A DNA stretch of 35,429 bases from a virus: positions 1 through 35,429 of IMG/VR virus record IMGVR_UViG_3300025009_000275; one strand, written 5' to 3'. Both the position numbers and the translations under genes were made by a program. Positions 1 through 35,429 of the stretch are shown here, piece by piece (the first letter of the stretch is position 1; every line of letters begins with the position of its first letter). Under the pieces are notes generated by a model, which was not told where the DNA came from, did no database searches, and saw only the letters and a list, made by a program, of their open reading frames with translations.

Positions 1-134
1 AGAAAATAGACTCTCAAATTAGTTCCATAAAAAACAATATTTCAACAGGATTTAAAGCGGCGGCAAAGGCTGGTGCTGTTGCGCTTGCAGGAATCACTAC
101 GGCAATTGGAGTCATGGCTGGTGCTTCAATAAAA
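1..134. repeat. Terminal direct repeat, left copy (circular assembly overlap)
   Basis: The first 134 bases recur as the last 134 bases (35296-35429) with a single difference: T at 122 against G at 35417, both giving a glycine codon. Reading is continuous across the join, so this is most simply the overlap of a circular or circularly permuted genome and not a feature inside the virion DNA. A true short terminal repeat cannot be excluded, but it would lie in the middle of a coding gene. Confidence 0.93.
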
Positions 135-2591
135 GTAGCGGCAACGGCAGACAGGGTTGATAAATTATCGCAAAAAATAGGGATAAGCAGAACTGCTTTC
201 CAGGAATGGGATTTTATTCTTTCTCAAAGTGGTGCGAGTGTTGACGGCTTGCAGATGTCGTTAAAGACACTTTCAAACGGTGCGGCAGAAGCTAAAGATG
301 GAACAAAAGAATACGCAGATGAGTTTAAGCGACTCGGTGTACAGGTAACAGATACAAACGGCAACTTAAAGAGTAGCGAAGTGCTGTTCAATGAAGTGTT
401 TGTTGCCCTTTCTGGAATGACAGACGAAACACAGCGAACTGCTACAGCATCAAAACTCTTGGGGCGTTCTGCAACAGAACTTGCCCCGGCAATGAATGGT
501 GGTTCTGATGCAATAGAAAACATGAGAGCGCAAGCGCATGAACTTGGACTTGTTTTAGGAGACGATGTTGTTGACGCTGGTGTGAGACTTACAGATAGCA
601 TAGACCAGCTAAAGCGTATGGGCACTTCTTTAATGGCGAACTTCTTGGGGCCGGTGTTGCCACATATCAATGCAATAGTTCAGGGTTTGATCGATATGAT
701 TAAAGGTGTTGACGGTGCGGCACAAGCATTTGGCGAAAAAATGAGTACAGTCATACAGATAATCATAGATAAAATCATATCTTTTTTGCCAAAAGCTGTT
801 GGTTATGGTAGTAAGATTGTTGTTGAAATAGCAAATGGAATCATTAACGCACTACCAACAATCGTGGAGCAAACATCATACATGCTAGGCTATCTCATCG
901 GCGTGATATCGGTAAAACTTCCAGAGTTCTTGCAGAAGGGCAAGGACTTCATACTAAACCTTATCGACGGGATGAACTCTAACAGCGAAAACCTATTGAG
1001 CAATCTTGGTACTATGGTTTCTGGCCTAGTAACATGGTTGTTAGGCAACGCAAAAGACTTTATCTCTGGCGGTGCTGAAATAATCGCAAAACTGATACAG
1101 GGAATTTTTGACAACATTCCTCTTGTCATTGACCAGATTTCAAGTGTTGTCGGTTCTATTGTTTCGTGGATAATGGACAATGCACCAGATATGATAGCAA
1201 GTGGAATCGAGTTGATTGTAAACCTTATCCAAGGTATTGCTAACAGCATGCCGGCCATAGTAGAAAAACTGAAAGAAGTACTCGGTAACATTGTCAAGTG
1301 GTTTGCTGAAAATGCACCAGACCTGATTGTATCTGGTGCCCTGCTTGTAGCAAAACTTATTGTTGGGATAATCAACGCCATACCATCTATCGTAACTGCC
1401 GGTATTGACCTCATAGCAGGTTTGGTTTCTTCTTTTGTTGACAACTGGCCTACCATCAAGGAGAAGGGAAAGGAAGCCGTAGGAAAACTCGTTGAAGGTC
1501 TAAAAGAATCTGCTGGAAATATTTCTAGTGAAGCTATCGAAATGGGTAGTAAAATAATAAGTGGTATTATATATGGAACCATGAACCTTAAAACCAGAGC
1601 ACTTGAAATACTGAAAGCCATTCCAGACGCAATAAAAGAAAAGACTCAAGATGTTATTGACGGTGCAAAAAATATCGGTGTTAATTTGATTGACGGATTT
1701 ATCACAGGATTTGAGTCGATTAAAGACAAGGTAAGAGATAAAATTATGGCTTTCTTTGATTTAATTCCTCTTGGTATACGTAAACTTCTCGGCATTGCTT
1801 CACCGTCCAAAGTGACCAAAGAAATTGGTGGATACTTTGCCGAAGGTTTCGCCGATGGAATTGAGGATGGGATAACCGGTGTTATGCGCAGTGCTGAGGA
1901 CATTGCAGAGATAGCAGTTGAGACGGTTGAAGCGTCTGTACCAGATGCTAAACAAGCCGGAACAAATTTAGCCAACGCCGTTTCAGAAGGTGTTGAAGAA
2001 ACAGCGCCAGTAGTTAAAGATACTTGGCAAAGCGTTCTTGACGAAATGTCAACCAATACGACAACTTGGGTTGGAACAATACAGAGCGTGATTGGAACAT
2101 TAAAAGGCGCATTCGCAGAAACCATGATGGGCATAGGAGAAGCGATAGCGACAGGCGGTCTGTCTTGGGATATCTTCGCAAAGTCTGGACTCAATGCTTT
2201 GGCAGATGTTTTGAAAGCGATAGGCGATCAACTTGTGGCAATGGCGGCGTTGAAGTTGGTTCAACTTGATTTCGTCGGTGCAGGTATTTCCGGTGCCGGA
2301 GCCGCCGCCGCATACATCGCCGCCGGAGCAATCAAGGCAAAGGCCGCAAGCTATGATGTCGGTGGTATCATCAAACAGGATCAACTTGCAAACATCCATA
2401 AAGGCGAGACAATAATTCCAAAAGGCATAACCGCCGACATGAAGAGCGCGGGGCTTATGATACAACCGCTGGGGCGCAACAATGCGACTTCCGGCACGAT
2501 GTATGGTATAATCAATCTTGACGGAAGGGAACTGGCACGGGCCGTATTTCGGCACACCGATAACAATGTTGGGTTGGCATACACAGGATGA
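1..2591 (+). CDS. Tail tape measure protein (3' part; gene begins at 35253)
   Basis: Tape measure protein, which sets tail length and helps DNA enter the cell. The true start is ATG 35253, directly after the Gp15-type chaperone gene. Across the circular join the gene is 2,634 nt, 877 residues, in frame. The internal ATG at 114 is not the start. The central part is rich in hydrophobic segments arranged as roughly 40-residue repeats (about 850-1500) in which motifs such as LIQGI and WxxxNAPD recur. Helical hydrophobic repeats of this kind are typical of the family. Position after the G/T-type chaperones and before baseplate genes supports the call. At about 1.5 Angstrom per residue the tail would be near 130 nm, if that rule holds here. 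The stop overlaps the next start (ATGA). Confidence 0.95.
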   Translation, partial: KIDSQISSIKNNISTGFKAAAKAGAVALAGITTAIGVMAGASIKVAATADRVDKLSQKIGISRTAFQEWDFILSQSGASVDGLQMSLKTLSNGAAEAKDGTKEYADEFKRLGVQVTDTNGNLKSSEVLFNEVFVALSGMTDETQRTATASKLLGRSATELAPAMNGGSDAIENMRAQAHELGLVLGDDVVDAGVRLTDSIDQLKRMGTSLMANFLGPVLPHINAIVQGLIDMIKGVDGAAQAFGEKMSTVIQIIIDKIISFLPKAVGYGSKIVVEIANGIINALPTIVEQTSYMLGYLIGVISVKLPEFLQKGKDFILNLIDGMNSNSENLLSNLGTMVSGLVTWLLGNAKDFISGGAEIIAKLIQGIFDNIPLVIDQISSVVGSIVSWIMDNAPDMIASGIELIVNLIQGIANSMPAIVEKLKEVLGNIVKWFAENAPDLIVSGALLVAKLIVGIINAIPSIVTAGIDLIAGLVSSFVDNWPTIKEKGKEAVGKLVEGLKESAGNISSEAIEMGSKIISGIIYGTMNLKTRALEILKAIPDAIKEKTQDVIDGAKNIGVNLIDGFITGFESIKDKVRDKIMAFFDLIPLGIRKLLGIASPSKVTKEIGGYFAEGFADGIEDGITGVMRSAEDIAEIAVETVEASVPDAKQAGTNLANAVSEGVEETAPVVKDTWQSVLDEMSTNTTTWVGTIQSVIGTLKGAFAETMMGIGEAIATGGLSWDIFAKSGLNALADVLKAIGDQLVAMAALKLVQLDFVGAGISGAGAAAAYIAAGAIKAKAASYDVGGIIKQDQLANIHKGETIIPKGITADMKSAGLMIQPLGRNNATSGTMYGIINLDGRELARAVFRHTDNNVGLAYTG

Positions 2592-2881
2592 GAATATATA
2601 TAAATGATATAGAATATCGACTGACAAACAACGCCGAAATAGTAGAGCAAGCCGGCGCAACAGCGGTTATGAGTGCAACAATACTGATTGAAGAGCAACG
2701 CATACCGGAGCCTTTTGATCGTGTTGAAATTGAGGACGGTGGTGGCAGTGCTGGCTTTTGTAGTTTTGACGGTGGTGTTAAAGATAACACCGTAGTTTTA
2801 GACGATGTATTAAGTTTAGATAAAGATATTGACGGCACATGGAATCAGTGGGATTCCTTAGCATGGGAGGATATAGCATGA
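2588..2881 (+). CDS. Small baseplate-like protein (97 aa)
   Basis: Lies directly behind the tape measure gene with a 4-base ATGA overlap, where the distal tail or hub protein normally sits. The N-terminal 65 residues (starting MRIYIND, with IPEPFDRVEI and a Gly-rich GGG turn) look like the first beta domain of phage baseplate hub proteins. The tail end carries two Trp motifs (TWNQW, LAWEDI) of the kind seen in baseplate proteins. At 97 residues it is far shorter than a full distal tail protein (about 200 or more). It may be a minimal version, or the N-terminal piece of a hub whose remainder is the 5303 gene. The stop overlaps the fibre start (ATGA). Family assignment is inference. Confidence 0.6.
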   Translation: MRIYINDIEYRLTNNAEIVEQAGATAVMSATILIEEQRIPEPFDRVEIEDGGGSAGFCSFDGGVKDNTVVLDDVLSLDKDIDGTWNQWDSLAWEDIA

Positions 2882-5040
2882 GTTTAGTTTTAACAAGGGA
2901 AGCGTTAAGCAATCAGATTGCAACGGATTTGGCGACAAGGAATACAAATGCAGGATTGATTGAGGGGGCTGTGGATGGTGCTGTTGTAAGAATTGATACA
3001 GCGGAAAGCGATATTGCTACGTTAGAATCCGATTTAGGGCTAGTTGAGATTGATGTAGCCACGCTCAATGGTGAAGATACGGTAGATGGTTCAGTCGCTA
3101 AGTCTGTGAAAGATGCCATTGCCCCTGTCAGCACCTCACTTGATGCAGTCAAGGTCAAGACCACCGAAAACGACCTCGCAATCCAAGACATCCGTCGTGA
3201 CCAGACCCTTGCCAACCAATCGGAAGCCAAGATAAGTGTTGCGGATTATGGCATCGTGGCATTGCCGAAGAATGCGACTGGCAACTTGAAGATGAAGAGG
3301 GAGGGGTTGACGGCTAGGAATCTGGTGACGAATGGTGATTTCTCGAATGGGACTACAGGATTTACTCCACTGGGTGCTACATTATCTGTCACAAACAAAA
3401 TAATGACTTGCACCGCAACTGGGGCTGGAAATGTTGGAATTTTTCAAGCAATAAGTGCAGTCAACGGCTCAAGGTTCTACACAGCAAGAGCAAGAATCAC
3501 CGCTGGGTCAGCAACAGCACTGAATTGCAATTATGGTGGAGGTGGAACCGCAATATCCTCACCTGTTGTCGGAACTTGGTACACCATACTGAGTTTAATA
3601 GGGAGTCCGTTAGCAGACCAGTTTTATGTCTATGCCTCTGGCGGTTCAGCTGATTGTGTGGTAGAGATAGACGGTAATCATGGCTGTGTAGCTATAAACA
3701 CTACTGCAAACGGCGACACCGAAACCAACACGACCATCCTTGCTCAAAAGTACCCCTACTTTGCCGACACCAAAAACGTGCCTTTCACAGGGCGGTATCG
3801 GGGGAGGGGGAAGAATCTGTTTGATAAGAATGAGTATAAAAATTTACGTACTCAATATGATTTTATTGGTACTACAGGGTATTCTACTAAAGTAATTCAA
3901 CTTGTTCCGAATACTACATACAGAATAACTGGTTATGGTGTAGCAAATGCAACTACAATAATTCTATTAAACGTTTTGGCACAAGTAAACGGAGCTGGAT
4001 ACTTTGATTTTAGGATAGCAGACACAAAAACTTTTACCACTTTATCAGATGGAAAGTTGTATATAGGGGTAAACACATCGAATACTGACGCACAAGTTAA
4101 TGCAAGGCTCGAAGAACTTTCCGTTCAACTCGAACTCGGCTCCACCGCCACCACCTACGCCCCCTTTGAAGCACACGACCTCTATCTCTCCGCACCCGAA
4201 GGACGTAGCGTACCGAGTGCAAAGGATAGCGTTGAGGTACAAGATGGGCGGTTGGTGCATGTGAAGAGGGTGAGTGATGAAGTTACCATAGCACCTACTG
4301 ACATTATCGGTCTTCATACATATGGAACTTTGTTTAAGTTTGCGTCAATTCTTATAGCTAAATTTGCAGGGATATTACCAGCAAGTTCCCCATCTGGGAA
4401 TATCAGTGGAGAAGATGATGCACTTAGAGCTTATTACAATAGATATGTTGCTGGGTTCTCCCCAGATTCTCAAAAACTCCATGACATTGTATATAATAGC
4501 ACATGGTCTAGCGGTACTGTTTTTGTTGCAATTCCACTTGCTACAGCGGATGTAGCAGAAGCAAGGATATACCTTACAGGATTAAAGATAAGATATACTC
4601 TCAACACCCCAATCACAACCCCTATCGACAGCGACGGAGCAATCCCTGCCGGTGCATCAGTGTATTGGGAACCAGCGATACCCGACGTTGGAATCTACAC
4701 AACCAAGTTTGATATCTTTGACACCGACCACCAAATTTCCAGTATTGATAAGCTATACAAAGTGGACTTTGCCACCGGTGTGCAGACCTTGCTCACCGAT
4801 GCGGTGGTAGCAGGTGACGGACTTTCTTTCACGAGTGCAAGTTTGACAGATGGCGACTTGGTCAATGTGATCTATTTCTACAGCGTAGCAAATCCAGAGG
4901 GTCTTACCACTATCACTTACTTGAACAGCAATCTGGTTATTGCAGATACAGCTAATGGAAAGTATTACACACAGAAACCAAAGATTACAAATGGTGTAAT
5001 ACAACCCTTAGCAGATTGGACTCTCACGGAGGTAGTGTGA
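2878..5040 (+). CDS. Modular tail fibre / receptor-binding protein
   Basis: 720 residues from ATG 2878, which overlaps the previous stop and has GGGAGG 8 bases upstream; the longer frame to 2839 lacks such support. The first 120 residues are helical with heptad-like IxxLExxL spacing, as in trimeric fibre stalks. The middle holds two modules that open with the sugar-binding-like phrases NLVTNGDFSNG (about residue 145) and GKNLFDKNEY (about 315), each ending in a Q(L)ELG.TATTY-type motif. The C-terminal 150 residues are beta-rich. Known relatives are phage minor structural proteins that bind the cell surface. Base composition swings strongly: by hand count 27% GC at 3841-3900 and 62% at 4141-4200, a sign of module exchange. 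Confidence 0.8.
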   Translation: MSLVLTREALSNQIATDLATRNTNAGLIEGAVDGAVVRIDTAESDIATLESDLGLVEIDVATLNGEDTVDGSVAKSVKDAIAPVSTSLDAVKVKTTENDLAIQDIRRDQTLANQSEAKISVADYGIVALPKNATGNLKMKREGLTARNLVTNGDFSNGTTGFTPLGATLSVTNKIMTCTATGAGNVGIFQAISAVNGSRFYTARARITAGSATALNCNYGGGGTAISSPVVGTWYTILSLIGSPLADQFYVYASGGSADCVVEIDGNHGCVAINTTANGDTETNTTILAQKYPYFADTKNVPFTGRYRGRGKNLFDKNEYKNLRTQYDFIGTTGYSTKVIQLVPNTTYRITGYGVANATTIILLNVLAQVNGAGYFDFRIADTKTFTTLSDGKLYIGVNTSNTDAQVNARLEELSVQLELGSTATTYAPFEAHDLYLSAPEGRSVPSAKDSVEVQDGRLVHVKRVSDEVTIAPTDIIGLHTYGTLFKFASILIAKFAGILPASSPSGNISGEDDALRAYYNRYVAGFSPDSQKLHDIVYNSTWSSGTVFVAIPLATADVAEARIYLTGLKIRYTLNTPITTPIDSDGAIPAGASVYWEPAIPDVGIYTTKFDIFDTDHQISSIDKLYKVDFATGVQTLLTDAVVAGDGLSFTSASLTDGDLVNVIYFYSVANPEGLTTITYLNSNLVIADTANGKYYTQKPKITNGVIQPLADWTLTEVV

Positions 5041-5153
5041 TGAATATTTTTATTAGAGCGTATGTGGAAAGAATCAAGAAGGGTGACATGACCATCGAGC
5101 AAGTGCCGGAAGCGTTGAGGAAGGAAGTGGCAAATGCTCTTGCGCAAGGATAA
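5040..5153 (+). CDS. XkdX / CD1375-like short tail protein (37 aa)
   Basis: A 37-residue protein starting with ATG 5040, which overlaps the fibre stop (TGATG), with GGAGG upstream (5029-5033). The sequence has the pattern of the very small proteins that follow fibre genes in many Firmicutes phages: an N-terminal hydrophobic turn, then a charged loop and the phrase MTIEQVPEALRKEV, close to the T(I)DDVP..YR..V motif of the XkdX/CD1375-like group. Function is unknown in the family. The tight coupling suggests production with the fibre. Confidence 0.6.
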   Translation: MNIFIRAYVERIKKGDMTIEQVPEALRKEVANALAQG

Positions 5154-5331
5154 GCTCTACCATTTCGGCATCTGCTTTGTAGTCTCCATATTCCAACCTT
5201 GGCTAGCTGTAGGGCTAGCCTTGGGGAAGGAGTATGGGGATAGTACGTGGAGTTGGGGAGATTTACTAGCCGACGGATAGGGCATCATCTTAGGAGGACT
5301 CATTGGCATCTTGGCAAACAGCAATACATGA
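5134..5331 (+). pseudogene. Small membrane protein of DKLxHFG type, interrupted by TAG
   Basis: From ATG 5134 (AAGGAAG upstream) a 48-residue frame runs to TAG 5278-5280. It contains DKLYHFGIC, a hydrophobic stretch, GKEYGD and DLLADG. The same signature, complete, is found in the intact protein at 11241-11489 (DKLLHFGIC, GKEVGD, DLLADGAGIALG). After the TAG the frame continues with GIILGGLIGIL and stops at 5331, so one sense codon in place of TAG would give a 65-residue full-length relative. Other genes here stop at TAG normally, so genome-wide recoding is unlikely. I read it as a nonsense-truncated copy, unless the short form is functional. The extension overlaps the TTG start of the next gene. 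Confidence 0.6.
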
Positions 5332-6883
5332 TATCGCTAAATACTTTCTAACGGGAACGTATGAAAAAGCGTTCTCTTTGGAAGGTTTGACGAACGCTGA
5401 TACGTCTCTTATTAGTTGGGACACGACACTTCCTATCACCGTTGAAACTAAACTATCAAACGGTGATTGGGAAACCGCAACATCTGGAAGCGCAATCAGT
5501 GGAGCGACAGGCAATCTTTCTGGATTGTCGCTTGCGGTGCGATTGACCTTGACAACGGCAGACTTGTATGTTTCGCCGCTTGTTTCAGCGATATCGGTGT
5601 CAATTTCACAAGATTCAAAGGTTGTATTCTTTGGCGTAGTCGGCATTCCCGAAACACCGACATACACAACCGAGTTTGTGCCTAACCGGTATAGCTTGCA
5701 AATCCAGTCTGCCAATGCACTTCTATATCGGCGCACACTTAGCGAGGCATACCAAGAAAAGACCATAACCGAAATTATCCAGGATATCTTTGACAAGTAT
5801 ATCGCCGGCGAAGGTATTACGTTGGGGCAGATATCAACCCTACCATTCACATACGACGTATACGTTGCACAACGCAAGTACGTTGCCGATGTTTTGGATG
5901 AGCTTGCAGGTCCGGTCGCATCGACATGGCACATAGGACCGGATAAGAAGTTTTACTTCCTGTCAAAGACAGACTTCGACAACTATCCTGCACCTTCGCA
6001 CTTGTCGGAGATCAAAAAAAGTGTTTCTGGTCTGGATCAACGCACGGTACAAATAATCGCCGGTGCAAAGGCGCGTACCTCCATACAAACGCAGACGGAT
6101 AACTGGACGGCAGACCAAAAGACCATAATACTAGGCTTTCCACTTGCCGAGATTCCTACGATAACCATAGAAGGTGTACCGGCTACGGTTGGGGTGAAGG
6201 GTCTGAATGACGAGGAAGAATACACTTTCTTGTGGGCGTACAATTCCGATACCGTGACACTGAACAGTGGTGCAACCGTTACTCCGTCGGCAGGTGATGC
6301 CGTTGTCGTATCGTATATCGGCTTCTTTGAAATCGAGATAGAAAACCAAAACGGCTCCAAGATAATCGAGATTGCATCATTGACAGGTTCCAGCGGACGT
6401 ATTGAGAAGGTCGAGACGGATACTAGCATCGAGACGTTTACCGATGGTTCGAACTTAGCAGACCAGTTGCTTGAAAGGTATGGCGAAGCGGACGAAACGA
6501 TAACTTGCACGACCGACAACCTTGAATACACCGACATCTTGACTTCTTGGACGTTCAACTTGCCGGAAATCAATATCGTTGGCGATTATATTATCACCGA
6601 GCGGAGCATAACACGGCTGACAGACACAAGGCCACGTGTACGCTTGACATTGAAAAACCAGAACTATTACACAAAATATGGGTCGGTTTTCAACAAGTAC
6701 GATAAAAACGTGAGACGGTTGTCAATAAACAGCGAGGCTGTTATAATCAAGACAGAAGCGAGTTACAACGAAAGGCTACAATTCGATGAAAGTTTCGAAC
6801 AGGCTGGGATTGTATACTACCCAACAGCAAGCGAATTTATTGATCCGGTGATTTTGAGTTATCCTATGGAGATGTTGGCATGA
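5303..6883 (+). CDS. Baseplate hub-like / tail-associated protein
   Basis: 526 residues from TTG 5303, chosen because a perfect AGGAGG sits 5 bases upstream and no ATG fits. The sequence is beta-rich with acidic loops. Residues 1-110 resemble an immunoglobulin-like or galectin-like baseplate entry domain. About 110-230 contains a helix with ITEIIQDIFDKY and the phrase YVADVLDELAG, as in phage hub proteins of the gp44/gpD type. The C-terminal part has the ITRLTDTRPRVRLTL stretch usual near the end of these hubs. It may work with the 97-aa protein at 2588 to build the baseplate. The fibre cassette sits between them, an odd order. No peptidase or lysozyme motif is visible. Confidence 0.6.
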   Translation: MASWQTAIHDIAKYFLTGTYEKAFSLEGLTNADTSLISWDTTLPITVETKLSNGDWETATSGSAISGATGNLSGLSLAVRLTLTTADLYVSPLVSAISVSISQDSKVVFFGVVGIPETPTYTTEFVPNRYSLQIQSANALLYRRTLSEAYQEKTITEIIQDIFDKYIAGEGITLGQISTLPFTYDVYVAQRKYVADVLDELAGPVASTWHIGPDKKFYFLSKTDFDNYPAPSHLSEIKKSVSGLDQRTVQIIAGAKARTSIQTQTDNWTADQKTIILGFPLAEIPTITIEGVPATVGVKGLNDEEEYTFLWAYNSDTVTLNSGATVTPSAGDAVVVSYIGFFEIEIENQNGSKIIEIASLTGSSGRIEKVETDTSIETFTDGSNLADQLLERYGEADETITCTTDNLEYTDILTSWTFNLPEINIVGDYIITERSITRLTDTRPRVRLTLKNQNYYTKYGSVFNKYDKNVRRLSINSEAVIIKTEASYNERLQFDESFEQAGIVYYPTASEFIDPVILSYPMEMLA

Positions 6884-7314
6884 TAAGAATACGCGGAGAA
6901 TACGAGATATGGAGAGATGGTGTACTAGTTGACCGGTTCCATAATATCATCACAACACCGGTGTACGAATACATCTTGAAAAGCCTTGCAGGGGAGAGCC
7001 TTGGAAGTCTTGATGTTTCCTACTTTGCTTTTGGCACCGGAACAACACCACCAACAGAGAGCGACACCACCCTAGAAACGGAAGTTTTTAGAAAGGCTTT
7101 CACTTCTAAAAGCTGGAACGGCAAGCAATTTGTTGCAATCTGCCAACTTTCAACGGCAGATGCAAACTTCTCAATATCCGAGATTGGAATATTCTCCGGT
7201 GGTAGCATAACAGCTGACAGTGGAATACTACTTTCACACGCACTAAAGCCAATTGAGAAAAACAGCAACATAACGTATAATATCATCTATAGGCTGAACT
7301 TGGAGGAAGTATAA
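6880..7314 (+). CDS. Tail protein, baseplate-proximal (144 aa)
   Basis: Starts with ATG overlapping the previous stop (ATGA), so it is translationally coupled. The 144 residues are mostly beta strands with Gly/Thr turns (FGTGTTPPTESDTTLETEVFR) and a C-terminal IIYRLNLEEV. The phrase on thresholds of test values and ISEIGIF is common in small phage tail and fibre-attachment proteins that follow hub genes. No membrane segment or enzyme motif. Likely a fibre adaptor or part of the baseplate; exact role unknown. Confidence 0.55.
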   Translation: MIRIRGEYEIWRDGVLVDRFHNIITTPVYEYILKSLAGESLGSLDVSYFAFGTGTTPPTESDTTLETEVFRKAFTSKSWNGKQFVAICQLSTADANFSISEIGIFSGGSITADSGILLSHALKPIEKNSNITYNIIYRLNLEEV

Positions 7315-8442
7315 ATGGCATATACAAAGACCACATGGCTTGCCCGTGTCGGAACAGCACTCAATAGATTCCTAAAGACAAACGAGACCGAAACGAGCGT
7401 CGAGTTGACCAACGACCCGACTGGTGTTAGTACTGCTGGAACTCCGTTTACTGTTGACAACATGAACAAGATTGAACAGGGGATTTATGACGCACATGAG
7501 GCAATGGGTGGAAATTTTACACAGTTGGATACTGATGGCAGTCCAACGTTTGCTAGTCTTAGCACGGGATTCATAAACCAGCACAAGCCGACAACGTGGG
7601 CACAGTTGGGTAATAGTTTTGATTTTGTATCATTAGCATATCCTGCAGTCTGTTCACTATCATCTACAAAAATAGCACTTATAGAGTCCAACAGCGACGA
7701 ACTACGTACCTATGAGTGGGATGGCACAGATTGGGCACAGGTTGGAAACGGTTTGGCTATAGCTACCATGGGACTGAGGGCAAAATTATGTACACTTAAT
7801 TCTACTACCATTGCATTTATAGATGACAACAACGACGAACTACGTACCTATGAGTGGGATGGCACAGATTGGGCACAGGTTGGAAACGGTTTAGCTATAG
7901 CTACCATTAGCGATGCTGTATTATGTTCACTATCATCTACAAAAATAGCACTTATAGAGTCCAACAGCGACGAACTACGTACCTATGAATGGGATGGCAC
8001 AGATTGGGCACAGGTTGGAAACGGTTTAGCTATAGCTATTGGTCGTCCTGCCATCTGTTCCTTGTCTTCAACCACCATAGCATTCATTGATAGTACAAAC
8101 GATGAACTCCGTACCTACGAGTGGGACGGCACAGATTGGATACAGGTTGGTAGTGGTATTAGTGTTACGATACCAAACTTTCCTTCTGCTTGTACGATTA
8201 ATTCTAATACTATTGTCATTACAGCCGATACCACGGAGAGTAAAATCAGTACATATCATTGGAATGGATCAACATGGTCTAGGGTTGGAAGTGTGTTTCC
8301 AATATCTGGTGGTAATCTATCTGGTCTTGCATCTTTATCAGAAAAAATTGTAGCCCATGTTGATGACGGAAATAAGAAGCTCCGAACCTATGAACTTTCC
8401 TTCTCGGAATTCCCGCCGAACCCTGCGTTCGGTACGTTATAA
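7315..8442 (+). CDS. Repeat tail protein with six propeller-like units
   Basis: 375 residues, ATG 7315 with GGAGG upstream (6 bases). Residues 1-85 form a unique N-terminus that probably attaches to the tail. From about residue 95 six units of 44-46 residues follow, each built as (A/I)QVGNGLAIA ... SLSSTKIA(L/F)I(E/D) ... DELRTYEWDGTDW. Units 1-4 are nearly identical and units 5-6 have diverged. Such a four-strand unit with a repeated Trp and Asp is what a beta-propeller blade looks like, and six blades would close a ring. Likely surface or receptor recognition at the tail tip. No family name can be given with confidence. Confidence 0.65.
   Translation: MAYTKTTWLARVGTALNRFLKTNETETSVELTNDPTGVSTAGTPFTVDNMNKIEQGIYDAHEAMGGNFTQLDTDGSPTFASLSTGFINQHKPTTWAQLGNSFDFVSLAYPAVCSLSSTKIALIESNSDELRTYEWDGTDWAQVGNGLAIATMGLRAKLCTLNSTTIAFIDDNNDELRTYEWDGTDWAQVGNGLAIATISDAVLCSLSSTKIALIESNSDELRTYEWDGTDWAQVGNGLAIAIGRPAICSLSSTTIAFIDSTNDELRTYEWDGTDWIQVGSGISVTIPNFPSACTINSNTIVITADTTESKISTYHWNGSTWSRVGSVFPISGGNLSGLASLSEKIVAHVDDGNKKLRTYELSFSEFPPNPAFGTL
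7650..8027 (+). repeat. Near-identical tandem DNA repeats within the propeller gene
   Basis: The block beginning CGACGAACTACGTACC recurs at 7695, 7833, 7968 and, diverged, at 8100: steps of 138, 135 and 132 bp, always in frame. The first and third copies are identical over about 105 bp (7650-7754 and 7923-8027), which points to a recent duplication or gene conversion spanning two units. Confidence 0.9.
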
Positions 8443-8462
8443 ATACATAAAGGTGGTTTTAG

Positions 8463-8717
8463 ATGAGTGACGTGGTACTGGTAGCTTTGATTGGAGGGAC
8501 TGTCACGGTAGTGACATCGATACTAAGCAGACTTGGCAACAAGAAGTATCTTGACAAGATAGCCGAGGGAACCAAGCTGGGGCTTGAAAATGATATCGTC
8601 ATTTTCGATGCCTTGCGACGGAACAAGATAAACGGCGAGAGCGAGATACAAGAGCGAAAAATGAACGAATATTTTTTGCACACAACAACGGAGTCTTTCT
8701 ACAGGAAGTGCAAATGA
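8463..8717 (+). CDS. Small membrane-anchored protein (84 aa)
   Basis: Short protein with one N-terminal membrane segment (about residues 3-20, VVLVALIGGTVTVVTSI) and a charged helical C-terminal two thirds. GGTGG upstream of ATG 8463. It opens the block that leads to holin and spanins and may belong to lysis or to a membrane complex. The C-terminal EYFLHTTTESFYRK has the look of small phage proteins encoded next to holins. Its stop overlaps the next start (ATGA). Function unknown. Confidence 0.55.
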   Translation: MSDVVLVALIGGTVTVVTSILSRLGNKKYLDKIAEGTKLGLENDIVIFDALRRNKINGESEIQERKMNEYFLHTTTESFYRKCK

Positions 8718-9571
8718 ATACGCCTTTTGTCAGGGATATCATGTATGGATCGAGTCCAGAACTGAAACTGGCCCTTTTTTCAGACCTTCATATCGGTGCT
8801 GAGGATTGCGACATAAAGACCATGCGCCGAGATTTTGCAACATCTGCCGACGAGGAACGACGCTTCTCAATAAACGGAGATATCGCTGAACTGATTGTGC
8901 CAAGCGACCGCAAGCGTTTTACCGCATCCAAACTCATGTCGAGAAGGGATGATGTTATCAACGAAACGCTAGAACTTTCCTTCAAGGAGTTGAAGCCGTT
9001 CGCTGATTATATCGATGTTATAGGAACAGGCAACCATGAGGAATCACCGATAAAGTACAACAGTTTTGACTTCATCGGTGCTTTGATTGTTTTGCTGAAC
9101 CGTGAGCGGTCTGTGACATTACCACCAATCCACCGTGCCGGATATCAGGGATACATGCAGTACAAGCTAAAGCCGGTAACAAAAAGAAAAGCATGTACGC
9201 CGTTCACCATCTACCACCATCACGGTGCTGGTGGAAGCGCACCGGTGACAAAGGGCATGATTGACTTCAATCGTATGATTTACAGCCACATAGCAGACCT
9301 GTATTGGATGGGACACAAGCACACGGCGATACAAGACAACGGGATTGTGCGCGATGGGCTCAACAAGAATGGTAATTATGTGCAGACGGTGTCAAAGGCA
9401 CTCATAACACCAGGATACAAGATGCACGAGATTGACAAGGAACAAGGGTGCCGCTTGAAATATTCTGATGGTTTTTATAACATGCAAGCGAAAGGATATG
9501 GGGTTGTTGATTTATATATCAACAAGACATTTGATAGAATCGATCACTTTGACGTGACATTACGAACATAG
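8714..9571 (+). CDS. Calcineurin-like metallophosphoesterase
   Basis: 285 residues from ATG 8714 (AGGA 7 bases upstream, ATGA overlap with the gene before); a GTG at 8708 in the same frame is the alternative. All metal-binding motifs of the calcineurin-like phosphoesterase fold are present: DLHIG (D24, H26), NGDIAE (about 54-59), GTGNHEE (N107, H108), YHHHG (about 168) and WMGHKHT (about 198). It should hydrolyse phosphodiester or phosphomonoester bonds with two metal ions; substrate unknown. Encoded between the small membrane protein and the holin, a place where phages often carry the endolysin. Confidence 0.88.
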   Translation: MNTPFVRDIMYGSSPELKLALFSDLHIGAEDCDIKTMRRDFATSADEERRFSINGDIAELIVPSDRKRFTASKLMSRRDDVINETLELSFKELKPFADYIDVIGTGNHEESPIKYNSFDFIGALIVLLNRERSVTLPPIHRAGYQGYMQYKLKPVTKRKACTPFTIYHHHGAGGSAPVTKGMIDFNRMIYSHIADLYWMGHKHTAIQDNGIVRDGLNKNGNYVQTVSKALITPGYKMHEIDKEQGCRLKYSDGFYNMQAKGYGVVDLYINKTFDRIDHFDVTLRT

Positions 9572-9581
9572 GAGGAAGGGT

Positions 9582-9899
9582 ATGGAGCAGTTCTTAAGAC
9601 CAGAATTATTGATATTGTTTCCAGTTTTGAATGGTATTGGAGTATGGTTAAAAGGGAAAATGATTCTTGGAAACAACGGTGAAAAAACATATCCAAATGC
9701 AAAGGTTGCAACTGGCAGAATACCGATTGTCCTTGTTGTTTTTGCGGTATCTGTCTGCACCGTATATGGGTTCATGTCCACGGAATATACGGGATGGCGT
9801 ATGGTCTTAGACGCTGTTGTTATGACTGGTATTCTACAGGGAATACTTGTTACATCTGTATCTGTATTGGGGTACGATGTACTTAAGGGGACAAAATGA
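9582..9899 (+). CDS. Holin
   Basis: 105 residues with GGAGG upstream of ATG 9582. The pattern fits small phage holins: an N-terminal hydrophobic helix (about 8-24), a polar loop, a second membrane segment (about 47-65, IPIVLVVFAVSVCTVYG) and a third (about 74-97, MVLDAVVMTGILQGILVTSVSVLGY), ending in a Lys-containing tail. The phrase pairing G.LQGILV.SVSVLGYD is usual for this holin group. Holins make the timed hole in the inner membrane. Position just before spanin-like genes supports it. Confidence 0.75.
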   Translation: MEQFLRPELLILFPVLNGIGVWLKGKMILGNNGEKTYPNAKVATGRIPIVLVVFAVSVCTVYGFMSTEYTGWRMVLDAVVMTGILQGILVTSVSVLGYDVLKGTK

Positions 9900-10354
9900 A
9901 ATGTGGAAAAAGGTGTGGGCATGGATTAAAAAGTATAGTCATATCATTGTTCTTGCTATTGGTAGTGTCGTCGGCTTCATATTTGGCCGCCGATCCAATG
10001 GCGGAACTGTCGCTGATTTTGAGCGACTACGAAACGATTACGCAGAACTTAAACGAGAATATGACAAACTTGCAGACGAGATTGTCAGACTTGGAGAACT
10101 CAAAGACGTATCAGACGCAACTATTGCAAGACTTGAAGAAGAGTTCATACGAGATGGGATTATCCTTGATGACGTTGGAAAGCAAATCAAAAGCGGTAGA
10201 TACCAAGTTTCTGAACTTGAACAAGCAAATGAAAGACTTAGAAACTGGATACAAAAATATGGAGCGCAGATTAAAGGTATATCAAGTGACAAGTAATATT
10301 TTAATCGGTGTTTCTGTCGTGAGTGTTTCACTACTTTTGTTAACGCTGCTATAA
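9896..10354 (+). CDS. Spanin-like protein with signal peptide and C-terminal membrane segment
   Basis: 152 residues from ATG 9896, which overlaps the holin stop. Residues 11-31 form a strong signal or anchor sequence (SIVISLFLLLVVSS then SYLAA, a fair signal peptidase I site). Residues 35-125 are helical with heptad spacing (coiled coil), and 128-152 form a very hydrophobic C-terminal segment. A periplasmic coiled coil with a membrane anchor is spanin architecture. No Cys for a lipoprotein is seen near the signal, so a classical o-spanin or u-spanin is not certain. The gene fully encloses the next one in another frame. Confidence 0.6.
   Translation: MKCGKRCGHGLKSIVISLFLLLVVSSASYLAADPMAELSLILSDYETITQNLNENMTNLQTRLSDLENSKTYQTQLLQDLKKSSYEMGLSLMTLESKSKAVDTKFLNLNKQMKDLETGYKNMERRLKVYQVTSNILIGVSVVSVSLLLLTLL
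9901..10296 (+). CDS. i-spanin-like protein, nested in the previous gene
   Basis: 131 residues from ATG 9901, five bases after the start of the enclosing gene and in another frame. One N-terminal inner-membrane segment (about 13-29, HIIVLAIGSVVGFIFG) is followed by a long charged coiled coil (ERLRNDYAELKREYDKLADE and on). This is the layout of Rz-type i-spanins, which join inner and outer membranes in the last step of lysis. Overlapping spanin genes are known from lambda Rz/Rz1; here the overlap covers the whole smaller gene. The two frames share the same DNA for their first membrane segments. Confidence 0.65.
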   Translation: MWKKVWAWIKKYSHIIVLAIGSVVGFIFGRRSNGGTVADFERLRNDYAELKREYDKLADEIVRLGELKDVSDATIARLEEEFIRDGIILDDVGKQIKSGRYQVSELEQANERLRNWIQKYGAQIKGISSDK

Positions 10355-10375
10355 GATTCGAACAAACGCAAAATC

Positions 10376-10406
10376 GCCCCCATTCGGTATGCCGTTGGGG
10401 GCTTTT
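10376..10406 (+). terminator. Strong rho-independent terminator of the late operon
   Basis: Stem GCCCCCA (10376-10382) with TGGGGGC (10396-10402), an inner CGG/CCG pairing, then TTTTC. On the minus strand the hairpin is followed by TTTTG, so it probably stops both the rightward late operon and the leftward early operon that meet here. Confidence 0.88.
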
Positions 10407-10436
10407 CATGCAATTATTATTTCAATACTTTATTGT

Positions 10437-10685
10437 TTACAACTTTCTTATAAAATCCATTATCAATCGTAAGTTATTCTCGATAATCCCAAGATTGTTG
10501 TGAGTTGCGTTTATCTCACCTTCTGGTTTCATGTTTTCTCCAATGCCTTTTTCAGCATCACCGAAAAGCCTTTCTTTCAATTCATTTACTTCATAGCAAA
10601 TTTTCTCTGAAAAATCCCTCACTTGATACGAATGTTCTACAATTCTTGTGATTTCCTTTGTAATTTCTTTTCCTGTCGTTTCCAT
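10437..10685 (-). CDS. Small helical protein of unknown function (82 aa)
   Basis: Last gene of the leftward operon. ATG at 10685 was chosen because GGAGG lies 6 bases upstream; a longer frame reaches 10715 without such support. The 82 residues are almost entirely helical and charged (EITKEITRIVEH, CYEVNELKERLFG), with no membrane segment and no recognised motif. Possibly a small coiled-coil regulator or host-modifying protein. Confidence 0.6.
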   Translation of the reverse strand: METTGKEITKEITRIVEHSYQVRDFSEKICYEVNELKERLFGDAEKGIGENMKPEGEINATHNNLGIIENNLRLIMDFIRKL

Positions 10686-10774
10686 AAAATCCTCCATTAG
10701 CTTTTTTTCGGTCAACGACCGATTTTATACATTCTGAAATATTGCAATCCCGCAATACTTAGAGTATCATATAG

Positions 10775-10954
10775 TCAAAAGGGATGTTTCCCTTTATCCA
10801 CCGTGCGGTTTACTCCTTTCCCGCCGGTGGTTTTTTTATATTCTATCGACGTGAATATCGCCCATGAAACAACAAGGTACAACAGATAGAACCATATGGA
10901 ATAACTCATAATTGCGATACCGATAGACAGCCACAAGACGCTAACAACAATCAT
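10775..10954 (-). CDS. Small inner-membrane protein (59 aa)
   Basis: ATG 10954 overlaps the stop of the gene before it (ATGA) and has GGAGG 7 bases upstream. The first 36 residues are very hydrophobic (MIVVSVLWLSIGIAIM, then FYLLYLVVSWAIF), enough for one long or two short membrane helices, followed by a basic tail (YKKTTGGKG). No homology recognised; small proteins like this may be superinfection or lysis-timing factors. The rightward hairpin at 10798-10837 lies within it. Confidence 0.6.
   Translation of the reverse strand: MIVVSVLWLSIGIAIMSYSIWFYLLYLVVSWAIFTSIEYKKTTGGKGVNRTVDKGKHPF
10798..10837 (+). terminator. Second rightward terminator, inside a minus-strand gene
   Basis: CCACCG-T-GCGG (10798-10808) pairs with CCGC-CGGTGG (10821-10830), giving 10 base pairs with one bulged T, followed by seven T. 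It can act on rightward transcripts only and may be a backup that keeps late read-through out of the early operon. Confidence 0.7.
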
Positions 10955-11244
10955 TCCGTTTCCTCCAACTTTTTCAGTTCTTCCGCAAGGCGAACCTTTC
11001 GCCTTGCAATGTATTCTTCTCTTCTGTCAGACATTGATTTTTTTGCCATGTCGATACGACGCAAGATGTCGCCGTTAAAGTCTACTACATTATGAGCGTC
11101 GCCAGTCTTTTTATTGCATATCGAACAAACAAAAAGTATGCTGTCGTCGTTTGATATGCTTACCCACGGTGAATAGGTGAAATCGTCTTTTCCGTTCATG
11201 TCCAGAATTGCGTTTACTAGTTCTTTTGCTTCGGTAATTGTCAT
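10951..11244 (-). CDS. Hypothetical protein with a CxxC pair (97 aa)
   Basis: 97 residues, ATG 11244 overlapping the upstream stop (TGA at 11243-11241), with AAAGGAG just upstream. The middle has CSICNKKTGDAHN, a single CxxC knuckle that could bind zinc with other ligands. The C-terminal 35 residues are a charged helix (RRIDMAKKSM, ARRKVRLAEELKKLEE). Function not recognised; the coupled position suggests a small accessory early protein. Confidence 0.55.
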   Translation of the reverse strand: MTITEAKELVNAILDMNGKDDFTYSPWVSISNDDSILFVCSICNKKTGDAHNVVDFNGDILRRIDMAKKSMSDRREEYIARRKVRLAEELKKLEETE

Positions 11245-11489
11245 TTAGTTGTCTCCTTTATCTGTGAACCGATCAACGTCCCCAAGGCTATCCCTGCACC
11301 GTCTGCCAGAAGGTCGCCAACAGCCATTTCAGCGAAATTGTCAACATCTTTACCATAATTCATATAATCGCCAACCTCCTTCCCAATGCCGATACCAGCT
11401 GTAAAGCTGATACCGACAGACGGTGAGAAGGTGAAGGTCAGTACTGCCGATGTTATCAAGCAAATGCCGAAGTGAAGGAGTTTATCCAC
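11241..11489 (-). CDS. Small membrane protein with DKLxHFG / GKExGD / DLxADG motifs
   Basis: GTG 11489 is the likely start (GGGAGGG 6 bases upstream), giving an 82-residue protein that begins MDKLLHFG; the frame to 11519 lacks a ribosome site. Two hydrophobic stretches (about 9-25 and 31-44), then GKEVGDYMNYG and DLLADGAGIALG. The DK..HFG...GKE..D...DLLAD pattern is that of small predicted membrane or lipoproteins (YfiM/DUF2279-like), often phage- or prophage-borne in Gram-negatives; function unknown. It overlaps the preceding gene by 8 bases. A truncated relative sits at 5134. Confidence 0.65.
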   Translation of the reverse strand: MDKLLHFGICLITSAVLTFTFSPSVGISFTAGIGIGKEVGDYMNYGKDVDNFAEMAVGDLLADGAGIALGTLIGSQIKETTK

Positions 11490-11910
11490 AGAATCCCTCC
11501 CTATGGTCTTTCTCCACAAGGTAGATGATCTCGTCTACCGTGTTCTCGGTAAGCATTTCCGTAACATCTATTCCGTTGCCAAGATAGATGAAATACTCGT
11601 CAACTCCACCGGCGTTGTCAGGCTCGTAGAAGTCGCCAAGGTATGCATCCTCCCACGAATATTCAACCTCGAAATCATACCCCTTGTAGGTTACTGTTGT
11701 CTTGAACATGTCTCTTTTTGTTCTTTCTATTCCTTTTACTTCTTCAAGAACAAACTTGTCTTCCCAAGAAAAGCAACTTTCTCTAATAATTTCTGCCAAT
11801 TTCAACGGCATTGCATAGGCAAAAGCCTTGCCATTAAATTCAGCATATTTATCCAAATATGCTTCTCCGTGCATTTCGCTTTCTCTCTTTATAACAAACA
11901 TATTTTCCAT
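11482..11910 (-). CDS. Hypothetical acidic protein (142 aa)
   Basis: ATG 11910 (start MENMFVIKRESEM) is preferred: AAGGAG lies 9 bases upstream, while the frame to 11946 starts inside the promoter leader. The protein is acidic and aromatic-rich, with alternating strands and helices (VTYKGYDFEVEYSWEDAYLG). No family recognised. First gene behind the promoter at 11933-11961, so it heads the distal part of the early operon. Confidence 0.6.
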   Translation of the reverse strand: MENMFVIKRESEMHGEAYLDKYAEFNGKAFAYAMPLKLAEIIRESCFSWEDKFVLEEVKGIERTKRDMFKTTVTYKGYDFEVEYSWEDAYLGDFYEPDNAGGVDEYFIYLGNGIDVTEMLTENTVDEIIYLVEKDHREGFCG

Positions 11911-11932
11911 TTCTTTGTTCTCCTTTACACCA

Positions 11933-11961
11933 ATACTACAGCACACACATTATCATGTCAA
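11933..11961 (-). promoter_or_regulatory. Leftward promoter, TTGACA-17-TAGTAT
   Basis: On the minus strand TTGACA (11961-11956) is followed after 17 bases by TAGTAT (11938-11933) and then AAAGGAG and the 142-aa gene. The -35 overlaps the last gene end only by spacing. The upstream flank (GTGTTGACATGATAATG) resembles those of the other leftward promoters. Confidence 0.7.
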
Positions 11962-11964
11962 CAC

Positions 11965-13587
11965 CTAAAACCAAATAATCTCATCGTCTTCTTCGATTTC
12001 TTCGGCTTCTTTGCGTTCTCCCCATATCCTGTCTATGATATCGTAGAACTTTCCGTTCTTTATATGGACAATCTCGGTTGGTGGGCTTGCTTTGTTCAAA
12101 GCATTGCACAACGATTCCAGCGTCTCGTGCGACATGTAGTCAACGCCAATCTTGTCTGATATGACACGTAGCTTCTCCAGTGCCTTGTAACCGGCGTATC
12201 CATCGTGTAGCACCGTCAAGTACTCACTTATCGGGTGTTCGTTCAGATTGCCGAAGTATGTCACCTTGAGCATCCGCTTTCCACTTTTTTGCGACGTGTG
12301 TATCTCCCACTCCCAACGCAGAACGTCTTGTTTCTTTGATCCGTCGCCTTGGATATCGTCGTCATGCAAGACCAACGCTTCCTTTTGCACCGGTGGAAAC
12401 TCGTAGCCACATGACGGACAAACCATTAAACTGGCATGGACTATCTCGTCGCACTCTGGACAAATCTTTGACGGTGCGATTCCTTCTCCTGGTTTCTTCG
12501 GTGTAGAAACGTTCGTTATCGGACCATGCTGTTCGACGACACCTGCAAAGTCCAGCACGAGGCAAGTTTCTGTGTGTGACTTTAAGCGGAGTCCACGGCC
12601 AGCCATTTGCAAGTACAGTCCCGGACTCATCGTAGGTCGCATCATGACAATCAAATCTATGTCAGGGTAATCGAATCCGGTTGTCAACACTCCGACTGAT
12701 GTTATCGCTTTTATCTGTCCATTTTTGAACTCGTCCAAAATCCTGTCGCGGTGCTGTGTCTTCCCCGTCACACAGTCTGCTGTGATACCGCGGTCAACAA
12801 GGATATCGCGCACATGCTCGGCATGTTCTACACCGGTGCAGAAGAATAGCCAATGTCTCCTGTCACCGGCAAGACTTATAACCTCATCTATAACCTGCAC
12901 GTTGTTGTCGCTTGTATCTATCGCTTTTTGCAGTTCGCTTTCTATGTACTCGCCACCACGGGTATGCACACCATCGGCAGACAGTTTCTTGTGTGTGGCT
13001 TTCGATATAAGTTTTGCTAGATATCCTTGGTATTGCAGTTCTTGTATTGTCACCGGTTCGATTATATCATCAAAGATAGCCGGATCGTCGGTAATCATTC
13101 CGTGACCCAAGCGAAACGGGCTTGCGGTCAATCCAATGACCTTGCACTTTGGATTAATAGATTGCAAGTCGTTTATCAGCTCCCTGTATCCACCGGTGTC
13201 ATTGTGGTTAATGGTATGCGCCTCGTCAACAATAATCAAATCTATATGACCAATCAACGACGCTTTCTTGCGTACCGATTGCACACCGGCGAATGTAATC
13301 TGGTCAATGTCTTTTTGCTTTAGCCCTGCGCTGTAGATGCCAAGTGGCGCATTAGGCCAATGGTAGCGTAATTTTTCAGCATTTTGAGAAATTAATTCTC
13401 TCACATGAGTCAACATCAGTATCCTTGTCGGTGGATACTGGCTTATGGCGTCCTTGCATATTGCGGCAATGATATGGCTCTTGCCACTGCCGGTTGGAAG
13501 CGAAAGACATGGATTTCCTATATTATGTTCAAACCACCGCCACAAATCGGTGACGGTTTTCTGCTGGTAGGGGCGGAGGTTGGTCAT
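11965..13587 (-). CDS. SF2 DEAH-box helicase with C-terminal zinc ribbon
   Basis: 540 residues. Helicase motifs in order: LRPYQQ (Q motif, about 4-9), Walker A PTGSGKS (31-37), DEAH (121-124), GLTAS (about 152), TGFDYPDIDLIVMMRPT (about 300-316) and QMAGRGLR (motif VI, about 326). A zinc ribbon CPEC...CPSCG follows (about 372-391), then 150 residues of unknown fold ending in acidic residues. Related to phage and plasmid UvsW/RecG-like type helicases that remodel branched DNA, likely in recombination-dependent replication with the nuclease, SSB and Sak4 genes of the same operon. Overlaps the next gene by 4 bases. Confidence 0.92.
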   Translation of the reverse strand: MTNLRPYQQKTVTDLWRWFEHNIGNPCLSLPTGSGKSHIIAAICKDAISQYPPTRILMLTHVRELISQNAEKLRYHWPNAPLGIYSAGLKQKDIDQITFAGVQSVRKKASLIGHIDLIIVDEAHTINHNDTGGYRELINDLQSINPKCKVIGLTASPFRLGHGMITDDPAIFDDIIEPVTIQELQYQGYLAKLISKATHKKLSADGVHTRGGEYIESELQKAIDTSDNNVQVIDEVISLAGDRRHWLFFCTGVEHAEHVRDILVDRGITADCVTGKTQHRDRILDEFKNGQIKAITSVGVLTTGFDYPDIDLIVMMRPTMSPGLYLQMAGRGLRLKSHTETCLVLDFAGVVEQHGPITNVSTPKKPGEGIAPSKICPECDEIVHASLMVCPSCGYEFPPVQKEALVLHDDDIQGDGSKKQDVLRWEWEIHTSQKSGKRMLKVTYFGNLNEHPISEYLTVLHDGYAGYKALEKLRVISDKIGVDYMSHETLESLCNALNKASPPTEIVHIKNGKFYDIIDRIWGERKEAEEIEEDDEIIWF

Positions 13588-13898
13588 TGGACTGATATAC
13601 CATTGACTGTGAGTATTCTGTTAAGCCTTTCAATACGAACTTCTAACATCTTTATTTTTTGTTGTAAATCATGTACAAAAGGATCTTTTATATCGTAGAT
13701 TGGATTACTTGCTAGTTCTTCATTTGTAATTCTAGCACAAGCATTGACACAAGCGACTATGCGCTTGGCATTTTCTTCTTCTGTTTTATTGTCAAGAAAA
13801 TAACATTGCGCTATTACTTCTGTGTATGCGCTATTAGGGTTAATGATAAAAGTTGCTCTCCTAGAACTAACTTTCCAAGGCTCTTTTGTATGTTTCAT
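13584..13898 (-). CDS. Phage protein of the NAxRIVACVNACA type (104 aa)
   Basis: 104 residues with KHTKEPWKV at the N-terminus and ENAKRIVACVNACA (about 42-55), the signature of a widespread but uncharacterised group of small phage proteins (HTPGPW ... NARRIVACVNA). The C-terminal 40 residues form a coiled coil (LQQKIKMLEVRIERLNRIL). ATGA overlaps on both sides show translational coupling. Function unknown; the group is common in early regions. Confidence 0.65.
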   Translation of the reverse strand: MKHTKEPWKVSSRRATFIINPNSAYTEVIAQCYFLDNKTEEENAKRIVACVNACARITNEELASNPIYDIKDPFVHDLQQKIKMLEVRIERLNRILTVNGISVQ

Positions 13899-14086
13899 TT
13901 TGTCTCACTTCCATCTATCCAGTGCATCCATAAAACCATAGTCTTGGCATTGCAGCTAGGGCAAGTATGGTCTTTGTGTATGAATATTCTATCTTGTCCT
14001 TGTATTCTTCTTATTTCCGTTCCTTCATCTTCTCTTGCTGTGAAATGCTTTCCACACTTCTCACAAAATACTATCCTCTCTTTCAT
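13895..14086 (-). CDS. Zinc ribbon protein (63 aa)
   Basis: 63 residues with CEKCGKHF and CPSCNAK, two CxxC knuckles 34 residues apart: a compact zinc ribbon. GGAGATT and the promoter at 14109-14137 lie just upstream of ATG 14086. Likely a nucleic-acid- or protein-binding accessory protein; specific role unknown. Confidence 0.65.
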   Translation of the reverse strand: MKERIVFCEKCGKHFTAREDEGTEIRRIQGQDRIFIHKDHTCPSCNAKTMVLWMHWIDGSETK

Positions 14087-14108
14087 GTTGTAATCTCCTT
14101 ACATTTAT

Positions 14109-14137
14109 ACATTACAGCAGTTACACAATGATGTCAA
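14109..14137 (-). promoter_or_regulatory. Leftward promoter, TTGACA-17-TAATGT
   Basis: Minus strand TTGACA (14137-14132), 17 bases, TAATGT (14114-14109); transcripts would start just upstream of the zinc ribbon gene. It lies in the only gap of this part of the operon. TATAAA a few bases further is an alternative -10. Confidence 0.6.
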
Positions 14138-14140
14138 CAA

Positions 14141-15085
14141 CTATTTCACATACCCCCCAAACATATTCGCTATCGCTTCTGCTCCAAAGTCCAGATATTC
14201 AGCACTTGAAACACCGCTTTCACCAACGAGAATCCCGTTGTATTTGACGTTCCACTCGTCAACCTCTTCGATTTTCACATCTTTCAAAAGATCGGGGTGG
14301 ATAACATGAGAACGGCACCCTTCGCGTTGTGCGTCCACAGGTATGGTCGCCTCCCACCGCTCACAGAACCAAGTGCCGTCAAGCATCGTCGTGCTATGAG
14401 CGCATGTACGGCAGTTAATCAACGGCTTCTTGTCGCCAAAGCAAAAATCATGCGACGGACAAAACTTGCACTCGTACCATTCTGGATCGGTTTGCATCGG
14501 CTCCGGTAGTCTGTCCGACAGTACGATATCTTGCGCCCGTTTAATTGCCCTCTCCGCAAAATCCTTGTCAAGTCGCACCCGTTCCGGCTCGAAACGGTCG
14601 TCGTCCTTGCACACGGGGCAATACAGCGCACGCTCCAAGCCACGCCCAAGCATGTAGCCTTGCATCTGTGTGTAGTGCAGGGGCTTGGATTCCTTCACGC
14701 CTTTTTTCATGTAGTCGTCGAAACTTTTTTTGCTATGCGTCTTGATTTCCAAGATGTGGTCTTTTGCGGTAACTCCAGAAATAACGCCGTCAGGGCTTCC
14801 GCCGACATGACAACCTAAATCTATGTACTTCTGTTCCTCCAACGCTTCTGTGACCACGTATCCAGCCTTGCGTAGCGTCTCTACTACAATGACCTCTTCT
14901 ATCTGTCCTCGTCGGAACAGTGCCAATATGCGCTTTGGAAATGTCTCAACAACCGCCCACCTGAAACCAAGCCACAACTTGCGTCTACACGGGTGTCCTA
15001 TCTCACTCACGCCCATGTGTTGGCGTGGTGGGTCTTGTGTGAGCGTATTGAAATAATCGTCCCTAACTTTGTTCGGAAGCTCCAT
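14141..15085 (-). CDS. Cas4-like PD-(D/E)XK nuclease
   Basis: 314 residues from ATG 15085 (AAGGAG 7 bases upstream; the frame to 15115 is less likely). Nuclease core: GGSPDG (D99) and ILEIKTHS (E113, K115) followed by QMQGYMLG (motif with Q, about 139). One Cys at 33 (HPCRRKL) and three near the C-terminus (ECKFC...FC, 206, 209, 215) match the four-Cys iron-sulphur cluster of Cas4/AddB nucleases. A further Cys-rich zinc-like part follows (about 223-262). Known relatives resect DNA ends; with DUF669 and Sak4 it probably forms the phage recombination system. Confidence 0.85.
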   Translation of the reverse strand: MELPNKVRDDYFNTLTQDPPRQHMGVSEIGHPCRRKLWLGFRWAVVETFPKRILALFRRGQIEEVIVVETLRKAGYVVTEALEEQKYIDLGCHVGGSPDGVISGVTAKDHILEIKTHSKKSFDDYMKKGVKESKPLHYTQMQGYMLGRGLERALYCPVCKDDDRFEPERVRLDKDFAERAIKRAQDIVLSDRLPEPMQTDPEWYECKFCPSHDFCFGDKKPLINCRTCAHSTTMLDGTWFCERWEATIPVDAQREGCRSHVIHPDLLKDVKIEEVDEWNVKYNGILVGESGVSSAEYLDFGAEAIANMFGGYVK

Positions 15086-15599
15086 CTGACAACTCCTTTT
15101 CGATGATGATATCAAAGTAGTCCTTGATATTCCTTATCGCTATGCTTTTCGCTTTCTTCTTGGAATGTTCTATGCCAACGGTGACACCGCGGAACGGATA
15201 CACGTACACACCCTTCTGCTTCTTTCTTTCGCTTGACATTATAGCATCTATCGCATGTCTTTTCATATCCTTTAGGCATGCGATTCTTGCAGAAAGATAC
15301 GATTTCGATTCAACAATCCTGTCGTTACCGTAAAGCCCTACCCATGTGTTGGTTGTTTTCTTGTGTTCAATCTGTGTCGCTGGGGCTTCTTTCATAAGGA
15401 GCAAGTCGACGGCGTTCTCGTTTGCGCCGTTGAAAGGATACCTAGTTTTTGTCTCCTTGTAGTACCATCCGAATTTGCACGGGACATGGTTCATGCAATC
15501 CGTCGGCGCATTGTTGAAACAACACTTGTCGCAAAGTACTTCGTTGTTATCTCCTGTGTCGACTTTGAAGCCGGTTATTCCACAGTGGCGGATGTACAT
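15063..15599 (-). CDS. Hypothetical Cys-rich protein (178 aa)
   Basis: 178 residues, GAAGGAG 8 bases before ATG 15599. The N-terminal quarter has CDKCCFNNAPTDC...HVPC, a cluster of Cys that likely binds zinc. The C-terminal part is basic and helical (ERKKQKG, HSKKKAKSIAIRNIKDYFDIII). No family recognised. It lies between YopX and the Cas4-like nuclease and overlaps both genes (by 25 and 23 bases), so it is made with them and may assist DNA processing. Confidence 0.6.
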   Translation of the reverse strand: MYIRHCGITGFKVDTGDNNEVLCDKCCFNNAPTDCMNHVPCKFGWYYKETKTRYPFNGANENAVDLLLMKEAPATQIEHKKTTNTWVGLYGNDRIVESKSYLSARIACLKDMKRHAIDAIMSSERKKQKGVYVYPFRGVTVGIEHSKKKAKSIAIRNIKDYFDIIIEKELSDGASEQS

Positions 15600-15982
15600 G
15601 GTGTTGCTCCTTCGTGGATATTGCCGATGACTTCAACCTCATATTCAAGCCAACCTATTGCGGTATAATCATAGTCTTTACCTTCAACATCTGCCGCAAA
15701 CGCGCCACCCTTAAACTCAACGATTGAGTCCCAACCCTCATCATAATTGTCTACGTGTATAACATCACCTTCAAAAATCATCTTGCCGTTCTTGTCTTTG
15801 AGTCCTGTGTATTGGCCAACTGTTTCTGGAAGTACTTCTTCCACTTCTTTGGTAATTTGTAATCCCATAGTAACCTTTGGGTTACCACTTAATACATATG
15901 TAAATACGTTGTCTTTTAGTAAAGCTCCATAAATCCAATCCCCGCCATATCTTGCTTTTGCCCGAAATTTAATCTCTCTCAT
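15575..15982 (-). CDS. YopX family protein
   Basis: 135 residues with the YopX hallmarks: MREIKFRAKARYGGDWIYG at the start, VGQYTGLKDKNGKMIFEGDVI in the middle (about 66-87) and EVIGNIHE near the end. YopX proteins are widespread in phage early regions; biochemical role not established. Start overlaps the stop of the preceding gene (ATGA). Confidence 0.9.
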   Translation of the reverse strand: MREIKFRAKARYGGDWIYGALLKDNVFTYVLSGNPKVTMGLQITKEVEEVLPETVGQYTGLKDKNGKMIFEGDVIHVDNYDEGWDSIVEFKGGAFAADVEGKDYDYTAIGWLEYEVEVIGNIHEGATPCTSATVE

Positions 15983-16425
15983 TTTTCAAACCTCAACTCT
16001 TTCCCAGCCTTTAGCTGTCTGTCCAGGATGACACCGTTGCATGCAATTGCAAGAGCGTGTGAGTTTCCTTCCTCGTCCAAGCGTTCGCCTCTACGAATTG
16101 CCATTAAGTGCCCAAAAATGGCGTTCCAATAATGTCGTGGATTAATTTCCATGTAACCGGTGACGTGTGATATTTCCCCTTTGTTCATAATCTCCGCCAT
16201 ACCTGCAAGTTGTTCCGGTGGCAAACGGTGGTACTCCAGTTTTGCGCCCTTGATGGTGGCGGTATCGTCTTGCGTTGGTGATGGTTCAACCATCCAAGAA
16301 TCACACACCACCCATCCTAACGCCTCGCACTCTTCCCTTGTCTTTCCATCGCATTGATAAGCCCAAGAATCTACTTGTTGACCATGAAGTCCTTTTTTAA
16401 ACTTCTCCAAACTAAACACTTTCAT
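15979..16425 (-). CDS. DUF5664-type protein (dATP/dGTP diphosphohydrolase N-terminal-like)
   Basis: 148 residues. The stretch from KGAKLEYHRLPPEQL to HALAIACNGVILD follows the pattern of the PF18909 (DUF5664) family: LPP, an A.I...G, HYWNAI.GHL.A...GE..DEE, and a final HA.A..N...L. The family includes phage enzymes described as dATP/dGTP diphosphohydrolases (MazZ-like), which act on deoxynucleotides; many members are untested. AAAGGAG 7 bases upstream of ATG 16425. Possible role: adjusting the nucleotide pool during replication. Confidence 0.6.
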   Translation of the reverse strand: MKVFSLEKFKKGLHGQQVDSWAYQCDGKTREECEALGWVVCDSWMVEPSPTQDDTATIKGAKLEYHRLPPEQLAGMAEIMNKGEISHVTGYMEINPRHYWNAIFGHLMAIRRGERLDEEGNSHALAIACNGVILDRQLKAGKELRFEK

Positions 16426-16446
16426 CTTGTCTACTCCTTTTAATTA

Positions 16447-16468
16447 CATGGGGGCTTTCGCCCCCATG
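16447..16468 (-). other. Perfect hairpin with GAAA tetraloop after the SSB gene
   Basis: CATGGGGGC/GCCCCCATG, 9 base pairs, with a GAAA loop on the minus strand, four bases after the DUF669 gene. No T run follows (TAATTAAAA), so it is more likely an mRNA 3'-end protector or partial attenuator than a full terminator. Confidence 0.8.
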
Positions 16469-16471
16469 CCT

Positions 16472-16924
16472 TTATCGTGCGAACGCCGGTTTCTTTATCA
16501 CCGGTGCCGATGATTTGATTCCACCAGATGGGGCTTTCCAGCCAGACACGTCGTTTTGCGCGTCGTATCCATCCTTTGCCGGCCTGATTTTGACCTTAAT
16601 CTGGCAATCGTGACCGATCAACTGGTCGGTGTCCTGCACCTTTTCAAGTCCAATCGAAGCCATGAGCGCGTTCAGATTTGCCAACCCAATCTCTTGCGCC
16701 TTTGTGGAAGCGTTGCGAATGTTGATGATTCCAAACAATACGCGCCCCTGGTGTTCCGGCCCAAGCACCGTGTACTGGACGTTGATGTACTGACCGGCTC
16801 CATCCTTGGTATCTTTAAGTTCTGCACCGGAGATAGTTGCGTCATACCACCCTGCTGGAATTGGATCAAAACCCTGTGATACCGGAAGTTCGTCTCGTGA
16901 AAATGTCGTTCCTAATTGTGCCAT
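16472..16924 (-). CDS. DUF669 single-stranded DNA-binding protein
   Basis: 150 residues with the DUF669 pattern: PAGWYDATISGAELKDTKDG(A)GQYINVQYTVLGPEHQGR in the first half (about 23-62), then INIRN..T.KAQEIGLANLNALMASIG. The C-terminal tail is Gly/Pro/Lys-rich and ends in KKPAFAR. In other phages this family acts as SSB next to Sak4 or Erf recombinases. AAAGGAGG 7 bases before ATG 16924. Likely the main phage SSB, binding ssDNA at forks and recombination sites. Confidence 0.85.
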   Translation of the reverse strand: MAQLGTTFSRDELPVSQGFDPIPAGWYDATISGAELKDTKDGAGQYINVQYTVLGPEHQGRVLFGIINIRNASTKAQEIGLANLNALMASIGLEKVQDTDQLIGHDCQIKVKIRPAKDGYDAQNDVSGWKAPSGGIKSSAPVIKKPAFAR

Positions 16925-16937
16925 TATTTGGCCTCCT

Positions 16938-17111
16938 TTATAAATTGAGATTATTGATTGAATAGAAAAGATTTCTTCTGTATTCTTTTTGCTCTGGTGG
17001 TTCTTCTTCTGGATTACACATTGGGTTTTTAACCAACTCTTGTATATATTCAGCTTCTTTTACGGACAAGGTAAGTACTACCCTGCGCTCGTCTATTACG
17101 CGTGCTTCCAT
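16938..17111 (-). CDS. Small hypothetical protein (57 aa)
   Basis: ATG 17111 shares one base with the stop of the Sak4-like gene (TGATG), and the frame ends at TAA 16938, just ahead of the ribosome site of the DUF669 gene. The 57 residues are charged and helical (MEARVIDERRVVLTL, SVKEAEYIQELV, EEEPPEQKEYRR). No family known. Coupling between Sak4 and SSB genes suggests a helper of that pair. Confidence 0.65.
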   Translation of the reverse strand: MEARVIDERRVVLTLSVKEAEYIQELVKNPMCNPEEEPPEQKEYRRNLFYSINNLNL

Positions 17112-17782
17112 CAAGCATCTCCTTTAATCTTCTCGATAATAGCACCCAAATCCGGTGCTTCCCATTGCTCCAACTTACCAGAACGGTCTTTTGCCGACCA
17201 GATACCGTCGCCGTCGCATTGCAGTGCCCGTTCGGTCTCTCCTTCACTGTTCTTCTCGACACGCAAGGCCAGCACCTCGTCGAACATGTACGGTATTGAC
17301 TGCGCCAACTTATTACCTGGCATCATCGGCGACCACATGATACGGTTGTTCTCATCCTGCGCCTTTTCAGCCTTTGCGCTGAAATAGACATTGACTCCTT
17401 GCAAGTCACGGAAAGCGCGTATCAAATCACCGACTTGATCCTGCATGGCACCGTATGCTTGGCGCGGGTCTTTCGCTGTCTTTTTTTCAGCCGACAACAC
17501 AACCTCCGCAATCTCGCTCAAAGAATCAAGGCAGATTGTCTCATACTCTTCAAGATGCTCGACAACGTACAGGTATGCTTCGCTCAATTCGTCCATCGTT
17601 GTTACCTGCAAGTATGGAATCTCTGTACCTGCGAGAGATAACAACCCAGCCTCAGCACTGATAATCAGTGGCTTGGGTAGCGTCTTGATGAGTGTTGTTT
17701 TTCCGGCTCCCGATTGTCCGTACACCAAAATTTTTACACCGTGTACTTGGACGTCCTTCGTGCTTAGTAATTTGATTGCCAT
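17111..17782 (-). CDS. Sak4-like RecA-fold ATPase (AAA_24)
   Basis: 223 residues. Walker A GQSGAGKT (22-29), Walker B TICLDSLSE (about 82-90), a short RecA-like core with QVGDLIRAFRDL (about 111-122) and no further domain. This length and motif set match phage Sak4 proteins, ATP-dependent single-strand annealing recombinases that work with an SSB. The DUF669 gene directly follows. AAAGGAGTAAC upstream of ATG 17782. Confidence 0.87.
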   Translation of the reverse strand: MAIKLLSTKDVQVHGVKILVYGQSGAGKTTLIKTLPKPLIISAEAGLLSLAGTEIPYLQVTTMDELSEAYLYVVEHLEEYETICLDSLSEIAEVVLSAEKKTAKDPRQAYGAMQDQVGDLIRAFRDLQGVNVYFSAKAEKAQDENNRIMWSPMMPGNKLAQSIPYMFDEVLALRVEKNSEGETERALQCDGDGIWSAKDRSGKLEQWEAPDLGAIIEKIKGDA

Positions 17783-17786
17783 TTAG

Positions 17787-17996
17787 TTACTCCTTTAAGA
17801 TAAATGTTCTTCCGTGATAATCACGCAAAGTTTCTTCATTGAAAAAAAATTGCATGGTAGTATAATCTGTACCATATGTTTTATTGAATCCATGCACCGC
17901 TGGGACTGTCAAGCAGAAAGCCATTGTAAAAGCAAAGGCAAGAACCACTAAAACAACAAATAAAACAGCAACGATAATAGACAAAACTTCTCTCAT
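17787..17996 (-). CDS. Small membrane protein (69 aa)
   Basis: 69 residues: an N-terminal 28-residue membrane segment (LSIIVAVLFVVLVVLAFAFTMAFCL) and a polar C-terminus with HGFNKTYGTDYT and FNEETLRDYHG. The charge pattern suggests an outside C-terminus. Could be a superinfection-exclusion or host-envelope factor; no family recognised. Ribosome site is weak (AAGGAG absent; TAAATTAGAAATG). Confidence 0.55.
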   Translation of the reverse strand: MREVLSIIVAVLFVVLVVLAFAFTMAFCLTVPAVHGFNKTYGTDYTTMQFFFNEETLRDYHGRTFILKE

Positions 17997-18003
17997 TTCT
18001 AAT

Positions 18004-18450
18004 TTACTCCTTTACACCGCAAGGGGTGCCGTCTTTCTCGACATCTTCACCGGCGAACTCCCAATCTTTAAGCAGCTCTTCCCATGAAACATATCGAACA
18101 CCGTGTCTCAATGGGTCGATATAGCCTATACATGTGTCGTGTATGCTTATTGCTTTGAACAATACACCATGAATATTCTTTGCCTGTAACCATTTGTCAC
18201 CAAACGGTGCGAACTCTTGTGCGTTCTTGAACGGGCGATACTTTGGTTCTGGAAGTGGTGCGATGAACTTATAATCTTTAAGTCTAGTTAGAAATGGCCA
18301 ACAATATTTAGTATCTTTAAGACTTTTCAATTGTTGTTGTGTTGCATCACTACCGTCACAACAATCAAACACCCACACCTTCTTCCCAACCAACTCAACA
18401 GCCCTTTGGTCTGTAGGGTCGAAAATTACGTCCTCTCTTTTAATGTTCAT
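18004..18450 (-). CDS. Hypothetical protein (148 aa)
   Basis: 148 residues, AAAGGAGTAAG upstream of ATG 18450. Mixed alpha/beta with many Trp, Tyr and Phe (KKVWVFDCCDG, YIDPLRHGVRYVSWEELLKDWEF). The phrase FKNAQEFAPFGDKWLQAK occurs in phage proteins of unknown role. No catalytic motif is apparent. Second gene of the leftward operon. Confidence 0.6.
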   Translation of the reverse strand: MNIKREDVIFDPTDQRAVELVGKKVWVFDCCDGSDATQQQLKSLKDTKYCWPFLTRLKDYKFIAPLPEPKYRPFKNAQEFAPFGDKWLQAKNIHGVLFKAISIHDTCIGYIDPLRHGVRYVSWEELLKDWEFAGEDVEKDGTPCGVKE

Positions 18451-18461
18451 TACTTACTCCT

Positions 18462-18656
18462 TTACTTACAAAACCTTGACTGCGACAACACAAAATTATC
18501 GCCACAGTCTATGTACTCAAAACGGTAGGCATGTGCCACCTTTTCCAAGTCACTGATTGAAATGTTTTTTTGTGTTATGATCCCTTTGTCGCCAAAGAAA
18601 CCAGCAAGACTTGCGAAATTCCTCAAAAACCACTTAGATACTTCGTTAATGTTCAT
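18462..18656 (-). CDS. Small early protein, paralogue A (64 aa)
   Basis: First gene behind the leftward promoter (AAAGGAG upstream of ATG 18656). It shares with the 58-aa protein at 23331 an N-terminal FxxNxAxxAGxxGDKG(I/L), then a (L/I)E+V and a C-terminal IDxGxxFVxSxxxxC; lengths agree within six residues. Family not recognised. Two diverged copies, each opening an early transcript, suggest a regulator or host-takeover protein. A single Cys near the C-terminus is conserved. Confidence 0.7.
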   Translation of the reverse strand: MNINEVSKWFLRNFASLAGFFGDKGIITQKNISISDLEKVAHAYRFEYIDCGDNFVLSQSRFCK

Positions 18657-18694
18657 GTTTTTTTTTCTCCTTTATAAAAACATTTTTCCTAACC

Positions 18695-18723
18695 TTGACA
18701 TTACCTTATCATAACGCTATCAT
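18695..18723 (+). promoter_or_regulatory. Rightward early promoter, TTGACA-17-TATCAT
   Basis: TTGACA 18695-18700, 17-base spacer, TATCAT 18718-18723; the HTH gene starts 28 bases downstream. It overlaps the leftward promoter almost completely, so only one can hold polymerase at a time. Confidence 0.85.
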
Positions 18724-18731
18724 GGTGTCAA
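18703..18731 (-). promoter_or_regulatory. Leftward early promoter, TTGACA-17-TAAGGT, with operator-like repeats
   Basis: Minus strand TTGACA (18731-18726) and TAAGGT (18708-18703). Between and across the two promoters lie a direct repeat (TTATCAT and CTATCAT, 11 bases apart) and the inverted pair TTGACA...TGTCAA. These are natural binding sites for the HTH protein encoded just to the right. Confidence 0.7.
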
Positions 18732-18750
18732 CTACCAATTGGAGGAATTT

Positions 18751-18942
18751 ATGAGAGATTTACAAGAATTACGGAAAAAGATGAACGAGGCCATTGAAAA
18801 GACCCATATCGGTGCGGTTGCGGAAGCCACGGGGCTACACTATAATACAATAAGGAAGGTGGCGAATGGCGAGAAGGACGACCCAAGGTACAAGACACTA
18901 AAGGCGATCGATGAATGGTGCGATAGAAATGAAAAGGCATAA
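18751..18942 (+). CDS. Cro/C1-type HTH transcription regulator (63 aa)
   Basis: 63 residues from ATG 18751 (GGAGG 5 bases upstream; an earlier in-frame ATG at 18739 precedes the ribosome site). After a helical start, HIGAVAEATGLHYNTIRKVANG (about 22-43) is a helix-turn-helix of the Cro/XRE kind. No dimer or cleavage domain, so it is a Cro-like or Arc-sized switch protein and not a CI-type repressor. Probably binds the repeats in the adjacent divergent promoters and sets the balance of left and right early transcription. Confidence 0.82.
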   Translation: MRDLQELRKKMNEAIEKTHIGAVAEATGLHYNTIRKVANGEKDDPRYKTLKAIDEWCDRNEKA

Positions 18943-18946
18943 AAGA

Positions 18947-19876
18947 ATGATTGACACTATTGTTCAAGGTGATTGTATCGATGTTTTGAAGGAATTGCCG
19001 GATGGTATCATAAATACTGTAGTAACCTCACCTCCATACTATGGACTACGAGATTACGGAGTTAACGGTCAGATTGGACTGGAAGAAACTCCAGAAGCGT
19101 ATGTTGCGAAGTTGGTAGAAGTGTTCCGAGAGGTTATGCGTGTTCTCCGTGATGATGGAACGGTGTGGTTGAATTTGGGTGATAGCTATGCCGGAAGTGG
19201 TGGAGCAGGTAATCAATTCGGGCAACTAGAAAAAGATGGGTTTAATTCATATAAGCAAAGTGGGAAACCTAAGAATATTGGATTAAAGCCAAAAGACCTT
19301 ATCGGTATTCCTTGGCGTGTTGCTTTTGCTCTTCAAGCAGATGGATGGTGGCTCCGTCAAGATATCATCTGGCACAAGCCAAACCCGATGCCGGAGAGCG
19401 TGACAGACCGATGTACCAAGAGCCATGAGTACATTTTTCTGTTGAGCAAGAGCCAGAAATACTACTTCGATAATGATGCTATAAAAGAGGATGCTTGTCA
19501 AGATTCAACATTAAGAAACAGAGACGAAACAAAATTAAACAACACGCCCGGAAGAACTAAAATGTCAGGTCTTGTAAAAAATGATTATCTAAAAAGGAAT
19601 AAACGTTCCGTGTGGACTGTCACTACAAAACCATTTTCAGAAGCACATTTCGCAACATTTCCAGAAGAACTTATCACACCATGCATTTTGGCTGGTTGCC
19701 CAGAAGGTGGGGTCGTATATGATCCATTTATGGGTGCTGGTACAACTGCGCTTGTGTCAAAGAAATATGCAAGGCATTATCTTGGAAGTGAATTAAATCC
19801 AGAGTATATTAAGATTTCAGAAAAGCGTCTTTCATCCATTGAGGAATCGTTGTTTTTATTAGAAGAAGAGGCATAA
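18947..19876 (+). CDS. DNA (N4-cytosine or N6-adenine) methyltransferase
   Basis: 309 residues if it starts at ATG 18947 (AAAAGG upstream); ATG 18929 and 18911 are longer options that overlap the HTH gene. Motif IV TSPPYYGLRDYG (about 27-38), SAM-binding DPFMGAGTTA (about 266), order IV before I: the beta group. The SPPY form is usual for N4-cytosine or some N6-adenine enzymes. The target-recognition part lies in between (WRQDIIWHKPNPMPESV). No restriction gene is nearby, so it is an orphan enzyme, probably protecting phage DNA. Confidence 0.9.
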   Translation: MIDTIVQGDCIDVLKELPDGIINTVVTSPPYYGLRDYGVNGQIGLEETPEAYVAKLVEVFREVMRVLRDDGTVWLNLGDSYAGSGGAGNQFGQLEKDGFNSYKQSGKPKNIGLKPKDLIGIPWRVAFALQADGWWLRQDIIWHKPNPMPESVTDRCTKSHEYIFLLSKSQKYYFDNDAIKEDACQDSTLRNRDETKLNNTPGRTKMSGLVKNDYLKRNKRSVWTVTTKPFSEAHFATFPEELITPCILAGCPEGGVVYDPFMGAGTTALVSKKYARHYLGSELNPEYIKISEKRLSSIEESLFLLEEEA

Positions 19877-19879
19877 TAA

Positions 19880-21859
19880 ATGGCAGGAAACCTAGAGGCA
19901 ATCCTCGGTGGGCCGTTGTACTTCAATAGGACACCGCCAGCACCGGAAACGCAACTTTTGACACACATGGCGCAATTCGACCTATACCCGGAAACCATTC
20001 TTTTGGACGGGTGCCTACACCGCTTCCCTGTCGACAGTTCAAAAGACGCCGGTTGGTACGTCGCTTTCGGTGACGGAATACCGGCTGGTAAGTTCGGAAA
20101 CTGGAAAACAGGAGAGGAAGTACATTGGCGTGCCGATGTTGGGCGCGAACTGTCCATACCGGAACAAATGGCGCACTCACGGCGCATGGCAGAAATAAAG
20201 GAGATACGCGACCAAGCGTTGATAAAGAAGCACGAGGCCGCCGCCGACACCGTGGCGAAGATATGGGAACTTGCAGGACTTGCCTCCGACGAGCATCCGT
20301 ATCTAAAGAGGAAAGGTGTCAAGGCGCACGGTCTGCGCATCACCGGAGACGGTCGCCTGATAGCACCGCTGTACGATGCAGACGGGGAGCTGTCTAGTAT
20401 ACAGTATATCAGCACCGACGGTGACAAGCAGTATCATCCTGGTGGTGCTGTGAAGGCGTGTTCGTATACAATCGGTGTGGTATCGGACTTCTGTTATGTC
20501 GTCGAGGGATTCGCCACCGGTGCGACCGTGTACGAGGCGACAGGCAAGCCGGTTGTCGTTGCGTACAGTGCAGGGAACCTGCTGAATGTCACCGAGATAC
20601 TGCGCACACGCTCACCTTCACTATCCATCACCATCATAGCTGACAACGACGCAAACGGAATCGGAAAGGCAAAGGCGGAACAAGCGGCGGCAAAGTTCGG
20701 TGCGTCTGTCATAGTTTCGCCGGTTGCATCTGATGTGAACGATTTTGTGCAGGGTGGTGGGGATTTGCTGGGGTTGCTGGAACCGCCAACAACAGAATCG
20801 TGGCTCACATGGATGGACGACTTTTGCGCACAACCTGCACCAATACGGTGGCTTGTGAAGCACTGGATACAGGACAATGCGCTCATTATGGTACATGGCC
20901 CAAGTGGATGCGGAAAAACGTTTACTGTCTTGGACTGGTGCATGCGTATAGCGTCAGGGATAGACGATTGGTGCGGAGAGAGGGTGCGTGAAGGTAATGT
21001 CATCTATCTTGCAGGAGAGGGACACCATGGCTTGCGTGGACGAGCCTCGGCATGGAAGCAAAAGCACAATCCAGACCATATGAACATGGCTATATCAAGG
21101 GGCGGTACAGACCTCAATACGCCGGAAGGATTGCACAAAACCATATCGGCAATCCGTGAGATTAATGCCGATCCGGCTTTGATTGTCGTCGACACCCTGC
21201 ACCGCTTCCTTGATGGTGACGAGAACAGTTCGCAGGACACCAAGACCATGCTGGATGCTTGCGCAATCCTTATGGACGAGTTTGGTTGCTCCGTGCTTCT
21301 GGTACACCATACCGGAGTCAACCAGGAGGCACAACATAGGGGGCGTGGTAGCTCTGCTTGGAAAGGTGCATTGGATATCGAGATATCGGTCGAGAAGAAG
21401 GAAAAGGAGCCGACGATAAAGATTATCCAGCGCAAGAACAAGGATGCGGAACTAGCACAAGACAAGATACTTGAACTGGAAACAGTGGCGATAGAAGGAT
21501 GGTTCGACGAGGACGGAGAGCAGGTCACAAGTGCTGTCGTGGTGGAAAGTGGTGCCGTACTGGTCAAGACATACGGTAAGAAAACCATGGAGGACGTGTA
21601 CAGCTTCGGTACGGCATGGCTTGCATCAGGTGTAGAAGTGGTAGAAAACACACCATATCTCACAAAATCAGCATGGAAGGATTGCTTGGTGGAAAAAGAC
21701 GGCAAGACAGAAGGTCAGGCGCGTCAGGCATTGAAGGAAAGTGACAACGGGCTTGTTGGTAGAATGATAAGAAACAGCATTATAGAGCCTAAAAACAATG
21801 GTTTTGTCATAAAAGACAGACTTGTTTCATGTGCTTTGATGCTTGGTAGAAAGCGGTAG
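19880..21859 (+). CDS. Primase-helicase (Toprim plus RepA-type ATPase)
   Basis: 659 residues. About 1-130: N-terminal part including a WRAD motif and a helical region; 140-300: Toprim fold with VVEGFATG (E209) and IIADNDANG (D255, D257); 335-560: RecA/RepA-like ATPase with GPSGCGKT (340-347), VVDTLHRF (Walker B, about 436) and LVHHTG (about 475). The C-terminal 90 residues may bind DNA. This is the replisome core: it makes primers and unwinds DNA. Start four bases after the methyltransferase stop. The final codons lie within the GGTAGA repeats of the likely origin. Confidence 0.9.
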   Translation: MAGNLEAILGGPLYFNRTPPAPETQLLTHMAQFDLYPETILLDGCLHRFPVDSSKDAGWYVAFGDGIPAGKFGNWKTGEEVHWRADVGRELSIPEQMAHSRRMAEIKEIRDQALIKKHEAAADTVAKIWELAGLASDEHPYLKRKGVKAHGLRITGDGRLIAPLYDADGELSSIQYISTDGDKQYHPGGAVKACSYTIGVVSDFCYVVEGFATGATVYEATGKPVVVAYSAGNLLNVTEILRTRSPSLSITIIADNDANGIGKAKAEQAAAKFGASVIVSPVASDVNDFVQGGGDLLGLLEPPTTESWLTWMDDFCAQPAPIRWLVKHWIQDNALIMVHGPSGCGKTFTVLDWCMRIASGIDDWCGERVREGNVIYLAGEGHHGLRGRASAWKQKHNPDHMNMAISRGGTDLNTPEGLHKTISAIREINADPALIVVDTLHRFLDGDENSSQDTKTMLDACAILMDEFGCSVLLVHHTGVNQEAQHRGRGSSAWKGALDIEISVEKKEKEPTIKIIQRKNKDAELAQDKILELETVAIEGWFDEDGEQVTSAVVVESGAVLVKTYGKKTMEDVYSFGTAWLASGVEVVENTPYLTKSAWKDCLVEKDGKTEGQARQALKESDNGLVGRMIRNSIIEPKNNGFVIKDRLVSCALMLGRKR

Positions 21860-21963
21860 AAAGTGGTAGATTCTACCATTTCTACAAAATCGACAAAAAC
21901 AGTGAATTATGGTAGAAGTGGTAGACACACTCTTAGAGTGTCTACCTTTCTACCAAATCTACT
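21845..21963. other. Iteron cluster, likely replication origin
   Basis: GGTAGA occurs at 21845, 21855, 21865, 21911 and 21920, and its reverse TCTACC at 21872, 21941 and 21949. The first three copies are spaced exactly 10 bp and the third forms the palindrome GGTAGATTCTACC. Between the two groups is an A-rich stretch (21886-21900). An iteron set directly after the primase-helicase gene is a usual origin layout. The insertion element sits immediately to its right. Confidence 0.6.
21920..21946 (+). terminator. Hairpin at the end of the primase operon
   Basis: GGTAGACAC (21920-21928) pairs with GTGTCTACC (21938-21946); an alternative inner CACTC/GAGTG also forms. TTTCT follows, a weak T run. 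It may end the rightward early transcript or be part of the origin. Confidence 0.5.
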
Positions 21964-21974
21964 GTAGGGGGTGG

Positions 21975-21990
21975 GTCTACACAAATACTT
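21975..21990. repeat. IS30 target duplication, left copy
   Basis: GTCTACACAAATACTT, identical to 23253-23268, directly flanks the left end of the insertion element. Sixteen bases is long for IS30 (2-3 is usual), though some family members, for example in mycoplasmas, make long duplications. Confidence 0.85.
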
Positions 21991-23252
21991 GGCTCCCTGT
22001 AAAGTAGATTGCACGTTTTTCTTTCTCATCGTTTCACCTCCAGTATCTTAGGCAAGCGGAGCTCGGGCCCGAGCTCCGCTTGGAGCGCCATGCTCGGGGT
22101 CATCCCCTGCAGGATTTTTCGGGGATAGGCATTCATCCAATCCTGGATTGTGCGCACCTTCCGCTTCGAATAGTCGGCGATGTCGGAACCCTTGGGAATG
22201 AACCTCCTGATGATGCCGTTGTGGTTCTCGTTCGTTCCCCGCTCGAAACTGCTGTAGGGGTGGGCGAAGTAGAGCACCAGCCGTTGCTGCAAGGACCGCA
22301 CCGATTGTTCCAATCCCGCGATGTCGGCGAATTCTCCCCCGTTGTCCCCGGTGACCGTCCTGAACAGCAGCCTGAAGAACGTCGGACCAATCTGCCGCTC
22401 GATCACATCGAGCTCCTCCTTGACCGCCCGGGCAGTGCGGCTGTCGATCCGGCGGGTGATTTCGAAACGGGTCTTGCGTTCGGTGAGGGTCAGCAGGCAC
22501 GTCGGAGAGCTCCCCGTTCCGCCCACCACCGTATCCGCCTCCCAGTGCCCGAACTCGCTGCGATCCTCAGCTTCCTGCGGCCGCTTGGAGATGCTCTTGG
22601 CCGCTGCGGCCGCCCGGGAGTGCCTTTTCGGCTCGCCCTTGGCCTTGCGCCGCTTGCCGCCCAGAAGCAGATCTTTCTCAGTGAGATCCCCCAGGTACCC
22701 CGCTTGGATGTAGTTGTACAGGGTCTTCTCGCAGATGCGCGTCCCGCTGGGCCAGTGCGTGTTGTTGAACTCGGCTATGACGGCATATGGCGAATATCCT
22801 TTGTCCCTGACCAGGCGCGTCACCTCTTCCACCAAGGCCCAGTCATGCCCCAGCTTCAGATCCGGCCCCTTCGCCCCTCCCTTCAGCTTGGCATCAAGCT
22901 GGGCATATTCCGCATTGTACTCCCGCACCGTGCCCAGGTCGCTTCTCAGGTGTTCCACCATGCCCCGATTCAGTTCGCTGCGGATGGTCGACTCATGCTT
23001 TCCCAGTAGTGTTCCCAGTACCAGCGGCGAGCGTATCTTCTGGTAGCCGTTCGTCCCGTTGTGATGATATTGCAACTGCAATCTCTGCTCCCAGGTGAAA
23101 TGGGTATGCCTGCCCCGGTTCTCTATGATAAGCTTCGTTCGTCCCATGGTGTCCTCGCTACCGTTGAGTTGTGGTAAACCCAGTGTAGCAGAGGCCCGTG
23201 GGACTTTTTCATCTTCCTGCTTTTTTCCCGTGCATTTCATGTTACCGCGCGC
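21991..23252 (-). mobile_element. IS30-family insertion sequence (about 1,262 bp)
   Basis: Bounded by the 16-bp direct repeat. The inner ends form imperfect inverted repeats: left CTGTAAAG...TGCACG (from 21997) and right, read inward, CGGTAACA...TGCACG, 13 of 19 matching. It holds one intact transposase gene and is clearly richer in G+C than its surroundings. Removing it with one repeat rejoins the origin region to the promoter at 23280. It looks like a recent arrival from a host genome. Confidence 0.9.
22026..23147 (-). CDS. IS30-family transposase
   Basis: 373 residues from ATG 23147 (GAGGA 5 bases upstream, start MGRTKLI); the frame is open to ATG 23240, but that ATG is in the terminal repeat without a ribosome site. 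N-terminal HTH (LVLGTLLGKHESTIRSELNRG), a basic Ala/Lys linker, then the DDE core: HWEADTVVG (D), TGDNGGEFAD (D) and YSSFERGTNENHNGIIRRFIPKG (E), the last being the IS30 signature. Intact, hence probably active. High GC and different codon use set it apart from phage genes. Confidence 0.95.
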   Translation of the reverse strand: MGRTKLIIENRGRHTHFTWEQRLQLQYHHNGTNGYQKIRSPLVLGTLLGKHESTIRSELNRGMVEHLRSDLGTVREYNAEYAQLDAKLKGGAKGPDLKLGHDWALVEEVTRLVRDKGYSPYAVIAEFNNTHWPSGTRICEKTLYNYIQAGYLGDLTEKDLLLGGKRRKAKGEPKRHSRAAAAAKSISKRPQEAEDRSEFGHWEADTVVGGTGSSPTCLLTLTERKTRFEITRRIDSRTARAVKEELDVIERQIGPTFFRLLFRTVTGDNGGEFADIAGLEQSVRSLQQRLVLYFAHPYSSFERGTNENHNGIIRRFIPKGSDIADYSKRKVRTIQDWMNAYPRKILQGMTPSMALQAELGPELRLPKILEVKR

Positions 23253-23268
23253 GTCTACACAAATACTT
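23253..23268. repeat. IS30 target duplication, right copy
   Basis: Identical to 21975-21990. It is followed by AAAAATACTT, a partial echo of its own end (AAATACTT), and then by the -35 box at 23280. Confidence 0.85.
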
Positions 23269-23279
23269 AAAAATACTTC

Positions 23280-23308
23280 TTGACATTAAAGTGTATGTAG
23301 AGTAAGAT
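23280..23308 (+). promoter_or_regulatory. Rightward promoter, TTGACA-17-TAAGAT
   Basis: TTGACA 23280-23285, 17 bases, TAAGAT 23303-23308, followed by AGAAAGGAG and ATG 23331. It lies 12 bases right of the insertion element duplication, so the element leaves it intact. Drives paralogue B, the structured RNA region and probably the genes to 25280. Confidence 0.82.
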
Positions 23309-23330
23309 TCAAGAGAAAGGAGAAACAAAG

Positions 23331-23507
23331 ATGAATGCATTAGATTTTTTCACGAAGAATGTAGCAGGGTATGCAGGTATTTATGGGGATAAAGGATTGC
23401 TTGGAGATATTGGGCTTCCAGCAATAGAGAGAGTATGCAATTCAAATAATTACACAGTAATTGATTTGGGTGAGACGTTCGTAATCTCAAAGAATAAATA
23501 CTGCTAG
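23331..23507 (+). CDS. Small early protein, paralogue B (58 aa)
   Basis: 58 residues, AAAGGAG 10 bases upstream of ATG 23331. Shares with the 64-aa protein at 18462-18656 the pattern F..N.A..AG..GDKG(I/L), E+V, ID.G..FV.S and a C-terminal Cys, at matching positions. No family recognised. It is the first gene behind the promoter and precedes the structured non-coding region, so it marks the start of a separate early transcript. Confidence 0.72.
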   Translation: MNALDFFTKNVAGYAGIYGDKGLLGDIGLPAIERVCNSNNYTVIDLGETFVISKNKYC

Positions 23508-23513
23508 TACATC

Positions 23514-23691
23514 CAACCGGTGATTCGACCGGTGCAAGGGGCAAAAATGGTGTCGATTGATTACAAAACCCAAAAGGGAATAATCAAGACGAGGGTTCGA
23601 TTCCCTCTTGCTCCAAAAGTGTGGGTTCGATTCCCACTCGGTTGCTGAGGATTGGTGTGAAGGGATACCGGTTCGATTCCGGTTGCAACGG
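23514..23691 (+). ncRNA. Cluster of tRNA T-arm-like hairpins
   Basis: Three perfect T-arm-like elements with loop TTCGATT: GAGGG/CCCTC (23591-23607), GTGGG/CCCAC (23621-23637) and ACCGG/CCGGT (23667-23683). A fourth, with loop TGATTCGA, is at 23516-23533. Each of the three is followed by 7 bases able to pair upstream: the second with CAACCGG at 23514, the third over 5 bp with GTTGC at 23641; these two pairings compete for the same bases. The spacing of 30 and 46 bases is too short for ordinary tRNAs. No open reading frame fits on the plus strand. Confidence 0.55.
23538..23615 (+). ncRNA. tmRNA-like tRNA mimic (78 nt) with G3-U70 alanine signature
   Basis: GGGGCAA (23538-23544) pairs with TTGCTCC (23608-23614); the only non-Watson-Crick pair is G3-U70, and the discriminator is A, as in tRNA-Ala and tmRNA. 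The T-arm is GAGGG-TTCGATT-CCCTC. Instead of D and anticodon arms there is a linker with GGTGTCGA, like the tmRNA D-loop phrase GG.TTCGAC, and one long hairpin: GTC/GAC, bulged GA, TTGATTA/TAATCAA (23557-23563 with 23581-23587), then CCC-AAAA-GGG. No encoded CCA and no tag reading frame. An ordinary tRNA anticodon stem cannot be formed. Confidence 0.55.
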
Positions 23692-23765
23692 ACTTGGTGA
23701 AAAAGACCACGCAAGTCTAGCTTATGGTAAGTGGTAGCAGAGGGAAGCGGCTCTAACGCTAGATA
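23691..23765 (+). other. Two further hairpins upstream of the 50-aa gene
   Basis: GACTTGGTG (23691-23699) pairs with CAC-g-CAAGTC (23708-23717), and TCTAGC (23716-23721) with GCTAGA (23758-23763), enclosing AGAG/CTCT. The two share two bases, so they may alternate. Together with the T-arm cluster this makes about 270 bases without a gene but full of structure. Confidence 0.5.
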
Positions 23766-23789
23766 TTAGTTTCAAAAGGAGAAATGAAC

Positions 23790-23942
23790 ATGGCGAGGAA
23801 GTCAAAAGAGACAGAACAAGATTGCAAAGTACATGAGTTTACCAGACAGATACACTCAAGCACCAGAACAGGCACAAGCTACGCAAACATGGACAACTGG
23901 AACGAGAAGGAAGCAAAAGACGCATGGAACAGGAGGGCTTGA
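23790..23942 (+). CDS. Small Lar-like protein (50 aa)
   Basis: ATG 23790 with AAGGAG 8 bases upstream; 50 residues ending DNWNEKEAKDAWNRRA. The final EAxxAWNRR is the end signature of Lar-type restriction alleviation proteins and related phage zinc proteins, but the CPFC...C..CG part of that family is missing (only one Cys). It may be a shortened relative. Antirestriction would fit the nearby methyltransferases; this is inference. Confidence 0.5.
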   Translation: MARKSKETEQDCKVHEFTRQIHSSTRTGTSYANMDNWNEKEAKDAWNRRA

Positions 23943-23943
23943 A

Positions 23944-24210
23944 ATGAAAATATTCCTATCAGGATCAATAAGCCACGACAAGAACTACAAGGAGCATTTC
24001 AAGGAAGCGCGAGAACGGTTCCACGACTGTCACGTTTTCGATCCGTCGCAACTTCCACCGGATTGGTCGTATGAGAAGTATATCAAGGTGTGCCTTGCTG
24101 AACTTGTAACGTGTGACCGTATCTGCTATGTAAACGACGTGACCACAAGCAAGGGATCGTTCATAGAAAGCGTTGTGGCTCTTGCGTGTGGGATTGAGGA
24201 GATTGTATGA
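23944..24210 (+). CDS. DUF4406 / nucleoside deoxyribosyltransferase-like protein
   Basis: 88 residues from ATG 23944 (AGGAGGG upstream; the open frame further upstream to 23833 overlaps the Lar-like gene and is not needed). MKIFLSGSIS, HVFDPSQLPPDWSYEKYIKVCLAELVTCDRICYVNDVTTSKGSFIES.VALACGI matches the DUF4406 pattern, a small Rossmann-like fold related to nucleoside 2-deoxyribosyltransferases; the SxxxE near the end corresponds to the substrate pocket. Likely acts on nucleotides, perhaps salvage or base exchange. Confidence 0.82.
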   Translation: MKIFLSGSISHDKNYKEHFKEARERFHDCHVFDPSQLPPDWSYEKYIKVCLAELVTCDRICYVNDVTTSKGSFIESVVALACGIEEIV

Positions 24211-24308
24211 TTATACCTACAGGATATATATTGTTTAGTGTTGGATTCATACTTGGCATTGTCTTAGTAACTATTGCTATGTATATAAGCGAAAGGAGAA
24301 AACATTGA
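24207..24308 (+). CDS. Single-span membrane peptide (33 aa)
   Basis: ATG 24207 overlaps the DUF4406 stop (ATGA) and the frame ends at TGA 24308, overlapping the next TTG start. 33 residues: MIIPTGYILF, a membrane helix to about residue 26, then SERRKH. The basic end suggests a cytoplasmic C-terminus. Coupling on both sides supports translation; role unknown. Confidence 0.55.
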   Translation: MIIPTGYILFSVGFILGIVLVTIAMYISERRKH

Positions 24309-24640
24309 AACACGACGAAAGTAAGATACAGGTCGCAATATGCCAACTTTTACAATTGCACAATATCTTCTTCCACAGTTGCCCCAATGAACTAGCCGGT
24401 GGAGGGAAGAGTGCAAAAATCCGCATGGGACAGTTCATCTCTATGGGCTTGCGTCCAGGTGTCGCTGATCTCGTCGTGTGGTGGCATTCTGGTATCGGAT
24501 ACGTTGAGGTAAAGACACCGACAGGACGGCAGTCTGACAACCAGAAACGGTTTGAAAGCCGGTGCAAAGAGTATGGCGTTCCGTATGATTTGGTGCGGTC
24601 GGTGGAAGATGTTGAGAGGTTGATATATGAACGAAGTTAA
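24305..24640 (+). CDS. VRR-NUC domain nuclease
   Basis: 111 residues from TTG 24305 (AAAGGAG 7 bases upstream). The small single-domain VRR-NUC pattern is complete: an N-terminal E..IQVAICQLL, GLRPGVADLVVW (D), YVEVKTPTGRQSDNQKRFESRCKEYGVPYDLV (E.K, then Q). This PD-(D/E)XK family includes phage Holliday-junction or flap nucleases. Probable role in resolving branched DNA before packaging. Confidence 0.9.
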   Translation: MKHDESKIQVAICQLLQLHNIFFHSCPNELAGGGKSAKIRMGQFISMGLRPGVADLVVWWHSGIGYVEVKTPTGRQSDNQKRFESRCKEYGVPYDLVRSVEDVERLIYERS

Positions 24641-25280
24641 ATTGATTGATTGCATGGAATACATGAAAACCGTACCAGACAAATATTACGAGTTGGCGAT
24701 AGTTGACCCGCCGTATGGGATTGGGATGAGTGGAGGGAATGTTGGGTATAAGGGGTTTAATGATTTAGAACGTAAAGAATGGGATAATGGAATACCTCCA
24801 AAAGAATATTTTGACGAACTTATAAGAATAAGCACAAACCAAATTATTTGGGGAGGTAACTATTTTGGACTACCTCCTACAAGATGTTTTTTAATATGGG
24901 ATAAAGGCGAAGGGTTTAAGAATAGAACATATGCAGAAGCAGAACTCGCTTGGACTTCTTTTGATAAAAATGTAAAAATATTCAAGTATGACCCACTAGC
25001 TAAGGGTGCATACCGTGGCAAAATCCACCCAACCCAAAAACCCGTAGCCCTCTACAAATGGCTCTTAAAAAACTACGCCAAACCTAACGATAAAATCTTT
25101 GACTCTCATGTTGGTAGTGGTTCCTCAAGGATTGCTTGCTACGACATGGGATTTGACTTCACCGGTTGCGAATTAGATCCAGACTATTGGAAAGCACAAG
25201 AGGAACGGTTCAATATTCACACAATGCAAGGTGATTTGTTCTCCGGAAAGGAACTTCAAGGCTCTATGCTTGATGTCTAA
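24627..25280 (+). CDS. DNA N6-adenine methyltransferase (DPPY type)
   Basis: 217 residues, overlapping the nuclease gene by 14 bases. Motif IV DPPYGIGMSGGN (about 27-38), SAM-binding DSHVGSGSSRIAC (about 162-174) with Gly loop, and HPTQKP (about 136), order as in D12-class/beta adenine methylases. FDSHVGSG replaces the usual DPF.GSG. Likely methylates phage DNA against host restriction; second orphan methyltransferase of the genome. Confidence 0.9.
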   Translation: MNEVKLIDCMEYMKTVPDKYYELAIVDPPYGIGMSGGNVGYKGFNDLERKEWDNGIPPKEYFDELIRISTNQIIWGGNYFGLPPTRCFLIWDKGEGFKNRTYAEAELAWTSFDKNVKIFKYDPLAKGAYRGKIHPTQKPVALYKWLLKNYAKPNDKIFDSHVGSGSSRIACYDMGFDFTGCELDPDYWKAQEERFNIHTMQGDLFSGKELQGSMLDV

Positions 25281-25303
25281 CAAAGATTATGCTACACTCA
25301 GTC

Positions 25304-25366
25304 TAGCAACACCCGCCAAGGCTACTAACAGTCCTCAAATCGGCGGGTTACTCATGCATGTTGCTA
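25304..25366. other. Large inverted repeat ahead of the terminase genes
   Basis: TAGCAACA (25304-25311) and CCCGCC (25312-25317) pair with GGCGGG (25342-25347) and TGTTGCTA (25359-25366); the right side carries an 11-base insert. It lies in the 115-base gap before the small terminase gene, a usual place for a packaging start (pac or cos) site, or it may be an RNA leader. Weak promoter-like TTGCTA-17-TAAACT (25361-25389) overlaps its right arm. Confidence 0.5.
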
Positions 25367-25395
25367 TTCGTGGCAAAAAGGTGTAAACTAGTTGC

Positions 25396-25749
25396 ATGGC
25401 AAGACCTAGGAATTATTCTAAGGAAGAAGTGAAAGATATTTTAGACAGGCTAGAGAAGTATATCAGCGAAACCGATATACCAATCATAGCCGAGTTTGCG
25501 TATCTGAACGATATTCCAAGAACGACATTTTACGATTATGAAGAGTTTTCCACACTAATAAAAAAGTTGATAGACAAAAAAGAAGCACAGCTTGAAAAAA
25601 TGGGTCTGCATGGCGATGTTGAAAAGACCATGGCTGTCTTTAGCTTGAAGCAACTCGGCTGGCGCGACAAACCAAAAGACGATGAGGACGACAATCTCCA
25701 TGAAGCATTCAAGGCCATTGCCGACAAGTTGTTAAATGGAAACAAATAG
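25396..25749 (+). CDS. Terminase small subunit
   Basis: 117 residues. N-terminal MARPRNYSKEEVKDIL and an HTH-like helix pair with DIPRTTFYDYEEFS, then an acidic C-terminus (DDEDDN) before AIADKLL. Short HTH protein directly before the large terminase: the DNA-recognition subunit that chooses the packaging site. Overlaps the next gene by 14 bases. No good ribosome site, so a short leader transcript may be used. Confidence 0.85.
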   Translation: MARPRNYSKEEVKDILDRLEKYISETDIPIIAEFAYLNDIPRTTFYDYEEFSTLIKKLIDKKEAQLEKMGLHGDVEKTMAVFSLKQLGWRDKPKDDEDDNLHEAFKAIADKLLNGNK

Positions 25750-27010
25750 CCTTCTACCATTCGGGCAAAAAGCACTTGAATCCATAAAAAACACGGGCTT
25801 TCTCACGGTGTGGGAGGGTTCCGTCCGCAGTATGAAAACAGTCACGTCGTTATTCGGTTTCCTTGCGTATGTCATGGCGTATCCTGTCAGTGACAGCCGG
25901 TTTATCATGACAGGGGCGACGCAAGGCTCTATCTACCGGAACTGCATAGAAAACGAGTTTGGTATTCTTGCGCTGTCCGGTGGGCTGATTGAGGAAAAGA
26001 CAGACAAAAACAATTCGAAGTATCTTGCACTAGTTGGCACGAAGAAGAAGATATATTACTTTGGTGGTGACAATGTTTCATCATACAAGCCGATACGTGG
26101 ACAAACGTATGCCGGATGGTATGCCGACGAAATTAACAACCATCACCAGAATACCATTGTCGAGTGCTTTAACCGGACGGTGGTGTCGCTTGATCGGCGC
26201 ATCTTCTGGACGCTGAACCCTGACGCGCCAAGCCACTGGATATACACCGACTACATCGACAAGTACATGAACGACAACATCGCAGGGTATCGGTGGTACC
26301 ACTTCACACTGGACGACAATCCGGCAATCACGCCAGAGCGACGGGCAGAACTGGAACGACAGTATACCGGCGTGTTCTACCAACGCTATATCTTGGGGCG
26401 TCGGGTACGTGCGGAAGGAACCATATATACTAGTTTCGACAAGTCAAGGCATGTTGTTGACGAGTTGCCGAAGAACAAGGACGGTACTCCGTGCCGTATA
26501 TTCTTTTGCAACCTTGGTGCTGACATCGGTGGCAACAAAAGCGCGACAGCGTATATAAACACTGGATTCTACATGAAGGACGGAAAACTTGGAATCATAG
26601 CGTTGGACGAGGTGTACGACAAGGAAAACCATTCTACGGAATCAATCATCAAGAACTTCGCGACGTTTGCAAAACAACAGAAAGAGTTGTATACTACTGT
26701 ATCAGATGGATATGTTGACAATGCCGAGCAGTTGATTGTCAAGTCTATGCGGAACCTTGGCATAATCAACATCCATGGAAGCAAGAAGATAAAGATTGTC
26801 GACCGCATACGGTTGCTTGACTATCTGCTCTCTTGCGACAGGGCGTTCATACACCGGCGGTGCAAGAACCTGATCGATGCTGTTGAGAACGCAGTGTGGG
26901 ACGTCAAGGGAATGAATGAAGAACGGCTGGACGATGGTACGAGCAATGTTGACAGTTTGGACGCATGGGAATATTCGTTCGAGCGCAGATATAAGGAGCT
27001 GATGGTATGA
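25736..27010 (+). CDS. Terminase large subunit
   Basis: 424 residues. ATPase: deviant Walker A WEGSVRSMKT (27-35), where the usual Gly or Ser before Lys is Met; Walker B WYADE (DE 131-132); coupling motif FWTLNPD (about 154). Nuclease: LGADIGGNKSATA (about 256), DGYVDNAE (about 312) and DSLDAWEY (about 406) give the three acidic sites of the RNase H fold. Packages DNA into the prohead. Overlaps TerS and ends overlapping the next start. Confidence 0.95.
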   Translation: METNSLLPFGQKALESIKNTGFLTVWEGSVRSMKTVTSLFGFLAYVMAYPVSDSRFIMTGATQGSIYRNCIENEFGILALSGGLIEEKTDKNNSKYLALVGTKKKIYYFGGDNVSSYKPIRGQTYAGWYADEINNHHQNTIVECFNRTVVSLDRRIFWTLNPDAPSHWIYTDYIDKYMNDNIAGYRWYHFTLDDNPAITPERRAELERQYTGVFYQRYILGRRVRAEGTIYTSFDKSRHVVDELPKNKDGTPCRIFFCNLGADIGGNKSATAYINTGFYMKDGKLGIIALDEVYDKENHSTESIIKNFATFAKQQKELYTTVSDGYVDNAEQLIVKSMRNLGIINIHGSKKIKIVDRIRLLDYLLSCDRAFIHRRCKNLIDAVENAVWDVKGMNEERLDDGTSNVDSLDAWEYSFERRYKELMV

Positions 27011-27183
27011 ACGTATTGGTAGTAGTCTTAATTTTGTTTGGTATTTCTGGATTGGTAAGAAACATATTGAAAATTGTTTATGATATAAAACAGCACAGAA
27101 AGATTGACCAGTCATTGGATTGCGTCGTTAAAGAATACCAAACAAAGATTGACTATATCTCAAAACGGCACACTGACTGTTAG
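27007..27183 (+). CDS. Small membrane-anchored protein between terminase and portal (58 aa)
   Basis: ATG 27007 overlaps the TerL stop (ATGA). 58 residues: a 24-residue N-terminal membrane segment (MNVLVVVLILFGISGLV) and a charged coil (IKQHRKIDQSLDCVVKEYQTKIDYI). No family known. Its place among packaging genes is unusual for a membrane protein. Confidence 0.6.
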   Translation: MNVLVVVLILFGISGLVRNILKIVYDIKQHRKIDQSLDCVVKEYQTKIDYISKRHTDC

Positions 27184-27191
27184 GGGGCAAT

Positions 27192-28583
27192 ATGAGTATA
27201 CTAGGGAGGATCAAGGACATGTTTATTCCAAAGACGATATTAAACGAAATTCCAGCCAGCGTCGCCACACGGCAAGAAGCAATAGAGGCGTGGTTCGATG
27301 CGTACAAGATGCAAGCACCATGGCTTGAGTACACCTATCGCACGGTGGACGGAAAGACAAAGACGCGGCGAAGGTTGTCGCTCAACGCTGGAAAGCTGGT
27401 ATGCAAGGAACTCAATTCCCTGGTATTCTCTGAGTCGCCAACAATCACAACTGACCCGGCTATCAGTGAGGTTCTTGACCAGAACGACTTCCTTACCAAC
27501 TTGCAAGAGTTTTCCGAGTACGTTCTAGCATTGGGTGGTGGTGCCATGAAGATACGGTACGACGGCGCAAAGATCATCATAGACTTTGTAAAAGCGCACA
27601 ACTTCATACCGCTTTCATGGGACAATAAGCGTGTCACGGAAGCATCGTTCATTTCACACATGACCAAGGATAAGAAGAAGGTGTCATTGGTAGAGACACA
27701 CCGTAAGGTTGGCGCATCGTATGTAATCACAAACACCATGTACGAAGAGGAAACGGGGCGCAAGTTGCCGTTGCCTGACGACATTGTGCCGGAGTCTACC
27801 ATTCTTGTCGATACTCCGCTTTTCTCTTATGTGAAACCGGCAATCGCAAACAATTTCGATCCGGAAAGTCCGCTTGGAATATCCATGTACGGAAACGCAA
27901 TGGACACCTTGCAAGCACTCGACATCGCTTTCGACAGTCTTAACAGTGAGATTGTTTTGGGTAAAAAACGTATCATTGTACCGGCGAACGCTATCCGTAC
28001 CATAGTAGATGAAAACGGTAAGATGGTGCGGTACTTCGATGCATCTGATGAAGTGTTTTCTGCATTGAACATTGACGATGAAGAAGCATTAAAGATACAG
28101 GACAATAGCGTGGAGCTTCGTATTGAAGAAATACGCCTTGCGATACAGACGCTATTCGACATCCTGTCTATACAGGTTGAATTTTCCGCTGGAACAATTT
28201 CATTTGACAACGGCGGTTCGGTAAAGACTGCGACAGAAGTTATCAGCGACAATTCCAAGACCTTCAAGACAAAGAAATCATACGAGAATAACCTAGGCAC
28301 AAGCGTTGTGCAACTCTTGGATTCAATGCGCTCGTTGATAAGAGAGTACAGTCTTGGAACCACGACAGACACCGAATACAACATTGTCTTTGACGACAGC
28401 GTAATCGAGGACAGGAACGCAAAGGCAACATACTGGATTAACCTGTATGCCAGCGGACTTGCTCCATTGGCTCTTGTCTTGGAGAAGATACACGGTATCA
28501 GCAAGGAAGAAGCCGAAAAGATGGCATTGACTTTGGAGAGCGGAAAGAAGGAAGAAGTATCGCTGTTTGGCATTGGTACTTGA
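27192..28583 (+). CDS. Portal protein
   Basis: 463 residues with the features of the SPP1/A118-type portal: early LEYTYRTVDGKTKTRRR, LGGGAMKIRYDG (about 113), SPLGISMYGNAMDTLQALDIAFDSL (about 227-251), the helical stem near IRLAIQTLFDILSIQVEFSAGT (about 314) and the crown LASGL.PLALVLEKIHGISKEEAEKMA at the end. Forms the dodecameric ring through which DNA enters the head. GGGGG ribosome site. Confidence 0.93.
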   Translation: MSILGRIKDMFIPKTILNEIPASVATRQEAIEAWFDAYKMQAPWLEYTYRTVDGKTKTRRRLSLNAGKLVCKELNSLVFSESPTITTDPAISEVLDQNDFLTNLQEFSEYVLALGGGAMKIRYDGAKIIIDFVKAHNFIPLSWDNKRVTEASFISHMTKDKKKVSLVETHRKVGASYVITNTMYEEETGRKLPLPDDIVPESTILVDTPLFSYVKPAIANNFDPESPLGISMYGNAMDTLQALDIAFDSLNSEIVLGKKRIIVPANAIRTIVDENGKMVRYFDASDEVFSALNIDDEEALKIQDNSVELRIEEIRLAIQTLFDILSIQVEFSAGTISFDNGGSVKTATEVISDNSKTFKTKKSYENNLGTSVVQLLDSMRSLIREYSLGTTTDTEYNIVFDDSVIEDRNAKATYWINLYASGLAPLALVLEKIHGISKEEAEKMALTLESGKKEEVSLFGIGT

Positions 28584-28593
28584 AGTTCGTGAT

Positions 28594-28610
28594 ACTGTGG
28601 TGTATATTTG
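28594..28610 (+). promoter_or_regulatory. Likely late promoter (TTGAAG-17-TATATT) with TGTGGT box
   Basis: TATATT at 28603-28608 with TTGAAG 17 bases upstream (28580-28585), in the 48-base gap after the portal gene. The stretch TGTGGT-GTATATTTG recurs as TGTGGT-AGTATATTTG in front of the capsid gene, which suggests a shared phage late control box. Confidence 0.5.
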
Positions 28611-28631
28611 ATGTAAAGGAGAAACAGGAAG

Positions 28632-28889
28632 ATGTTAAACGAAAAAAGCATTAAGCGTTTAGAAAACAGTGAGTTTGGAAAGGCTTATGGTGGAGTGAGA
28701 AAGGCGCTGGAAAACTTGAGTAAGGAACTTGAAAATATTGGCGGTGCATTAGGAAGTTTAGCCCTATACTTCCATGAAGATGAAGACTTGAGAATCGGTG
28801 AATTTGTGCCATTTATTATGATTGGAGTTGTAAAGTCAGATTCTCTTATTGATGGTGACGAAATAGCCGTGGATTGGGTAGAGGATTAA
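28632..28889 (+). CDS. Hypothetical protein before the minor head protein (85 aa)
   Basis: 85 residues, AAAGGAG 11 bases upstream. N-terminal half helical (SIKRLENSEFGKAYGGVRKALENLSKEL), C-terminal half acidic strands (DLRIGEFVPFIMIGVV). No motif recognised. Preceded by its own promoter-like site, so perhaps a late regulator or packaging accessory. Confidence 0.55.
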   Translation: MLNEKSIKRLENSEFGKAYGGVRKALENLSKELENIGGALGSLALYFHEDEDLRIGEFVPFIMIGVVKSDSLIDGDEIAVDWVED

Positions 28890-28891
28890 CA

Positions 28892-29959
28892 GTGCAAACC
28901 GCCAACGACCTGTTATATGACGTAGAGACACAAATCATGGAGAACATCGTTACTTTTCTTTCGAGAGGTTCCGTTGCGTCTGCCGATTGGCAAATCTCAC
29001 GCCTTGAAGCATATGGGGCGTTGAACACCGAGAACAGGAAAGTTATAGAGCGGTTCAAAGGCAAGGTTGGCACGTTGTCACAAGCGGAAGTGCGGGAGGC
29101 TATGAAATCTGCACTTGACGAGATTGAACCACAGTTTTTGAAAGCAAAAGCCGCCGGTGCAAGCCTGTTAGATGCGCTTCCACCAAACGCTAGTCCAGCA
29201 TTGCGTGAAATGCTTGCATCGTACCAAGGGCGTGCGGTGCAAGGCATGAACTATACTATGCAGACATTGCTGGAGAACGCTGGAGGTGTTTATATCCAGT
29301 CAGTCAATAAAGCATCATTGCTTATATTGTCTGGATCGTATTCCATCGATGATGCGATTGCACAGACGGTGCGAGAGTGGTCGAAAAGTGGCATACCATC
29401 CATCGTTGACAGGGCTGGTAAGCAATGGTCAACGGAAGCATATGCACAGATGGTCATGCGTAGCACCGTACGCAGTGTAACCACCGACACACAATTTACA
29501 CGGTGCGACGAGTACGGCACTGATTTGATAGAGATATCATCGCATGTTGACGCTAGGGAAGGTTGCGCACCGTATCAAGGCAAGGTGTACAGCCGTAGCG
29601 GACAGACTAAAGGATATCCTTTGTTAAGCTCAACAAGCTACGGCGAACCGGCTGGAATTTTTGGCGTGAACTGTCGCCATACGGCTTATCCATATTTTCC
29701 AGGATTAAGCACAAAGACGTTTCCTGCCAGAAAGTTCGATGAAGAAGCCTATGCAAACAGCCAAAAGCAACGTTTGTATGAACGTGGTGTACGGCAGAGC
29801 AAGCGCGAGATTGCTGTCATGGAAAAGACGAAAGACACAATGGCGGTAGAGCAAGCAAGAAAGACGCTATCAAGGCGTGAAGATAGGTTGAAGGAGTTTT
29901 TGTCAGAGACAAATCGCACAAGACGATCAACACGCGAATTGATTTACGACGTGTTGTAA
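28892..29959 (+). CDS. Minor capsid / head morphogenesis protein (Phage_min_cap2)
   Basis: 355 residues from GTG 28892 (GAGG 7 bases upstream; TTG 28874 is less likely). C-terminal domain with SSHVDAREGCAPYQGKVY (about 210-227), GIFGVNCRHTAYPYFPG (about 258-274) and a helical Arg/Lys end: the PF06152 minor capsid protein 2 signature, related to the Mu F-like head proteins. A few copies sit inside the head near the portal. Confidence 0.92.
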   Translation: MQTANDLLYDVETQIMENIVTFLSRGSVASADWQISRLEAYGALNTENRKVIERFKGKVGTLSQAEVREAMKSALDEIEPQFLKAKAAGASLLDALPPNASPALREMLASYQGRAVQGMNYTMQTLLENAGGVYIQSVNKASLLILSGSYSIDDAIAQTVREWSKSGIPSIVDRAGKQWSTEAYAQMVMRSTVRSVTTDTQFTRCDEYGTDLIEISSHVDAREGCAPYQGKVYSRSGQTKGYPLLSSTSYGEPAGIFGVNCRHTAYPYFPGLSTKTFPARKFDEEAYANSQKQRLYERGVRQSKREIAVMEKTKDTMAVEQARKTLSRREDRLKEFLSETNRTRRSTRELIYDVL

Positions 29960-29971
29960 GGAGAACAAACA

Positions 29972-30547
29972 ATGAAAGACCTGTATTACAAGATGTTCCA
30001 CTTCGACGTGGAAACCGACCCGACGCCACCGGTGGCAAATCAACCTGCACCGGAACCAACACCGGAACCACCAAAAACCTTCACCCAAGAAGAAGTCAAT
30101 GCGCTGAACGCAAAGACCAAGACGGCTGAACGAATGGCGTTGCTAAAGGAACTTGGTATCGAGGATGCCAAGGACGCGAAGGAAGCCCTTAAGAAGTACA
30201 AGGAGCAGGAGGACGCAAAGAAAACAGAATCCGAAAAGCTACAGGAGGCGTTGAAAGCTGAGCAGACAAAGGCGACCACCGCAGAGCAACGAGCGACAAT
30301 TGCGGAAGCGCAACTGGAAGCAGTGAAACTTGGCGTACCGGCTGACAAGGCAAGCAAGTTGGTAAAGCTGGCAATGACCTACGACGGCGAGACGGTGAGC
30401 GACAAAATCAACGCGGTGCTAAAAGAGTTCCCGGAGTTCAAGGGTGGCGCGAAGCTAGACAAGTTCGGGAATCCAGTCGAAAACACACCGAAAAACAAGG
30501 AAACCGACTTGACGGAATTGTTCAAGAAGGAACTTATGCGCTCGTAG
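29972..30547 (+). CDS. Scaffold protein (DUF4355-like)
   Basis: 191 residues. Pro/Thr-rich N-terminus (PEPTPEPPKTFTQEEVNAL), a long charged coiled coil (about 45-120, KYKEQEDAKKTESEKLQEAL), LGVPADKASKLVKLAM and a C-terminal TDLTELFKKELMRS. This is the pattern of DUF4355 capsid scaffolds placed just before the major capsid gene. Directs prohead shape and is removed later. Confidence 0.9.
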   Translation: MKDLYYKMFHFDVETDPTPPVANQPAPEPTPEPPKTFTQEEVNALNAKTKTAERMALLKELGIEDAKDAKEALKKYKEQEDAKKTESEKLQEALKAEQTKATTAEQRATIAEAQLEAVKLGVPADKASKLVKLAMTYDGETVSDKINAVLKEFPEFKGGAKLDKFGNPVENTPKNKETDLTELFKKELMRS

Positions 30548-30591
30548 TTGCATTTCCATACCACTTGTGGTAGTATATTTGTAGTAGTTTA
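30548..30591 (+). promoter_or_regulatory. Capsid promoter region with ACCAC-TT-GTGGT palindrome
   Basis: TATATT at 30574-30579 is preceded by the perfect palindrome ACCACTTGTGGT (30560-30571). No good -35 at 17 bases (CATTTC), so an activator on the palindrome is plausible. A start near 30586 would put the first leader hairpin almost at the 5' end of the RNA. Confidence 0.5.
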
Positions 30592-30706
30592 CTAAGTTCT
30601 CTAAAAACTTAGGCGAGGCACTAGAGCCTTATAATTCTAGGTGAGGTAAGAATCCCTTATAAGATTCACCAAACTTAATTATAGGCACTAGTGTTTTTTG
30701 TGCCTA
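30592..30706 (+). ncRNA. Structured capsid mRNA leader with tandem pseudoknot-like motif
   Basis: Four hairpins in a row: CTAAGTT/AACTTAG (30592-30612); CTAGAG/TTCTAG (30621-30640); GAATC/GATTC (30650-30667); TAGGCAC/GTGCCTA (30682-30706). The second and third belong to a 28-base tandem repeat, AGGYGAGG-N8-CCTTATAA at 30611 and 30639. The conserved CCTTATAA is exactly the 8-base loop of both hairpins while the stems differ but stay paired. GAGG in the repeat can pair with CCTT of the loop, giving a pseudoknot. Confidence 0.65.
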
Positions 30707-30722
30707 ATACACGGAGGACGTT

Positions 30723-31907
30723 ATGGGAAACACCATAGAATTTGCAAAACTTTTCACTAAGATGCTGGATGAGGTTCAGATTCCCGGCAAGACTACTGTC
30801 GCGATGGAAATGAATCCGATCCAGTACACCGGCGGAGACGAAATCAAGGTTCCAAAAATGTCGCTGTCTGGACTGGCAGACTATGACAGGGGTACTGGTT
30901 ATGTTGCCGGTGCTATCGTGTCCGAATACGAGACCCACAAGATTTCTAAAGACCGCGGCATATCCTTTACCATCGACGAAATGGATTTGGACGAGTCCGG
31001 TTTTGTCGTCGAGGCTGGGCGCGTCGTGAACATGCTGAACCGCGAGCAGGTTGTGCCAGAGGTCGACGCATACCGCTACAGCAAAATCTTCTCACTTGCC
31101 AATGCCAACCTCAAGACCAAGAGTTACACCCTTGCCGACGCTACAATCTTTGAGGAACTCGCCAAGGACTTGTCTACCGTTGAGAACATCATCGGGGAAG
31201 AGGCTGGAAAGAAGATTTACATGTCCTATGAAGCCGCAAGGGTTCTTGACATGGCCGACAAGATTGAGAAGCGTCTTGATGTTGTGTCGAACAACGGAGC
31301 GGTAAAGACCAAGACCCGTTACCTTGACGGTGTTGAAATCATTCGTGTTCCTAGTTCTAGGTTCAAGTCTGCTTTCACATTCAATGACGGTTCTTCGGCG
31401 TTCGGATTCACCGCTACAGAAACCGCAATGAACATCAACTGGATTATCCTGCCGGATTCCGCTCCTTACGGCGTGATGAAGCACGACAAGTTGAAAGTGT
31501 TCTCTCCCGACATCAACCAAACGACCGATGGCTGGTTGATCCAGTACCGCCTGTACCACGACCTGTTCATTCCAGACAACAAAATTCCCGGAATGTTGGT
31601 GTCGTACACCGCGATTGCCGCTCCTGCACTGACCGCAACTGTAGCCGCCGCAACTGGAACCGGTAATACTAGTTTCACTGCAACCGCTACCACTGGCAAC
31701 ACTTTGGGTTATATCCTCGGCGCCGCTTCTCCTGGTGTGTTGTACAACGAACTGCTTACCAAGTATCCCACTGCTGTTGAGCCGTATGTTTCTGGTACTG
31801 CATTTGCTGCCGCTATCGGGCAGGTACTTACCATGCTTGAAGTCGACACTCTTGGGCGTATCGTAAAGGTCAAAGAAGTGACTCTCATTTCTGCTGACAT
31901 CACCTAA
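30723..31907 (+). CDS. Major capsid protein with added C-terminal domain
   Basis: 394 residues, CGGAGG 5 bases upstream. Residues 1-290 look like an HK97-type capsid protein of the A118/SPP1 group (ISKDRGISFTIDEMDLDES, ENIIGEEAGKKIYMS, IILPDSAPYGVMKHDKLKVFSP). Residues about 300-394 (APALTATVAA...FTATATTGNTLGYIL...SGTAFAAAIG..LTMLEVDTLGRIVKVKEV) form an extra domain that is also the C-terminal domain of the tail tube protein; it probably sits on the outside of the shell. Confidence 0.9.
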   Translation: MGNTIEFAKLFTKMLDEVQIPGKTTVAMEMNPIQYTGGDEIKVPKMSLSGLADYDRGTGYVAGAIVSEYETHKISKDRGISFTIDEMDLDESGFVVEAGRVVNMLNREQVVPEVDAYRYSKIFSLANANLKTKSYTLADATIFEELAKDLSTVENIIGEEAGKKIYMSYEAARVLDMADKIEKRLDVVSNNGAVKTKTRYLDGVEIIRVPSSRFKSAFTFNDGSSAFGFTATETAMNINWIILPDSAPYGVMKHDKLKVFSPDINQTTDGWLIQYRLYHDLFIPDNKIPGMLVSYTAIAAPALTATVAAATGTGNTSFTATATTGNTLGYILGAASPGVLYNELLTKYPTAVEPYVSGTAFAAAIGQVLTMLEVDTLGRIVKVKEVTLISADIT

Positions 31908-31914
31908 CATTAAC

Positions 31915-31934
31915 GGGAGGGGGCAACCCCTCCC
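31915..31934 (+). other. Perfect hairpin after the capsid gene (GCAA loop)
   Basis: GGGAGGGG-GCAA-CCCCTCCC, 8 base pairs with a GNRA loop, 7 bases after the capsid stop. TGTATT follows, not a T run. Likely a partial attenuator or 3'-end protector that raises the amount of capsid mRNA over that of the genes behind it. Confidence 0.85.
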
Positions 31935-31956
31935 TGTATTCCTATAAGGAGGGAAC

Positions 31957-32133
31957 ATGCTTTACAAACTTACTCTTGGAACTTTATCACGGATACGAAA
32001 AACTAAAAAAGAAATTGATGAACTCATCGAACAGGGTTACACCCTAGACGGTGAAGTGAATGACAAATATGAAGTTATCGACGCTAATCCGGTGTTTGAT
32101 GCACCGAAACCTAAGACAAAGAAGCAGAAATGA
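31957..32133 (+). CDS. Small basic protein after the capsid gene (58 aa)
   Basis: ATG 31957 with AAGGAGGG 6 bases upstream, one of the best ribosome sites of the genome. 58 residues: MLYKLTLGTL, a helix with TKKEIDELIEQGY, then an extended Pro/Lys-rich tail (DAPKPKTKKQK). Small genes at this place often encode head decoration or completion proteins; no family recognised. Confidence 0.7.
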   Translation: MLYKLTLGTLSRIRKTKKEIDELIEQGYTLDGEVNDKYEVIDANPVFDAPKPKTKKQK

Positions 32134-32160
32134 CTATTTATATAGATGGAGGATACTTTA

Positions 32161-32592
32161 ATGGGCGTATATGACGATTTGACTTGGGAACAACTCCTTG
32201 CAGACCCTACAGTATCACCATCTATAGGTTTTATTGACCTTGATTATTATCGTGACATTTATCACGGTGAGGCAGGGACAGACGACGAGTTAACTAAGCT
32301 TATCATACGTGCCACAGATGATATCAACGCAAAGTGCAACTGGCAGATAGATGATATTGGCGATTATGCCGTTATCATCAGGAACCTGGTATACAAGGCT
32401 ACGGCGGCACAGGTTGAATGGTATGTACTCAATGGAGACACGTATAACGATGACACCATAGGCGACGTTACAGTTTCCAAATTCTCGTATAGCGGAACTA
32501 TCAAAGGATCTAGTAAGAACAACCTTTGTAGTCGTGCCAACATGTTTCTTGAGCAGACAGGGCTTACTTTTAGAGGTGTTTATTGTGGCTAG
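32161..32592 (+). CDS. Head-tail connector (adaptor) protein
   Basis: 143 residues from ATG 32161 (GGAGG 9 bases upstream). Helical: FIDLDYYRDIYHGE, LTKLIIRATDDINAKCNW and IIRNLVYKATAAQVEWYVLNG, then SGTIKGSSK. Helix bundle protein of the gp6/gp15 adaptor type, first of the connector genes after the capsid. Joins portal and tail. Confidence 0.78.
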   Translation: MGVYDDLTWEQLLADPTVSPSIGFIDLDYYRDIYHGEAGTDDELTKLIIRATDDINAKCNWQIDDIGDYAVIIRNLVYKATAAQVEWYVLNGDTYNDDTIGDVTVSKFSYSGTIKGSSKNNLCSRANMFLEQTGLTFRGVYCG

Positions 32593-32911
32593 ACCAATAC
32601 CACGCCGACTATTAATCCATACCGTTACGCTCTCATCGGTTACAGGTGTAGACATGTACGGCACTGAAACGGTTACTACTACCACCATAAATAGGGTGCG
32701 ATTGGAGCCGGTAGACAGGACTGCACTTAGTACATACGGCGAAGGAAAAGACGACAAATATCTGATGTTTTGGGACCCTTCATATTCCACACCAGCTACA
32801 TTTAAGCAGTTGGACAAGGTAACGTATAACGGCGTAGAATTGACCATACGAGAAGTATTCCCTGCACCAGACGAGAGAGGCACTCACCACTTGGAGATAT
32901 ATTTGACATGA
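32585..32911 (+). CDS. Minor capsid protein 1 / head closure protein
   Basis: 108 residues from GTG 32585 (GAGG 9 bases upstream); frames reaching 32534 would overlap the adaptor gene too far. Beta-rich with PIPRRLLIHTVTL, YLMFWDPSYSTPATFKQLDKVTYNGVELTIREVFP: the pattern of Minor_capsid_1 (PF10665), a stopper-like ring in A118-type phages. Start overlaps the adaptor end by 8 bases. Confidence 0.8.
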   Translation: MARPIPRRLLIHTVTLSSVTGVDMYGTETVTTTTINRVRLEPVDRTALSTYGEGKDDKYLMFWDPSYSTPATFKQLDKVTYNGVELTIREVFPAPDERGTHHLEIYLT

Positions 32912-33237
32912 CAATAGATTTCAATGTTGCAAAGATAGCCTCTAAAATAAAATCGCATATTGATGTTTTACAACCGGCGTTAGACACGCAAGTTTTGAAA
33001 GACTCCAACTACTATGCACCGATGGATACTGGCAATCTTATGTCGTCTGGTATTACAGGATCAAAGATAGGAAGTGGGGTTTTAGAGTGGACTGCACCCT
33101 ACGCCAAGAAAATGTATTACGGGGTCGACTTCAACTTTTCAAAGGATAGCAATCCGCATGCACAGGCAAAGTGGTTCGAGAAGGCAAAGGCTACGAAGAT
33201 AAAAAACTGGGAGAAGATACTTAATGCGAATAGTTGA
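32908..33237 (+). CDS. Minor capsid protein 2
   Basis: 109 residues, ATGA overlap with the gene before. DSNYYAPMDTGNLMSSG, W.APYAKKMYYGV and NPHAQAKWFEKAKA are the marks of Minor_capsid_2 (PF11114), a relative of the HK97 gp10-type neck protein. Part of the neck between head and tail. Confidence 0.88.
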   Translation: MTIDFNVAKIASKIKSHIDVLQPALDTQVLKDSNYYAPMDTGNLMSSGITGSKIGSGVLEWTAPYAKKMYYGVDFNFSKDSNPHAQAKWFEKAKATKIKNWEKILNANS

Positions 33238-33613
33238 CGCTTTGGCAACATATATACAAAACCACTCTAGCGTTGTAATCACCGATGTTGATACCTTCTA
33301 CACCGACGCATCACAGCGGTTCATGTTGTTGCAAGACCCGTCACAGGCGGTGGAGACACGGTACATGGATGGTTCACGTGTTGGTCAATTCGCATACTCC
33401 ATGTATGCAAAAGACCTAAACGCACAAACCGCTGTCGCTGACCTTTTCGAGATTGAGAAGTTGCTCGATTTACCGCACGGGCTACAGTTGGAAAGCGGTA
33501 TACAGATAGTCAAGAACGTGCTTGTCGTATCGGCGCACTTTGTGTCAAAGACCGACAAGCACGAAAAAATATACACATCAAGTTTTATGCTTGATTATTA
33601 CATGGAGGGCTAA
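33224..33613 (+). CDS. Minor capsid protein 3 / tail terminator
   Basis: 129 residues, overlapping the gene before by 14 bases. VDALATYIQNHS at the start, RFMLLQDPSQAVETRYMDGSRVGQFAYSMYAKD in the middle and a strand-rich end fit Minor_capsid_3 (PF12691), a tail-terminator-like fold. It closes the tail tube at the head side. Confidence 0.85.
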   Translation: MRIVDALATYIQNHSSVVITDVDTFYTDASQRFMLLQDPSQAVETRYMDGSRVGQFAYSMYAKDLNAQTAVADLFEIEKLLDLPHGLQLESGIQIVKNVLVVSAHFVSKTDKHEKIYTSSFMLDYYMEG

Positions 33614-33618
33614 ATCAT

Positions 33619-34338
33619 ATGTTTAACTGTTCTATTCCATTGAATTACGAAAGTCTCTTGGAGATTGACGTAAACTACGGTGGCACGGCAAGCTGGAAAG
33701 CACTTTCTGCCGGTGTCAAGAATATCGCTCCGGCGTTGAATGAATCCGTTGACCAGACGTCGTACTACGACGGCAAGGGTTTTGCGGAATCGCAGGTTGT
33801 CGGGGCACAATATGTACTTGCTGTTACTCTTGATCGCATCAAGGGCGACGCCGCACAAGACTACATCTTGGCAAAGCAGTTCGAATTGGGTTGTTCACGT
33901 ACTTCACAGGCTCGTTACACCAATTTCAACGGAGACACGAAGTCTGGCGTTGTGACCATTGCGAACATCACACCTCCCGGTGGCGATGCTCCGGCAAAGG
34001 GCGAGTGGTCTTTCGAGTTGCATTTCAAGGCAAAGCCGGTGCTGGCACTTGCCACCTCCGCTCCTGCATTGACTGCTACCGTTGCCGCTGGAAGTGTGCT
34101 TGGGGCAACCAAGTTCACCGCAACCCCTGGTGGAACTAACACTCTCGGATATGTGTTGACCGCTGGCGTTCCGACCGCTCCAAATGCAGGTTCGTTCGTA
34201 CAGGCGATTGCCTACACTTCTGGTGCTGACATTGCCGCTGTTGTCGGTAATAGTTTGAACATGTTCGAACTTGATGGAAACGGGCGTGTCGTGCTGTTTA
34301 AGACCGCTGTACTCTCTGGCCTTGAAATCGGAGCCTAG
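33619..34338 (+). CDS. Major tail (tube) protein with added C-terminal domain
   Basis: 239 residues. Residues 1-145 are a tail-tube fold (SIPLNYESLLEIDVNYGG, W.ALSAGVKNI, SYYDGKGFAE, EWSFELHFKAKPV). Residues 147-239 (SAPALTATVAAG...FTATPGGTNTLGYVL...YTSGADIAAVVG.SLNMFELDGNGRVVLFKT) match the extra domain of the major capsid protein. In known phages such domains project from the tube. Hairpin follows the gene. Confidence 0.9.
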   Translation: MFNCSIPLNYESLLEIDVNYGGTASWKALSAGVKNIAPALNESVDQTSYYDGKGFAESQVVGAQYVLAVTLDRIKGDAAQDYILAKQFELGCSRTSQARYTNFNGDTKSGVVTIANITPPGGDAPAKGEWSFELHFKAKPVLALATSAPALTATVAAGSVLGATKFTATPGGTNTLGYVLTAGVPTAPNAGSFVQAIAYTSGADIAAVVGNSLNMFELDGNGRVVLFKTAVLSGLEIGA

Positions 34339-34346
34339 TCGTAATT

Positions 34347-34366
34347 GGGGAGGGTAAAACCTCCCC
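34347..34366 (+). other. Hairpin after the tail tube gene
   Basis: GGGGAGG-GTAAAA-CCTCCCC, 7 base pairs, 8 bases after the stop, with no T run behind it. Same place and make-up as the hairpin after the capsid gene, so probably the same use. Confidence 0.85.
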
Positions 34367-34386
34367 TACTATAAAAAGGATTCAAA

Positions 34387-34713
34387 ATGAAAACAATTGA
34401 TTTTAAGAAGCGTTCGGAAGATATACAGATCGCAGGGAAAGTGTACGGTGTCGAGGTGTCGAACTACGAGTTCATCAAACAGGCAAAAGCATTTGTCGTT
34501 GAATTGGAAAAGGCAAAAGACAAGATGATGGAAACCGAGGACATTGACGACATGCTCTTGTGTATCAAGAAATTGGTTGACTTTGTGCTTGGTGATTACG
34601 AACGGATTTGGGAAGCGTCGGGTCACGATATCTACAACATGTTGGATGTTGCCGTTGCGCTTAGTGAGGTTATCTCTAGTGGGCTTGAATACAAGATGGG
34701 AAAATACCTGTAA
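34387..34713 (+). CDS. Tail assembly chaperone (lambda G-like)
   Basis: 108 residues. MKTIDFKKRSEDIQIAGKVYGVEVSN then helices (FIKQAKAFVVELEKAKDKM, LLCIKKLVDFVLGDYERIWEA): a small helical chaperone coating the tape measure protein during tail building. AAGG ribosome site. The end carries the slippery G-GGA-AAA just ahead of the stop, and its stop shares a base with the start of the next gene. Confidence 0.85.
   Translation: MKTIDFKKRSEDIQIAGKVYGVEVSNYEFIKQAKAFVVELEKAKDKMMETEDIDDMLLCIKKLVDFVLGDYERIWEASGHDIYNMLDVAVALSEVISSGLEYKMGKYL
34698..34704 (+). other. Slippery heptamer for -1 frameshift (G-GGA-AAA)
   Basis: GGGAAAA in the right phase (X-XXY-YYZ), three codons before the stop of the G-like gene. 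A -1 slip passes the TAA and continues through ATA-CCT-GTA into the Gp15 frame, giving a fused 288-residue GT-like protein. Lambda uses GGGAAAG for the same purpose. Confidence 0.75.
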
Positions 34714-35252
34714 TGTTCAATCCGCTTTTGGATGAATTGCCCACCACATACGGTGGGCATGATATCAACACTGACTTTCGGCAACCGATAAAGTTCTTTG
34801 CGATGCTACGTGATCCAGACATTGACGAGACGGAAAAGGCTGTTGTTGCGGTGTTGCAATTCTTTCCAAAAGCGAACGTTTACAAGGATATGGAACATTT
34901 GTTGGAATACATTCCATCATATATAAATCGTGGTGTGGAGGCCAAGGAAAGCAAAGAGGAACCGGTGTTTGACTTGCTGGAAGATTCGGAACGCATTTAC
35001 GCCGCTTTTATGCAAGTGTACCATATTGATTTGACTGTTGCCAACTTGCATTGGTGGACGTTCCTTTCTCTATTGGACAACTTGCCGGACTGTACAAAGC
35101 TATCAGAGGTTGTTGGGATACGGGCGCAAAAGATCCCTAAAGGAGCTGACAAGGATTGGGCGTCTAGCATGCGTCGATTAAAAGACGCTTACGCTTTGGG
35201 TAAACAGAAAACGGTGGGCGAGAAATTGCAGGATATTTGGGAGGCATTTTAG
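34713..35252 (+). CDS. Gp15-family tail assembly chaperone (lambda T-like)
   Basis: 179 residues, start TAATG. MFNPLLDELPTTYGGHDINTDFRQPIKFFAML at the beginning and LHWWTFLSLLDNLPDCTKLSEVVGIRAQKIPK in the second half are the Gp15 (PF06854) pattern of A118-type phages. Lies between the G-like chaperone and the tape measure gene, so it does the job of lambda T. It can be made alone or as fusion through the slip site. Confidence 0.92.
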   Translation: MFNPLLDELPTTYGGHDINTDFRQPIKFFAMLRDPDIDETEKAVVAVLQFFPKANVYKDMEHLLEYIPSYINRGVEAKESKEEPVFDLLEDSERIYAAFMQVYHIDLTVANLHWWTFLSLLDNLPDCTKLSEVVGIRAQKIPKGADKDWASSMRRLKDAYALGKQKTVGEKLQDIWEAF

Positions 35253-35429
35253 ATGGCAGACGGAAGCGTATTAATTGATACCAGTATTGACAAAAAGAAA
35301 ATAGACTCTCAAATTAGTTCCATAAAAAACAATATTTCAACAGGATTTAAAGCGGCGGCAAAGGCTGGTGCTGTTGCGCTTGCAGGAATCACTACGGCAA
35401 TTGGAGTCATGGCTGGGGCTTCAATAAAA
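35253..35429 (+). CDS. Tail tape measure protein (5' part; continues at 1)
   Basis: Starts at ATG 35253, directly after the TAG of the Gp15 gene, with GGGAGG upstream (35238-35243). The 59 codons present (MADGSVLIDTSIDKKKIDSQ and on) run without stop into the end of the window and are in frame with position 3 of the left end. The N-terminus is helical, as expected. Confidence 0.93.
   Translation, partial: MADGSVLIDTSIDKKKIDSQISSIKNNISTGFKAAAKAGAVALAGITTAIGVMAGASIK
35296..35429. repeat. Terminal direct repeat, right copy
   Basis: Same as 1-134 except G for T at 35417 (silent). It shows that the sequence closes on itself. Confidence 0.93.

Follow-up and report, generated by a model that had tools for sequence, protein, structure and literature searches.

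A 78-nt element on the plus strand of a phage genome (positions 23538..23615 of the window, the term used here for the whole 35,429-base virus record that was analysed, which carries tail, terminase, replication and methylase genes) was identified as a tmRNA consisting of the tRNA-like domain (TLD) alone, and at least 85 distinct elements of this kind were found over all loci. An earlier note on this DNA proposed a phage RNA that copies the tRNA-like half of tmRNA but lacks the message part, and this proposal finds good support in an Rfam alignment, in covariation, in more than 80 distinct relatives from viral contigs and in the position within tRNA arrays in cultured phages.

Anatomy of the element and its operon

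The features of the region are as follows.

23280..23308, plus strand: sigma-70 type promoter TTGACA-17-TAAGAT, 10 of 12 consensus matches, -35 box perfect
23331..23507, plus strand: small ORF of 58 aa with a ribosome-binding site, upstream of the RNA, without a family match
23516..23533, plus strand: T-arm-like hairpin ACCGG-TGATTCGA-CCGGT, also found in the nearest relative, G001 (24-nt match, 96%)
23538..23615, plus strand: TLD-only tmRNA, 78 nt, identified by Rfam RF00023, covariance model R1, covariation and relatives
23538..23544, plus strand: acceptor 5' strand GGGGCAA (G1, G2, G3), pairing with 23608-23614
23548..23556, plus strand: reduced D-loop TGGTGTCGA, the GG..TCGA phrase of tmRNA, D stem absent
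23557..23587, plus strand: short P2 helix (TTGATTA/TAATCAA, A-rich internal loop, CCC-AAAA-GGG cap), replacing the whole message-like part
23591..23607, plus strand: T-arm GAGGG-TTCGATT-CCCTC, helix 100% paired in the 20-sequence alignment
23608..23615, plus strand: acceptor 3' strand TTGCTCC and discriminator A73 (at 23615)
23621..23637, plus strand: further T-arm hairpin GTGGG-TTCGATT-CCCAC; in G001 GCCGG-TTCGATT-CCGGC, stem compensated
23667..23683, plus strand: further T-arm hairpin ACCGG-TTCGATT-CCGGT; in G001 GGTGT-TTCGATA-GCACC, stem compensated
23691..23717, plus strand: hairpin GACTTG.GTG...CAC.G.CAAGTC, after the T-arms, covarying with G001
23944..24210, plus strand: DUF4406 (nucleoside deoxyribosyltransferase-like) gene, downstream of the RNA (PF14359, 56.9 bits)

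The anatomy given in the earlier note (a 7-bp acceptor with G3-U70 as its lone wobble, A73, a T-arm with the loop TTCGATT, a long hairpin, and neither D nor anticodon arm) was recovered in full at these positions. The sole wobble of the acceptor helix is indeed G3-U70, and the 3'-terminal CCA is not encoded, AAAG following directly after A73. Within the stemless D-loop, TGG lies at 23548-23550 and TCGA at 23553-23556, and the sequence GGTGTCGAT deviates slightly from the commonest form, GGTTTCGAC. The two strands of P2 (TTGATTA at 23557-23563 and TAATCAA at 23581-23587) are followed by GAC at 23588-23590, immediately before the T-arm. The fold of 23538-23615 has a minimum free energy of -26.4 kcal/mol (z -3.2), and 3 of 200 shuffled sequences were equally stable. 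The message-like part, resume codon, tag frame, stop and pseudoknots are all absent, with 296 of the 374 positions of RF00023 deleted and a length of 78 nt that is too short to hold them. A mini-tag frame inside P2 was considered and rejected, the room being insufficient.

At curated thresholds, Rfam gave no match in the window, and ARAGORN reported neither a tRNA nor a tmRNA there; a blastn search of the element region against phages also returned no match. In the covariance search with the Rfam tmRNA model that the earlier note had recommended, RF00023 at a permissive threshold aligned 23538-23618 end to end with model positions 1-374, at 44.1 bits (E 2.6e-16), which lies below the gathering cut-off of 47. 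This sub-threshold score alone is not decisive, because 76-nt matches in bacterial genomes, probably ordinary tRNAs, reach 30-40 bits. The gathering score was passed by 16 of 20 tested relative loci, with matches of about 80 nt scoring up to 74.5 bits. A covariance model, R1, was built from 20 aligned elements that share one linker length; it scores the window element, itself one of these 20 sequences, at 86.3 bits, the next best match in the window reaching 20.2, and it detects the element in about 60 loci. Taken with the scrambled-pattern control described below, the resemblance to tmRNA lies far outside chance expectation. The acceptor with G3-U70 and A73, together with the stemless GG..TCGA D-loop and GAC, characterizes the tRNA-like domain of tmRNA, and the element is homologous to this domain; as a phage-encoded RNA composed of the domain alone, it belongs with the TLD-only tmRNA of the mycobacteriophage DS6A kind.

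The promoter at 23280..23308 is a probable driver of the operon that contains the RNA. The 40 nt around it are 100% identical in G001, and the small ORF behind it is not conserved there, a different and unrelated small ORF occupying the same place; a search for relatives by way of this ORF found none. The three hairpins downstream of the element are probably functional RNA parts, because their stems change by compensation in G001. A permuted tRNA formed by the hairpins of 23667-23790 was considered and rejected, the T-arm not being adjacent to the candidate acceptor strand. On the minus strand, a transposase-like gene (22026-23240; phrog_4646, E 1.2e-99), without a Pfam match, adjoins the RNA operon; no aligned counterpart of it was found just upstream of the operon in G001.

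Covariation, spread and genomic context

The earlier note had also proposed a search for the same element in related phages with stem covariation, and such elements were found with their pairing kept. The terminase of G001 (locus L121) is 90% identical to that of the window phage, and its element lies at the same place, with 84% identity over the region. The two elements differ at 11 of 78 nt, comprising four double changes that preserve base pairs (eight differences: A-U to G-C, U-A to G-C and A-U to U-G in P2, and G-C to A-U in the T-stem) and three changes in the P2 loop. The same relative carries a tRNA-Leu-like gene (L121:5058-5176; RF00005, 34.2 bits) with a large insertion in the anticodon/variable region, one that ARAGORN misses.

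Selection on the pairing is also seen across the wider set of sequences. In the 20-sequence alignment, 98.4% of cells pair, the acceptor helix is 100% paired with G1-C72, G2-C71 and G3-U70 invariant in 20/20, and all seven pairs of P2 show changes on both sides; covariation amounts to 0.841, whereas shuffled alignments give 0.173 (sd 0.023) and slid controls do not exceed 0.138. RNAalifold, applied to 48 sequences, predicted 12 pairs, of which 10 show changes on both sides.

Viral contigs were scanned with a pattern consisting of GG..TCGA followed by a T-arm within 22-50 nt, a stricter version of which additionally requires a TCCA 3' end. The looser pattern identified dozens of similarly built elements. 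Among the matches of the strict pattern that were listed (at least 120), 112 have a 5' GGG acceptor strand pairing at 6-7 of 7 positions, and at least 81 are distinct; when TCGA was replaced by the scrambled ACGT as a control, the total was 35 matches, nearly all of them ordinary tRNAs, with such an acceptor in one. The elements from all loci, at least 85 of them distinct, measure 64-86 nt, mostly 77-80; among 85 distinct elements listed, 84 have A73, 49 have GAC ahead of the T-stem and 11 encode CCA. The strict pattern yielded about seven cases, phage-like in nature, in cellular genomes of 84,980 species, and the element is therefore concentrated in viral sequence.

The cultured carriers are the Streptomyces phages LuckySocke, GiJojo, Alone3, pSt2308, BRock and Shaeky, in all six of which the element lies inside a tRNA array. 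In four of them its neighbours are tRNA-Val(tac) and tRNA-Ser; BRock has it at the same array place, but the tRNA that follows is called as Cys or Arg, and in Shaeky it is flanked by tRNA-Phe and tRNA-Leu. One syntenic place is thus kept in five divergent phages. The internal motif AAAGCCGCA.GCGGA is invariant in the six elements, and none of the six records has an RNA annotation at this position, which carries no annotation at all in five of them and is overlaid by a hypothetical protein in GiJojo. In metagenomic contigs, a tRNA gene, usually on the same strand, lies within 300 nt of 16 among the 85 elements listed, and four elements abut an exonuclease gene. Nine distinct and diverse elements precede the major capsid gene by about 100-300 nt (L011, L043, L048, L054, L055, L065, L245, L253 and L259), with a prohead protease gene upstream in six of the nine. 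The region upstream of the major capsid gene is typically one of high late transcription, and position in a tRNA array or upstream of the capsid gene suggests abundant expression. SmpB was found in none of the 56 records searched, including six complete phage genomes, while control genomes gave matches.

Two other groups of repeats were observed in cellular genomes. Candidatus Eremiobacterota/WPS-2 genomes (loci L134, L175, L149, L157, L137, L176, L180 and L185, and about 20 further genome loci) contain a 72-nt TLD-like repeat (GGGGCGnnTCGATGGTGTCGAC...CGGGTTCGATTCCCGGGCGCTCCAGCC), sometimes in tandem, beside a full tmRNA, with 1-3 model matches per genome in eight searched genomes. Methanolinea/Euryarchaeota MAGs (L125, L152, L166 and L173) carry repeats (TGGTTTCGAAAGGC...GGCCGCGGGTTCGAATCCCGC) that include a T-arm but are not TLDs.

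Proposed function and alternative explanations

In tmRNA, the TLD receives alanine and is carried by EF-Tu, and SmpB binds at its elbow, D-loop/T-loop contacts being required; the remainder of the molecule provides the template (PMC3968760). The phage element retains every part on which alanylation and the interactions with EF-Tu and SmpB are known to depend, and none of those for templating. Mycobacteriophage DS6A carries a TLD-only tmRNA (tmID 11587), and a DS6A-like molecule expressed in E. coli is described, in secondary accounts, as a strong tmRNA inhibitor that acts perhaps by SmpB titration, whether chargeable or not (PMC4131195, PMC11915505). Of the functions suggested in the earlier note, the best fit is interference with ribosome rescue, for which DS6A provides a reported precedent. 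The RNA is rather probably a competitive decoy: by tying up SmpB together with the alanylation/EF-Tu route, it would block trans-translation during infection. This is the most likely function, because the parts for the first steps are kept, those for templating are gone, and the DS6A-like RNA is reported to be inhibitory. The global Rfam alignment, the covariation, the lack of SmpB in the 56 records and the positions suggestive of abundant expression also speak for it. In such a mechanism, the RNA would be transcribed within a longer phage transcript, trimmed by host tRNA-processing enzymes and supplied with CCA by the host; host AlaRS would charge it by means of G3-U70/A73, EF-Tu would carry the charged RNA, and host SmpB, the phage supplying none, would bind its elbow, so that the RNA would compete as a decoy to the presumed benefit of the phage. 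The slightly deviating D-loop of the window element and its unencoded CCA count against this reading. Certain phages reportedly gain from trans-translation in the host, and the benefit of blocking it is for this reason not obvious. Organelle tmRNAs that lack a tag frame are, moreover, thought to be helpful, so loss of the message need not mean inhibition.

One alternative is a minimal rescue helper, in which an alanine-charged TLD together with host SmpB would enter stalled ribosomes, take over the nascent chain and help to free the ribosomes; as no tag would be added, phage proteins would escape proteolysis. Mitochondrial tmRNAs that lack a tag frame are conserved alongside imported SmpB and are considered useful (PMC11915505). 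Phage tRNA arrays that hold many elements are usually regarded as sustaining translation. The explanation is nonetheless unlikely, as no release step is known without a stop codon and the DS6A precedent is reported to be inhibitory (PMC4131195, PMC11915505). A part played outside trans-translation, as bait for host defences that cleave or modify tRNAs or as a drain or source of alanyl groups, would agree with the complete acceptor and T-arm, with the other T-arm hairpins in the window and with the presence of some copies in tRNA arrays, which are called a putative antidefense system in the abstract of PMC12803027. It is judged quite improbable, given that the anticodon loop, the usual nuclease target, is absent and that the conserved parts (GG..TCGA, GAC and the A-rich loop after P2) are specific to tmRNA rather than generic to tRNA.

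The identity of the element has likewise been weighed. The gene ssrA is a common phage integration site and a transposase-like gene adjoins the element in the window, both of which would suit a functionless remnant of an attachment site or of a decaying tmRNA gene; this reading, raised in the earlier note for an attachment site, has very little probability, because the 5' and 3' halves are complete, the acceptor 5' strand is intact and covarying, G001 differs by compensation and in the P2 loop, and the same architecture recurs in at least 85 distinct sequences in unrelated gene contexts, besides the synteny among Streptomyces phages. That the element is an ordinary divergent tRNA, or a misread tRNA-Ala, is hardly credible: tRNAs can apparently score 30-40 bits in the tmRNA model, to judge from the 76-nt sub-threshold matches, but the D stem and anticodon arm are missing, ARAGORN is silent, and against the R1 score of the window element (86.3 bits, with the element among the model's sequences) tRNAs in the same loci score at most about 28 bits.

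With competitive decoy action as the preferred function, the presence of so stripped-down an RNA in dozens of unrelated phages suggests that jamming of host ribosome rescue is a common phage tactic. The broader proposition, that TLD-only tmRNAs form a large and widespread class of small RNAs which phages position for high expression, in tRNA arrays or ahead of the capsid gene, and use as decoys for host SmpB to shut off trans-translation, appears to have slightly less than an even chance. If it is true, trans-translation would be a general antiphage or phage-limiting process countered with RNA by many phages, and the conserved AAA on P2, together with its CCG-CANG-CGG cap, would form another functional site. 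If the elements act like the DS6A RNA, phages would often inhibit ribosome rescue, a strategy open to testing in existing phages, and the elements would provide natural minimal TLDs for structural work.

Comparison with known tmRNAs

The element shares with canonical one-piece tmRNA (RF00023, ssrA) the G3-U70/A73 acceptor, the reduced GG..TCGA D-loop, the start of P2, GAC and the T-arm; unlike canonical tmRNA, it has no message-like part, pseudoknots, resume codon or tag, and its P2 comprises 7 pairs rather than about 12. Full-length phage tmRNAs, such as those of mycobacteriophages Bxz1 and Melnitz (PMC9004378), are likewise phage-encoded, and mycobacteriophage tmRNA genes have been reported within tRNA arrays (PMC5966550), but they keep the tag frame and, in principle, full trans-translation. 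ARAGORN, on which the survey of full phage tmRNAs was based (PMC9004378), calls none of the 85 bare elements listed here. The absence of a tag reading frame is shared with tag-less organelle tmRNAs (those of jakobid and oomycete mitochondria, and the ~65-bp forms of Mallomonadaceae plastids), which, unlike the phage element, are organellar and mostly encoded by permuted genes, the mitochondrial ones operating with imported SmpB.

Of the 97,179 tmRNAs in the 2025 tmRNA database, only nine are of standard form and lack a reading frame (PMC11915505). In the searchable literature, taken as lying outside preprints and subscription papers, no report of a wide spread of TLD-only phage RNAs was found. 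DS6A has already made the kind itself known, and organelles are known to have tag-less forms; what is of real interest is the class-wide spread. By the description of the DS6A RNA, both it and the present element are phage-encoded and consist of the TLD alone, whereas the present elements are spread over many unrelated phages and hosts, frequently with the AAA and CCG-cap motif on P2 in common. One phage case, DS6A, was known before, compared with at least 85 distinct elements and six cultured Streptomyces phages here.
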